Positions 1-64,000 of a stretch of 64,000 bases of DNA are shown piece by piece (positions within the stretch are counted from its first letter, which is position 1; every line of letters starts with the position of its first letter). Made by a program: the position numbers and the translations under genes. The notes under the pieces are model-generated. The model had not been told where the DNA came from, ran no database searches, and saw nothing but the letters and a program-made list of their open reading frames with translations. The stretch covers positions 1 to 64,000 of the forward strand of contig JABHAT010000029.1 in the NCBI GenBank assembly GCA_018674175.1, in the 5' to 3' direction. The stretch comes from Gammaproteobacteria bacterium (lineage in GTDB: Bacteria > Pseudomonadota > Gammaproteobacteria > Poriferisulfidales > GCA-002705445).

Positions 1-6
1 ATATTA

Positions 7-558
7 TTATTTCCATTTAATGGAACATCCAACACTTGAGTTTTGTTTAATTGGCCCTTCTCCACTTTCTGAAATTTTTATCATAGCTTCTAATAATTCT
101 GGCTGTAAATCATTACTAGTTTCTGCCATGCGTGTAGCATCTAGACGTCCTCGATACTGTAATTTAAGCATCTCGTTATATCCAAAAAAATCAGGCGTAC
201 AAACAGCACCATACTTTTTAGCAACTTCTTGAGTTTTGTCATATAAATAAGGAAAAGAAAATTTATTTTTTACCGCAATTTTATGCATATTCTCAAATGA
301 GTCTTCGTTATATTCACTAGGATCATTAGACATAATGCCAACAGAATTTATACCATGATCTATAAGAGTATTGGTAACTCTCACTAATTTCGGAAGTATA
401 GCTTTCACAAAAGGACAGTGATTACATATAAAGAAGATCAATAATCCACGCTCACCTTTAAGGTTTTCCAAAGTCCAAATTTTTTCATTTGTACAACTTA
501 AACTGAAGTCGTATGCATTTTGTCCATATTCGCATATAGGAGTGGTTTTTTCTGACAT
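7..558 (-). CDS. Thioredoxin-like / AhpC-TSA (redoxin) family protein
   Basis: ORF 183 aa; ICNHCPFVKAILPKL redox CxxC-like motif, redoxin fold pattern with TPDFFGYN. Confidence 0.8.
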   Translation of the reverse strand: MSEKTTPICEYGQNAYDFSLSCTNEKIWTLENLKGERGLLIFFICNHCPFVKAILPKLVRVTNTLIDHGINSVGIMSNDPSEYNEDSFENMHKIAVKNKFSFPYLYDKTQEVAKKYGAVCTPDFFGYNEMLKLQYRGRLDATRMAETSNDLQPELLEAMIKISESGEGPIKQNSSVGCSIKWK

Positions 559-666
559 TATAAATTTTACTTATAGTTGATTAAAATTTTGCTATTAGCA
601 TTCTTTAACTCTTGTGGAGTATAGTATATAGCATACATAAAGGTGCAAGAAGACACCTAATTAATT

Positions 667-1488
667 TTGGTCATAACAGGAGGGGATATGCCAACGTTTA
701 TAAATATAAATCCGTTTGAGATATTGGTTGCCAATACATGGGTAACATCAATTGCCTTGCAAGGCTTTTTAATAGCAATGGCAGTATTAACTGTTGGTGG
801 TGTACTTCTAGATATTAAGCATAAAAAAAATGTTAAGTATTTTTTTGATAATGCAAAAAAAGCAAAAGAAAAAGCGACAACAAATGTTCCAACAGGCAAA
901 AAAGTTGGAATTATTGTCAACACAGTAGCGCATGATGTTCTTACTTCAGGTGAATTCTGTGGATGGAAAAGAAGAGTAGCTCATTTGCTAGGAATGTATG
1001 GAACAATTATCTTTTGGGTAGCTTCTGCATTAATGATCTTTAAATATTCAGCTTCTGCAACACCTGCGATTGTTTCACAATTTTGGCATTTAGGTGCAGC
1101 GATGACATGTTTAGGAGCATATTGGTTCTGGTTTTTCTTAAGAGTTGATGTTGCTGCTGAAGGTCACAAATGGTACCGAGTAGTTTTCACAGATTTATTT
1201 GTACTAGCTTTGGTAATTACCTCGACATTAGGATTATTGTGGTCTTATACGCAACATGCAGAATCACAATTCAGTATTATATTTTTAGTGCTATTTGTAT
1301 TTTCCAATATAGTTCTATTTGGTGGTGTTTATTGGTCTAAATTTGCACACATGTTCTACAAGCCTGGGGCTGCTATTCAAAAACATTTAGCTGAAGCAGA
1401 TGGTTCTAGAGACAGTTTGCCAGAACCAGCAGATGCACCAGAACAATTTGGTTTAGGAATCAAACGTGAAGCACCTAGACATTATTAA
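667..1488 (+). CDS. aprM: Adenylylsulfate reductase membrane anchor AprM
   Basis: Hydrophobic multi-TM ORF directly upstream of aprB-aprA; consistent with AprM family. Confidence 0.8.
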   Translation: MVITGGDMPTFININPFEILVANTWVTSIALQGFLIAMAVLTVGGVLLDIKHKKNVKYFFDNAKKAKEKATTNVPTGKKVGIIVNTVAHDVLTSGEFCGWKRRVAHLLGMYGTIIFWVASALMIFKYSASATPAIVSQFWHLGAAMTCLGAYWFWFFLRVDVAAEGHKWYRVVFTDLFVLALVITSTLGLLWSYTQHAESQFSIIFLVLFVFSNIVLFGGVYWSKFAHMFYKPGAAIQKHLAEADGSRDSLPEPADAPEQFGLGIKREAPRHY

Positions 1489-1551
1489 TAAATGTTTAGT
1501 ATGAGAAAAGAATTTTTAATTAATTTATATAAAAAGTAATAGGAGAAAGTT

Positions 1552-2052
1552 ATGTCAACATTTGTATATATGACCCGTTGTGATGGTTGCGGACACTGCG
1601 TAGATATCTGCCCTTCTGATATCATGCATATCGATCCAAAAATTAGGCGTGCTGTTAACATTGAACCAAACTTTTGTTGGGAATGTTATTCATGTGTAAA
1701 AGCATGCCCACAAAATGCTATCGATGCTCGAGGCTATGCTGACTTTGCCCCTATGGGCCACAAGGTTCGAGTTCTTAGAGAAGAAGAAAAAGGAACTATC
1801 TCTTGGAAGATTACATTTAGAAATGGTACTGAGAAAAATTTTGTATCACCTATTACAACAAAGCCATGGGGCAAGCATATTCATAAAGTTGCAGAAGCTG
1901 AAGTTCCAGATCAAGCTGCACATGACAACCAATTACTTTTTAATGAACCAGACTATTTAAAAATTGGCGACAATAGAGATGCTAAATTAATTAATAATGA
2001 TGGGCTTCCAGATCGTCCAAAAGCAACATTTAAACAGGGAGTGTACTACTAA
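1552..2052 (+). CDS. aprB: Adenylylsulfate reductase beta subunit
   Basis: Two ferredoxin clusters CDGCGHCVDICP and CWECYSCVKACP; followed by aprA. Confidence 0.95.
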   Translation: MSTFVYMTRCDGCGHCVDICPSDIMHIDPKIRRAVNIEPNFCWECYSCVKACPQNAIDARGYADFAPMGHKVRVLREEEKGTISWKITFRNGTEKNFVSPITTKPWGKHIHKVAEAEVPDQAAHDNQLLFNEPDYLKIGDNRDAKLINNDGLPDRPKATFKQGVYY

Positions 2053-3902
2053 TGGCTAATCATAAAACTGTTTACGAAGATTGTGATGTACTAATTGTTG
2101 GTGGTGGTATGGCGGGAACAGGTGCCACATTTGAGTCCAGATATTGGGGTCGCGATATGAATATTGTCTGTGTAGAAAAAGCAAACATTGACCGAAGTGG
2201 AGCTGTTGCTCAGGGTTTGTATGCGATTACCTGCTACATGGGTACAAGATGGAATGAAAATCAACCAGAAGACCACGTTCGTTACGCAAGAAACGATTTG
2301 ATGGGAATGGTTCGTGAGGATTTAGCTCTTGATATGGCTCGTCATGTTGACTCAGCTGTTCATATGTTTGAAGAGTGGGGTTTACCTTTAATGAAAAATA
2401 AAGAAGGTAGATATCAAAGAGAAGGAAAATGGCAGATTATGATTCATGGTGAAAGTTATAAGCCAATAGTAGCTGAAGCTGCTAAGAAATCTGCAAGCAA
2501 AATTTATAACCGTGTAATGATTACTCATCTTTTAAAAGATGAAAGTAATGATAATCGTTGTGGTGGTGCTGTTGGTTTTAATATGAGAACAGGTGACTTC
2601 CATGTGTTCCGTGCAAAAGCGACAATTATATGTGCTGGTGGTGCTTCACACATCTTCAAACCAAGAGCTGTTGGAGAAGGAATGGGAAGAACTTGGTACG
2701 CACCTTGGAGTAATGGTTCTTGTTACGCGCTTCCAATTTTATTGGGCGCTAAAATGACACAAATGGAAAACAGAATCGTATTATGTCGATTCAAAGACGG
2801 TTATGGTCCAGTAGGAGCATATTTCTTACATCTTAAAACTTACACACAAAATGCTTATGGTGATGAGTACGAGTCAAAATGGTATGACCAAACTAAAGAA
2901 ATGGTTGGAGAATATATTGATCATACTCCAACACCAACATGCTTACGAAACCATGCGTTTTTAGAAGAAGTAAAGGCCGGTAGAGGTCCAATTCACATGG
3001 TAACTATGGAAGCCTTTCAAGATCCACATTTGGAAACTATTGGATGGGAAAACTTTTTAGGTATGACAGTTGGTCAGGCTGTAGTATGGGCTTCACAAGA
3101 TATTGATCCTAAATACGAAAACCCAGAGTTAACAACATCAGAACCATACGTTATGGGTTCTCACGCGACTTGTTCTGGGGCTTGGGTAAGCGGCCCATCT
3201 GATTTATCTCCAAAAGAATACTTCTGGGGTTATAACAGAATGATGACAGTTGATGGCGTATTTGGAGCTGGAGATACTGTAGGTGGAACAGCTCATAAGT
3301 TTTCTTCAGGATCATTTACAGAAGGACGTCTTGCAGCCAAAGCTGCTGTTCAATATATAAATGATATGGAAACAAAACCTAGCGTATCTGAGAAACAAAT
3401 AAGTAATTTTAAAGAAGAAGTGTTTAAACCATTAGATAATTATATTATTGGTCGAAATGAAATTACTGGTGGTACAGTATCACCAAGTTATATTTTACCA
3501 ATTCAAGGCCTGCAACGTCTTCAGAAGATTATGGATGAGAATTGTGGTGGTATCACAAGTGGTTATATGACAAATGGAATCGGACTTAAAAAAGGCTTAC
3601 ATCATCTAGAGATATTACAAGAAGATCTAGAGAATATTGGTGCTGAAGATCTTCATCAATTGATGAGAGCTTGGGAACTAAGACATCGTGCTTTAGTTTC
3701 TCAATGTGTTACTGAACATACATTATTTAGAGAAGAAACTCGTTGGCCTGGATACTACTACCGCGGTGACCATATGAAACTTGATGATGAAAATTGGCAT
3801 TGCTTAACACTATCGCGCCGCGATCCAAAAACTGGAAAATTTGTTATGGAAAAAGCACCGATCTATCATATAGTAGATGAGGAACAAAAAAAGGCGGGTT
3901 AA
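2052..3902 (+). CDS. aprA: Adenylylsulfate reductase alpha subunit (FAD)
   Basis: 616 aa; DVLIVGGGMAGTGATFESRYWG FAD-binding start, AprA-type sequence throughout; overlaps aprB by 1 nt. Confidence 0.97.
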   Translation: MANHKTVYEDCDVLIVGGGMAGTGATFESRYWGRDMNIVCVEKANIDRSGAVAQGLYAITCYMGTRWNENQPEDHVRYARNDLMGMVREDLALDMARHVDSAVHMFEEWGLPLMKNKEGRYQREGKWQIMIHGESYKPIVAEAAKKSASKIYNRVMITHLLKDESNDNRCGGAVGFNMRTGDFHVFRAKATIICAGGASHIFKPRAVGEGMGRTWYAPWSNGSCYALPILLGAKMTQMENRIVLCRFKDGYGPVGAYFLHLKTYTQNAYGDEYESKWYDQTKEMVGEYIDHTPTPTCLRNHAFLEEVKAGRGPIHMVTMEAFQDPHLETIGWENFLGMTVGQAVVWASQDIDPKYENPELTTSEPYVMGSHATCSGAWVSGPSDLSPKEYFWGYNRMMTVDGVFGAGDTVGGTAHKFSSGSFTEGRLAAKAAVQYINDMETKPSVSEKQISNFKEEVFKPLDNYIIGRNEITGGTVSPSYILPIQGLQRLQKIMDENCGGITSGYMTNGIGLKKGLHHLEILQEDLENIGAEDLHQLMRAWELRHRALVSQCVTEHTLFREETRWPGYYYRGDHMKLDDENWHCLTLSRRDPKTGKFVMEKAPIYHIVDEEQKKAG

Positions 3903-4262
3903 ATGGAATTTCTTAAAAAGACGGACGACGAAATATTCAAAATAGCAGATCCATTATGGGTCGATTTAGTAAAAGCTTCCAATCAACAGGATTACGGAAG
4001 CTTTACTAAAAATTTTTCAGAAACTATGTTGATAGGTGCTCACGAAGTTGAGATTGGAAAGCAGTGGGCAAACAATAAATTTTTATCAGCTTTAACTGAA
4101 GCAGCGGATCCAATTGGATGCTTAAGAAGAAAAGAGCACGTAACTATCATTTACAAACAAACTAGTAATGATGCTGATCAATTTCCTGGTGATTATTTGG
4201 GAAGATTAGTTCTTGGATTAGAAGATGAAGAAGTTAAAGTTTTTGGTGCTACTATCTTTTAG
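3903..4262 (+). CDS. Conserved-looking hypothetical protein attached to the aprBA operon
   Basis: 119 aa ORF starting immediately after the aprA stop; same strand, no gap. Confidence 0.7.
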   Translation: MEFLKKTDDEIFKIADPLWVDLVKASNQQDYGSFTKNFSETMLIGAHEVEIGKQWANNKFLSALTEAADPIGCLRRKEHVTIIYKQTSNDADQFPGDYLGRLVLGLEDEEVKVFGATIF

Positions 4263-4264
4263 TA

Positions 4265-4783
4265 ATGAAAAAAATCAATACTGTTTCAATAATTTCTGAT
4301 ACCCATGGAATTGTTGATAGCCATATAGTTTCTTATCTTAAAAACAGTGACGTCATTATCCATGCTGGCGATATTTGTAGCACAAAAATAATTTCTGATT
4401 TAAATAGATATTGTGATCAAGTATATGTTGTAGCAGGCAATAATGATGTGCCTGAAAAGTATTTTGAGCACAAAGATAAAAAAATTATCTCAGGTCTAAA
4501 AAAAACTCAAACTATTGAAATTAATAATCAAATTATATCTATAGAGCATGGAGATCGTTTTGGTCATAAAGCAGACCATAATGGATTGAGACAGTCCTAT
4601 CCAAACTCAAAATTAATTATTTATGGTCATACACACATACAAGTATGTGATCAAGATAAGGAGCCATGGGTAGTTAATCCAGGAGCATGTGGGCATACAA
4701 GAAATAATGATGGAGGCCCTTGCTTTATACAGATTGAAATTAAAGATAACAAATGGGACATAATAACTTATTGTTTTAACTAG
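4265..4783 (+). CDS. YfcE/MJ0936-type metallophosphoesterase
   Basis: SDTHG, HAGDI, GNND and GHTH motifs of calcineurin-like phosphoesterases. Confidence 0.9.
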   Translation: MKKINTVSIISDTHGIVDSHIVSYLKNSDVIIHAGDICSTKIISDLNRYCDQVYVVAGNNDVPEKYFEHKDKKIISGLKKTQTIEINNQIISIEHGDRFGHKADHNGLRQSYPNSKLIIYGHTHIQVCDQDKEPWVVNPGACGHTRNNDGGPCFIQIEIKDNKWDIITYCFN

Positions 4784-4889
4784 TTAATTAGTAAAGGTTT
4801 TTATATTTTCTAAAAAATATAAACAATAAACAGCTTGCCAATATTATGTTTGTAATATATTTTTGTTATTTAATTTTGAGATTTAAAAA

Positions 4890-5702
4890 ATGGACGATCA
4901 TTCTTACAAAGCCGAAGACTATATAATCCAAGAAGAACCGTATTATCATCCTGTTAATGACGAGATAGAGGTTTTTGAGAGTGCGTATAATAATCAACTT
5001 CCAGTGCTCTTAAAAGGCCCAACAGGCTGCGGAAAGACAAGGTTTATGGAATATATAAGCTGGCGTTTGAAACGCCCTCTGATTACAGTATCTTGTCATG
5101 ATGATTTGACAGCTTCTGATCTTGTTGGTAGATATTTAATATCAGGAAGTGACACAGTTTGGATTGACGGCCCATTAGCGAAAGCAGTAAGAGCCGGAGC
5201 TATTTGTTATTTAGATGAAATTGTTGAAGCTAGAAAAGATACAACTGTAGTGATACATCCGCTATGTGATGACAGAAGAGTTCTTCCTATAGAGAAACTT
5301 GGAGAAGTTTTGGAAGCAACCTCAGAGTTCTGTATGGCAATTTCATATAATCCCGGTTACCAAAGTATTTTGAAAGATTTAAAACAAAGTACAAGACAAA
5401 GATTTGTAGCTCTAGAGTTTGATTACCCAGAAGCTGAGATTGAACAATCTATAGTTGAGAGTGAAACAGGTGCTGATAAAGAATTAAGCACTTCTCTAGT
5501 AAAATTTGCACATATGACAAGAAATTTAAAAGGCAATGGATTGGATGAGGGTGCTAGCACAAGACTATTAGTACATGCAGCTAAACTAATAGTATCAGGA
5601 GTAAATCCAAATACAGCATGCAGATGTTCTATTTCAGAAGCACTTACAGATGACCCAGATATGTTAAAGGCTGTAAATGAGCTAAGCTCATCATTATTTT
5701 AA
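4890..5702 (+). CDS. CbbQ/NirQ/NorQ family AAA+ ATPase
   Basis: Walker A GPTGCGKT, Walker B YLDEIVEA, family-typical [10 protein letters not shown] and ISYNPGYQS. Confidence 0.9.
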
Positions 5703-5710
5703 AAAAATTA

Positions 5711-5756
5711 AGATGCTACTAGAAAAAGGAGCGAACTTGTTCTTAAAATAGCATCT
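5711..5756 (-). terminator. Possible long-loop terminator hairpin downstream of the minus-strand small ORF
   Basis: 8 bp inverted repeat AGATGCTA ... TAGCATCT; on the minus strand followed by TAATTTTTTT. Confidence 0.35.
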
Positions 5757-5770
5757 CAACTTTGCCTTAC

Positions 5771-5956
5771 CTAACCAAAAAACTTGTTATAAAAATTACC
5801 CCTGTAGTTCATACATACATCTTTATTGGGACTTTTATTCACAGTAGATTTTATATATAGGATTCCTCTATACATAAAATTTAAATTATTAGATTTTTTT
5901 TTGTCTGACTTAGGGATATCATTTAAAATAATACCTCTATATATTTGATTGCGCAT
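5771..5956 (-). CDS. Small protein with three YRG motifs, DUF4278-like
   Basis: 61 aa; QIYRGIIL, FMYRGILY, MNYRGNFY at roughly regular spacing. Confidence 0.5.
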   Translation of the reverse strand: MRNQIYRGIILNDIPKSDKKKSNNLNFMYRGILYIKSTVNKSPNKDVCMNYRGNFYNKFFG

Positions 5957-6104
5957 AACTCAACACTATTATTAAAAAAACATTTTATTTTAGTGAACTT
6001 GTTACGCAGGTTCTTGCGTGGTATAACCAGATTTAAATATAGCATTTATAAGAGAATAATCAACTGTATAAAGAATTAATATAAAAAGAAAAAAGGTACA
6101 TAAT

Positions 6105-6653
6105 TTGACAACAACTTTTGAATTAAAGAATATTTTTAATGATGATTTTTGCAAATCACTAAAAAAAACATATGGGCTAAATAATGAAAATCAAATAGCA
6201 AATATGTTACAGGATACATTTAGAGATTTTATAATATTAATATTAAGTGAGAATAATAGTTATACAGTTGAAGAAAGAAATAAATTATATAATGAAGCTA
6301 TTTATAATCTTCAGCATACAAGCAAGTTGTTACAAGGAATGCCGCACCCAGCAAGCTCAATGAGTTATAAGCTAAGTAAAATGTCAGAGACTTTGAAGAA
6401 AGTTACTAGTGGAAATAAAAAAGAAAAATCAAAAGCTAATAGATTTATTGAAAAAAATCTTATTAGAAAATTTATATTATTTTGGGATGCGAATAGCCCA
6501 GATAAATTTTTTACAGAAAAAGATAAAATAAACTATGAAATTTGTAAATGTTTTTTAGATTGCTCCAAAAAAATATCCTCAAAATATCCAGAGATAGAAT
6601 GGTTTAGAGTTTGTGAGATAGAATTTGTAGAAAGTCTATTCGAAAATATTTAA
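6105..6653 (+). CDS. Hypothetical protein
   Basis: 182 aa ORF, TTG start; no family recognised; converges with slyD-like gene. Confidence 0.55.
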   Translation: MTTTFELKNIFNDDFCKSLKKTYGLNNENQIANMLQDTFRDFIILILSENNSYTVEERNKLYNEAIYNLQHTSKLLQGMPHPASSMSYKLSKMSETLKKVTSGNKKEKSKANRFIEKNLIRKFILFWDANSPDKFFTEKDKINYEICKCFLDCSKKISSKYPEIEWFRVCEIEFVESLFENI

Positions 6654-7123
6654 GATTCTTTAACTTCGTTAAGGGCACTAATTTCTGTCTCAGTAGCATC
6701 TCTAACTGCAGTAACATTTACATTAAAATTTATTTTTAAATTACAAAGTGGATGATTTCCATCTAGTACAATTCTTGAATCTGTTATTTTTGTAACTGTG
6801 AATGGCTTGACATCGCCAGACTCACTTTGAAATTCAACAACCTTACCAATTTCACGATATTCTTCTGGTACATTCTTTAGGTCATCTTCAAATATCAGCT
6901 CTTTATCTTCTTCTCCAAACACTTCGCCAGGCTCAAAAGTTACACTTACTTGATCATCAACAGATTTATTTTCAAGAGCATCCTCAAGTCTAGGCCATAA
7001 TCCCATTTTTACTCCATGAACATAATTAACAGGAACTTCAACTTGTTCAATAATTTGACCTTCGTCACTTATTATTGAATAAGTAAATTCAACATATTTA
7101 TTTTTTTTAATTATTTCAGCCAT
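6650..7123 (-). CDS. SlyD-like FKBP-type peptidyl-prolyl isomerase
   Basis: 157 aa; FTYSI, GLWPRLEDALENK, FEPGEVFGEED, DGNHPLCN pattern of SlyD/FkpB family. Confidence 0.85.
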   Translation of the reverse strand: MAEIIKKNKYVEFTYSIISDEGQIIEQVEVPVNYVHGVKMGLWPRLEDALENKSVDDQVSVTFEPGEVFGEEDKELIFEDDLKNVPEEYREIGKVVEFQSESGDVKPFTVTKITDSRIVLDGNHPLCNLKINFNVNVTAVRDATETEISALNEVKES

Positions 7124-7127
7124 AAAT

Positions 7128-8393
7128 TTAAAAGTAAAATTTCATCATCATTCCTGTCAAAGCCAATGTAATTAGTAATGGTAAAATTCCAACCTTAGCT
7201 TTTGTTAAAGCCAATAAACTAAATACTATAAGAATTAACAGATGTATATCAAAGTTCTTAGTACCATTATTATCGGTCCATAATGAATTATAAGCAAGCA
7301 TATAGCCAAGATTAACTATTAATCCTACTACCGCAGAAGTAATAAAATTTAATGGTATTTCAAAACTCTTATTATCTTTGGTTAGTTCTATAAGTGGGGC
7401 TCCAATGAAGATAAATGCAAAAGAAGGAAGGAAAGTAAAAAAAGTTGCTAGAACAGCACATATTATTGCACCTGTAATTGGAGAACCTAAATTTAAGATA
7501 TCGTTATACCAACCAACAATAAAGCCAACATAAGTTACAATCATAATAAGCGGTCCAGGAGTAGATTCGCCTAAAGCTAGCCCATCTATCATTTGTTGAC
7601 TTGTTAGCCATCCATGTGACTCAATAATATTTTGAAATACATACGGTAACAATGCATAAGCTCCTCCAAATGTTACAAGAGCAGCTTGACTGAAAAATAG
7701 CGAAAGATTAATTAAAATACTTTCGTTTGTATAAATAATAAAGAAAAATACTATTGACCATATAGATAAAGCTATAAACAAAGTTTTCATAGATTTTTTT
7801 ATAACTTTATTTTTAAAAAATTCTAATGGTGATTTTTTTTTATATTCATTATTATTCTTCAAATAGTGAAATAGAAATCCAATTGTTCCAGCAATAATAA
7901 TTATAATTGGTAAATTTATATCCAAAATATTTATTGCCAGAAAAGCAGCAACTGCTGTCATCCAGTAATAAGATTTTTTTAGAACTTTTTTGGCGATTTT
8001 TATAGATGCTGAAAATATTATTGCAATTACAGCAGCTTTTATTCCGTAGAGAATCCCTTCCCCCCAAATATTGTCAGAATAGTTTATATAGATATAAGTA
8101 AGTAAACTTAAAATAAAAAAAGAAGGAAGAATGAATAAAGTTCCTGCAATCAAACCACCTAATCTTCCATGCATTAACCACCCTAAGTATGTTGCTAATT
8201 GCTGAGCTTCTGGACCAGGAAGAATCATTGTAAAATTTAATGCATGAAAAAAACTTTTATCATCAATCCATTTCTTCTTTTCTACAATTTCTTCGTGCAT
8301 CATACTTATTTGAGCTGCAGGACCACCAAAACTAATAAAACCTAGTTTTAGCCAATATAGAATTGCTTCTTTAAATGAGATTTTAGTTTTCAT
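7128..8393 (-). CDS. chrA: Chromate transporter ChrA family, two-domain
   Basis: LGFISFGGPAAQISMM and ALVTFGGAYALLPYV duplicated CHR domain signatures; PGPEAQQLATYLGW. Confidence 0.92.
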   Translation of the reverse strand: MKTKISFKEAILYWLKLGFISFGGPAAQISMMHEEIVEKKKWIDDKSFFHALNFTMILPGPEAQQLATYLGWLMHGRLGGLIAGTLFILPSFFILSLLTYIYINYSDNIWGEGILYGIKAAVIAIIFSASIKIAKKVLKKSYYWMTAVAAFLAINILDINLPIIIIIAGTIGFLFHYLKNNNEYKKKSPLEFFKNKVIKKSMKTLFIALSIWSIVFFFIIYTNESILINLSLFFSQAALVTFGGAYALLPYVFQNIIESHGWLTSQQMIDGLALGESTPGPLIMIVTYVGFIVGWYNDILNLGSPITGAIICAVLATFFTFLPSFAFIFIGAPLIELTKDNKSFEIPLNFITSAVVGLIVNLGYMLAYNSLWTDNNGTKNFDIHLLILIVFSLLALTKAKVGILPLLITLALTGMMMKFYF

Positions 8394-8463
8394 ACTTAAA
8401 TTTTATTGAACGGTTTATTTATTTATTATAGAATTATTCCACATAAAAATTAGGGGTAATAAA

Positions 8464-8799
8464 ATGTCTGATGATATTATATCAAAAAGCGGAGAAGTTG
8501 TCGGCCAATGGAATGGTGATAGTGTTGCTGACCTTCAAAAAGAACTTCAAAAAATTAAAATGGACCTAAGAAAACAAGGTAAAAAAGATAAGGTTGAACA
8601 TAATGGTGTTCCACATAGTGATCAGTTCCCAGATGATCTTAAGAATTTCACTGCCTATATACTTTGGGCGGTTGATAAGAATGAGAAAGTTTTAGTTGGC
8701 TCTGGTGCAAATAGAACAGAAACTGTTGAAAGTATTAGAGAATTTTATGCAAATGATGAAGCAAAAGCTTCAATAGATAGACATAATCTAGAAGAATAA
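8464..8799 (+). CDS. Hypothetical protein
   Basis: 111 aa soluble ORF, Shine-Dalgarno-like aggggtaata upstream; no recognised family. Confidence 0.6.
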   Translation: MSDDIISKSGEVVGQWNGDSVADLQKELQKIKMDLRKQGKKDKVEHNGVPHSDQFPDDLKNFTAYILWAVDKNEKVLVGSGANRTETVESIREFYANDEAKASIDRHNLEE

Positions 8800-8812
8800 A
8801 TTTATTGGGATA

Positions 8813-9043
8813 TTATTTCTCCCATTCTCTTAATATGGGAGCATCTCTTTTATCAAGAATTAACATTTCTGCCTCAAGCATATCTTCGGCAAATACTACC
8901 TTATAAGCGTTAGGGTCGTTAGGAGATTTCTCCATACGCAAGTTTTTTAGTAGGACCCTAGCTTCCTTATAGGTTTCAAAGGTTTCAATATGATCCACTG
9001 ATTTAAACTTATTATTTTGATATTTGAATACAAAGTATGGCAT
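8813..9043 (-). CDS. Hypothetical protein
   Basis: 76 aa ORF with balanced composition between two genes. Confidence 0.55.
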   Translation of the reverse strand: MPYFVFKYQNNKFKSVDHIETFETYKEARVLLKNLRMEKSPNDPNAYKVVFAEDMLEAEMLILDKRDAPILREWEK

Positions 9044-9075
9044 TAATCAATTATAATACAGTTTCATAACTTTTA

Positions 9076-9750
9076 GTGAAAATAATGAGCAACTCTGAAC
9101 AAAAAAAGCAGGCCGTAGCTAGAGCAGCAATAGAGTATGTTGAGTACGACGATATTATTGGTGTTGGAACTGGATCTACAGTCGACTATTTTATAGAATA
9201 TTTGAAACCATTAAAAAATAAAATTTCAGGAACCGTTGCAAGCTCAATATCAACAAAAGAAAAGCTTGAAGCAAATGGTATTCGCGTTATTGATTTAAAC
9301 GAGGTTAGTGATATACCAATATATATAGATGGAGCTGATGAAGTAAATTCAAACTTACAATTAATTAAAGGTGGCGGTGGTGCACTCACGCGTGAAAAGA
9401 TAATAGCTGGCGCTTCTCAAAAATTTTTATGTATTGTAGATGAGTCTAAGGTAGTTGATGTTTTAGGAAAATTTCCATTACCGCTAGAAGTCTTACCAAT
9501 GGCTAGGTCATTTGTTGCTAGAGAGATTATAAAAATAAAAGGCATGCCTGCTTGGAGAGAGGGATTGATTACAGATAATGGAAATATTATTTTAGATATA
9601 AATCATTTGGATATTATTGAGCCTATAAAATTAGAAAAAGAGCTAAATCAAATTCCCGGTGTAGTTACAGTTGGTCTTTTTGCAGCAAGAGGTGCGGATA
9701 AAGTTTTGGTTAGTAACGACAAAGAAGTAATAGAGTTAAAAAAAGATTAA
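9076..9750 (+). CDS. rpiA: Ribose-5-phosphate isomerase A
   Basis: [34 protein letters not shown] motifs. Confidence 0.97.
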
Positions 9751-10439
9751 GCTGTAATTTTTTCTGCGTTAACTTCCTTGAATTCCCCGAGTTTCATATT
9801 CGCAATTGAGTATTTTCCATAATGTGTTCTGACAATTCTATTCACAACAAGATTTAAGCTTTCAAAAATTTTTCTAATTTCTCTATTCTTTCCTTCAGTA
9901 AGCTTCATAATAAACCAATTGTTCGTATTTAATTTTTTCTCCAAAGTTATTTCATCAACTTTGTGAGTTATACCATCAATTGTAATTCCGTCTTTAATTT
10001 TTTTTATATAGGAATTTTGCATATTCCCATACACCTTAACTTTGTATGTCCTACTAATTTTATTTTTTGGAAGCTCATAGTATCTTGCATAGTCACCGTT
10101 ATTAGTAAAAAGCAAAAGACCTTCTGTATTATAATCAAGTCTTCCAATACTTATTAGATGCTGTTTATTATCTGGCAATAGGTCATAAACAGTTTTTCTA
10201 TCTAATTCATCTTTTCTAGATGTTATGTAACCTTTTGGCTTATTTAATATATATAATTCAATTTCACTTTGACCGACAATATGAGTATTACCAATATAAA
10301 CTTCATCTTTTTCATCTACTTGATATGAAAAATCATTACATATAACGTTATTAATAATTACTTTATCATCCTTAATAATTTTTTCTGCTTCTCTTCTGGA
10401 GCAGTAACCTGCATGCGCTAAAAATTTTGATAATCTCAT
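9747..10439 (-). CDS. RsuA/RluB-family 23S/16S rRNA pseudouridine synthase
   Basis: S4 domain start, [27 protein letters not shown]. Confidence 0.92.
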
Positions 10440-11482
10440 TATGGGGCTGGATTAGGTTGGCTTAAATGTATAGATTCAATTTCACTAATAATTTCTTCAT
10501 CTAGAATTAAATCAATACTTTTTATATTTTCGTTGAGCTGAGATAAATTAGTTGCACCAATAATATTACTTGTAACAAAAGGCTGTTGATTTACAAAAGA
10601 TAAAGCTAATTGTGTTGGTGTAATATTATACTTTTTAGCTAACTCCACATATTTCAAAGTAGAATCTTTTGAATTTTTATTGCTATATCTATTAAATCTA
10701 TTCCATAAAGAAAGTCTAGAATCCTTTGGTTTATTGTTAATATATTTCCCAGTAAGGACACCAAAACCAAGCGGAGAATATGCTAATAATTTTATATTTT
10801 CCATTTCTGCGATTTCAGCCATATTAATTTCGTATGTTCTATTTAATAAACTGTATGGATTTTGGATGGTAACAATCTTTGAGAAAGATTTTTCTTTAGA
10901 TATCTCTAAAAATTTCATAGCACCCCAAGATGTATCATTAGATAATCCGATAGATCTAATTTTACCAGAGATTACTAAATTATTTAGTGCTTCATAGCTT
11001 TCATTTAAATTATCAATAATTTCATTTGCATTTTCTTTACTATATTTATAATTTAATTGTCCAAAATAATTTGTTTGTCTTTGCGGCCAATGAATTTGAT
11101 ATAAGTCTATATAGTCTGTATTTAATCTTTTTAAATTTTCTGATATAGCTTTTTCAATATTTCTTTTATCTATCTTAAGGGAGCTTCTGATATAAGAAAA
11201 ATCCGGAGCTGGCCCAGTAACTTTAGAAGCTATAATGACATCATCTCTATTGTTACGCTTTTTTAACCAGGAACCTATGTATTTTTCAGTTAAACCCTGA
11301 GTTTTAGAGTTAGGTGGTACTGGGTACATTTCTGCAGTATCAATAAAATTAACACCATGTTCTAGAGAAAAATCTAATTGCTCATGCGCCTCTTTTTCAG
11401 TATTTTGCTCGCCAAATGTCATGGTGCCTAAACAAATTTTACTAACCTCTATATTTGTATGTCCAAGCTTAGAATAAATCAT
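10439..11482 (-). CDS. Aldo/keto reductase (Tas-like)
   Basis: LGTMTFGEQNTEKEAHEQLD, FIDTAEMYPVPP, YIDLYQIHWP. Confidence 0.92.
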   Translation of the reverse strand: MIYSKLGHTNIEVSKICLGTMTFGEQNTEKEAHEQLDFSLEHGVNFIDTAEMYPVPPNSKTQGLTEKYIGSWLKKRNNRDDVIIASKVTGPAPDFSYIRSSLKIDKRNIEKAISENLKRLNTDYIDLYQIHWPQRQTNYFGQLNYKYSKENANEIIDNLNESYEALNNLVISGKIRSIGLSNDTSWGAMKFLEISKEKSFSKIVTIQNPYSLLNRTYEINMAEIAEMENIKLLAYSPLGFGVLTGKYINNKPKDSRLSLWNRFNRYSNKNSKDSTLKYVELAKKYNITPTQLALSFVNQQPFVTSNIIGATNLSQLNENIKSIDLILDEEIISEIESIHLSQPNPAP

Positions 11483-11491
11483 ATCAATTGA

Positions 11492-11710
11492 TTAAGTTTT
11501 AGTTTTTTTCTCGGGAGTTTTTTTAGCTTTGGTTTTAAAGTCAGTTTCATACCAGCCTGTGCCTTTTAATTTGAATCCAGCTGCGGTAACTAATTTTTTC
11601 AATTTATGTTCATTACATTTTGGGCATAATGTTAATTTGGCATCAGAAATCTTCTGAATAATATCAAATTGGTGGCCACAAGCTTCGCATTGATATTCAT
11701 ATATTGGCAT
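11492..11710 (-). CDS. FmdB-family zinc ribbon protein
   Basis: MPIYEYQCEACGHQFDIIQKISD with CxxC pairs. Confidence 0.93.
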   Translation of the reverse strand: MPIYEYQCEACGHQFDIIQKISDAKLTLCPKCNEHKLKKLVTAAGFKLKGTGWYETDFKTKAKKTPEKKTKT

Positions 11711-11755
11711 AATTTGTCCCTTTCAAAAAAAAAATAACAGTTTAATATTACTACT

Positions 11756-12172
11756 ATGATTACTAATCAAAAATACACTAGCAAAACATCTGTAGCTCTG
11801 ATGCTTTCAGGTCTCATACCATTTATCGTTGCAATTTATTATATGCAAACTTACGATTTTGAATATGGACTTGCAATGTTTGTTCATTATAGTGCAATTA
11901 TTTTATCATTTATAGGAGCAATTAGCTGGGGCAGGAATCAAGTTGAAAAATCAGCTAAGTTATTTTATTTAAGTGTAACTCCTTCTATAATTGCATTTTC
12001 AGCTTTCTTTTTTTCTTTTCCAGATAACCTATTCATTTTGGTAGTAGGTTATTTTATAGCATGGATTATAGATTTTTTTCTTCTAGTTAAGAATAAAGAA
12101 TTTTTTATGTATTTGATAATGCGCACCATAATTACAAGCAGCGTAATATATTTACACATATATTTAACATAA
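11756..12172 (+). CDS. DUF3429-type integral membrane protein
   Basis: Four-TM ORF; GLIPF, SFIGAISWG motifs typical of DUF3429. Confidence 0.75.
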   Translation: MITNQKYTSKTSVALMLSGLIPFIVAIYYMQTYDFEYGLAMFVHYSAIILSFIGAISWGRNQVEKSAKLFYLSVTPSIIAFSAFFFSFPDNLFILVVGYFIAWIIDFFLLVKNKEFFMYLIMRTIITSSVIYLHIYLT

Positions 12173-12184
12173 AAGTATAAAGTA

Positions 12185-12574
12185 TTATCTTTTGGAGAAT
12201 TGAACGTCTTTTCTTGCTTTACGAAGTCCAACTTTCTTTCTTTCAACTACTCTTGAATCTCGAGTAAGAAAACCATTCTTTTTAAGTAAAGGTCTAAGTG
12301 TGTCGTCGTATTTGAGAAGTGCTCTTGCTATACCAAGTTTAATTGCTCCTGCTTGACCAGATGAACCACCACCTTTGACGGTAATTCTTATATCAGTTTT
12401 GTCTGCAGTCTCAGTTAGTTTTAATGCTTGGTTTACAACCATTATATTTGTTTCACGGTCAAAATATTTATCTATTGGATCGGAATTAACTGTTATTTTA
12501 CCTGTGCCTTTAGTAAGGAATACTCTAGCTGTAGATTCTTTTCTTCTTCCTGTTGAGTAAAAAACATTATCCAT
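12185..12574 (-). CDS. rpsI: 30S ribosomal protein S9
   Basis: [13 protein letters not shown] ... C-terminal [14 protein letters not shown]. Confidence 0.98.
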
Positions 12575-12575
12575 T

Positions 12576-13013
12576 TTATATTTCCTTAACTATTGGTTTC
12601 TGAGCATGATGATTATGTTCTGCACCTTTATAAACGTGTAGCTTCTTAATCATAGCGCTTCCTAATCTATTTTTTGGCATCATACCTTTTACAGCTTTTT
12701 CAATAATGCTTTCAGGTTTTTTCGCTTGAAGCTTAGCAAAATTAGTTGATTTTAAATTACCTATATAACCTGTGTGCCTGTGATACATTTTGTCTTCAAA
12801 TTTATTTCCTGTAACTCTAACTTTTTCGGCATTAATTACAACAACATGGTCACCTGTATCAACATGTGGTGTGTAGCATGGCTTTTTCTTTCCACGCAAC
12901 ATATCAGTGATTTCAGTAGAGAGACGACCTAGAACTTTGTCGGTAGCATCAATAACATACCAATCTCTTTCTACTGTCTCTTTTTTTGCACTAATTGTTG
13001 TTTTTGTCATCAT
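12576..13013 (-). CDS. rplM: 50S ribosomal protein L13
   Basis: [34 protein letters not shown]. Confidence 0.98.
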
Positions 13014-13070
13014 AATCTTAAACCCTTTGTAAGGATGTGAATAATACCTAAGAATTAGTATATATACAAC

Positions 13071-13751
13071 TTATAATGTGCTTAAAACCAGTAGTTGTTT
13101 GATTTTTTCTATATTTTCTGATATCTGTGACTGAATGTCATCTATGCTTCCAATTCCGTTAATTTCAACATAAGTAGTTAAAGACCCTGGTTTTGATATT
13201 GTTTTATAGAAATCTACTAATGGGTACGTTTGTTCATGATATATGCCCAATCTTTTCTTTACAGTCTCTTCATTATCATCTGGTCTTTGTATTAAGGGTT
13301 CACCCGTTTCGTCATCTATATTCTCTTGTTTTGGAGGGTTATGTTTAATATGGTATGTTCTTCCTGAAGCTGAATGAACTCGCCTACCACTCATTCTTTG
13401 GATAATCTCTTCATCATTAACAATGATTTCTATAACGCAATCAATCTCAACTCCTTTTTCTTTTAAAGAGTTAGCTTGATCTAAAGTTCTAGGGAAGCCG
13501 TCAAATAAATATCCATTGACACAATCTTTTTCCTTAATTCTATCCTTAACTAAATCTAGTATTAATTCATCAGGGACTAAATCTCCTTTCTCCATAAGAT
13601 CTTTAGCTTTTAAGCCTAATTCTGTCTTATTTGCTACTGCTGATCTCAACATGTCCCCAGTTGATATTTGCGGTATTTCTAAATATTTAGATATAAAATG
13701 AGCTTGCGTGCCTTTTCCAGCACCGGGTGCTCCTAGCAATATAATCTTCAT
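13071..13751 (-). CDS. adk: Adenylate kinase
   Basis: [34 protein letters not shown]. Confidence 0.98.
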
Positions 13752-13770
13752 GTGAAATCCTTAAAAAAAT

Positions 13771-13790
13771 TTATTATTATTATTATTATT
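13771..13790. repeat. (TTA)n trinucleotide microsatellite upstream of adk
   Basis: TTATTATTATTATTATTATT directly read. Confidence 0.9.
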
Positions 13791-13929
13791 TTAAAAATTA
13801 AATATAACCTTACATATAATAATTATCAAATAAGTAACTTGTATAAACCCATAAAAAACATTAACTGAGTTTACTCTCAACAGTATTTTACTATGCTAAA
13901 ATGTCACAATAATCAAAATAACAAATTAA

Positions 13930-15192
13930 TTGAATTTCATGGAAAATAAAAAGAAGAATGCATTTTACGCCCAATCCGGTGGTGTTACATCTGTAATTAA
14001 TGCTAGCGCAGCTGGCGTTATTGATAGCGCAAGAAAACATAAGAAGTATATTAATAAGCTTTATGCTGGGCAAAACGGAATTTTAGGCGCTTTAAATCAA
14101 GATTTAATAGATACATCATTCGAGAGTAAGTCTGACATAAAGAATCTCAAATATACGCCGGGTGGAATTTTTGGCTCCTGTAGGTATAAATTGCAAGATT
14201 ATAAAGAAAATGAAGCTGATTATGAAAAACTCTTAAAAGTGTTTAAAGCCCATAATATCGGTTATTTTTTTTATAATGGTGGCGGCGATTCTCAAGACAC
14301 CACAAATAAAATATCAGAATATTGTGTTAAAAAAGGCTTCGATATTAAATGTATTGGAATTCCAAAAACGGTTGATAATGACCTCCCTCTTACCGACTGC
14401 TCACCTGGTTTTGGCTCTGTTGCAAAGTACACCGCAATTTCAACTTTAGAAGCCGGACTAGACGTTAAGTCCATGTGTGCGACATCAACAAAAGTCTTTA
14501 TATTAGAAGTTATGGGGAGGCACGCAGGATGGATTGCAGCTTCATCTGCTCTTGCTAGTGAATCAAGGCAACACCCACCACATATTATTTTATTTCCAGA
14601 GATCGTATTTAATGAAAAATTATTTTTAAAAAATGTTAAAAATATTGTAGCAAAATTTGGATATTGTGTTGTTGTGACTTCCGAAGGAGTAAAAAATAAA
14701 CAAGGTAAATTTTTATCTGAAAGTGGTATCAAAGATGCATTTGGTCACGCTCAGCTAGGTGGTGTATCACCATATCTTTCAGATTTAATAAAAGCAAAAA
14801 ATGGTTATAAATGCCATTGGGCTGTTGCAGATTATCTTCAAAGATCTGCTAGGCACATAGCATCTAAAACTGATGTAGAGCAAGCATATGCACTAGGGTC
14901 TTATGCAGTGGACTTAGCAGTAAGCGGCAAAAATGCAGTTATGACGAGTATTAAAAGAACTTTAAATAAACCTTACAAATGGAAGCTATCAACAGTACCA
15001 CTTCACAAAGTTGCAAATGTGGAGAAGAAAATGCCAAAAAATTATATATCAGCAGACGGTTATCATATTACAAGTGCTTGCAGAAAATATATGGCGCCAT
15101 TAATAAATGGAGAAGACTGTCCAAAATACAAAAATGGTATCCCCTTATATACTTCTTTTAAAAATAAAAAAGTTAAAAAAATTAAATTATAA
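13930..15192 (+). CDS. 6-phosphofructokinase, probably PPi-dependent
   Basis: YNGGGDSQDT, GIPKTVDND, MGRHAGWIA motifs. Confidence 0.9.
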   Translation: MNFMENKKKNAFYAQSGGVTSVINASAAGVIDSARKHKKYINKLYAGQNGILGALNQDLIDTSFESKSDIKNLKYTPGGIFGSCRYKLQDYKENEADYEKLLKVFKAHNIGYFFYNGGGDSQDTTNKISEYCVKKGFDIKCIGIPKTVDNDLPLTDCSPGFGSVAKYTAISTLEAGLDVKSMCATSTKVFILEVMGRHAGWIAASSALASESRQHPPHIILFPEIVFNEKLFLKNVKNIVAKFGYCVVVTSEGVKNKQGKFLSESGIKDAFGHAQLGGVSPYLSDLIKAKNGYKCHWAVADYLQRSARHIASKTDVEQAYALGSYAVDLAVSGKNAVMTSIKRTLNKPYKWKLSTVPLHKVANVEKKMPKNYISADGYHITSACRKYMAPLINGEDCPKYKNGIPLYTSFKNKKVKKIKL

Positions 15193-15196
15193 ATAT

Positions 15197-15919
15197 ATGA
15201 AAGATCTTAAAAAAGACAATTTATATAAAAAAGATTTTCCCAGAAATCATAAATTTATTTTCGACAATAATGTTGCGGATGTATTTGAAGATATGGTTAA
15301 TAGATCAGTTCCAGGATATGAATTTTTGATCGAAAATATTGGAGTAATGGCAAAAAAATTCTACCAAAAAAATACAGTAATTTATGACCTGGGATCATCT
15401 TTGTGCGCATGTTCATTATCAATTTTAGAAAAGTTAAAAAATGTAGAAGTTCAGATATGTGCAGTAGACTCATCTCAACCGATGATAGATATATGTAAGA
15501 AAAATATAAATAGAAAAGAAATAAAATTTATACATTCTGATATTTTAGATATTGATATTAAAAACACTTCGATTGTCATTTTAAATTTAACTTTACAGTT
15601 TATTAGTCTAGAAAAAAGAACATATTTATTAGAAAAAATATTTTCTAAGCTTAATGAAAACGGAGTAATTATAATTACAGAAAAAATAAAAATAGATAAG
15701 GTATCTGATGATATATTCTTTAAAAACTTTCATGATTTTTTTAAAGAAAATAATGGTTATTCTAAAGAAGAAATTGATAGAAAAAAAATAGCGCTCTCAG
15801 AAACTATGATAATTGAAACTGAGAAAATACACGAAGATAGATTTAGAGATATTGGTTGTAAGAAATTTTATAAATGGTTTCAATGTTACAACTTTGTATC
15901 GTGGGTGCTAATAAAATAA
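15197..15919 (+). CDS. cmoA: Carboxy-SAM synthase CmoA
   Basis: DNVADVFEDMVNRSVPGYEFLIENIG, YDLGSSLCACSLSI; ATG at 15197 preferred to the track start at 15107 inside the PFK gene. Confidence 0.93.
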   Translation: MKDLKKDNLYKKDFPRNHKFIFDNNVADVFEDMVNRSVPGYEFLIENIGVMAKKFYQKNTVIYDLGSSLCACSLSILEKLKNVEVQICAVDSSQPMIDICKKNINRKEIKFIHSDILDIDIKNTSIVILNLTLQFISLEKRTYLLEKIFSKLNENGVIIITEKIKIDKVSDDIFFKNFHDFFKENNGYSKEEIDRKKIALSETMIIETEKIHEDRFRDIGCKKFYKWFQCYNFVSWVLIK

Positions 15920-16890
15920 ACATTCTCTCTTATTTAAAAAATAATAATTTTTATTCTAAGGATACTTTTAACGAATATAAATATTTATTTGATATGTTTT
16001 TAAAAAATGACAGCTTCAGTAAGCACGGGAATAAAGATAAATGGTTTGATATTTTAAAATCTCTTCCTAATTTAGATACTAAATATTTAGATTATTCGGG
16101 CAGCCAAATAGTTATTGGTAAGCCAGAAGAAATTAACATAGCAGAGAAGCAGATACTTGAAAATGAATTATTAAAATTATGTCCATGGCGCAAAGGCCCA
16201 TTCAATGTTTTTGGTTTAGAAATTGATTCAGAGTGGCGTTCAGAAAAAAAATGGGAAAGAATAAAAAATTATTTACCTAGTGCTAAAGGCTTGAGAATTG
16301 GCGACATAGGTTGTAGCAATGGTTATTATGCTTACAAATTGTTAGATTTGTCTCCAGAATTAATTATAGGTATGGATAAAACAGCATTATTTATAATTCA
16401 ATTTCTCTCAATCAAATATTATACAAAACAAATTCAGGAGTTATTGGTTATTCCGTGTTCCGCAGAAGAGTTTGGGCAAGAAAATTTTGATTTTGATCTG
16501 CTGCTATCTATGGGAATACTTTATCATTCAAAAAATCCCGAAAGTCATCTTGATGTATTAAAAAATCTTCTTAAGAAAAATGGTCATTTGGTTATAGAAA
16601 CTATTATCTCAATGACTGATTCAAACATTAATATTGATAGGGGTCAAAAGTATGCTGGAATGAAAAATATTGGCACCATATTCACCAAAAATCATTTAAT
16701 TAGTTTATTAAAAAAATACCAATTTAAAAATATTGAATGTGTTGATGAGACCTATACCACGACTGACGAGCAAAGAGCAACAAAATGGATGGAGGGCAAA
16801 AGCTTCAAAGATTTTTTATTACCAAATGGTGATACTATTGAGGGCTACCCCCCTGTATGTAGAGCTATATTTATAGCTCAAAAAAAGTGA
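15874..16890 (+). CDS. cmoB: tRNA U34 carboxymethyltransferase CmoB
   Basis: PWRKGPFNVFGLEIDSEWRSEKKWERI, IGDIGCSNGYYAYKL; follows cmoA. Confidence 0.95.
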   Translation: MVSMLQLCIVGANKINILSYLKNNNFYSKDTFNEYKYLFDMFLKNDSFSKHGNKDKWFDILKSLPNLDTKYLDYSGSQIVIGKPEEINIAEKQILENELLKLCPWRKGPFNVFGLEIDSEWRSEKKWERIKNYLPSAKGLRIGDIGCSNGYYAYKLLDLSPELIIGMDKTALFIIQFLSIKYYTKQIQELLVIPCSAEEFGQENFDFDLLLSMGILYHSKNPESHLDVLKNLLKKNGHLVIETIISMTDSNINIDRGQKYAGMKNIGTIFTKNHLISLLKKYQFKNIECVDETYTTTDEQRATKWMEGKSFKDFLLPNGDTIEGYPPVCRAIFIAQKK

Positions 16891-16934
16891 TTGTGATATT
16901 ATTTGTGAGATTATAAATTAAGCAAGGATAAATT

Positions 16935-18101
16935 ATGGTGGCTAAAGTATTTACTTCTGAATCAGTATCAGAAGGTCATCCAGATAAGTTATGCGATCAG
17001 GTTTCTGATGCAATATTAGATGCTACATTGACCCAAGATAAAAAGGCTAGAGTTGCTTGTGAAACCTTAGTTAAGTCTGAGGTAGGATCTTTGGGAGTAG
17101 TCGTATTAGGTGGTGAGATAACAACTTCTGCAAATATAAACTATGAAGATATCGTTAGAAAAACTATCAATGATATAGGTTACGACTCGAAAGAATTGGG
17201 TTTTGATTCTAAAACAGTAGAATTTATAAATAAAATTGGACTACAATCTCAGGACATAGCGCAAGGTGTAGATAGAGATAATGATGAGGAACAGGGTGCA
17301 GGAGATCAAGGACTGATGTTTGGTTATGCAAATAACGAAACAGATGTTTTAATGCCAGCCCCAATAACTTATTCACATAGATTAGTGCATAAACTTGCAG
17401 CACTAAGAAAAGCTAAAGATGTTGATTGGCTAAGACCTGATGCAAAAAGCCAGGTGACATTTAAATACGATTCTGGAAAAATCCATTCCATAGATACAAT
17501 AGTTATTTCCACGCAACACTCTCCAAGCGTTAGTCAAAAGGATATAAAAGAATATGTTTACGATAAAGTAATAAAAGAAGTTTTACCTTCAAACTACCTT
17601 ACTAAAGAAACTATAGTGCATGTAAATCCTACAGGTACTTTTGAAATAGGTGGCCCAGTTGGAGATTGTGGTCTTACTGGGAGAAAAATAATTGTTGATA
17701 CGTATGGTGGAATGGCCAGACATGGAGGCGGAGCTTTTTCTGGTAAAGATCCATCAAAAGTAGATAGATCAGCAGCATATGCTGCAAGATATGTAGCGAA
17801 AAATATTGTAGCTGCAGGATTAGCAGAAAAATGTGAGCTTCAAGTATCTTATGCTATTGGAGTGGCAAAACCGACATCTATAAGTATTGACACATTTGGG
17901 ACGTCGAATGTAGATGAGGCAAAAATTGTACATATTATTAATGAGGTTTTTGACTTGCGCCCATGGGGAATTATCAATATGCTTGACTTATTAAAACCAA
18001 TATATAGAGAGACTGCCTCGTACGGCCATTTTGGCAGAAGTGATTTAAATCTTTCTTGGGAAAAAACAGACCAAATTGAAAAAATAAAAAGTTTAATATA
18101 A
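16935..18101 (+). CDS. metK: S-adenosylmethionine synthetase
   Basis: [48 protein letters not shown]. Confidence 0.99.
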
Positions 18102-18106
18102 GGAGC

Positions 18107-19423
18107 ATGATTATGAGTAAGGTAATAGCGAAAATTGGACCAGATTTTAAAGTGGCAGACATGTCTTTAGCAGCATGGGGTCATAAAGAAATGAGGATTG
18201 CTGAAACAGAAATGCCAGGCTTAATGTCTCTTAGAGAAAAATATGGAAAAGAGAAACCATTAGATGGGGCAAGAATTCTAGGTTGTTTACACATGACAAT
18301 TCAAACTGCTGTTCTTATGGATACTTTAATAGATCTTGGTGCAACTGTTAGATGGTCGTCTTGTAATATATATTCTACACAAGACCATGCAGCAGCAGCA
18401 ATGGCTGAAAAAGGTGTGCCAGTATTTGCTTGGAAAGGCGAAACTGAAGAAGAGTATTTATGGTGTATCGATCAAACAATTATTGGTGAGCCTTCATGGA
18501 AGCCAAATATGATTCTGGATGATGGAGGTGACTTAACATCTATCATGCATGAAAAATATCCTGAATTATTAAATGAAGTTAAGGGTTTATCGGAAGAAAC
18601 TACTACCGGCGTTCATAGACTATACGAAATGGTAAAAAAAGATGAGCTAAAAGTACCAGCATTTAATGTTAATGACTCAGTCACAAAGTCGAAATTTGAT
18701 AATCTATATGGATGTAGAGAGTCTTTGGTTGATGGAATAAAAAGAGCTACAGATGTAATGATATCTGGAAAGACAGCCCTAGTGTGTGGATTTGGTGATG
18801 TTGGTAAAGGTTCTGCTCAGTCTTTAAGAAATGCTGGTGCAATTGTATGGGTTACTGAGGTAGATCCTATATGTGCACTTCAGGCTGCTATGGAAGGATT
18901 TAAAGTTGTAACAATAGAGTCAGTTATATCTGAAGTCGATATCTTTGTTACAGCAACTGGTAATGCATCAGTCATTAATTACGATCATATGGTAGCTATG
19001 AAGGATCAAGCAATAGTATGTAACATTGGGCATTTTGATAATGAAATTGATGTGGATTCTATTAAAAAATGCAAATGGGATAATATAAAACCACAAGTTG
19101 ATCATATAGAATTTTCTGATGGAAAGAAAATAATATTACTAGCTGAAGGAAGATTAATTAATTTAGGTTGTGCAACTGGTCACCCAAGTTATGTAATGTC
19201 TGCTTCATTTACAAACCAAGTATTAGCTCAAATTGAGTTATGGAAAAATGCAAAAAACTATAAGAATCAAGTCTATGTTTTACCAAAAATTCTAGACGAA
19301 GAAGTTGCAAGATTACATTTAGATAAAGTAGGTGCAAAATTAACTAAATTGACAACAGATCAAGCCGACTATATTAGCGTAGATCAAAATGGGCCATATA
19401 AAAACGATACTTATAGATACTAA
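18107..19423 (+). CDS. ahcY: Adenosylhomocysteinase
   Basis: [27 protein letters not shown]-terminal KNDTYRY. Confidence 0.99.
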
Positions 19424-19430
19424 ATAAATA

Positions 19431-20168
19431 GTGCGTTTAATAAGACTATATACTGAGGAATCTCTAAATGTTGATTCATCAGTTTTCTTAATAAAAAACT
19501 CCTATCATTATTTGTCTAAAGTCCTGAGAGCAAAAGAAAATCAAACAATAGAATTATTTGATAATTCAGGATTTAGTTATTTTGGATATGTTAAAGGTAT
19601 AACTAATAAATCATATGAAATTTTTATAGAAAAAAAAATATTTCATGAAAAGAAAAATTCCAACATAGAGATAGCTTTTAGCGTATGTAAAAATCCTTGC
19701 TCTGATTTAATAGTTCAAAAATTAACAGAACTTGGTGTTGATTCAATACAGCCCATAATATCTAAAAATTCAATATTTAATCAAAAAAAAATAGATTCTG
19801 AAAAAAAATTGTCACATTGGAAAAATATATCTATTAGTAGTAGTGAGCAATCAGAAAGAAATTATCTACCAAATATAAAAAAAATTGTATCCTATCAGGA
19901 TTATGTTGAAAATTGCTCACATGATCAAAAAATTATTTTAGATACTAAATCACAAAAAATGTTACCAAGTATTTATGATAATTTAGCAAATTCATTATCA
20001 ATATTAGTTGGCCCAGAAGGTGACTTTACAGATGAAGAGTACTTGTATGCAAAACAATCAGATTTTTCATCTGCAAGCTTAGGTGATAACATTCTAAGAG
20101 TCGAAACAGCTGCTATATCAGCGTTTTCATATATTAAAATAATAAATAATAGTGATAATAATGAATAA
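19431..20168 (+). CDS. rsmE: 16S rRNA m3U1498 methyltransferase
   Basis: HYLSKVLRAK, LVGPEGDFTDEEY, SLGDNILRVETAAISA; GTG start. Confidence 0.95.
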   Translation: MRLIRLYTEESLNVDSSVFLIKNSYHYLSKVLRAKENQTIELFDNSGFSYFGYVKGITNKSYEIFIEKKIFHEKKNSNIEIAFSVCKNPCSDLIVQKLTELGVDSIQPIISKNSIFNQKKIDSEKKLSHWKNISISSSEQSERNYLPNIKKIVSYQDYVENCSHDQKIILDTKSQKMLPSIYDNLANSLSILVGPEGDFTDEEYLYAKQSDFSSASLGDNILRVETAAISAFSYIKIINNSDNNE

Positions 20169-21096
20169 AAAAGTACTAGTTATTATGGATCCTATAGAGT
20201 CTATAAATATAGAAAAAGATACAACATATCAATTAATGTTATCTGCTCAAAATATCGGACATGAATTATATTATTTAATGCCAGGAACTTTAGCAATAAG
20301 ATCTTTGGAACCAGTAGGTATGGCAGCAAGAATTAAAATAACTAAAGATAAAATTCCATTTTATAATCTATCTGATAAATCAGATTTTATACTTTCAGAT
20401 TTTGATTATATCTTAATGAGGCAAGATCCTCCTGTTGATAATAATTATATCTATAAAACTTATATTCTAGACTTAATAAAAAACTATGAATCTAAAGTTA
20501 TAAACACTGGACATTCATTGAGAAACTATAATGAAAAATTAATAATACTTAATTTCCCCGAACATATACCAGACACAATAGTTACTTCTGATAAAAAAAA
20601 TTTAGAAAATTTTAAAAAAAATCATAAAAAAATAATATTAAAACCACTAAATTTAATGGGTGGCAGGTCAATATATTTTATAGAAAATATAGACAAAAAT
20701 TTAAATGTTATATTTGAAGATATGACTAACCTTGGAAAAAATTATATTATTGCCCAAGAATATTTAGAAGATGTAAATAAAGGGGATAAAAGAATAATTG
20801 TTATAAACGGAAAAGTAATAAAGGAATCAGTAATAAGAGTTTCAAATAATGAAGATCACAGATCAAATATTGCATCGGGAGGATCTATCGAAAAGCACAT
20901 TCTAAACAAAGAAGAAATAAAAATTTGTGAAAATGTAGCTAAATTCTTAAAAGCAAAAAATATTTTTTTCGCTGGGATAGATATGATTGGTAATAAAATT
21001 ACAGAAATTAATATAACATCACCCACTTGTCTGGCAGAAATTAACAAATTTCATAATAAAGATATCGGTAAATTTTTTTGGGAACAACTCAAATGA
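20152..21096 (+). CDS. gshB: Glutathione synthetase
   Basis: DYILMRQDPPVDNNYIY, LKPLNLMGGRSI, EINITSPTCLAEI. Confidence 0.95.
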   Translation: MIIMNKKVLVIMDPIESINIEKDTTYQLMLSAQNIGHELYYLMPGTLAIRSLEPVGMAARIKITKDKIPFYNLSDKSDFILSDFDYILMRQDPPVDNNYIYKTYILDLIKNYESKVINTGHSLRNYNEKLIILNFPEHIPDTIVTSDKKNLENFKKNHKKIILKPLNLMGGRSIYFIENIDKNLNVIFEDMTNLGKNYIIAQEYLEDVNKGDKRIIVINGKVIKESVIRVSNNEDHRSNIASGGSIEKHILNKEEIKICENVAKFLKAKNIFFAGIDMIGNKITEINITSPTCLAEINKFHNKDIGKFFWEQLK

Positions 21097-21551
21097 ATTT
21101 GAAAAAAATTCTAGCTATAGATTTTGGAGTGAAGAGAATTGGTTTGGCTATAGGGGATTCTGAAAGCAGTATCGCAACACCTTTTAAAACAATAAAAAAT
21201 AATGGTTATGAAAATTGCTCAATCCAAATTGCTCAAATAGTAAAAGAGTGGAGAATAAATCTAATTGTACTTGGAAAACCTGAAATTTATTCGGATCAAG
21301 AGGTTAATAAGCAGATTGATAATTTTGGAAAAACCTTAAAAAAAAATCTAAATATTGACGTTATATTTTATAATGAGGATTATTCATCTAACTCCGCACA
21401 GGCTGAGTTAGCAATGCAAATGCAGGCCGGAAGAAAAAAGAAGGTGAATAAAGAAGAAATAGATAGAATTGCTGCAACATTAATACTACAATCTTATTTT
21501 GAAAATGAAATATTCAAAAGAGCAAACAAAAGAACTACTTCTAAAGATTGA
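21078..21551 (+). CDS. ruvX: Holliday junction resolvase-like RuvX/YqgF
   Basis: ILAIDFGVKRIGLAIGD; likely start at 21093. Confidence 0.92.
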   Translation: MGTTQMNLKKILAIDFGVKRIGLAIGDSESSIATPFKTIKNNGYENCSIQIAQIVKEWRINLIVLGKPEIYSDQEVNKQIDNFGKTLKKNLNIDVIFYNEDYSSNSAQAELAMQMQAGRKKKVNKEEIDRIAATLILQSYFENEIFKRANKRTTSKD

Positions 21552-22017
21552 GATTTCTCTAAGGGAATATCTTTTAAAACACAATATAAATGATCCAATA
21601 TTAATAGGTATCCATACAGGCGGCGTTTGGGTAGCTGATTGGCTGCAAAAAACTATGGGTTTTAAGGGTAAAGCGGCCTCTTTAAATATCAGCTTTCATA
21701 GAGACGATTATAGTAAGGTAGGTGTCAATCCAGGGGTAGAACCAACAGAAATGCCAGTTTCTGTTGATGATAAACACATAATTTTAGTAGATGACGTACT
21801 TTTTACTGGAAGAACAACTAGAGCTGCAATTAATGAAATATTTGATTTTGGAAGACCATTGTCTGTCACCCTAGTTGTTTTAGTTGAAAGAAATGGTAAA
21901 GAACTTCCAATCTCAGCAGATATTGTAGGAGAGATATTAGAGTTAGAAAACGGTAAGGATATAAAATTACTGGGTCCTGAGCCAATGCTTTTGGAAATAA
22001 CCGATAAAGAAACGTAA
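21499..22017 (+). CDS. pyrR: PyrR bifunctional regulator / uracil phosphoribosyltransferase
   Basis: GIHTGGVWVADWL, VDDVLFTGRTTRAAINEIFDFGRP. Confidence 0.95.
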   Translation: MKMKYSKEQTKELLLKIEISLREYLLKHNINDPILIGIHTGGVWVADWLQKTMGFKGKAASLNISFHRDDYSKVGVNPGVEPTEMPVSVDDKHIILVDDVLFTGRTTRAAINEIFDFGRPLSVTLVVLVERNGKELPISADIVGEILELENGKDIKLLGPEPMLLEITDKET

Positions 22018-22029
22018 GAGGTAATTGCT

Positions 22030-23016
22030 GTGAGTGAAAATAAAGAAATAGGTTTGGATGATAAAAATTTAAATCATACTAATACTGTTTCTCAACAACG
22101 GCTTCGTCATTTTTTAGATATTGAATATCTACCAAAATCGTTAATATTAGATATTTTAGATCTTGCCGAGTCATTTGCTGGCTCTTCAGGACAGCCAGTA
22201 AAAAAAGTTCCACTATTGAGGGGTAAAACAATAGTAAATTTATTTTTTGAAGCCAGTACAAGAACTAGAACTACTTTTGAGCTAGCAGCTAAAAGACTTT
22301 CTGCAGATTTTTTAAATATTAACATAGATTTTAGTGCCACTAAAAAAGGCGAATCTTTACTTGATACTTTAAGAAATTTAGAAGCAATGCATTGTGATAT
22401 GTTTATTGTCAGGCATCCTTTATCTGGAGCAGCTGAATTTATTTCAAAAAATGTCTCTCAAAATATAAGTATAATAAATGCAGGTGATGGAAGACACGCT
22501 CATCCTACCCAAGCAATGCTAGATATTTTTACAATAAGAAAATATTTCCAAGATTTTACAAAAATTAAAGTTGCAATAGTTGGGGACATTCACCATTCAA
22601 GAGTAGCAAGATCTTTAATACATGCCTTAAGGATACTAGAAGTTCCAGATATTAGAGTAATCGGGCCTAAAACTTTATTACCAGAGGGTATAGAGCATAT
22701 GGGTGTAGTGCCCCATATAAATATGGATGAAGGAATTAAGGATTGCAATGTAGTTATAATGTTAAGATTGCAAAACGAAAGAATGAATTCTAGTTATATC
22801 CCAGATGAGCATGAATATTACAATCTTTACGGTTTTACTCCGCAAAGACTAAATCTTATTGCAAAAAATGGAATAGTTATGCATCCAGGTCCAGTAAATC
22901 GTGGGGTTGAAATAAGTTCAGAAGTAGCAGATGGCAACAGGTCTGTGATACTTCAGCAAGTTTCAAATGGTATAGCTGTAAGAATGGCAATTTTATCATT
23001 ATCTATGCAACCATAG
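22030..23016 (+). CDS. pyrB: Aspartate carbamoyltransferase catalytic subunit
   Basis: [37 protein letters not shown]. Confidence 0.98.
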
Positions 23017-23028
23017 TTGGAGAATTAA

Positions 23029-24306
23029 ATGAATGATCTAATAATTAAATCTGGAAACATAGTAAATCCTGGTGGAGAAATATCTGGAGTACACGATATT
23101 TATGTTAAAAGTGGAAATATTATTGGCATTGATGAAGACACAAAAAAACTAAATTCACCTATCATTATCGATGCTGAAGATTGCATAGTCTGCCCCGGAT
23201 TAATCGATTTATCAGTTAGATTTAGAGAGCCTGGCCTAGAAAAAGAAGCAACTATACTCAGCGAGTCAAAAGCTGCAGTTTCTTCAGGTGTAACAACAGT
23301 TTGTTATATGCCTGATACTCAACCAGTAATAGATACTCCTGCACAAATTAAATTAGTAGAAGAAATTTTTAAAGATACAAATCTCTGTAAAGTTAAAGTT
23401 CTGGCGTCCTTAACAAAAGGACTTGAAGGAAGTAGCTTGAGTCCAATGGCTGAGCTTAAGCAAGCAGGAGCAATAGCTCTAACGAATTGTCTTAACCCTA
23501 TAAAAGATCCATTAGTTTTAAGAAGAGCAATGGAATATGCCACCGGTCAAGATATAACGATATTTTACCAGCCTCAAAATAATTATTTGGCTAATAATGG
23601 TTGTGTCCATGAAGGAAAGATATCCGGTAAATTAGGTTTACCTGGAATTCCCTCAGCCGCTGAATCTGTTGCTGTTGCAGAAGCAATTTTATTGAGTAAA
23701 TTAACAAACTCTAGATTACATCTATGCAGAGTATCTTGTCTTGAATCTTTAATGTTAATTCAAAATGCTCAGTCTGAAGGATTGCCTGTTACTTCTGATG
23801 TTGCAATACACCAGCTATTTTTTGATGAAAGCTCTATTGATAACTTTAATAGCGATTTTCATGTAATGCCTCCATTTCGATCAAATGAAGACTTAGTTGC
23901 TTTGCATCAGGCAGTAAAAAAAGAAACTATAACTGCAATATGTTCAGACCATCAGCCTCATAACGAGGACGCAAAACAAGCACCATTCTCTGATACGCAG
24001 CCAGGTATATCATCTATAGAATTATTACTACCATTGCTAATGGAATTAGTTGAATTAAAAATAATAGATATGAGTGTAGCAATAGCAAAAGTTACATCAA
24101 ATCCTTCTGAAATTTTAGGTATAGATGCGGGAGTAATAGCAAAAGGATTGCCAGCAGATTTATGTATCATTAAAAAAGAGGCATGGCTGTTTGATGAAGC
24201 AAAAATTTTAAGTTCAGGAAAAAATAACCCATTTCTCGGTAGAAAATTTAATTATTTAGTTGATAAAACAATTTGTGACGGAAAGATAGTTTACGAGAAA
24301 AGGTAA
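23029..24306 (+). CDS. pyrC': Dihydroorotase-like PyrC', probably non-catalytic ATCase-associated
   Basis: Dihydroorotase homology; metal ligand motif DxHxH replaced by DLSVR; adjacent to pyrB. Confidence 0.93.
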   Translation: MNDLIIKSGNIVNPGGEISGVHDIYVKSGNIIGIDEDTKKLNSPIIIDAEDCIVCPGLIDLSVRFREPGLEKEATILSESKAAVSSGVTTVCYMPDTQPVIDTPAQIKLVEEIFKDTNLCKVKVLASLTKGLEGSSLSPMAELKQAGAIALTNCLNPIKDPLVLRRAMEYATGQDITIFYQPQNNYLANNGCVHEGKISGKLGLPGIPSAAESVAVAEAILLSKLTNSRLHLCRVSCLESLMLIQNAQSEGLPVTSDVAIHQLFFDESSIDNFNSDFHVMPPFRSNEDLVALHQAVKKETITAICSDHQPHNEDAKQAPFSDTQPGISSIELLLPLLMELVELKIIDMSVAIAKVTSNPSEILGIDAGVIAKGLPADLCIIKKEAWLFDEAKILSSGKNNPFLGRKFNYLVDKTICDGKIVYEKR

Positions 24307-24331
24307 TCTTGGGAAAAAAGAAAATTTTTGG

Positions 24332-25054
24332 ATGTCACCCCAGTTTTTAAATCAAAGGAAATTTCTTATGATTAATATAAAAAATAATATTATTAAAATA
24401 AAAGAAAGTATTTTAAATTTAGAATTAAAATTAAATAGAAAAAAAAATAGTGTAAATTTAATGGCGGTAAGTAAGATGCAAGATGCTGAAAAAATAAGAG
24501 AAGCATTTAACTCTGGCCAGAAAGACTTTGGTGAAAATTATTTACAAGAGTCTTTGAGTAAAATATCTGAGCTAAGAAACTTAGGTATAACATGGCACTA
24601 TATTGGTAAAATCCAGAGCAATAAGTCTAAATTAATTGCTGAAAATTATGATTGGGTACATAGTATTGATAAAATTTCCACATTGAGAAAAATTAATGAC
24701 CATAGAAGAAATTTTAAAGATAAAATAAATGTATGTATTCAAGTAAATATAGATAATGAAGAGGCAAAGTCAGGAATTAATCTTGATGATGTGGAGCAAT
24801 TTATAAACGAAGCTGTTGATTTTGATGGTGTCAATGTAAGAGGCCTAATGGCTATTCCAATGTATCAAAAAGAATATGAGTCACAATATAAAACTTTTAT
24901 GCGAATTAAAAATTTATTTGATAGTCTTGTAAATAAAGGATATAAATTAGATACTTTATCAATAGGCATGAGTTCAGACTATAGTGCAGCTATAGCAGCT
25001 GGATCTACGATAGTACGAATTGGAACATCAATATTTGGTGAAAGAAAAAAATGA
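24332..25054 (+). CDS. yggS: YggS-family PLP homeostasis protein
   Basis: LMAVSKMQ, DFGENYLQESL, WHYIGKIQSNK, SIGMSSDYSAAI; likely start ATG at 24368. Confidence 0.95.
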   Translation: MSPQFLNQRKFLMINIKNNIIKIKESILNLELKLNRKKNSVNLMAVSKMQDAEKIREAFNSGQKDFGENYLQESLSKISELRNLGITWHYIGKIQSNKSKLIAENYDWVHSIDKISTLRKINDHRRNFKDKINVCIQVNIDNEEAKSGINLDDVEQFINEAVDFDGVNVRGLMAIPMYQKEYESQYKTFMRIKNLFDSLVNKGYKLDTLSIGMSSDYSAAIAAGSTIVRIGTSIFGERKK

Positions 25055-25842
25055 AAATAGCATTTATCGGTTATGGAAATATGGCCAATGCACTTGTAAG
25101 CAGTATTTTAACATCTAAAAATATTACCTTATCTAGTGATATACATATATTTCATAATAAAAATAAAGATATATATGAATTAGAAAATTGTAAATTTTTG
25201 CAGTCTGGCCAAGATTGTGAAAATAATTTTGATATAATTTTCTTGTGCGTGAAACCAAAAGATATAGAAAGCGCTATCAAAGAAAATTCTCATATTTTTT
25301 TAGATAATCAAACCATTATTTCAGTAGCAGCAGGCATAACAATAAATTCAATAAAAGGATTTATACAAAAAGATGTATTAATAGCCAGAGCAATGCCAAA
25401 CCTATGTGCAATTTTTAACGAAAGCATTACCGGCTTATGTATGCCAAGTAATATGAATTACAATACAAAAGATCTTGTGGAAAATATTTTTAAAAATATT
25501 GGTTATGTGAGAAAAATTAATGAAAATGAAATGCACTCTTTTACAGCTTTATATGGCAGTGGTCCAGCCTACATTATGTATTTTATTGAATCATTCATTG
25601 AATGCGAAAATTTTGATAGTATATCTAGTGATGATAAGGCGTTACTAATTTTGCAATTGCTTAACAGCACTTCAAAATTATTGCTAACAACAAAAGATAT
25701 TAGTGAGTTAAGATCAAAAGTAACTTCTAAGGGTGGTACCACAGAATCTGCGATAAAAGTACTTGAAGAAAACAATTTTTCTGAGATCCTAGAAGAAGCA
25801 ATTAAAAGCGCAAGAAAAAAATCAATTGATTTATCAAAATAA
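25051..25842 (+). CDS. proC: Pyrroline-5-carboxylate reductase
   Basis: AFIGYGNMANAL, RAMPNLCA, GSGPAYI, TSKGGTTESAI. Confidence 0.96.
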   Translation: MKIAFIGYGNMANALVSSILTSKNITLSSDIHIFHNKNKDIYELENCKFLQSGQDCENNFDIIFLCVKPKDIESAIKENSHIFLDNQTIISVAAGITINSIKGFIQKDVLIARAMPNLCAIFNESITGLCMPSNMNYNTKDLVENIFKNIGYVRKINENEMHSFTALYGSGPAYIMYFIESFIECENFDSISSDDKALLILQLLNSTSKLLLTTKDISELRSKVTSKGGTTESAIKVLEENNFSEILEEAIKSARKKSIDLSK

Positions 25843-26410
25843 GGAAAAAATAATGTCGAATTCGTTCCCAGAGCTAGGATTTTTTGTAATAGATTTAGTT
25901 TTATCTTTTTTAATATTAGTATTTACATTAAGAATACTTTTGTCTATGAGCAGCGCTAGTTCAAATAACCCAATAACACAGTCAATAATAAAAATTTCTA
26001 AACCGGTGAGGTCTTTATTACTATTTATACCAAATATTGGAAAGTTTGAGGTTTCAAGTTTTGCAATAATATTTATTTGCCATTTTCTTAATATCTATTT
26101 TCAAAGTTCTGTTTTAGGAAGTGATATTATTTTAGAAAAATTAGTTTTATTTTCTTTTAAAAGCTCAATATTTAGTTTATTGAATGCATTGACAATAATT
26201 TTTATTATTTTAGCAATCTCGAGTTGGTTTGTGCAATCACCACAATCAAATAGAAATCCAGCTTTAGATATAATATATCAAATATCTAATTCTATTTTAT
26301 TTTATATTAAAAAGATAATTCCTACTTCAGTAGGAATAATCGATTTTTCAGTAATAATTGCACTTGTTTTAATACATTTCATAAAAAATTTCATAAATAT
26401 AATTTTGTAG
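25826..26410 (+). CDS. yggT: YggT family membrane protein
   Basis: TLRILL, SWF..NPALDIIYQISNSIL; follows proC. Confidence 0.88.
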   Translation: MIYQNKEKIMSNSFPELGFFVIDLVLSFLILVFTLRILLSMSSASSNNPITQSIIKISKPVRSLLLFIPNIGKFEVSSFAIIFICHFLNIYFQSSVLGSDIILEKLVLFSFKSSIFSLLNALTIIFIILAISSWFVQSPQSNRNPALDIIYQISNSILFYIKKIIPTSVGIIDFSVIIALVLIHFIKNFINIIL

Positions 26411-26453
26411 CTGTATTTGTATATTTTTTTAAATTGGCGTATATTGCATTAAA

Positions 26454-26499
26454 CACCGATTTGAAGTCAGCTTGCGGGTGGGAAGTAACAGCTAAAGCG
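26454..26499 (+). promoter_or_regulatory. SAM-II (SAM-alpha) riboswitch aptamer candidate upstream of metX
   Basis: CACCGATTTGA...CAGCTTGCGGGTG...AACAGCTAAAGC matches the SAM-II consensus as recalled (GAUUUGA, GCUUGC, GCUAAA) with flanking CACC/GGTG stem. Confidence 0.8.
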
Positions 26500-26549
26500 A
26501 AAATTTTTAAAGCAAAGCCAAATTCCCCGCATTTTTTTTTATGACTTCA
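26462..26549 (+). promoter_or_regulatory. Predicted riboswitch expression platform (alternative extended hairpin)
   Basis: TGAAGTC (26462-26468) complementary to GACTTCA (26543-26549); GCGG..GGAA (26474-26484) complementary to TTCCCCGC (26523-26530), with a T-rich run after it. Confidence 0.5.
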
Positions 26550-26560
26550 GGTCTTATACA

Positions 26561-27706
26561 ATGGTCATTATAATGCAAAATAAATTGAAAGATAATTCTG
26601 TTGGTATTGTTCTTCCAAAAACAGTAGAGATTAAGTATGGTCTTCAGCTTGATTGTGGGAAAAATTTAGAAAATTTTTCTTTAACCTATGAGACTTATGG
26701 AGAACTCAACAGTAAAAAAGATAATGCCATACTCATTTGTCATGCTTTATCTGGAGATCATCATGCTGCTGGTTATCATAGTGTTGCTGATAAAAAACCA
26801 GGTTGGTGGGACTCATGTATTGGCCCTGGAAAACCATTTGATACCAATAAGTTTTTTGTGGTCTCACTAAATAATCTTGGAGGTTGTAAGGGCTCAACTG
26901 GGCCAAATACAGTAGATAAGAAAACAGGAAATGAGTTTGGGCCAGACTTTCCAATTATTACAGTTAATGACTGGGTAAATAGCCAGAAGTTACTTGCAGA
27001 TTATTTAGAAATAGATACATGGGCATGTGTCGCTGGTGGCAGCTTAGGAGGAATGCAGGCTCTTCAATGGGCTATAAGCTACCCTTCTAAAATAAAAAAT
27101 TCAATAGTTGTAGCTTCCGCAGCAAAACTATCAGCACAAAATATAGCTTTTAACGAAGTGGCGAGACAAGCAATTATTACAGATCCAGATTTTCATGATG
27201 GTCGTTATAATAATTTTGGAGTTGTCCCAAAAAGAGGACTCAGTATTGCAAGAATGTTAGGACACATAACATATTTGTCAGATGATTCTATGAGGCAGAA
27301 GTTTGGAAGAGATTTAAGAGAAGGGAAATTACATTTTGGATATGATGTAGATTTTCAGGTTGAAAGTTACTTAAGATACCAAGCTCAAGCTTTTGTAGAA
27401 AGATTTGATGCAAACACATATTTATTAATGACAAAGGCCTTAGATTATTTTGATCCAGCAAAAGAATATAATGGGGACTTATCTATAGCTTTTGAGAATA
27501 CACAATCAAGATTTCTTGTTGTATCTTTTACAAGTGACTGGAGATTTTCATCATCAAAATCACATGAAATAGTTAAGTCACTCGTTAAAGCAAGAAAAAA
27601 TGTATCGTACTCAGAAATCGAATCAAATAATGGGCATGATGCTTTTTTAATGCCAATACCAAACTACCTTGGTGTTTTGAAAAATTTTATAGATAATATT
27701 TTATAA
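26561..27706 (+). CDS. metX: Homoserine O-acyltransferase MetX
   Basis: [47 protein letters not shown]. Confidence 0.97.
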
Positions 27707-27718
27707 TATAGAGAAACA

Positions 27719-28315
27719 ATGAATAGAAAAGATTTTAAAATAATAGCTGAGTGGATACAAAAAGACTCAACAGTATTAGATTTAGGTTGTGGTGATTCAA
27801 CCCTATTAGATTATCTTGTATCTAATAAAAATATTTCAGGATATGGCTTTGAAAAAGATATTGATGAGGTCCAGGAATCTATTAAGAAAAATATTAATGT
27901 AATTCAGTCTGACTTTAATACCGGATTAGCAGAATATATTGATAGTAATTTTTTTGATTATTCAATCATGACTCAGGCTTTACAAGAAAATAAAAATCCA
28001 GATCACATAATACTTGAAATGGTTAGAGTATCTAGAGAAGGAATAATAACTTTTCCAAATATGGGATTTTGGAAAAATAGACTTCAGTTAGGGCTTGGAC
28101 GTATGCCAATATCTAAATCATTACCGAATCAATGGTTTGATACTCCAAATATTCATTTATGTACACTCAATGACTTTGAGAAATTATGTGAAGATCTTAA
28201 AATCACTATCCTTGAAAAGAAAGTTTTAAATAATAGATATTCTTCAAACTTATTGCTAAAAATTCTTCCAAACTTTTTTGGAGAAATAGCTTTATATAGA
28301 TTTAAAAAATACTAG
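27719..28315 (+). CDS. metW: Methionine biosynthesis protein MetW
   Basis: SAM-dependent methyltransferase fold; VLDLGCGDSTLLDYL, FPNMGFWKNRLQLGLGRMP, PNQWFDTPNIHLCT. Confidence 0.96.
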   Translation: MNRKDFKIIAEWIQKDSTVLDLGCGDSTLLDYLVSNKNISGYGFEKDIDEVQESIKKNINVIQSDFNTGLAEYIDSNFFDYSIMTQALQENKNPDHIILEMVRVSREGIITFPNMGFWKNRLQLGLGRMPISKSLPNQWFDTPNIHLCTLNDFEKLCEDLKITILEKKVLNNRYSSNLLLKILPNFFGEIALYRFKKY

Positions 28316-28747
28316 TTATTCAGTATTGATTTTTGATCTTATAAAGTCAGTGTGATTTAAATGAAGAAGTTCAGTTAGTTTTCTTATCCTATGTTCTTCA
28401 TTCTTATCTATAACGTTATCAGCTCTTGCAACAAGCCAAGCCATGTTTATAAGATTTCTTTTTTGCATCTTTGTATAACTTTCATTGATTAGTTTTATAT
28501 ATTTTCTTAAACAATTAACATCTTTATGTATATTTAAAGCTTCATTAGTAAGCCAATCAGACTTATCCTTTGTTAATTTTAACTCGCTCTCAAATAAACC
28601 TATAATTGACTTTATTTCTTTATCGTCTATTTTAAAATCTGAATAACTTACTTCAATAAGAAGTATTGCGCACGCAAGGTTTATGTCAGCAATTGCATCT
28701 TTCTCAGGTGTGTTTTTTTTGAAAAATTTTTTGAGCATTTTTATCAT
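28316..28747 (-). CDS. TerB-like (DjlA N-terminal-like) protein
   Basis: ACAILLIEVSYSDFKIDDKEIKSI and ARADNVIDKNEEHRIRKLTELLHL pattern. Confidence 0.8.
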   Translation of the reverse strand: MIKMLKKFFKKNTPEKDAIADINLACAILLIEVSYSDFKIDDKEIKSIIGLFESELKLTKDKSDWLTNEALNIHKDVNCLRKYIKLINESYTKMQKRNLINMAWLVARADNVIDKNEEHRIRKLTELLHLNHTDFIRSKINTE

Positions 28748-28878
28748 TTCAAATCCTTAACATTTTTAATTTTTTATCATTATACATATATAGCATTATT
28801 AGCCAATTGAACATAATATTACCCTATTGATAATTATATTATTAAGATATAAAGTAACAGAAATTTTTTTGGTGAAAT

Positions 28879-29271
28879 ATGACTGATTATACTAACGAAG
28901 AGTTTCTATATATAACGAAAACTGTTATGAATGTTTTGGATACATGGAACCTTACTACTGAGCAGTACGTTCAAGTGCTTGGTTTACCCTCTCAAACAAA
29001 AAAAAGGCAGCTTGATAAATATAGATCTCTTAAAGCTTTTCCAGATGATGTGGCAATTATAAAAAGACTGAGTCATATAGTAGGTATATCGGATGCATTA
29101 AGAACAACATTCCCAAGAAATTTAAACATGGCTGAAAAATGGATGAATACAAACCATAGAAGGTTTGATAATAAAACTCCACTTTCTGTCATATTGGATG
29201 AAGGTATAAATGGTTTATGTAAAGTTAGATCTGAATTAGATTGTACTTTTGCTTGGAATGCTACAGCGTAA
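28879..29271 (+). CDS. MbcA/ParS/Xre antitoxin-like protein (DUF2384-type C-terminus)
   Basis: HTH-like N-terminus, then NMAEKWMNTNHRRFDNKTPLSVILDEGINGLCKVRSELD, resembling the toxin-binding domain. Confidence 0.65.
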   Translation: MTDYTNEEFLYITKTVMNVLDTWNLTTEQYVQVLGLPSQTKKRQLDKYRSLKAFPDDVAIIKRLSHIVGISDALRTTFPRNLNMAEKWMNTNHRRFDNKTPLSVILDEGINGLCKVRSELDCTFAWNATA

Positions 29272-29280
29272 ATTAAAAAT

Positions 29281-29790
29281 ATGACAAATCTATATACTAT
29301 AAAGAATTCAAAGCTACATGGTAAAGGCTTGTTCGCAAATTCTAATATTAAATCTGGCACAAACATCATTGAATATGTTGGTGAGAAAATAACAAAGAAA
29401 CAATCAGACAAAATAGCTGAAATACAGCTTAAAAAATCACAAAAAAATAGAGAAGAAGGGCAAGTTTACATTTTCACTTTAGATGAAAAATACGATATAA
29501 ACGGAAACGTAAGTTATAACAAAGCTAGATTAATGAATCATTCCTGTAAGCCAAATTGTGACACAGATATTATAGATGGAAAAATTTGGATAAGATCGTA
29601 TAAAAATATTAAAAAGGGTGATGAATTAACTTATGATTACGGATTTGCTTTTGACAAAGACGACTTTAGAGATCATGTATGTAAGTGCGGAACTAGGGAC
29701 TGCGTAGGATTTATTGTGACAGAGGCAGATTGGAAAAAATTACAGAGATTTTTATTAAAGCTAGCTAAAAATTGCACAAAAACTAATTAA
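29281..29790 (+). CDS. SET domain protein-lysine methyltransferase-like
   Basis: SKLHGKGLFANSNIKSG, LMNHSCKPNCDT, GDELTYDYG, post-SET CKCGTRDCVG. Confidence 0.92.
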   Translation: MTNLYTIKNSKLHGKGLFANSNIKSGTNIIEYVGEKITKKQSDKIAEIQLKKSQKNREEGQVYIFTLDEKYDINGNVSYNKARLMNHSCKPNCDTDIIDGKIWIRSYKNIKKGDELTYDYGFAFDKDDFRDHVCKCGTRDCVGFIVTEADWKKLQRFLLKLAKNCTKTN

Positions 29791-30442
29791 TAATCTCAGT
29801 TTCGAATAGAGATATATTATCTATAGATTTATAGTTTTTTATAATCTGTTTTTTATTTCCTGAATCTGGGAAATTTATAGCAATAATATTTTTAATGCCA
29901 TTTCTGTATGCAAAATCCAATACCTTTTGATTGTCATCAATAAAAACAGTTGTTTCCTTATTATAAATTAATTCTTTATCTAAATAATTCCAAAACTCAT
30001 TGGTTTCTTTTGCGAATCCATAGTCCTCTGAAGAAATAATATTATCAAAATAGCCCCACAATCTTGTTTCATTAAATTTTACATTTAACATATCTCTGGG
30101 ACAATTTGTAAGTAGTATTATTCTGATATTGCGTTTTTTTAGTTGAAGCAAAAAATCAATTACACCTGGAAAAATTCTAATTTTATCTTTTGTTTGTAAT
30201 AGTTCAGAATTTAAATTAATTTTTAATTTATCGCTCCAGTAATTTAGGCAATACCAGTCAAGCGTGCCTTGTTTTTTTTTATACATTTCTTCAAAAATTT
30301 CTTTTGATTTTATATATGAAATATTATTTTTTTTCGCATAAACTTTTGGAATATGTTTATGCCAAAAATAGTTATCATATGCTAGGTCTAGAAGAGTACC
30401 ATCCATGTCTAAAAAAAAAGTTTCTATTGAGTCCCATTTCAT
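29783..30442 (-). CDS. HAD-family hydrolase (YrfG / IMP-GMP nucleotidase-like)
   Basis: FLDMDGTLLDLAYDNYFW, LLTNCPRD, FIDDNQKVLDFA. Confidence 0.88.
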   Translation of the reverse strand: MKWDSIETFFLDMDGTLLDLAYDNYFWHKHIPKVYAKKNNISYIKSKEIFEEMYKKKQGTLDWYCLNYWSDKLKINLNSELLQTKDKIRIFPGVIDFLLQLKKRNIRIILLTNCPRDMLNVKFNETRLWGYFDNIISSEDYGFAKETNEFWNYLDKELIYNKETTVFIDDNQKVLDFAYRNGIKNIIAINFPDSGNKKQIIKNYKSIDNISLFETEIIN

Positions 30443-30476
30443 CTAATCTAGATCTTTAAGAGGTTAATATGATCAT

Positions 30477-31661
30477 ATGATAGCAGAAAAAAAATATTCA
30501 TTGTTAGTGAACTTACTACTCCAAGTAATGTTTGTTGGTATTTTACTAGGGCTTTTTAGAACTGCCATTCCTGCGCTATCTGAGACTATTTTTAATGTTC
30601 CAAAAAATTCTTTTATTTTTTTATCAACTTTTATAATTGCATTTGGAATAGTTAAAGGGATTTCAAATTATTACGCTGGAGTATTTGCTGATAAGTATAA
30701 TAGAAAATTTGTCCTTATATTAGGTTGGGTAGTTGCTTTACCAGTACCGTTTATAATTTATTTTTCTACTACATGGTATTTCATAATATTAGCAACTTTC
30801 ATTATAGGAATTAATCAAGGTCTAACGTGGTCAGTTACGCAAATTTCAAGTGTTGATATCACAAGAAATGAAAAAAGAGGTTTTGCAGTTGGCCTTAACG
30901 AATTTTCAGGTTACTTTGGTGTAGCAGTTGGTGGAATACTAGTAAGTTATATGACTTACTTACTCCCAGTTAAGGCTGCTTTATTCTTCTTTAGTATAAT
31001 ATTTATATTAATTGCGCTTATATATTGCATACTTTTAATTGAGGATACTAAAAAATATGCAAATATTGAAAGTAAAGGTAATCTGGAGAATATTTTTTTC
31101 TATGTATCATGGCGAAATAAAAAATTATTTGCGTATTCGCAAATTGGTCATGTTGAAAAATTTTTAGATACATTTATTTGGATATTTTTTCCAATCTATT
31201 TATTTAATAATGGAATAAAATTAATAGAAATAAGCTATATAGTAGGTACATATGCTTTTACATGGGGTGTTCTTCAAATATTTTCTGGATTATATTCAGA
31301 CTATATTGGGAGAAATTTATTAATTATAACGGGTATGTTAATTTGTATTATAACTTTACCTTTGTGTTTATTAAGTTTTGAACTAAGTTGGTGGTTAGCT
31401 TGTAGTTTTCTCTTAGGCGTTGGAATGGCAATGTTATATCCATCTATAAGTTCTGCGGTAAATGACAATTGTGATGATAGTTGGAGAGCATCCGGAATAG
31501 GTATCTACAGATTTTGGAGGGATACCGGCTATGCAACTGGTGCACTCTTAATAGGTATTGTAACAAGTGTAATTAATATTGAAGCAGGATTTATTTTTGT
31601 TTCATTTAGTATGATTTTATCAACTTTAATTTTAATCTTAATAATAAAAAAATATGGATAA
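30477..31661 (+). CDS. MFS transporter
   Basis: Twelve-TM-type hydrophobic ORF; GVFADKYNRKFVLILGW, GLYSDYIGRNLLIITG. Confidence 0.9.
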   Translation: MIAEKKYSLLVNLLLQVMFVGILLGLFRTAIPALSETIFNVPKNSFIFLSTFIIAFGIVKGISNYYAGVFADKYNRKFVLILGWVVALPVPFIIYFSTTWYFIILATFIIGINQGLTWSVTQISSVDITRNEKRGFAVGLNEFSGYFGVAVGGILVSYMTYLLPVKAALFFFSIIFILIALIYCILLIEDTKKYANIESKGNLENIFFYVSWRNKKLFAYSQIGHVEKFLDTFIWIFFPIYLFNNGIKLIEISYIVGTYAFTWGVLQIFSGLYSDYIGRNLLIITGMLICIITLPLCLLSFELSWWLACSFLLGVGMAMLYPSISSAVNDNCDDSWRASGIGIYRFWRDTGYATGALLIGIVTSVINIEAGFIFVSFSMILSTLILILIIKKYG

Positions 31662-32031
31662 TAAATATAATAAAAATGTATTTGGTGAGCAAATAGAAGT
31701 TTGCAGTAAAGAAACTATGACTGGTTATTTAAGAAATGGTTCGTGTGTAACTTTAGATGATGATGTAGGAAGTCACACAGTATGTGCCAAAGTCACAAAT
31801 GAGTTTTTAGAATATTCAAGAAATAAAGGTAATGATCTAGTAACTCCTAGGCCAGAATTAGATTTCCCAGGGCTTAAAGAAGGCGACAAATGGTGCTTGT
31901 GCGCTTCAAGATGGCTTGAGGCACTTAATGACAATGTGGCCCCGCCTATTTTAATAAAAAGTACAAATATCTTGGCTTTAGAAATTATAGATATTGATTT
32001 ATTGAAAAAGCATGCAATCGATTTATTTTAA
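31654..32031 (+). CDS. DUF2237 family protein
   Basis: TGYLRNGSC, DVGSHTVCAKVTNEFLEYSRNKGNDLVTP, GDKWCLCASRWLEA. Confidence 0.9.
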   Translation: MDNKYNKNVFGEQIEVCSKETMTGYLRNGSCVTLDDDVGSHTVCAKVTNEFLEYSRNKGNDLVTPRPELDFPGLKEGDKWCLCASRWLEALNDNVAPPILIKSTNILALEIIDIDLLKKHAIDLF

Positions 32032-32095
32032 AAAAAGAAATATTTTTTTATGTATTATCTCGTAAGCCTCGTTAGCAAGTTCTTTATTCTATAAA

Positions 32096-32171
32096 TGGTG
32101 GCTCGGGCCAGAATCGAACTGGCGACACGAGGATTTTCAGTCCACTGCTCTACCAACTGAGCTACCAAGCC
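32096..32171 (-). tRNA. tRNA-Phe (GAA)
   Basis: Minus strand GGCTTGGTAGCTCAGTTGGTAGAGCAGTGGACTGAAAATCCTCGTGTCGCCAGTTCGATTCTGGCCCGAGCCACCA; cloverleaf, encoded CCA, loop CTGAAAA. Confidence 0.97.
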
Positions 32172-32479
32172 AAATCATCCATATATAAATTTAAAAAAGT
32201 GAGTATACACTAATGGAGCCATAGATGAAGGTAAGTTTTTTTACAGAAGATATTCATAGATTGGTCAATTCTCATCACATATTAGCCTATTAGAATATTT
32301 AAATTAATACGAATGCTAATTATGTTCATAAAAATTAACATTATTATCAATTACTTATGATTCATAAAATGTACAGATAAGCCGTTGTAATTAAGGGTTT
32401 ATTTTTTAATTTAAATCAATAGAATAAGAAAGGTATATAAAAATAAATAAGTATTTATAATAACTCGAGGAAAAACGAT

Positions 32480-33256
32480 ATGATTAATTTATTAGATTTT
32501 AGCAAAAAGCTTTTTGCGTCACTTCTAGTAGTAATCGCCTTACCAACTTTAGCTATAGCAGGTGGACATGCATCTGGTTTATCTGGAGATGATTATGTAG
32601 GTGTTACTTTCTGGATAATTTCTATGGCTATGGTTGCATCAACAGTATTTTTCATTGTTGAGCGTGACAGAGTTAGTTCAAAATGGAAAACATCATTAAC
32701 AGTTTCTGCGTTAGTTACATTAATAGCGGCAGTGCATTATTTCTATATGAGAGACGTGTGGGTAGCTACAGGTGAATCACCTACAGTTTTCAGATACATT
32801 GATTGGTTATTAACTGTTCCATTGTTAATGATTGAGTTCTACTTTATTTTAGCGGCTGTTACTACAGTATCTGTAGGAATTTTCTGGAGATTACTAATCG
32901 GTACAGTAGTTATGCTAGTTGGTGGATACATGGGTGAAGCAGGAATGGTGTCAGTAATGACAGGATTCATCATAGGGATGATCGGTTGGCTATATATTCT
33001 TTATGAAATCTTTGCTGGTGAAGCTTCTAAAGCAAATGCTTCTAGTGGAAGTGCAGCATGTCAAACAGCATTTGGTGCATTACGTTTAATTGTTACAGTT
33101 GGTTGGGCAATTTATCCTTTAGGATACTTCTTAGGATATTTAGCTGGTGGTACAGATCCAGCAACTGTAAACATAGTTTACAACTTAGCTGATTTTGTAA
33201 ACAAAATTGCCTTTGGTTTAATTATATGGGCAGCAGCTGTTAAAGAATCTGCGTAA
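32480..33256 (+). CDS. Proteorhodopsin, green-absorbing type, H+ pump
   Basis: FRYIDWLLTVPLLMIEFYF (Asp97, Leu105, Glu108 equivalents), AAVHYFYMRDVW (His75), NKIAFGLIIW (retinal Lys). Confidence 0.98.
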   Translation: MINLLDFSKKLFASLLVVIALPTLAIAGGHASGLSGDDYVGVTFWIISMAMVASTVFFIVERDRVSSKWKTSLTVSALVTLIAAVHYFYMRDVWVATGESPTVFRYIDWLLTVPLLMIEFYFILAAVTTVSVGIFWRLLIGTVVMLVGGYMGEAGMVSVMTGFIIGMIGWLYILYEIFAGEASKANASSGSAACQTAFGALRLIVTVGWAIYPLGYFLGYLAGGTDPATVNIVYNLADFVNKIAFGLIIWAAAVKESA

Positions 33257-33280
33257 GTAGAATTTTTAATAAGTTTAACT

Positions 33281-33311
33281 AAAGGCTCGCTGTAACTAGT
33301 GAGCCTTTTTT
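33281..33311 (+). terminator. Rho-independent terminator after proteorhodopsin
   Basis: AAAGGCTCGCT-gtaact-AGTGAGCCTTTTTT, 11 bp stem with one G-U pair, T-tract. Confidence 0.9.
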
Positions 33312-33327
33312 ATTTCCCGGTATTTTT

Positions 33328-34803
33328 ATGAAAAAAGTTATTATTATTGGATCTGGCTTTGGTGGTCTTTCGATTACTTCTAGATTGCGAAGCAAAGGAT
33401 TTGATGTGACATTAATAGAAAAACACGGTGACCTAGGTGGAAGAGCAAGGACATTTTTGCATAATGATTATAAGTACGATGCTGGCCCTACAGTTATAAC
33501 GGCGCCATATTTAATAGATGAACTTTTCTCAATACATTCAGAGAAGTTAAGTGATTATGTGAATTTATTACCAGTAAAGCCATGGTATAGATTTTTATTT
33601 GAAAATGGAGAATATCTAGATTACGGAGATAAATTAAGTACTACAGTTAGAGAAATAAAATCAAAATATAGTTATAAAGATGCAAGGTCATATATAAAAT
33701 TATTAAAACACAGCAAAAGAATCTTTAATAAAGCCTTTTTAGAACTTTCTGACGAACCCTTTGAAAGTCTCGGAAGCATGGTAAAACATCTTCCAGAGTT
33801 AATAAGAATAAGATTTGATAGATCTGTATATCAGGCTGTAGAAAAACACATGGGTAATAAAAATTTAAATCAAGCATTAAGTATGCATCCCCTACTTGTT
33901 GGTGGAAATCCATATAGCACAACATCAATATATTTATTAATACAATATTTAGAATGGAAGTGGGGGGTATTTTATGCAGAAGGAGGTACAGGAAAAATTG
34001 TAGATGCTTTAGAAAAGCTATTGCTAAAAAAAGGTGTTGAGATAAAAAAAAATACAGAAGCGCATAAAATAATTGTGAGTAAAAATAAAGTTATAGGCGT
34101 GGAAACGAATAAAGGATTAATTGATTGCGACGCCGTTGTATGTAATTCTGACCCCACATATACATATAAAAATTTACTTGGGTATAAACCTAATAAGATA
34201 TCTAATAATTTTAACTTAAAACATTCAATGAGTTTATTTGTACTATATTTCTCCACAAAAAAAATTTACAAAGATGTTAAACACCATACAATAATATTTA
34301 GCAAAAGACATTATGAGTTATTAAATGATATTTTTAATAAAAAAATATTTGTTAATGACCCTAGCTTATATCTTCATAGGCCAGGAGCAACTGATCCTTC
34401 GATGATACAAAATAATAATGATACATTTTATGTTTTAGCACCCGTACCTAATAACTTAAGTAATATTAACTGGGATGATAGAGGGGACGAGCTTTCATCA
34501 ATAATAATTGATACATTGCAAGAAAAAATTATGCCAGAACTATCCCAAAATATAGTGGACAGTTTTTACATAACTCCTGATTATTTTGAAAATGAATTAA
34601 ATACATATGCTGGAAGCGGTTTTGGAATACAGCCAATTTTTACGCAATCTGCTTATTTTAGATATGGAAATAAAGCGAAGGAAACAAAAGGGCTATATTT
34701 TGTAGGTGCAAGCACTCATCCAGGAGCAGGAGTTCCTGGTGTATTATCAACATCAAAAGTCACTGAAAAACTAATTTTAAGAGATTATGGGGATAATAAA
34801 TAA
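33328..34803 (+). CDS. crtI: Phytoene desaturase
   Basis: VIIIGSGFGGLSITSRLRSKGFDVTLIEKHGDLGGRA, C-terminal YFVGASTHPGAGVPGVL. Confidence 0.97.
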   Translation: MKKVIIIGSGFGGLSITSRLRSKGFDVTLIEKHGDLGGRARTFLHNDYKYDAGPTVITAPYLIDELFSIHSEKLSDYVNLLPVKPWYRFLFENGEYLDYGDKLSTTVREIKSKYSYKDARSYIKLLKHSKRIFNKAFLELSDEPFESLGSMVKHLPELIRIRFDRSVYQAVEKHMGNKNLNQALSMHPLLVGGNPYSTTSIYLLIQYLEWKWGVFYAEGGTGKIVDALEKLLLKKGVEIKKNTEAHKIIVSKNKVIGVETNKGLIDCDAVVCNSDPTYTYKNLLGYKPNKISNNFNLKHSMSLFVLYFSTKKIYKDVKHHTIIFSKRHYELLNDIFNKKIFVNDPSLYLHRPGATDPSMIQNNNDTFYVLAPVPNNLSNINWDDRGDELSSIIIDTLQEKIMPELSQNIVDSFYITPDYFENELNTYAGSGFGIQPIFTQSAYFRYGNKAKETKGLYFVGASTHPGAGVPGVLSTSKVTEKLILRDYGDNK

Positions 34804-35635
34804 CACACAAATAATTTATGAGAACAGCAAGTCCTTTTATTGGGCTAGTAAATTCTTACCTAAAAAAATTTTGAAAAAAGTCATAAATATTTACGCTTTT
34901 TGTAGATTGCAAGATGATCTAGTAGATGAGGGAATAAAAATAGAAGATTCTAGTGAATTAGAAGAGCTTGAAAATATTATAAAATCTTACGGTGTAAGTA
35001 AAAATATAATCTCAAATCTAATGGAAGGAATTAATTCTGACAAAAATTTTAAAAGGTTTAAAGATAACTCCGAGCTTCTAAGATATTGCTATAAAGTCGC
35101 AGGAGTTGTTGGATTAATGATGATTAAAGCTTTAGATATAAAGCAATCAGAAGCAAAATATTTTGCAATAGATTTGGGAATGGCAATGCAGCTAACAAAT
35201 ATCTCTAGAGATATAATGCAAGATTATAAAAAAAATAGAATCTATATTCCTGAAAATACTGGAATAAATAAAGATATTATAAGTAATATGACTAGTGAAA
35301 ATGAGAAAAAAATTAAGAAAGTTGTTAATCAAATAATATTAAAGTCAGAAATATATTATAAAAGCTCCTTAAATGGTCTGAGATATATACCAATAAGATC
35401 TAGATTAGCAATCCTTGTGTCTCTAAGAATATATCAAGGAATTGGTATAAAAATAACAAAAACAGGAAAAAAATTTATTCATGAGAACTTATATGTGACA
35501 AATATAGAAAAAACATTGATTGTTGCGAAAACATTAATTGAATTTATAATCTTTTTTATATTTCCTGTTTACAAGAAAAAACATAATGTATATTTACATG
35601 AATCCTTAGAGGGTTTATATGATATCCACAGATAA
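34787..35635 (+). CDS. crtB: Phytoene synthase
   Basis: SFYWASKFLP, YAFCRLQDDLVDE, GMAMQLTNISRDIMQDYKKNRIYIP. Confidence 0.95.
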   Translation: MGIINNTQIIYENSKSFYWASKFLPKKILKKVINIYAFCRLQDDLVDEGIKIEDSSELEELENIIKSYGVSKNIISNLMEGINSDKNFKRFKDNSELLRYCYKVAGVVGLMMIKALDIKQSEAKYFAIDLGMAMQLTNISRDIMQDYKKNRIYIPENTGINKDIISNMTSENEKKIKKVVNQIILKSEIYYKSSLNGLRYIPIRSRLAILVSLRIYQGIGIKITKTGKKFIHENLYVTNIEKTLIVAKTLIEFIIFFIFPVYKKKHNVYLHESLEGLYDIHR

Positions 35636-36764
35636 TAAATATGATTATATAATAATTGGTGCTGGTTGTGCCGGTCTAAGTTTAGCTTACAGGCTTTTAA
35701 ATAAAAATTATAAAATTTGCATATTGGAATCTAATAAAAACATAAATGAGAAAAATAAACTCTGGTCATTTTGGGATACTAAAAAAACTCCATTTAATCA
35801 TCTTATTAAAAAAAGATGGGAATATTTAATAATAAAAAATAAGTCTGAATCAATAAAAATTAATTGCAAGGATTACAATTATCAAAGTATAAACTCAAGT
35901 GATTTTAATAACTATATTATAAATAAAATAAATAAAAATATAAATTTTGACTTAATATTTTCCGAGAAAGTTGAGAATATTAAAAAAAATAATAATGAGG
36001 TTATTTTAACTACAAGTAAAAATATATATAAATGTAAGCATATATTTGATAGTAGCCCTAAAATACAAAAAGTTTTTATGTGGCAGAAATTTTTTGGCGC
36101 ATATGTTGAGGCAGAAGAAGAAATATTTGATGAGAAATCTCCAATATTTATGGAATTCTCAGATACAGAAAATAAATTTCACTTTATGTATATATTACCT
36201 TTTTCAAAAAAGACAGCGCTAATAGAGTCTACATATTTCTCCTGTCATGAAGAAAAAGAAATGCTCGATGAAAACTTTATTGATAGTTATATGCATAAAA
36301 AACATCCAAATAAAAAATATACAATTCAGAAGACGGAGTTTGGTAGAATTCCAATGGATACTAAAATTAATAGTATTACTGAGGATTATATTACTAAAAT
36401 AGGATCATATTCTGGAGTTACAAGAGCAAGTACTGGATATACATTCATAAATATTCAAAAGCAGGCTGATAAATTAGCAAATATAATGCCAGTTATAAGT
36501 GGTAATAATGAAAGTAAAAGATATTTTCACTCAATTTTATTGAGAAAAATGGATGCTGTATTTTTAGAAATTATTTCAAATAATCCAGAATATATGAAGA
36601 ACGCATTAATGGACTTATTTAGAACAAAAAAACATAATCCACAGATAAGATTTCTTTCTGATACGCCAACTATTCTTGATATATTAAAAATAATTATTTA
36701 CTTACCAAAAATAAAATTTATGCAGTACGCACTTGGTATAAAAAAAAATTTAAATGATAAATAA
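35619..36764 (+). CDS. crtY: Lycopene cyclase (CrtY type)
   Basis: YIIIGAGCAGLSLAYRL, LWSFWD, FGRIPMDT, GVTRASTGYTF. Confidence 0.93.
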   Translation: MISTDNKYDYIIIGAGCAGLSLAYRLLNKNYKICILESNKNINEKNKLWSFWDTKKTPFNHLIKKRWEYLIIKNKSESIKINCKDYNYQSINSSDFNNYIINKINKNINFDLIFSEKVENIKKNNNEVILTTSKNIYKCKHIFDSSPKIQKVFMWQKFFGAYVEAEEEIFDEKSPIFMEFSDTENKFHFMYILPFSKKTALIESTYFSCHEEKEMLDENFIDSYMHKKHPNKKYTIQKTEFGRIPMDTKINSITEDYITKIGSYSGVTRASTGYTFINIQKQADKLANIMPVISGNNESKRYFHSILLRKMDAVFLEIISNNPEYMKNALMDLFRTKKHNPQIRFLSDTPTILDILKIIIYLPKIKFMQYALGIKKNLNDK

Positions 36765-37656
36765 AATTAATATTATACATAAAAAATCTTTTGTTATTCT
36801 GAGTATTGCTAGCTTATTAGTATTTTATATATTCACATTTAGTCCTAACATTGACTATCAAGTATATTTTTTATTTGGTTTAGTATCAGCTATAGGAATT
36901 CCTCACGGTTTTTTTGATTTTTCAATTGGAAAAAAAATATTTAAGAAATATAATAGAAAATGGATATTATATTTTACACTAAGCTATATTTTTATATCAT
37001 TCATATATTTAATTGCATGGGTTTTCTTGCCAGGGCTTTCATTATTATTATTTTTATTTTTAGCTGCATACCATTTTGGGTTTGAAGATTATAATTATAT
37101 GCAGGAAACAAATAAGGTAGTTTATGTAGACATTAATATCTTTATTAAAGGTCTTATTGTTGTATTTACACCAATATTATTTCACTTTGATCAAGTAAAT
37201 TACTTATTTTCTGTTCTTATAGGTTATAAAATAAATGGTATTGAGTTTAGTATTATTCAAAAAATACTTTTTATCTTTTTATCAGTTACTCATATATTGT
37301 TTGAGAAGAAAAAGAGTTATCTTCATAAAACTGAGGGTATTCTATGTTTTTTAAATTTTGTGATATTGCCACCGCTTGTTTCATTTATACTTTATTTTTG
37401 TTTCATGCATTCTATAAGACATTTTTTAGAGTCAATATATATATTAAAGTTAGTTCCAAATAACTTTACTACAAGAAATTTCTTAATTGTGATTATTTTA
37501 ACTTCAGTTGTTTTTTCTATATTTTCAGTTTTCCTTATTTCGAATTTTTATGAGATATCCATAAGCGATACTGTAATAAAATTTATTTTTATTATTCTAG
37601 CTTGTTTAACTTTACCTCATATGATTTTCAATATGGTGCCATATAATAAAGAATAA
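36754..37656 (+). CDS. blh: Beta-carotene 15,15'-dioxygenase (Brp/Blh family)
   Basis: IGIPHGFFDFSIG, AAYHFGFEDYNY, CFMHSIRHFLES, LPHMIFNM; follows crtY. Confidence 0.94.
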   Translation: MINKINIIHKKSFVILSIASLLVFYIFTFSPNIDYQVYFLFGLVSAIGIPHGFFDFSIGKKIFKKYNRKWILYFTLSYIFISFIYLIAWVFLPGLSLLLFLFLAAYHFGFEDYNYMQETNKVVYVDINIFIKGLIVVFTPILFHFDQVNYLFSVLIGYKINGIEFSIIQKILFIFLSVTHILFEKKKSYLHKTEGILCFLNFVILPPLVSFILYFCFMHSIRHFLESIYILKLVPNNFTTRNFLIVIILTSVVFSIFSVFLISNFYEISISDTVIKFIFIILACLTLPHMIFNMVPYNKE

Positions 37657-37658
37657 TA

Positions 37659-37922
37659 TCATTCTGGTTTAAAGTCTTTTGGTGTCTCTGAGCCTTCACC
37701 AAAAAAGAATTTTTCCATCTCTTCTTCTAGAAAAGTTCTAGCTTTTGGTTCTATGGGAGTTAATCTGTATTCATTTATTAACATAGTCATATGTTTTAAC
37801 CATAATGCCCATGCCTCCTTTGAGACGCTGTCAAATACTTTTTTACCTAGTTCACCTGGGTAAGTAGGTCTTTCTAACCCCTCTAATTCTTTCTTAAGCT
37901 TTGAGCACGTTACCATTCTCAT
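37659..37922 (-). CDS. yggX: Oxidative damage protection protein YggX
   Basis: [49 protein letters not shown]. Confidence 0.96.
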
Positions 37923-39003
37923 TTTTTTGCTCCTCTTTTAATCTCACAATAATTGATATAACTGGCTTTGATGAACCAATCTTATCATAAATATTTTTCC
38001 AGTAATAACTATCTAGAAAAAATTCTTTCTCCAATTTAATTCTTAAAATTTCTATATTTAATCTCATATGACTTAGGTTGTGTTTTATATTTTCATATTT
38101 AGTAATTTTTTCAGTTATTTTATTTTCTTTTAGAAATTTTTCGAGAATGCATTTCTCATTAAAACTTGGAAAACTCCATAAATTTGCCCATATGCCACCC
38201 TTAGAGTTTTTTTTCATAAGTATAAGATCTTTATTTTTATAATTTTGTATGATAATAAAGTATAGCTTTAAATTTTTCCTTTTAATTTTTTTTGTTTTTT
38301 CAGGTATGCTATCTGTAAGATTTAATTTTAATGACTCACAATTAAGATTAACTGGGCATATGTTGCATGTTGGATTATTTCTCAAACATACTAGAGAACC
38401 TAGATCCATAATTGACTGGGTATATATATTATTATATTTATTAGGTAGAAGTGTCTCAGAAAGCTCCCATAAGTTTTTTTCAATATTTTTTTCACCCCTA
38501 ACTGCAAAATATCTTTTAATAACTCTTTTAACATTACCATCAAGAATTGGATATTTTTTATTGTATGCTATAGATAGAATGGCTCCAGCTGTAGATCTGC
38601 CAACACCTGGAAGAGTTAAAATATCATCATATGATTCTGGAAAATTATACTCATATTTTTCTTGTAATATTTGAGATGACTTATAAAGATTTTCTGCTCT
38701 TCTGTAATAACCTAATCCTGTCCACATTTCTAGTATGTCATCTAATTTTGAATTTGATAAATCTTTTATTGTGGGATATTTTTTTATAAATTTTTCATAG
38801 TAAGGAAGAACTGTTTTGACTTGGGTTTGCTGAAGCATAACTTCTGAGATCCAAATCTTATAGGGATTGATTTTCTTTTGCCAAGGCAAATTATGCCTAC
38901 CATGATTTTTATGCCATGAAATTAGATTTTTAGAAAACTCATTTATCTGATTATTATTTTGCTCTTTTCCATTCACCTGAAGCGCCACCTTTTTTAGATT
39001 CAA
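37894..39003 (-). CDS. mutY: A/G-specific adenine glycosylase
   Basis: [36 protein letters not shown]6-C-X2-C-X5-C 4Fe4S; start overlaps moaC 3' end and the exact start is uncertain. Confidence 0.95.
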
Positions 39004-39472
39004 GTTGAATATCAGTAATTATCATACTTCTATCAATAGATTTACACATATCATATATAGTCAATAATCCAATTTGAACTGCAGTTAGGGCCTCCATTTC
39101 TACCCCAGTTTGACCTGCAGTAGATGCAGAAGCTTCGCAATAAACAAATTTCTTAGATTGGTTGATTTTAAATATAACACTAACTGACGATAAATTAATA
39201 TTATGACATAAGGGTACTAATTCAGAAGTTTTCTTCGAGGCCATTATAGAGGCTATACGTGCAATACCTAGAACATCACCTTTTTTGTGAGTTCCTTCTT
39301 TAATTTTTTTTACAGAGGTATTTGACATATAAATTTTGCCGCTGGCTACAGCTACTCTATCTGTGATATCCTTATCATTGATATCAACCATATGCGCATC
39401 ACCAGATTTTGTAAAATGTGTTAAATTTTTTTTCATCAAAAAATATTTGTTAATTTTTTTATAGTGTATCAA
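38954..39472 (-). CDS. moaC: Cyclic pyranopterin monophosphate synthase
   Basis: GDAHMVDI, LVPLCHNI, GVEMEALTAVQIGLLTIYDMCKS; likely start at 39436. Confidence 0.96.
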   Translation of the reverse strand: MIHYKKINKYFLMKKNLTHFTKSGDAHMVDINDKDITDRVAVASGKIYMSNTSVKKIKEGTHKKGDVLGIARIASIMASKKTSELVPLCHNINLSSVSVIFKINQSKKFVYCEASASTAGQTGVEMEALTAVQIGLLTIYDMCKSIDRSMIITDIQLESKKGGASGEWKRAK

Positions 39473-39709
39473 AATATGAAAATAAAAGTAATTTACTTAG
39501 CAAGACTTTCAGAAGATATTGGGAAAAAAGAAGAATATATTGATTTATTAGAATCCAAGCAAACAATAAAGGATATTTATTTAAAACTTGAACTGGATAA
39601 AATAAATTATGAAATTTATTCAGCAAGAAATTTCGAACACTCAGTTTTTGAAGATTTTGTTGAAGATAATGACGAGATAGCATTTTTTCCAACAATAACT
39701 GGTGGATAG
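39464..39709 (+). CDS. moaD: Molybdopterin synthase sulfur carrier subunit
   Basis: Ubiquitin-like small protein ending FFPTITGG; likely start at 39476. Confidence 0.9.
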   Translation: MYQNMKIKVIYLARLSEDIGKKEEYIDLLESKQTIKDIYLKLELDKINYEIYSARNFEHSVFEDFVEDNDEIAFFPTITGG

Positions 39710-39714
39710 GGAAT

Positions 39715-41103
39715 CTATTTTAATAAAATAAATGCAGTCCTATTATTTCTTTGGACGTGCATTACAAGTTCAGAATCATTTTTATCTGATACAATTTCTA
39801 AGTCCTTAATTTTTTGAACTGGAATATTATTAATTGATAAAATAATGTCATTTGGTCTTATTCCAACTAGATATGCTTTGCTATCTTTTCTCATTTTTAC
39901 TATTTTTATACCAGTTATTTTTCCATACTCCTGCATCCCTTCTTTAATCTCTGAAAAAACAATTCCTTGTAACCTAGTATTTATTTTTATACCAGATTTT
40001 TTAGAAATTTTTGGTTCAAGAATCTTTACTTTAACTGTGACTATCTTTCCTTTTCTACTTAATTGCATTGAGATTGTGCTATTTAATTTTAATAGACCTA
40101 TCTTATTTCTCATTGCGGCCGTATTTTTAATAGCTTGCCCGTTTATTTTTGTCACTACATCACCAATTTTTATACCAGCTGTATCAGCAGGTGAATCTTT
40201 TTGTACTCGAGTAATAATTGAACCTTTATTTGTATCAATTCCAAATGCCTTAGATAAGTCAGTTGTTAAATCTTGAGCAGATACACCAAGATAACCTCTT
40301 TTTACTTTTCCAAATTTTATAAGTTGATCTGTGATATCAAGAGCCATATTTACAGGAATCGCTAATCCTATACCTACACTTCCTGAGGCTCCTTTTGAGC
40401 CAATAATGGCTGTATTTATGCCTATAAGCTCACCTTTTAAATTAACCAAAGCTCCACCAGAATTACCGGGATTAATTGAAGCATCAGTTTGAATGAAATT
40501 TTCATAAGCCTCTATTCCTAAGCCTGATCTTCCTAAGGCACTTACTATTCCAGAAGTAACGGTTTGACCAATTCCAAAAGGATTTCCAATAGCAACGACA
40601 AAATCACCAACTCTTAATTTTTCAGAATCTGCAAATTTTAAGGAAATTAAATTTTTAGATATTATTTTAATTACCGCTATATCAGATGCTGGATCAGCTC
40701 CAACTAAAGTAGCTTTAAACTCTCTACCATCGTGCAGCTTTACTTTTATATCTTTAGCTTTAGCAATTACATGATTATTAGTAATAATATATCCTTTTTT
40801 ACTATTGATAATTACTCCAGAACCAAGCCCAGACCTATTTTTTTTTCTAGATTTTTGTTGACCAGGAATATTAAAAAACTTTCTAAGAAAAGGGTCGTCA
40901 ATTCGCTGCGCCCTATCCTCACCTTCACTAATTGTATAAATATTTACGACAGCGGGGGTAACGTTTTCTAACATTGGCGCTAATGATGGAACTCCAGCAC
41001 TAAATAAATTAGATTTATCAGCAGAAGATGCTGATGTAAACATAATTAATGATACTAAAATTATTCTTTTTAATGCAATCATATTTTTAATCCTTACATT
41101 CAA
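39715..41103 (-). CDS. DegP/DegQ (HtrA) family periplasmic serine protease
   Basis: TNNHVIAKA, SDIAVIKI, GNSGGALVNL catalytic triad; two PDZ-type regions. Confidence 0.96.
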   Translation of the reverse strand: MNVRIKNMIALKRIILVSLIMFTSASSADKSNLFSAGVPSLAPMLENVTPAVVNIYTISEGEDRAQRIDDPFLRKFFNIPGQQKSRKKNRSGLGSGVIINSKKGYIITNNHVIAKAKDIKVKLHDGREFKATLVGADPASDIAVIKIISKNLISLKFADSEKLRVGDFVVAIGNPFGIGQTVTSGIVSALGRSGLGIEAYENFIQTDASINPGNSGGALVNLKGELIGINTAIIGSKGASGSVGIGLAIPVNMALDITDQLIKFGKVKRGYLGVSAQDLTTDLSKAFGIDTNKGSIITRVQKDSPADTAGIKIGDVVTKINGQAIKNTAAMRNKIGLLKLNSTISMQLSRKGKIVTVKVKILEPKISKKSGIKINTRLQGIVFSEIKEGMQEYGKITGIKIVKMRKDSKAYLVGIRPNDIILSINNIPVQKIKDLEIVSDKNDSELVMHVQRNNRTAFILLK

Positions 41104-41572
41104 ACTTACCTAAATCAATATTTTTTCTAACATTATTAGAGTTGAATATTTGTCCGCTCATTGCAATATAAACACCGTTTTCTAAGCTTAGTGCTGCGGC
41201 ATATGCGAATCCTGAGTTAAATATAGCATCAGTTTTCTTAAACCTAGCTGGTTGCATAGCACCAGTAAGAACAATTGTTTTTTCCTTAACATCTTCTAAG
41301 AATTTCGCAGTTTCAACCATAGTATCGGTTCCATGAGTTATTATAATTCTTTCTTCTTCGCACTCAATAACAGATTTTTTTATAATTTCTCTTTCACTAT
41401 GGGTTATATCAAGACTATCTTTTTTTAAGATAGACTGAACTCGATAATCAGACATCACATTACCCTCGTCAAGAATAGAAGATATGCAAGGCTCTCCAAT
41501 ACTATATTCACTATTAGCATCAAAATATATTTTATCAAATGTCCCGCCGGTTGTAAGTATTACTATACTCAT
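41087..41572 (-). CDS. Single-domain asparaginase-like protein
   Basis: ILTTGGTFDK and THGTDTMVETA; only the N-terminal asparaginase domain, 161 aa. Confidence 0.88.
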   Translation of the reverse strand: MSIVILTTGGTFDKIYFDANSEYSIGEPCISSILDEGNVMSDYRVQSILKKDSLDITHSEREIIKKSVIECEEERIIITHGTDTMVETAKFLEDVKEKTIVLTGAMQPARFKKTDAIFNSGFAYAAALSLENGVYIAMSGQIFNSNNVRKNIDLGKFECKD

Positions 41573-41687
41573 AATTACAATTCTCCAATCCCATAAATAC
41601 TATGTTATTATCTAGAAAGTGTAATTCTTCACAAAAATAAGAAATAAGCAAATTTATTTTATTTATCAATATTCTGAGAAAATTAAT

Positions 41688-42407
41688 ATGAGAAAAAATG
41701 GAAGAAAACCTAATGAACTAAGAGCTATTAAGATTACAAAAAATTACGTATCGCACCCTGAAGGTTCAGTTTTAGTGGAGTTTGGCGAAACTAAAGTTAT
41801 ATGTAATGCAACTATTGAGAATAATGTTCCTCGTTTTCTAAAAGGAAAGAACATGGGTTGGGTTACCGCAGAGTACGGAATGCTTCCTAGATCAACTAAT
41901 GAGAGAATGAGAAGAGAAGCAAAAAACAAGCAAAGTGGTAGGACGATGGAAATTCAAAGATTAATTGGGAGGTCTTTAAGATCCTCAGTAAACTTAAATA
42001 AACTTGGCGATAGATCTATTACTGTAGACTGCGATGTTATTCAAGCTGATGGAGGCACAAGAACAGCTTCAATTACTGGAGGATTTGTAGCTCTATGTTT
42101 AGCTTTAAGGAGCCAGGATGATGATAATTTTAGTTCTGTGGATGCTATCAAGTCTTTCACAGGCTCAGTATCTCTTGGTAAAGTTGATGGTGTAATTGCT
42201 TTAGACCTAGATTATGAAGAAGACTCAAATGCTGAGACAGATATGAATTTTATTATGAATGAAGAAGGTAATTTTATAGAAATACAAGGGACCGCGGAAA
42301 AAGGTTCGTTTTCAAAAAATGAGTTAGACCAAATGACATCTTTAGCTTCAGAAGGCATAAAATCTATTATCGAAATACAAAAAAAATCATTAAATAGTTA
42401 TGAGTAA
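41688..42407 (+). CDS. rph: Ribonuclease PH
   Basis: [42 protein letters not shown]. Confidence 0.98.
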
Positions 42408-42996
42408 AATTGTTCTAGCTTCAAATAATAGTCATAAGATAAAAGAGTTTTCAAAAATATTAGATGAGGAAAATATACAATTAATTTCTCAATCAAAACT
42501 AGATATTCCAGAAGCAGACGAGACGGGGCTAACATTTTTAGAAAATTCAATAATAAAAGCAAGAAATGCATCTTTAATAGCCAAACTACCTGCAATAGCA
42601 GATGATTCTGGTATTGAAGTTGATGCACTAAATGGAAGGCCGGGTATCTATTCAGCAAGATATGCAGGGTTGGAGTGTGATGATAAGGCAAATAACAAGC
42701 TTTTATTAAAAGAGTTAAAAGACATTCCTTTCTCTCTAAGAACAGCCAGATATCATTGCACAATTGTTTACCTATCATCTTATGATCACCCGGTACCAAA
42801 AATATACAATGCTACCTGGGAAGGTTATATAGGCACGCAGGAGATAGGCAAAAACGGATTTGGGTACGATCCTTTGTTCTATTTGCCGGAGTATAAATGT
42901 ACGGCAGCAGAGCTTTCTGAGAGCGTTAAAAACACTATTAGTCATCGTGGGCAAGCCCTTAAAACGTTTAAGGAAGAATTTATAATAAATACGTAA
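42400..42996 (+). CDS. rdgB: dITP/XTP pyrophosphatase
   Basis: [52 protein letters not shown]. Confidence 0.98.
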
Positions 42997-43081
42997 AATA
43001 TTAACTTTTTTATTAGTTTTTTTATAAATTTAGCTTGCTTTTTTTAATTTTTTTAAGAAACATTTCTTTTTATAGGGTCTT

Positions 43082-43285
43082 TTATTCACAGATAATATTT
43101 TTGTCAACTTTTATTACATCTTTATTAAAAATAAATATAGAGAATTTTTTTTTAATTTTCTTCATATTAATCAATAGCTTATATTGTACAAAAAATGAAC
43201 AATTTAATAGCTATTAAAGAATGTATGAATACTACTAAAACAAATAAGTTTTTTGCACAGACTTATCCACAATTTTTGTGGATAT
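43082..43285. other. Candidate DnaA-box cluster / possible oriC core
   Basis: TTATTCACA (43082-43090), TTATCCACA (43263-43271), inverted near-match TGTGGATAT (43277-43285), in a very AT-rich intergenic region 42997-43469. Confidence 0.4.
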
Positions 43286-43469
43286 AAAAAATACCTCTAC
43301 AAAACAGTAATTTATATAGTTTAGTTAGAAATTATTACCAATTAGTGGTCTAAATAATAATAATTATCCAAATATTTTTAGCTTTATTTCAATATTAAGA
43401 CAATACTGCTTGTGGCAATATGTTTCTTTAGGTATTATTCATTCTCTTAAATTTAATGTTTGTAATATT

Positions 43470-43715
43470 ATGAAAAAAGAAATTCACCCCGAATATAGAG
43501 ATGTTCTATTCCATGACACCGGCGCAGATTCATACTTCTTAATTGGGTCAACTATAAAAACAGATAAAACAAAAGAATGGGAAGATGGAAAAACTTATCC
43601 ATATTGCAGTCTTGATATCTCATCTGTTTCACATCCTTTTTATACAGGCAAGCAAAAAATTATTGATACTGCTGGCCAGGTTGATAAATTTAAGAAAAGA
43701 TATAACAAATCATAA
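43470..43715 (+). CDS. rpmE2: 50S ribosomal protein L31 type B (zinc-free)
   Basis: [53 protein letters not shown]; no CxxC; ATG at 43470. Confidence 0.96.
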
Positions 43716-43767
43716 AATTCATTTAATTCCTCTTTATATTCTTAGCTTTTTTGGGCAGTATTAGCTT

Positions 43768-45234
43768 ATGGATAGAAGAACATTTTTAAAAGCTTCAACT
43801 TTATTTTCAATTAGTGGAACCCTGTCTTCGTGTGCAACAAATCCAGTTACTGGTGGAAAAGACTTGGTTTTATTGAATGAAGATGAGGAGTCAGAATTAG
43901 GAAGAACCTCACATAAGCAGGTAATGAAATCCTATGCACCTTACTCAAATCCAGAACTACTAAGATACGTAACAGAGCTAGGAGAAAAACTAGCAGCCGT
44001 AAGTCATAGAAATGAATTAATATATCATTTTACAGTATTAGACAGCCCTCAAGTTAATGCATTTGCGATACCGGGAGGATATGTATACATAACAAGAGGT
44101 ATGATGGCGTATTTAGGTAGTGAAGCAGAACTTTGTGGTGTGCTTGGCCATGAATTGGGTCATATAACTGCTAGGCATGGTGTAAAGCAGTATTCTAAAA
44201 ACCAAATTACAAACATTTTTACAACCGTATTTTCTATATTTATTGGAAATAGAAGCCTGGCAAATTTAAGTCAGTTGGCCAGTGCAGCAATTTTAAGAGG
44301 ATTTGGAAGAGAAGCAGAATTAGAGGCAGATAGAATTGGGGCTGAATATATAGCAAAACTTGGCTATGATCCTGATGCGTTAAAAAGTGTTATAGGGGTT
44401 CTTAAGAACCAAGAAGAATTTGATAAAGTTTTAGCAGAGGAAGAAAATAGAGAGCCTTATGCTTACCACGGAGTTTTTTCAACTCATCCAGATAACGATA
44501 AAAGGTTGCAAGAGGTAATAAAAGCCGCAAAAGACAATATTAATAAAAAAAAATTAGATGATAATAAAGAAAAGTATTTAAATCTAATATCTGGTATCCC
44601 ATTTGGCCCAGGAGAAGGTCAAGGTTCAGCCAGAGGCTCAAGTTTTTATCATACAGAATTAGACTTCACACTAAAATTTCCTGATGGTTGGAAAATAGAA
44701 AATTTACCAACATCAGTTTTAGGAACATCTAAAGATAGAGAAATATTAATTGAACTATCTATGAGAGATCTTAATAGAAAAATTGATGCAAAAGAGTTGT
44801 TGCAAAGACTTTATGGAGATATAAATAGTGACGGAAAAGAAATAGGTAACTCAGATTATAAAGGTTATGCTGCAACCATAGAAATGGATACATCATTTGG
44901 AGTTAATCATAAATGCAGAGTTGCAATATTATATAAAAATAAAAAAGAAGCATTTCAGTTTATAGCCACAACCAAAGATAATAGTGATTATAAAAAAAAT
45001 ATTGATATTTTTGATAAGACAATAAGCTCAATAAGAAAAATTAATGCTAAAGAAAAATATATGGGAGAGCCAAAAAGAATCATGCTACATAAAGTTAAAA
45101 AAGGCGACACATTTAAAAGTCTATCTGTCAAAACAGCTTTTAGTACTCATGCTGAAAAGAGGCTTCGAGTTATAAATAATATGTTTCCATCAGGCGAACC
45201 AAAAGTAGGAAGTTTGGTAAAATTAGTATATTAG
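43768..45234 (+). CDS. M48 family metallopeptidase
   Basis: GHELGHITARHG zinc motif, twin-arginine/lipoprotein-like N-terminus MDRRTFLKAS...SSCATNPVTG, C-terminal VKKGDTFKSLS. Confidence 0.94.
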   Translation: MDRRTFLKASTLFSISGTLSSCATNPVTGGKDLVLLNEDEESELGRTSHKQVMKSYAPYSNPELLRYVTELGEKLAAVSHRNELIYHFTVLDSPQVNAFAIPGGYVYITRGMMAYLGSEAELCGVLGHELGHITARHGVKQYSKNQITNIFTTVFSIFIGNRSLANLSQLASAAILRGFGREAELEADRIGAEYIAKLGYDPDALKSVIGVLKNQEEFDKVLAEEENREPYAYHGVFSTHPDNDKRLQEVIKAAKDNINKKKLDDNKEKYLNLISGIPFGPGEGQGSARGSSFYHTELDFTLKFPDGWKIENLPTSVLGTSKDREILIELSMRDLNRKIDAKELLQRLYGDINSDGKEIGNSDYKGYAATIEMDTSFGVNHKCRVAILYKNKKEAFQFIATTKDNSDYKKNIDIFDKTISSIRKINAKEKYMGEPKRIMLHKVKKGDTFKSLSVKTAFSTHAEKRLRVINNMFPSGEPKVGSLVKLVY

Positions 45235-45235
45235 T

Positions 45236-46798
45236 ATGAATATAAAAAATTTATTTATACAACTATTTTTATTATTATTTTTTTTAAATAGTAACGTCTA
45301 TTCAGATGGTGTTTTTTCATCAAGTAAAAATACTTTTTTAAAAGCTGATGAAGCATTTTTAGTGTCATTAACAAAAGAAAAAAATAAATTTTTAATAATT
45401 AATTTTAAAATAGAAAAAGGGTACTACCTCTATAAAGATAAAATAAAAATTTATTATGACGAAAAAAAAATATCTGAAATAAAATTCCCAGAACCAAAAA
45501 TTACCGAAGATGATTTTTTTGGAGTAAGCGAAATATACAAAAGTAGCTTTTATCTAAAAATTAAAATGAATGAGAAAGTTCAAAGTGTTCAAGTATCTTA
45601 CCAAGGTTGTGCAGACAAGGGCTTATGCTATGCCCCTACAAAAAAAATATTCAATATTAGTGAAAATAATGGTGTAATTAAAAGTTCGGGAAATAAAATT
45701 TCAGACTCCGATAAAATTTATAAAAAACTATCATCTAATAATATTTTAGTAAATATTATTTTATTTATTGGTTTTGGATTATTACTTTCATTTACACCAT
45801 GTGTTCTTCCAATGGTACCAATATTATCTGGTATAATATTAAAATCTAACAAAAATAGTTTAAATAAGCCATTTCTATTATCACTTAACTACGTGTTGGG
45901 TTTGTGCACTTTATATTTTCTAGTAGGTATTTTTGTAGGCTATTCTTCTGATATATATAATATTCAAAGTATATTTCAAGATCCTATATATTTAATAATT
46001 TTTTCTATAATTTTGATTTTATTATCTTTCTCAATGTTTGGATTTTATGAATTAAAAATTTCTAATAATTTTCAAAAATGGATAAGTAATTTTAGTGATA
46101 AAAAAAATACTGGCAGTTATGGCGGTTCATATATTATGGGTTTTCTATCAGCTCTAATAGTTGGACCATGTGTTGCACCACCATTAGCAGGTTTGTTTAT
46201 ATATATTACTTCAGAAAGCCCAGGATCTTTTGTTACTAGCTTATTATTTTTAAGTCTTGGAATAGGAATGAGTATACCTCTCCTTCTCTACGGTACCTAT
46301 ATGGGTAGATTAGTTCCAAAGACTGGGAAGTGGATGAAATATATAAATTATATGATAGGTATTTTACTATTATTTGTTGCTTTAACTTTCATTGACAGAC
46401 TTATTCCTATATTAAATATAAATGACCAGAAATCCAGTTTAGTATTTAAAAATATTAGTAATGTTGATCAACTTAAGAAGAATTTATATGAAGAAAGTGG
46501 TAGGATAACTTTCTTAGATGTTTATGCAGATTGGTGTGTCGAATGTAAATTAATGGAACAAAAAACTTTTAGAGATAAGAAAGTAGAAGGTCTATTAAAA
46601 AATTTAAATTTGATAAAAATTGATGTTACAGATAACACAAAAGAGGATATTGAACTATTAAAATATCTTAATATTATAGGGCCCCCAGCGTATAAATTTT
46701 ATGACTACAAAGGCAAAGAAATTAAAGGTTTTGCAATACAGGGATATATGGGCCCAGAAAAATTTTCTAAACACATAGAAGAATTGAAAAAATATTGA
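45236..46798 (+). CDS. dsbD: Thiol:disulfide interchange protein DsbD
   Basis: FTPCVLPMVPILSGII, GPCVAPPLAGLF, ADWCVECKLME thioredoxin-like domain. Confidence 0.96.
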   Translation: MNIKNLFIQLFLLLFFLNSNVYSDGVFSSSKNTFLKADEAFLVSLTKEKNKFLIINFKIEKGYYLYKDKIKIYYDEKKISEIKFPEPKITEDDFFGVSEIYKSSFYLKIKMNEKVQSVQVSYQGCADKGLCYAPTKKIFNISENNGVIKSSGNKISDSDKIYKKLSSNNILVNIILFIGFGLLLSFTPCVLPMVPILSGIILKSNKNSLNKPFLLSLNYVLGLCTLYFLVGIFVGYSSDIYNIQSIFQDPIYLIIFSIILILLSFSMFGFYELKISNNFQKWISNFSDKKNTGSYGGSYIMGFLSALIVGPCVAPPLAGLFIYITSESPGSFVTSLLFLSLGIGMSIPLLLYGTYMGRLVPKTGKWMKYINYMIGILLLFVALTFIDRLIPILNINDQKSSLVFKNISNVDQLKKNLYEESGRITFLDVYADWCVECKLMEQKTFRDKKVEGLLKNLNLIKIDVTDNTKEDIELLKYLNIIGPPAYKFYDYKGKEIKGFAIQGYMGPEKFSKHIEELKKY

Positions 46799-46862
46799 TT
46801 TATGTAAAATTAAATGGTATTTTGATGAAAATAAGCGAATTTAGAAGAAATTAAAAGATATT

Positions 46863-47309
46863 ATGAGTAAAATTCTTGTTTTAAATGGTCCAAATCTCAA
46901 TCTTTTAGGCGAGCGTGAGCCTGAGATATATGGATATGAGTCTTTAGCCGACATATCATCTGCCCTTGATGAGGTTGCTCAACAAATTGATGTAAACTTG
47001 AGTCATGAGCAATTTAATTCTGAAGCAGAATTGATAGATGAAATTCATAGGGCAAAGAGTGAAAAAATAGAATTTATTATATTTAATCCTGGGGCTTTTA
47101 CGCATACTAGTATTGCCTTAAGGGATGCTCTTCTAGGAGTTTCTATACCATTTATTGAGATTCATATATCCAATGTTTTTTCTAGAGAAGATTTTAGAAA
47201 AAAATCTTATCTTTCAGATATTGCCGTAGGAGTTATCTCTGGGCATGGAATATTTGGATACGAGTTAGCTCTAATGTCAGCAGTAAATATTATTAAAAAT
47301 AGGAAATAA
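46863..47309 (+). CDS. aroQ: 3-dehydroquinate dehydratase type II
   Basis: [42 protein letters not shown]. Confidence 0.98.
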
Positions 47310-47310
47310 T

Positions 47311-47772
47311 ATGGATATAAGAAAAGTAAAAAAACTTATGGAGATGCTAGAAGAATCTTCTTTGGCAGAAATGGAAATTATAGAGGGAGAAGAATCTATA
47401 AGACTTTGTAAGACTTCCAGTATGCCTAATCAAAATATTGTTAACCAAGTACCTGCAAATGTTATTTCTACAAACACCCCATTGGGCGTAACTTCGGAGC
47501 AGTCTGCAGCGAAAGAGGAAGTAGAGGAAAAAATTTCTGGGCATGAGATTAAGTCACCTATGGTAGGCACATTTTATGAAGCTCCTTCACCCGGATCTAA
47601 ACCATTTGTAAATATTGGCGATACTGTAAAAGCTGGAGACACATTATGTATTATCGAGGCGATGAAGATGCTAAATCAAATAGAATCTGATAAATCAGGT
47701 GTTGTTAAAGCAATCTTTGTTGAGAATGGTCAGCCAGTAGAATTTAATCAAGTTTTATTTATAGTAGAGTAG
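47311..47772 (+). CDS. accB: Biotin carboxyl carrier protein of acetyl-CoA carboxylase
   Basis: [31 protein letters not shown]. Confidence 0.98.
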
Positions 47773-47775
47773 AAA

Positions 47776-49131
47776 ATGATTAAAAAGTTATTGATAGCTA
47801 ATAGAGGCGAAATTGCACTACGTATTTTGAGAGCATGTAAGGATCTAGGTATTAAAACAGTCGCAGTTCATTCCGAAGTTGACAGAGATCTAATGCATGT
47901 AAGATTAGCTGACGAATCAGTTTGTATTGGCCCTGCAGACTCTAGAGAAAGTTATTTATTACCATCTTCAATAATTAGTGCTGCAGAGATAACAAATTCA
48001 GATGCTATTCATCCTGGTTTTGGATTTTTATCAGAGAATGCAGATTTTGCGGAACAAGTTACAAAGTCTGATTTTATTTTTGTTGGTCCAAAATCTGAAA
48101 CAATAAAATTAATGGGCGATAAAATTCTCGCAAAGAAAGCAATGAATGATGTTGGTATAACTGGTATTCCTGGGTCAAAAGGACCAGTATCAAAAGATAT
48201 TTCTGAAAATAAAAAAATAGCAAATGAAGTTGGGTATCCTGTTTTAGTTAAAGCAGCTCATGGAGGTGGTGGGCGAGGAATGAGAACAGTTGAGAAAGAA
48301 GAGGATCTTGAAGAATCTATTACACTTACTCAAAATGAAGCGCAACTAGCATTTGGTAACGACACTGTTTTCATAGAAAAATTTCTAGAAAAACCAAGGC
48401 ATATTGAATTCCAAGTTCTTTGTGATAATTTCGGTAACGCAATATGTTTAGGCGAAAGAGATTGTTCAATGCAGAGAAAACATCAAAAAGTTATTGAGGA
48501 AGCTCCAGCACCAGGAATAACGCTAGAAATTAGAAATAAAATGAGTGAATTAGTTACAGATGCTTGCAGGAAGATAGACTATATTGGAGCAGGTACTTTT
48601 GAGTTTTTATATCAAGACGGAGAGTTTTATTTCATTGAGATGAATACAAGAATTCAAGTAGAGCACCCAGTTACAGAAATGATTACAGGCATAGATATTG
48701 TGAGGCAACAACTTTTGATAGCTTCTGGCGAAAAGGTAGGGTATACGCAAGAACAAGTAGAATTAAGAGGGCACGCAATAGAGTGCAGAATAAATGCCGA
48801 GAATTCAGAGACATTTATTCCTTGTCCTGGAACAATTAATCAGTTTCATGCGCCTGGAGGGCCAGGAGTAAGAATGGATACACATATTTATAATGGTTAT
48901 TCAGTACCACCAAATTATGATTCGATGATTGGAAAATTAATTTCATATGGAAATAATAGAGATGCCGCAATCAGAAGAATGAGTAATGCATTAAACGAAA
49001 TTGTTATAGATGGAATTGATACAAATATAAATTTACAAAAAAAATTAATTCTAGATTCTGAGTTTCAAAAAGGAGGATTCAGTATAAATTATTTAGAAAA
49101 TAAATTTAAAAAAGAAAATGGATCAAAGTAA
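47776..49131 (+). CDS. accC: Biotin carboxylase subunit of acetyl-CoA carboxylase
   Basis: [52 protein letters not shown]. Confidence 0.98.
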
Positions 49132-49363
49132 ATCAAAAAGATTATTGAGAGAGTTTGTAAGACAAGAAGTACAGGAATATTTTAAAAAAATTGATGGATA
49201 TCCAATTGATAAAGTATATAGCTTAGTAATAGGTGAAGTAGAAAAACCACTTATAGAAGAAACGATTAAATATTGTAAGGGCAACCAATCTAAAGCTTCA
49301 GAGTTACTTGGTATTAGTCGAGGAACTTTGAGAAAAAAAATGAGACAGTATGATGTTTTTTGA
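49118..49363 (+). CDS. fis: Fis-family nucleoid-associated regulator
   Basis: [41 protein letters not shown]; downstream of accC. Confidence 0.92.
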
Positions 49364-50931
49364 AACAGGTATTAAATTTGACTAAAAATAAAAAATTTGC
49401 ATTGATAAGTGTCTCTGATAAATATAATTTAAAAGATATAGTAAAATATTTAATAGAAAATAACTTTCAAATTATTTCTACTGGAGGAACATTTAAAAAA
49501 TTAAAAGAACTTAATTTTCCTGTTTTGTCAATTACAGAAATAACAAAATTTCCTGAAATTATGGACGGTAGGGTGAAAACTCTCCATCCAAATATACATG
49601 CAGGTCTTTTAGCGAGAGAAAAAGATGAAGATATTTTAAATGATTTAAATTTGCAGAGAATAAATGTTTTAATTGTTAATTTTTATCCATTTGAAAAAAT
49701 TGTAAATCAAGATAAAGTAATTTTCGAAGAAGCAATAGAGAATATTGACATTGGCGGACCAGCGATGGTTAGAGCAGGTTCAAAAAACTTTGAAAATTGC
49801 ACTGTACTTACTGACCCATCTGATTATAAGAAATTTATATGCGATTTCGATCCAGAACTAATATCAAATGAAATCTTAAATAAGAATATGGCTTTAAAAG
49901 CTTTTGAGCATGTTGCGAATTACGACATCTCTATAGCAAACTATTTAGGAAAAGAGATAGGGAAAGAAGATTTCCCGAAGTACCAAGCTTTGAAAAAAAT
50001 AAATAGTTTAAGATATGGTGAAAATCCACATCAAAAAGCATCTTTATATCAAAATAATGATGTAAGAAGTATTAGCATAGTTAACTCAAAACAATACCAA
50101 GGAAAAGACTTATCATTCAATAATATTGCTGATGGCGATTCTGCATTGTCATGCGTAATTAATTATGAAGAGCCCACATGCGTTATTGTGAAGCACGCGA
50201 ATCCATGCGGAGTATGCTCTCATAACAATCTAATGAAAGCCTATGAGGGAGCATATAATACAGATCCAACATCTTCATTTGGTGGAGTTATAGCTTTTAA
50301 TAGGGAGATTAATGAAGATATAATAAAAAAAATACTAGATAATCAGTTTGTTGAATTAATTATTGCCCCATCATTTTCCAAAAAAGCTTTAAAGTACGCG
50401 GAATCAAAAATAAATATTAGAATAATAGAGTTTACTGACTACAAGAAAAAAAATAATCAAAATTTTAGTCAAATTAAGAGTATTAGTGATGGAATATTAA
50501 TACAAGATGAAGATTATTCCTCACAAGATATTGTAAAAAATTATAAAGTTGTTTCTAAAAAAATACCAACAGCAGAAGAGTTAATTGATTTACATTTTTC
50601 TTGGATAGTTTCAAAATATGTGAAATCAAACGCTATAGTTTTTTCTAAGGAAAGAAAAACATTGGGTATAGGCGCAGGTCAAATGAGTAGAATCGATTCA
50701 ACATTTATTGCTGCACAAAAAGCTTTACAGCAGAACATTAGTTTGAAAAATGCAGTTATGTCTTCAGATGCGTTTTTCCCGTTTCCTGATAATGTTGAAA
50801 AAGCAGCAGAATTAGGTGTATCAGCAATAATACAGCCAGGTGGCTCACAGAACGATGAGTTGGTTATAAATAAAGCTAACGAACTAAAAATAAGTTTAGT
50901 ATTTACAGGTATAAGGCATTTCAGGCACTAA
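49360..50931 (+). CDS. purH: AICAR transformylase / IMP cyclohydrolase
   Basis: [49 protein letters not shown] start. Confidence 0.98.
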
Positions 50932-50933
50932 AT

Positions 50934-52223
50934 ATGAATCTATTAATTATTGGTAGTGGTGGAAGAGAGCATGCAATTGCATGGAAAATATCACAATCAA
51001 ATAAAGTAAAAAATATTTACGTTACACCTGGAAATCCAGGAATCAATCTTGAAGAAAAAGTAAGCCTTATTGAAATAGATAATCCTACAATTAAAGACTA
51101 TATTGGTATTGCAAAAGAAAAAAGTATAGACCTTACGATAGTTGGCCCCGAAGCACCACTTGTTGAAGGAATAGTAGATGAATTTAATAAAAATAATTTA
51201 AAAATATTTGGTCCAAATAAATTAGCATCTCAGCTTGAAGGATCAAAAGATTTTTGTAAAAATATTTTAAACTCTGGAAATGTGCGTACAGCAAAACACA
51301 GATCTTTTAAGGAATCAATATCTGCCATTAAATATGTGAAAGAGCAGAATATGCCAATTGTAATAAAAGCAGATGGTCTTGCTGCAGGCAAAGGAGTTTT
51401 TATTATAGATGATCGTGATAAAGCATATAAATTAATAAATGATCTTTTCACGGGAGAAATAGGTGGGATAAAAACATCATTAATAATAATAGAAGAATTT
51501 TTACGAGGCGAAGAAGCCAGTTTTATTTGTCTTGTTTCAGGAGATAAGGTTATACCATTAGCTTCATCAAAGGATCATAAGAAATTATATAATGGTGACC
51601 ATGGCCCTAATACAGGTGGTATGGGTGCTTATTCTCCTACAAAATTGATAAATAGCAAAATATCTAATGTTGTAATTAATGAAATTATTACTCCAACTTT
51701 AAATGAATTAAAAAAGAAAAATATTGAATACGAGGGATTCCTTTATGCTGGATTAATGATTGATAAAAATCAAGTCCCATACGTATTAGAATATAATTGC
51801 AGATTAGGAGATCCAGAGGCGCAAGCTATATTGATGAGATTAGAAAGTGATATTGTTGAAATATTTTTAGCAACGATAAATAAAAAATTAGATGATTTAG
51901 AAATTAAGTGGAAAAGTGAGAGTGCTTGCACAATAGTGCTTGCATCAGAAGGCTACCCAGGACCATATGAAAAAGGGAAGAAAATTGAAGGCCTTGATCA
52001 CGAGATCAGTGGTACAAAAGTTTTTCATTCAGGAACAAGCATACAAGATCGTAATTTTATTACGAATGGAGGTAGAGTAATATCTGTAACAGCATTAGGG
52101 GTTAATCTTCAGATAGCCCAAGCTAAAGCTTATGACAGAAGTAATCAAATTTCTTGGGAAGGAAAAATCAAAAGACATGACATAGGCGAAAAAGAAATAA
52201 ATAATAAATTTACCTTTTCATAG
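50934..52223 (+). CDS. purD: Phosphoribosylamine-glycine ligase
   Basis: [40 protein letters not shown]. Confidence 0.98.
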
Positions 52224-53466
52224 ATTCAAAAAATTCATTATTTGTTTTTGTTGTCTTTAGTTTATCAAGTAGAAACTCTACAGCTTCAGTTTCTCCCATT
52301 GAGTGCATGAATTTTCTTAGTATCCACATTCTTTGAAGTTCTTCAGGAGAAGTTAGTAATTCCTCTCTTCTGGTCCCTGATTTATTAACAGCAATTGCTG
52401 GATACACTCTTTTTTCTGCTATTTTTCTATCCAAATGAACTTCACTATTTCCCGTACCTTTAAATTCTTCATAAATAACTTCATCCATCTTAGATCCAGT
52501 TTCAACTAAAGCTGTAGCTAAAATTGTAAGAGAACCGCCTTCCTCGATGTTTCTAGCTGCACCAAAGAATCTTTTAGGTCTATGAAGAGCATTAGCATCT
52601 ACACCGCCAGTAAGAACTTTCCCTGATGATGGGGCAACTGTATTGTATGCTCTAGCTAATCTCGTGATGGAATCCAAGAGAATAACAACATCTTTCTTAT
52701 GTTCCACAAGTCTTTTTGCTTTCTCAATAACCATTTCAGCCACTTGAACATGCCTTGTTGCGGGCTCATCAAATGTACTTGAAACAACTTCACCATCTAC
52801 CATACGTGACATCTCAGTTACTTCTTCAGGTCTTTCGTCTATTAATAAAACAATCAAATGACATTCAGGGTTATTAGTTTTTATACTTTGAGCAATATTT
52901 TGCAGCATAATTGTCTTACCTGCTTTTGGGGGTGAAACAACTAAACCTCTTTGACCTTTACCAATAGGGGCACATATATCAATAATTCTTGCAGTGATAT
53001 CTTCACTACTTCCATTCCCTCTTTCTAATTTAATTCTTTTTTCAGCATGCAATGGAGTTAAATTTTCAAATAATATTTTTCTTTTTGCATTCTCAGGAGC
53101 TTCATAATTAATTTGGTCAACTTTGAGCATAGCAAAATATCTCTCAGTATCTTTTGGAGGTCTAATTTTTCCTGATACTGTATCACCAGTTCTCAATCCA
53201 AATTTTCTTATTTGACTAGGGGAAACATATATATCATCTGGACCTGCTAAATATGAACTATTAGCTGATCGTAAAAAACCAAATCCATCTTGTAAAATTT
53301 CAAGAACTCCATCACCGAATATATCTTCTCCACTTTTAGCATGTGATTTTAAAATAGAGAAAATTACTTCTTGTTTTCTAGATCTAGAAATATTTTCTAT
53401 CCCCATATCCGAAGCCATAGTTAGCAAATCGGGTGGACTTTTTTTCTTTAACTCTGATAAGTTCAT
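52210..53466 (-). CDS. rho: Transcription termination factor Rho
   Basis: [61 protein letters not shown]. Confidence 0.99.
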
Positions 53467-53611
53467 ATTTTATTTACCTGTGGATTTTTTGCAGAATATA
53501 AAAATGCTTTTTTGCGCTATGATTAATTACGCTTGAGTTTATTTCTTTGAGATAAGTCTGCAACTGAGATTGAAAGTTAACATTAATATTAACTTCCGTC
53601 TAGCATTTTTT

Positions 53612-53938
53612 TTAAATATTATCTTCAATAAATTTTATTAAATCAGCTTTGCTTAAAGCTCCTACTTTGGTTCCAACTACGTTTCCATCTTTAAATAACA
53701 TTAAAGTTGGTATGCCTCTAATCCCATATTTTGGAGGTGTTTGAGAATTTTCATCAACATTTAATTTGCCAATCAATATTTTATCTGACATTTCATCTGC
53801 AACTTCCTCAAGAATAGGGGCTATCATTTTACATGGACCACACCATTCAGCCCAATAATCAACTAATACTGGTTTCTTAGATTTTATAACTTTGCTTTCA
53901 AACTCTTCATCTGTAAGTGTTAATATTGCATCAGACAT
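53612..53938 (-). CDS. trxA: Thioredoxin
   Basis: [35 protein letters not shown]. Confidence 0.98.
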
Positions 53939-54015
53939 AATATCTCCTAGGTTATTATAATAAGTTTTTTTAATTATACATATTATAGGATTAAATCAAG
54001 TTATTTTATTAATAT

Positions 54016-55194
54016 TTACGTATCTTCATATAAAATTCTCCATTCTCCATCTTTTTCTATTTTCCAAAATAATTTCTTTTTAGAAGAGGTTCTAAAATTA
54101 TTACTTTCATAGTGTTGTCTAAAATCTGAGTATATTAGCCCATTGGTTTTTGGATAATAAAATAAATTTAAATTTTCAATTTTTACTTTAATAAAGGTTT
54201 TATTTTTTATTATCCTTAAAATATGAGCAACTCTTTGCTCAAAATTATGTTTTTCACTATTAAAATTTATAGAGTGTTTAGATATAAATGCATGGGGATC
54301 CAAGCTTTCCCAAGTCTCCTTCCATGAGCTAATAATTTCAATTGCTTTATTTTTATTTTGATGCCATTCATTTCTTTTTATCCATTTCACTTTTTCAACT
54401 AAAATTACAGGAGTCTCTCCAACAGAAATATATTTACCTAGCTTCTTTAAAGTGTGATTGCTAGTAACAATGCATCCTTCACTAGTCAAAGGAGGCCTGC
54501 TATAAACGTCCCTAGGCACTCCATGAACCCAGATACCGTAGCCAGTTTTTTTATTTTTTTTATCCCATGCGTTCGGATAATTTATAGGATATGCTCCACT
54601 CCCATAAAGTTCTGGTAAATCTTCATCTACTAATTGAGAAGTGACTTTATAGACACCTACTGGAGTTTTATTATCACCTGATATTTTTTTATTAAATCCA
54701 GCTTTTCCTATTGATACATAAAAATCTGCAATAATTTCTGGAACACCATTGCTATTTTTTACTAAATATAATCTAGATTCAGATAATTCAATTAAAAATG
54801 CATACTTTATATTATCAGCTAAACTAATTATTGACCTTGGAAGAAGGTCTTTTTTCTTGTATATAGAATCAAAATTTATTCTTGCTTTTGCTTCACTCTT
54901 TAGGTCATTTAAACCTTTGTCCTCAGACTTACTTCCTAGTAGAGGTTTTTTATTTAAGTATGCTGATAATAAATCGGCATAAATAATCTTACCTAATTTA
55001 AAGTTAGGAAAATTTTTACTTAATTTTTCAGCACTAAGTAAGGCATCTTCATTACTGCCGTTTCTCATAAAATCAATGATTCTTAATAATTCTATTTCAG
55101 CTTTTTCATTTGACGAAGGTTCAGCGTTTGAGTAAGAAAAATTACTCATAGATAGTAAAACTAATAGTAGTGCGGCATTAATTATAATACGCAT
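54016..55194 (-). CDS. L,D-transpeptidase (YkuD) with C-terminal NTF2/Cds6-like domain
   Basis: WVHGVPRDVYSRPPLTSEGCIVTSN catalytic motif; N-terminal signal; C-terminal WKIEKDGEWRILYED. Confidence 0.88.
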   Translation of the reverse strand: MRIIINAALLLVLLSMSNFSYSNAEPSSNEKAEIELLRIIDFMRNGSNEDALLSAEKLSKNFPNFKLGKIIYADLLSAYLNKKPLLGSKSEDKGLNDLKSEAKARINFDSIYKKKDLLPRSIISLADNIKYAFLIELSESRLYLVKNSNGVPEIIADFYVSIGKAGFNKKISGDNKTPVGVYKVTSQLVDEDLPELYGSGAYPINYPNAWDKKNKKTGYGIWVHGVPRDVYSRPPLTSEGCIVTSNHTLKKLGKYISVGETPVILVEKVKWIKRNEWHQNKNKAIEIISSWKETWESLDPHAFISKHSINFNSEKHNFEQRVAHILRIIKNKTFIKVKIENLNLFYYPKTNGLIYSDFRQHYESNNFRTSSKKKLFWKIEKDGEWRILYEDT

Positions 55195-56003
55195 TATTTA
55201 AGAGTGTATTCCCCTGTAATCTTAAAAATTTCTCCAACCAATGTAATTGTAAAATGTTTATTTACAACATCAGAAAATGAGTCAGAATTATATGATTGTG
55301 TGAACTGAGCAAGAATGTCTTTATTATCGTAGTTTATAAATTTTATATTAGATATTTTAATCTCAATATTATTTTTATTTTTTATTTTATTTTTTCTATC
55401 ATTCTTCCAAGCGCTATTAGATTTAAATTTTAATGAATGATAATTTTCCCCGTAACTTGAAAAGTATTTCTTAAAATCTTTATTTTGCCAAGAACTCGCC
55501 CATTCATTTATAAATTTTTTAACATCTTTTGGATCAATTTTATTTATATATGGAATTTTTTTTATATCGTCACTTTTAACTTGATTAAATTTTTTTTTAT
55601 TTGTAGTTTTTAAATTCTCTAGAAGTGTTAAATTTATATTGTTCTTAGGTTCTTTTATTGACAAAGCTTCTTCATATATTACGTTTGCTTGAAATGCATA
55701 TAAGTTAGTAAGATTTTTATATACTACATCAATATCTTTGTTACTAGTTATGGAGTTCCTAAGAATTTTAATGGCTTCATCAATATTCCCTAATTTTGCC
55801 TCTATGTAGGCCATATTATTTGAAATTTGAATATTATCTGGATTTTCTTTTGAAAGCTTTATAAGTATTTTTTTAGCTTTTGGAAAATTTTCTGACAAAA
55901 TAAGTGCATTTGCATCATTGAATCTTTCTTTGATATCTAAAGCATAAGAGGAGCAAATAGAGACATTTAATAAGAGAAAAGAAATTACTATTTTTATGTG
56001 CAT
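55194..56003 (-). CDS. TPR-containing exported protein with C-terminal NTF2/Cds6-like domain
   Basis: Signal peptide, TPR-like NFPKAKKILIKLSKENPDNIQISNNMAYIEAKLGNIDEAIKIL, then WASSWQNKDFKKYFSSY domain. Confidence 0.75.
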   Translation of the reverse strand: MHIKIVISFLLLNVSICSSYALDIKERFNDANALILSENFPKAKKILIKLSKENPDNIQISNNMAYIEAKLGNIDEAIKILRNSITSNKDIDVVYKNLTNLYAFQANVIYEEALSIKEPKNNINLTLLENLKTTNKKKFNQVKSDDIKKIPYINKIDPKDVKKFINEWASSWQNKDFKKYFSSYGENYHSLKFKSNSAWKNDRKNKIKNKNNIEIKISNIKFINYDNKDILAQFTQSYNSDSFSDVVNKHFTITLVGEIFKITGEYTLK

Positions 56004-56096
56004 TTAATATTATTTCAGTTGCTGTATAGTTATATAAAATAACATTATATGTTAAAAAGTTAATAATACAATAAATCTTAAAAAAATGGGCGGGTT

Positions 56097-56987
56097 ATGA
56101 ATATAACTATATTAGGTGGTACGGGCTTTGTTGGCCTGAGCTTGATTAATTGTTTAGCTAAAACAAAAAACAATGTGACCATAATTACCAGAAATAAAGA
56201 AAAAAATAAAAAAATACTTGTGTACCCAAATGTTGTATTAATTGAAGCAGATGTTCATAACGCAGAGGAACTTACAAAGCATACTAAAAAAACAGATGTA
56301 TTAATTAATTTAATAGGTATTTTAAACGAAAAAGGTCACAGTGGAAAAGGTTTTAGAAGTGCACACAGTGATCTAGTTAGGATTATACTTACGGTTTGTA
56401 AAGCTAATAATATAAAACGAATTTTACATATGGGTGCTTTAAAATCAGACCCAAAAGGACCTAGTCATTATTTAAGAACAAAGGGTGAGGCTGAAAGTTA
56501 TTTGATGACTTATGGAAAAAGATTCGCAAATATAACAATTTTTAAACCATCGGTTATTTTTGGAAAAAACGATAGTTTTATATTAAGATTTAGTAATCTA
56601 CTAAACTTTGTTCCGTTCGTATTTCCACTGGCTTGCCATGATTCTAAATTTGCTCCAATTTTTGTTGATGAATTATCAGATTTTGTTGTTAAATCAATAA
56701 ACGAATCAAAGAGTTTTAATAAGCAGTATAATTTATGCGGCCCAAAAATATATAGTTTAAAAGAAATATTGGAAATTGTAATTAAAGAAAAAAATAGAAA
56801 TATTAAGGTAATACCTTTATCAAAAACTATGTCTAAAATTCAAGCTAGTATAATGGAGTTTGTTCCCGGAAAACCTTTTTCAATTGATAACTTTAATTCT
56901 TGTCAAATAGATAGTATATGTAAATCAGATCATGATTTTTATTCAGATCTAGAAACTATAATTCCAACATATATAAAACCAAATTAA
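56097..56987 (+). CDS. NAD(P)-dependent epimerase / complex I NDUFA9-like protein
   Basis: ITILGGTGFVGLSLINCLAK, YLRTKGEAE, FKPSVIFGKND. Confidence 0.9.
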   Translation: MNITILGGTGFVGLSLINCLAKTKNNVTIITRNKEKNKKILVYPNVVLIEADVHNAEELTKHTKKTDVLINLIGILNEKGHSGKGFRSAHSDLVRIILTVCKANNIKRILHMGALKSDPKGPSHYLRTKGEAESYLMTYGKRFANITIFKPSVIFGKNDSFILRFSNLLNFVPFVFPLACHDSKFAPIFVDELSDFVVKSINESKSFNKQYNLCGPKIYSLKEILEIVIKEKNRNIKVIPLSKTMSKIQASIMEFVPGKPFSIDNFNSCQIDSICKSDHDFYSDLETIIPTYIKPN

Positions 56988-56995
56988 GATAAGCC

Positions 56996-58087
56996 ATGAA
57001 AATATACCTTGTTGGTGGTGCAATCAGAGATAAATTATTAGGACTAATACCTAAGGAAAATGATTGGGTTGTAGTTAATAGTAATCAGAAGGAATTATTA
57101 GATTTAGGATACAAGCAAGTTGGAAAGCAATTCCCAGTTTTTCTTCACCCTAAAACATCAGAAGAATATGCATTAGCCAGGCTAGAAAAAAAAATAGATA
57201 GAGGTCACAAAGGTTTTAAATTTGACACAAGTAAAAGTGTTACATTAGAACAAGATTTATTTAGAAGAGATTTAACTATAAACGCAATAGCCCAAGATGA
57301 AAACGAAGAGTTAATAGATCCTTATAATGGTATAGGCGACATAAATAAAAGAATAATAAGGCATGTTTCGGAAGCCTTTTGTGAAGATCCATTAAGAGTT
57401 TTTAGAGTAGCAAGATTTTGTGCAAAACTTGCAGAATATGATTTTAGTATCCATGAAACAACATATGAGGAAATGAAAAAAGTTGTAGACTCTAAAGAAA
57501 TAGAGACTTTATCTAAAGAACGCTTGTGGGGCGAACTGTCAAAATCATTCAATACAAAGAGTCCATGGATATTTTTTCAAGTTTTAATAGATTCAAAAGT
57601 GGCAGAAAAATATTTTCCTGAACTAATAAGTAATGAGCCATTAAAGAAAAAAATTATATATTTTTCAAATACAAAAATAGAAAAAGATGTATTTTTATCA
57701 TTAGTTGGTTTTTCTATAGATTTTGTTGAATCATTTGGTTTCCCAAAAAAAGTTTTAGACTTATATTTTATGTTTAATGAATTTGGCGCTAAGTTTGTTT
57801 CAATAAAATTAGATGATAAAAATATACTTGATTTTTTAAATAGATTAGACGCTTTTAGAAGACCTGAAAGGCTAAATATTTTTTTAAATCAGATGCAACA
57901 TTTTTTTAATTTTCATAAAATAAATGAAAAAGAAAAAATTAATATATTTACAGATTTGCACGAAATAATAAAAGAAAAAATTGAGTATGGTGATTTGTCA
58001 TCAATTAGTGTTGAGGAAATAAAAAAGAGGGTAGAGAGTATTAATATTAATATTATTAATTTAGTGTTAAGTAAAAAAAGTAAGTAA
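56996..58087 (+). CDS. cca: tRNA nucleotidyltransferase (CCA-adding)
   Basis: YLVGGAIRDKLLGL, RRDLTINAIAQDENEELIDPYNGIGDI, RVFRVARFCAKL. Confidence 0.95.
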   Translation: MKIYLVGGAIRDKLLGLIPKENDWVVVNSNQKELLDLGYKQVGKQFPVFLHPKTSEEYALARLEKKIDRGHKGFKFDTSKSVTLEQDLFRRDLTINAIAQDENEELIDPYNGIGDINKRIIRHVSEAFCEDPLRVFRVARFCAKLAEYDFSIHETTYEEMKKVVDSKEIETLSKERLWGELSKSFNTKSPWIFFQVLIDSKVAEKYFPELISNEPLKKKIIYFSNTKIEKDVFLSLVGFSIDFVESFGFPKKVLDLYFMFNEFGAKFVSIKLDDKNILDFLNRLDAFRRPERLNIFLNQMQHFFNFHKINEKEKINIFTDLHEIIKEKIEYGDLSSISVEEIKKRVESININIINLVLSKKSK

Positions 58088-58861
58088 AAATAAGCCTAAA
58101 AATATTCTGTATATCATAAATGGATAGAATCCTATTTTATTTATATACGATATGAAATATTTAATCACAGCATATGAAATTAAAAAAGATATTATTATTG
58201 AAATTAATATTTTTAAAATTGTGTAGTAATCCAGAATATGGTAATTAATAGAGTATATTTCATATAACATTGCTAACAGTATAACTGGGAAAGATAGAAC
58301 AAGAGCAATTATAACTGTACTTTTTTTATTGTAACCAAGAAGCAGAGCCCCTAATATTATAATTGCAGATCTTGATGTTCCAGGTACTAGTGCTAAAGCT
58401 TGGAAGAGACCAATAAATAACATGTCATAATTACTTATATCTATAATATTTTTTTCTGGCCTTTTAAGAACAAAATCTCTTAGGAGCTCAGTTAATATAA
58501 AAAGAAGTGCTATCAATAATGTAGATATTGCTATAACTTCTATAGACCTTAAATTTGTAGTTATATAATCATGATACAAGAATCCAAAAATTAATACTGG
58601 CATAGAACCTATAAATAATTTTCCTATTCCAATATGATGTTTCGATGATTTGGAATCTTTGAAATATTGATTATTTAATATAAAGTAGAAGATAACTGCT
58701 AATAAAGAACCAAAATGCATTGAAACGTCAATAAGAATATTCTGATCAATCCAACCAAATAATTTTGGAATTAAAATTAAATGAGCAGAGCTAGAAATAG
58801 GAAGAAACTCAGTAATTCCCTGAATTATTGACAAGAATATTACTTGAAATAAATCATTCAT
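58067..58861 (-). CDS. uppP: Undecaprenyl-diphosphatase
   Basis: IIQGITEFLPISSSAHLIL, LVPGTSRSAIIILGALLLG. Confidence 0.97.
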   Translation of the reverse strand: MNDLFQVIFLSIIQGITEFLPISSSAHLILIPKLFGWIDQNILIDVSMHFGSLLAVIFYFILNNQYFKDSKSSKHHIGIGKLFIGSMPVLIFGFLYHDYITTNLRSIEVIAISTLLIALLFILTELLRDFVLKRPEKNIIDISNYDMLFIGLFQALALVPGTSRSAIIILGALLLGYNKKSTVIIALVLSFPVILLAMLYEIYSINYHILDYYTILKILISIIISFLISYAVIKYFISYINKIGFYPFMIYRIFLGLFLLTFFT

Positions 58862-59961
58862 AACTTGTGCCTAAAATCTTTAAAAGGCATTTTGAAATTA
58901 CCATCATCATCATCACACAATATCATCATTTTAAAATTTTCTCCCATATCCGAAGGTAATAGCAAAGTTTTTAGAATATTATTTTTTTTATTTGAATCAT
59001 TTATTTTTAAAGAATTCTCCAAGATATTTGTATTAAGAAGAAATTCGGTTTGAGTTGTGTAAGAAACTAATTGCAAATTATTCAAATTAGAAATTCTATT
59101 AACTCTAGAAAAATCAACACTTGTAGAAATATCAAAATTACCTTGGTCAGTAAGTGGATCAGATATTTTTTTGTGATTCTTATAGAATTGGATAGTTCCT
59201 TTTGTTCTTTCTGGATGATAAAATTCTTTTTCGTTATATCCGTAGTCAATGATTAAAAAAATAAAGTTTTTTACCCCGCTAATTGAATCAGAAAGAAATT
59301 TTTTATATAAAGTATTTATCTCAAAAATATAATTGTTAGGTATACTTGATCCTATCCTCAATTCAATATTTTTAATTTTTTTCTGCAGGTGGTCACTACA
59401 ATCTATTTTAGAAAAGTAAAGTTTATTATTTTTAGATTTTATTACTTTCTCATAAAAAATATTATTTTCTCTAAATAATATTTTTGATGGTATTGCATCT
59501 AAGACCTCATTTGCTAATAAAAAAACATTTTCAATATTTTTTACCTCATCTATCCACTCAACTATATCTTTGTATTTTTCCGGGAGTAATTTAATTTTTT
59601 TTTCTTGCTGCTTCCTTAAATAAATACTTTTTTCTAAAATGTAGTATTTTTTTGGAATATCATTATCCTTAATATTTTTTAGGAAGTTATACGCCATTTC
59701 TCCGCTGCCCGCACCAAATTCCAAAATATTGTCAATTTTTTTATATTTTTTACATTGCAGGTAAAAATTTATAATAGACTCTGTATATATAGATGATAAT
59801 TCTGGAGCAGTTATAAAGTCAGAATTTTTTTGGTCAAAACTAATATGTTTATTATTATAATACCCAAGATGTGATTCATACAAACAAATGTCCGTATAGC
59901 AATCAAAAGTTAAATAACCATCTTGTTTAGCTTTTGCATGTATTTTCTTTAATAATTCCAC
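58858..59961 (-). CDS. SAM-dependent methyltransferase, NDUFAF7/DUF185 family
   Basis: ITAPELSSIY, ILEFGAGSGEMA, LLANEVLDAIPSK, IIDYGYNEKEFYHPERTKGT. Confidence 0.92.
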   Translation of the reverse strand: MELLKKIHAKAKQDGYLTFDCYTDICLYESHLGYYNNKHISFDQKNSDFITAPELSSIYTESIINFYLQCKKYKKIDNILEFGAGSGEMAYNFLKNIKDNDIPKKYYILEKSIYLRKQQEKKIKLLPEKYKDIVEWIDEVKNIENVFLLANEVLDAIPSKILFRENNIFYEKVIKSKNNKLYFSKIDCSDHLQKKIKNIELRIGSSIPNNYIFEINTLYKKFLSDSISGVKNFIFLIIDYGYNEKEFYHPERTKGTIQFYKNHKKISDPLTDQGNFDISTSVDFSRVNRISNLNNLQLVSYTTQTEFLLNTNILENSLKINDSNKKNNILKTLLLPSDMGENFKMMILCDDDDGNFKMPFKDFRHKL

Positions 59962-60020
59962 GTAGTACCCTATATTTTGTTTATTAACAGAATAGCTTAA
60001 TTATCAAGTATAATGTTTTT

Positions 60021-60764
60021 ATGAATCAAAAAAATACAAAAATTGTCCTAATTACTGGAGCCGGAAAAAGACTTGGAGAAGCAACAGCTTTAAAGCTTCA
60101 TTCTTTGGGAATGGATGTAATTATTCATTATAATAGCTCTGAAAAGGCGGCAAAAAAATTGGTATCTAATATGAACGATGTTAGAAAAAACTCGGCAATA
60201 TCAATTAAGTTAAATTTAAGAGATTTTACAAGCTATGAAAAAGAATTTTCCAAATTAGATGAAAAATGGTCAAGTATTGATGTTCTGATAAATAATGCTT
60301 CTACTTTTTATCCAACAAATATTCAGAATACAACATTTGAAAATTGGGATGATTTACATGATGTTAATCTTAAAGCGCCTTTTTTTATCTCTAAATTTTT
60401 TTATAAATCTTTAAAAAATAATAAAGGTTGTATAATAAATATTGTTGATATTCATGCAGATCGACCACTTGATGAATTTTCAATTTATTCTATGGCAAAA
60501 GCTGGTTTAAAAATGCTTACTAAATCATTGGCATTAGAATTCGGCCCCGAAATAAGAGTTAATGGTGTTTCTCCAGGTTCCGTAATGTGGCCAGAAAATA
60601 AAGAGTATGAAAGTAAGCAACAAGAAATTATTGAGAGTACTGCACTTAAAAGACAAGGTGATAGACAAGATATAGCTTTAACATGCGCATTTTTAATTAA
60701 TGATGCGAATTATATTACAGGCCAAATAATTAACGTGGATGGAGGCAGGAGTTTAAGCAGGTAA
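60021..60764 (+). CDS. Pteridine reductase-like SDR (FolM family)
   Basis: ITGAGKRLGEATALKL with Arg in the TGxxxRxG motif, YSMAKAGLKMLTKSLALE, adjacent to folB. Confidence 0.88.
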   Translation: MNQKNTKIVLITGAGKRLGEATALKLHSLGMDVIIHYNSSEKAAKKLVSNMNDVRKNSAISIKLNLRDFTSYEKEFSKLDEKWSSIDVLINNASTFYPTNIQNTTFENWDDLHDVNLKAPFFISKFFYKSLKNNKGCIINIVDIHADRPLDEFSIYSMAKAGLKMLTKSLALEFGPEIRVNGVSPGSVMWPENKEYESKQQEIIESTALKRQGDRQDIALTCAFLINDANYITGQIINVDGGRSLSR

Positions 60765-61121
60765 CTAATTACTTCTTGTTATAGTTATTCCAACATCTTC
60801 AGAGCCGCGAATAGCACCAGGTTTACTTATTGAAAGAGTAATATATTCAACTTTAAATTCGACCAAGACGAGATTTGCAATATTTTCAATAAGTGTCTCT
60901 ATAAGTTCGTGTTTATTATCACTAACATAATCCTTAATACAGTTTGAAAGAGCTTTATAGTCTAAAGAGTGATTTACATCATCAGTTTTAGCAGCCTTCG
61001 AAATATCAAAACCAACCTCTAAATCTATTCTTATAATTTGCTCTATTTGTTTTTCCCACTCAAATAGCCCAATTCTGGTCAACAAACGTAAGTTTTTTAA
61101 GAAAATTTTATCCATATGCAT
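60765..61121 (-). CDS. folB: Dihydroneopterin aldolase
   Basis: MDKIFLKNLRLLTRIGLFEWEK, DVNHSLDYKAL, KPGAIRGSEDVGITI. Confidence 0.94.
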   Translation of the reverse strand: MHMDKIFLKNLRLLTRIGLFEWEKQIEQIIRIDLEVGFDISKAAKTDDVNHSLDYKALSNCIKDYVSDNKHELIETLIENIANLVLVEFKVEYITLSISKPGAIRGSEDVGITITRSN

Positions 61122-61157
61122 GCGATTATAGTGTATTATTGCATTTAATGTTGTGTA

Positions 61158-61183
61158 GATAGCAAATATTTGTTATCTTTTTT
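61158..61183 (+). terminator. Terminator-like hairpin plus T-tract 25 bp upstream of rpmB
   Basis: GATAGCAAATATTTGTTATC followed by TTTTTTC; ends 25 bp before the L28 ATG at 61209. Confidence 0.6.
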
Positions 61184-61208
61184 CTTTTTTAAAAGGTTTG
61201 GGTTTAAT

Positions 61209-61433
61209 ATGTCAAGAATATGCGAAGTAACTGGTAAGAAGCCAATGTCGGGAAATAACGTTTCTCATGCAAAAAATAGAACAAGGAGAAGATTTTTGCC
61301 AAATCTACAAATGCATAGATTTTGGGTAGAAGCTCAAAATAGATGGATTTCATTAAGAATTTCAAGAAAAGGATTGAGAATTATTGAGAAAAAAGGTATC
61401 GAAACAGTACTTAAGGATATTAAGAAAATATGA
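61209..61433 (+). CDS. rpmB: 50S ribosomal protein L28
   Basis: [37 protein letters not shown] 61209 preferred to track start 61170. Confidence 0.98.
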
Positions 61434-61585
61434 GAGAAAAAATAAAATTAGTGTCATCTGCAAAAACAGGACATTATTATACAACTACTAAAAATAAGAA
61501 AAATACACCTGATAAAATAGAAATTAAGAAATTTGACCCAGTTGTAAGAAAACACGTTACTTACAAAGAATCAAAAATAAAATAA
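61430..61585 (+). CDS. rpmG: 50S ribosomal protein L33 (zinc-free form)
   Basis: Not in the ORF track (51 aa); [51 protein letters not shown]; overlaps rpmB stop. Confidence 0.97.
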
Positions 61586-61588
61586 TTA

Positions 61589-61900
61589 TTATTCTGGAGC
61601 AGGACAAAAACATTGTCCTTTAGAATTCCAGGCACACCTTCCAGTTTCACCACCTTTGCTTTTCCACATGGCGCAACCAACACCTGTCGCTCTTGGTCCC
61701 AATGGATCAGCAACCTTAACAGCAATTTTATCTTTAATATTAACAGTTACATACTCAAATTGAGATTCATTTTCATTTGTAATAACAGCTTCTACTTCTG
61801 CCTCTTCTTCATCAAAAGCCCAGTCTTTTAAATCACCAATTGTTGAGCAACCGGAAAGTAATAAAAATATGATAAACGAAAAAATAACTTTAATATTCAT
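61589..61900 (-). CDS. Small lipoprotein of unknown function
   Basis: Lipobox IFLLLSGCS; acidic linker and Cys-rich C-terminus GCAMWKSKGGETGRCAWNSKGQCFCPAPE. Confidence 0.75.
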   Translation of the reverse strand: MNIKVIFSFIIFLLLSGCSTIGDLKDWAFDEEEAEVEAVITNENESQFEYVTVNIKDKIAVKVADPLGPRATGVGCAMWKSKGGETGRCAWNSKGQCFCPAPE

Positions 61901-62057
61901 GTTATAAAACTCCTAATTTAATCCCATATGTTCAATTAATAAATTTTTACTATTATAACTTTATTTAATTTATAATGTACTTAAATTTTTTATATTTACA
62001 AAAATATAATAAATAATATAGCTAAATTAGCCTCAAAATCATATAAAGAGAACATCT

Positions 62058-62996
62058 GTGTCAATAAACATTTTTTTATCAGACAAATTACCAGAAGAAA
62101 GGAATAAGCTTTTAACAGCAATATCTTTTAATAAAAAGATAGATTACACAAACAATATATTGTCAGTAGGAATGTCTGCAATTAATGGAAAAAATCTATA
62201 TGAAATTTGGGAGGTTAAAGATAAGGTTGACCGAAGTACTTATAATAATATTGATGTATCAAGAAATAAGTATTGTCTATTTGGCTCAATTATAATTGAT
62301 AATAAAGGCTCTTACGAAGAAATTAGATTAGAAATACAGAAAAAATACCTAGATTTTTTTAAAATATCAAATGAAAATGGTATGCGTATTGTTAAAATTT
62401 GGCATTATTTGCCAGAATTACTTAAAGCATACCCAGATAAAAAAACTAATTACTCTTTACTGTGTGAATCTAGAGAAGAAATATATAGAAATTTTTATAA
62501 AAATTCAGATTATCCAGCTGCAACAGTCATTGGCATAGAGGGCAATAAAATTTTAATATATTTTTTAGCAGCTTCTTGTGAAACTTACGAAGTTATAGAG
62601 AATGAAAGGCAAGTTAGTTCATATAACTACCCACAAAATATTTTTTCAGAAAAACCAATGTTTTCAAGAGCTGTAAGCTTCTCTTTTAAAGATAATATTC
62701 AAAAGAAAATAATGATATCTGGAACTGCAAGTATAAAGGGATATGAATCAGTTCATGAATCAGACGTTGCTAAGCAACTTGACGAGGCATTAAAAAATTA
62801 TAAAACCTTTGCTAAGCTAGAAAGTAATCCTTCAAATATATGTAGAGTCTATTTAACAAAATATCAAACAGAAAATCTTTCAATTGTAACAAAGAAATTA
62901 GAAAATTTTTTTGGGACTAATCAATATATTTTATTACAAGGTGATATTTGCAGAAGTGAACTATTAATAGAAATAGAGGGTGTATCAAATGCCTAA
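62058..62996 (+). CDS. Chorismatase-like protein (FkbO/Hyg5/XanB2 family)
   Basis: FSRAVSFSFKDNIQKKIMISGTASIKGYESVHESDVAKQLDEALKNYKTFA followed by LLQGDICRSELLIEIEGV; GTG start. Confidence 0.75.
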   Translation: MSINIFLSDKLPEERNKLLTAISFNKKIDYTNNILSVGMSAINGKNLYEIWEVKDKVDRSTYNNIDVSRNKYCLFGSIIIDNKGSYEEIRLEIQKKYLDFFKISNENGMRIVKIWHYLPELLKAYPDKKTNYSLLCESREEIYRNFYKNSDYPAATVIGIEGNKILIYFLAASCETYEVIENERQVSSYNYPQNIFSEKPMFSRAVSFSFKDNIQKKIMISGTASIKGYESVHESDVAKQLDEALKNYKTFAKLESNPSNICRVYLTKYQTENLSIVTKKLENFFGTNQYILLQGDICRSELLIEIEGVSNA

Positions 62997-63231
62997 TGTT
63001 ATATATAGAATTAAAACTGATATAGCGATGTTTGAAATTAAAACTGAACCGCTAGGTCTTTGGGATCTTTGGATAAATTCTATGCCAACGTTGACTTTTT
63101 CTTCTCCTCAAGAAGCTGCTAATGCTGTTATTAATAAGAAAACCGGATATTCTATTTGGGATAATCAAGAAAAAAAAATTAGTGATCATTTTAAAGAAAT
63201 TAAAAATTGGGAAAAAATCTCTGAAAATTAA
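62989..63231 (+). CDS. Small hypothetical protein, partner of the chorismatase-like gene
   Basis: 80 aa ORF overlapping the upstream gene stop; ATG at 62989. Confidence 0.65.
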   Translation: MPNVIYRIKTDIAMFEIKTEPLGLWDLWINSMPTLTFSSPQEAANAVINKKTGYSIWDNQEKKISDHFKEIKNWEKISEN

Positions 63232-63250
63232 AAAACAGGTATAAGCGTTT

Positions 63251-63790
63251 ATGACTAAACTTATTGGGTTGAATAAACCATTTGGTATTATTTGCCAATT
63301 TAGTGGAGATAGTAATACGTTGTCAGATTATGTTGATGTACCAAACGTTTACCCAGTTGGTAGGCTCGATAAAGATTCCGAAGGATTAGTAATTCTTACA
63401 GATGATGGAAAGTTGCAAAATTTAATATCTAATCCAAAATATAGCAAAATGAAAACTTATATTGTTCAGGTTGAAGGAAAAATAAGTAAGGCAGCTATTA
63501 CATGTCTTCAAAAAGGTGTGCATCTTAAAGATGGAAATACCAAGCCTGCAATTGTGAAAATAATACCAAAACCAATTTGGATATGGGAAAGAACTCCCCC
63601 AATTAGGATGAGAAAAAATATCCCTACTTCTTGGATTGAAATTTCAATTAGTGAAGGAAAAAATCGCCAGGTAAGGAGAATGACGGCAAACGTTGGATTT
63701 CCTACTCTAAGACTAGTTAGAACAAAAATTGATCAATGGGACCTAAAAGGTATTAAGCCAGGATCTTATGTTACGCTTTCACAGGGATAA
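63251..63790 (+). CDS. RluE-like rRNA pseudouridine synthase
   Basis: LNKPFGIICQFSGD, PVGRLDKDSEGLVILTDDGKLQ, SEGKNRQVRRMTA. Confidence 0.94.
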   Translation: MTKLIGLNKPFGIICQFSGDSNTLSDYVDVPNVYPVGRLDKDSEGLVILTDDGKLQNLISNPKYSKMKTYIVQVEGKISKAAITCLQKGVHLKDGNTKPAIVKIIPKPIWIWERTPPIRMRKNIPTSWIEISISEGKNRQVRRMTANVGFPTLRLVRTKIDQWDLKGIKPGSYVTLSQG

Positions 63791-63845
63791 TATAAATTTT
63801 TTTTTAAGTATATAAATGTAATCATATTTGAATACATATTTTCTT

Positions 63846-64000
63846 CTATTTATTCTCCATTTCTAGATTATATTTTCCAGAAGCAGCTAGACTATTTAGA
63901 TAGGCTCTATTCCCAATAATCTTTTGAGCTTCAGAATTATTTTTATTGTCTCCTCTCCATTTTTTCATAGCTTCTAATTGAAGAGCTCTACCGTAAGAAA
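63846..64000 (-). CDS. C-terminal part of an unidentified CDS, truncated by the window edge
   Basis: Open minus-strand frame ...SYGRALQLEAMKKWRGDNKNNSEAQKIIGNRAYLNSLAASGKYNLEMENK* running off the window. Confidence 0.5.
   Translation of the reverse strand, partial: SYGRALQLEAMKKWRGDNKNNSEAQKIIGNRAYLNSLAASGKYNLEMENK

Follow-up and report, generated by a model that had tools for sequence, protein, structure and literature searches.

A SAM-II riboswitch of a common proteobacterial subtype and its probable lineage-specific translational switch upstream of metX in a small-genome gammaproteobacterium

What is almost certainly a SAM-II riboswitch of a common subtype, predicted to bind SAM, precedes metX in the window (the whole 64,000-nucleotide stretch of DNA analysed here). 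We estimate at roughly two in three the probability that this subtype, common in beta- and gammaproteobacteria, drives a translational switch of metX by strand exchange that is specific to one lineage. The host is a gammaproteobacterium with a small, reduced genome. Control by SAM-II riboswitches is usually described as acting through terminators, or through a ribosome site hidden inside the aptamer. The sensor itself is already known, and the novelty lies only at the level of the expression platform. Comparative sequence analysis establishes the identity of the aptamer, its conservation, and the conserved complementarity between the aptamer and a distal arm of the leader.

Results

Locus and aptamer architecture

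The element lies between metX and a gene ending at position 26410, which from its context and appearance we take to be yggT-like. It is directly followed by the methionine biosynthesis genes metX and metW (Table 1), the kind of context by which SAM-II is recognised. The original prediction had metX start at 26561, where a second in-frame ATG is found upstream; we place the start at ATG 26573, since the leaders of relatives align from there and the spacing to a preceding GG is kept in 10 of 11 of them. Near the end of the gene preceding metX, a perfect 8-bp hairpin, ATTCCTACTTCAGTAGGAAT, is present at 26318-26337.

Positions 26454-26500 hold a complete SAM-II aptamer, composed of a 4-bp P1, GATTTGA (26458-26464), the pseudoknot P2 and GCTAAAGCGA (26491-26500). 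Within it, TGAAGTCA occupies 26462-26469, GCTTGC 26470-26475 and GGGAA 26480-26484. All the strings quoted in the original prediction were found where it had put them, including TTCCCCGC at 26523-26530 and GACTTCA at 26543-26549, and its short CACC/GGTG stem was confirmed as a 4-bp P1, the pairs of which covary in 50 SAM-II sequences of other lineages. All P2 pairs are formed in the window sequence. The T-A pair of P2, not part of the searched pattern, is found as U-A, G-C, A-U and C-G across lineages, and is paired in 102 of 122 sequences, against a mean of 57.7 and a maximum of 78 after shuffling. GATTTGA is invariant in alignment A1, but was demanded by the pattern that collected those sequences. 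The ligand-contact strings GAUUU, GCUUGC and GCUAAA are found in the window and in both Rfam SAM-II consensus lines, and their U's are presumably those that contact the ligand in 2QWY. Further downstream, at 26508-26517, a GCAnAGC motif recurs in many leaders of the genus; it complements the GCTTGC of the aptamer, and a third alternative pairing is possible there.

Table 1. Positions of the features of the metX leader and of the genes that follow it.
Feature	Positions	Strand	Evidence
Whole SAM-II aptamer, as scored by covariance model R1	26452-26500	+	51.5 bits, E=1.5×10−11
Helix P1: CACC 26454-26457 with GGTG 26477-26480, enclosing GATTTGAAGTCAGCTTGCG	26454-26480	+	sequence; P1 register as in other SAM-II RNAs
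GATTTGAAGTCA: L1 and start of the P2 5′ strand; also 5′ partner of the putative alternative (anti-sequestor) helix	26458-26469	+	
Pseudoknot P2: T26467-A26500, C26468-G26499, A26469 bulged, GCTT 26470-26473/AAGC 26495-26498, GC 26474-26475/GC 26491-26492	26467-26500	+	
TTCCCCGC (arm B): would pair with GGGAA 26480-26484 when no ligand is bound; GC 26529-26530 starts the sequestor stem	26523-26530	+	position kept in relatives
Proposed sequestor: 26529-26533/26572-26576 (over AUG) and 26541-26546/26563-26568 (over GG)	26529-26576	+	predicted, aptamer masked
Switching arm TGACTTCAGGTC, GACTTCA extended; pairs with 26458-26469	26542-26553	+	12 bp, p=0.002
GG, weak Shine-Dalgarno, 8 nt 5′ of ATG 26573	26563-26564	+	GG 5-11 nt before ATG in 10 of 11 leaders
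metX, homoserine O-acyltransferase (alpha/beta hydrolase)	26573-27706	+	Pfam alpha/beta hydrolase, 72.8 bits
metW, 3′ of metX	27719-28315	+	Pfam MetW, 220.6 bits

Identity and distribution of the subtype

At Rfam gathering thresholds, a tRNA was the sole match in the whole window. When a small stretch was searched, RF00521 (SAM_alpha) gave 12.2 bits for a cut-off of 36 bits, and RF01726 (SAM-II long loop) 13.5 bits for a cut-off of 44 bits; permissive E-values produced weak matches only, contradicting one another. SAM-V (RF01826) had no match with cmscan up to E=10, and this identity was dropped. The cmscan check proposed with the original prediction left both SAM-II models below threshold (12-13 bits), which reflects a limit of the Rfam model and not of the element: as most relatives in the class are likewise missed by RF00521, its failure here counts little against SAM-II.

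The RF00521 search of the element's own genome did not list the metX-leader element, and returned a different one instead, on contig C14 (3830-3904, minus strand; L001:1501-1575), with a sub-cut-off score of 30 bits. This second SAM-II-like element lies directly 5′ of an AlkB-like membrane hydroxylase gene, which is a second copy, 54% identical to the other one in the genome. The 5.2 kb contig may be foreign to the bin.

A search of named genomes with the core pattern yielded at least 120 loci, in beta-, gamma- and alphaproteobacteria plus a few others; 50 of these, none of them from the genus of the window, were used for building covariance model R1. R1 scored 51.5 bits on the window (E=1.5×10−11, the next-best match having E=1). 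Since one exact core pattern served to gather all 50 sequences and is also present in the window, the conserved core weighs heavily in this score; P1, the linker and the spacing make up its independent part. Two loci of the same set, L050 and L099, pass RF00521 with 45.6 and 38.9 bits, which ties the set to the known SAM-II family. The SAM-II identity is thus backed by the comparative evidence (R1, covariation and conservation), but not by the Rfam half of the test first proposed.

At E≤0.001, R1 matched 180 of the 369 genomes sampled across the class, taken in the GTDB sense as judged from the mixed beta- and gammaproteobacterial relatives, and RF00521 exceeded its cut-off in 14 of 143; the two figures can be compared only roughly, since sample sizes and kinds of threshold differ, but they are far apart. 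In practice, about one sampled genome in ten passes with the Rfam SAM-II model, whereas the subtype model finds SAM-II in about half. The expectation that a gammaproteobacterial context would be unusual was wrong, given this frequency and the fact that SAM-II was already listed in beta- and gammaproteobacteria (PMC2704228, PMC2258182). One 5.1 Mb genome (G264) has ten SAM-II matches by R1. Paired SAM-II aptamers, about 110 nt apart, were seen at L231 (G347:C57) and on G136:C37; at L231 the first aptamer is accompanied by a terminator, and the pair precedes what is by appearance an AAA-type ATPase gene. Tandem SAM-II arrangements are known, with 44 cases (PMC9481103).

In a study that used Rfam scans, Leyn et al. 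2014 described a “novel” metXZ RNA element 5′ of metXW in betaproteobacteria, and 5′ of metZ in Methylophilales and Nitrosospira (PMC4239095). Among the loci retrieved here, the SAM-II subtype stands 5′ of metX in many betaproteobacteria, and 5′ of a metZ-like gene in a methylotroph (L052) and in a Nitrosospira (L067). Since the same subtype precedes both kinds of genes in the matching betaproteobacteria, the orphan metXZ element is very probably this SAM-II subtype, the match being made by context and description.

Conservation in related metX leaders

Conservation in related metX leaders had been named beforehand as a test of the prediction, and the element was indeed kept. The exact core pattern occurs in 10 of the 11 genomes of the genus and in sister genus G011, and the reversed control pattern never. 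In all of these genomes the element stands 5′ of metX. In the genus, the best matches to the leader have 69-77% DNA identity over most of the stretch; in G011 and in three genomes of the class that are less closely related, conservation is confined to a shorter core. Genome G007 (98% complete) has neither the core pattern nor a metX orthologue, but only a 35%-identical paralogue. For L182, which belongs to a different family of this order, visual inspection 5′ of metX showed no SAM-II, and R1 found none in the genome.

An arm complementary to the aptamer

The alternative pairing originally proposed had two arms, which fared differently. The TGAAGTC/GACTTCA arm stood, and is kept as G-C, G-U or A-U in relatives. 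In the window GACTTCA extends to TGACTTCAGGTC, which forms with GATTTGAAGTCA an uninterrupted 12-bp helix of −16.5 kcal/mol, better than 500 of 500 shuffles. The arm is usually TGATTTCAAATT in the other leaders of the family, and it differs in sister genus G011. Over ten leaders, 110 of 120 arm pairs are kept; the ninth is G-C in the window, G-U in eight leaders and A-U in G010. Compared with dinucleotide-shuffled leaders, complementarity had p<0.1 in every one of the 11 leaders, and p≤0.014 in 8 of them, these p-values being non-independent since the leaders are related. The second arm, TTCCCCGC with GCGGGTGGGAA, is weaker: by itself it does not outdo shuffled sequences (p=0.71), although TTCCC, or its equivalent at a shifted position, recurs in the leaders of relatives.

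In two alphaproteobacterial metX leaders, L073 and L126, P1 likewise contains CACC, and a CTCCCCC or CTCCTCC further downstream is complementary to GGGTGGAG. Their expression platform is possibly similar to that of the window.

Predicted folds and proposed mechanism

Each leader was folded twice, once freely and once with P1 imposed and both pseudoknot strands masked, in imitation of bound SAM; such folds leave out pseudoknot energy, ligand energy and co-transcriptional order. When the aptamer was masked, all 11 leaders became less accessible around the AUG, and mean accessibility there went from 0.46 to 0.31. The mean loss was 0.15, versus −0.01 in shuffled leaders, for which the largest mean was 0.043. 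In the window, holding the aptamer folded brought the predicted exposure of the GG from 0.76 to 0.01 and that of the AUG from 0.84 to 0.02, because the two segments of the sequestor then pair as listed in Table 1. Taken alone, the energy of the sequestor hairpin is unexceptional in the window (p=0.116), whereas four relatives have p≤0.034. Accessibility barely changed in G001, G002, G010 and G011 (0.01 in the last); in the first three, almost no switch is predicted at equilibrium because the ligand-free ensemble already prefers the sequestor. The original prediction took the alternative pairing to be the gene-control switch, with no direction given; the folds suggest the arm hairpin as the ON state and a separate hairpin over GG and AUG as the OFF state.

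We propose the following mechanism. At low SAM, the aptamer 5′ strand GATTTGAAGTCA would pair with the arm TGACTTCAGGTC, and this anti-sequestor would leave the GG and AUG of metX single-stranded (ON). At high SAM, P1 and the pseudoknot P2 would form and consume the GATTTGAAGTCA strand, and the freed arm region would fold over the ribosome-binding site and AUG of metX (OFF). ON without SAM and OFF with SAM is the sign expected for a methionine gene. That SAM binds, that the switch runs in this direction and that control is exerted on translation are inferences.

Alternative explanations

In a first alternative, which we judge unlikely, a SAM-II riboswitch would control transcription, SAM altering an intrinsic terminator or the access of Rho before metX. 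Most retrieved SAM-II loci of the subtype outside the family are indeed followed by GC-rich hairpins and T runs. The window too has nine T (26532-26540) after TTCCCCGC, which could close a hairpin with GCGGGTGGGAA, and it is this T run that keeps termination under consideration here. Such a hairpin would however be expected when SAM is absent, which is opposite in sign to what a methionine gene requires. A search for a terminator-like short-loop hairpin over 26500-26573 found none, and among relatives the T run is not conserved in the leaders, nor is there a conserved terminator in the family.

Direct occlusion, with the ribosome-binding sequence inside P2, is the mode described for the metX SAM-II of the Sargasso Sea (PMC10907184), and use of a distant Shine-Dalgarno within the aptamer has been reported for the S. 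meliloti metA leader (PMC9373788). Either is improbable for the window, where the P2 3′ strand, AAGCGA, contains no Shine-Dalgarno, and where the start codon, 73 nt beyond the aptamer, is preceded by a GG of its own at a distance of 8 nt.

The aptamer could also be real and the downstream complementarity a product of chance, inherited in one genus and devoid of any role. Most arm pairs do change on one side only, as such a history would have it; variation lies mostly in the arm, since the genus has kept the aptamer strand nearly unchanged. Against this, complementarity beats shuffles leader by leader, including those with diverged linkers, and it was not seen in other SAM-II RNAs: on a fixed 110-nt stretch, p<0.01 was obtained for 7 of 10 family leaders, versus 1 of 112 SAM-II RNAs of other lineages. 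We hold an inherited coincidence to be a poor prospect.

Finally, the missed Rfam gathering score would fit an accidental similarity to a riboswitch, a negligible prospect given the R1 E-value and a position 5′ of metX conserved across genus and family.

Discussion

Translational control of metX by strand exchange is the reading that we prefer. As to its origin and novelty, we would give even odds to the following proposal: a distal anti-sequestor arm, which competes for the L1/P2 5′ strand and otherwise helps to cover the start codon and the ribosome-binding site, arose in a single gammaproteobacterial lineage with a reduced genome, where it replaced the terminator of relatives, and this platform is undescribed in the literature found. 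If true, an arm trading between aptamer and start site would show the same sensor rewired in a small genome. The natural variants of the leader are ready-made for testing.

Several known systems resemble the element. RF00521 (SAM_alpha, 2QWY) has the same P1 hairpin, pseudoknot P2 and GATTTGA, GCTTGC and GCTAAA strings, and is likewise found 5′ of metX; the window differs by its 4-bp P1, its 15-nt linker (mostly 18 nt in relatives) and an AUG 73 nt away. RF01726, the SAM-II long loop, has its core strings in common with the window. SAM-V (RF01826) has a similar ligand pocket and translational control, but differs in that the final 3′ pairing element is missing (PMC2704228). The metXZ element shares the position 5′ of metXW, a pseudoknot and an A-or-C consensus position, to be compared with GCTAAAG[A/C]G, and differs in being presented as novel and as having a terminator/antiterminator (PMC4239095). 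The S. meliloti metA SAM-II resembles the window in its translational control at a far-downstream start codon, but its Shine-Dalgarno is within the riboswitch (PMC9373788), whereas in the window it adjoins the AUG and a separate arm would do the switching.
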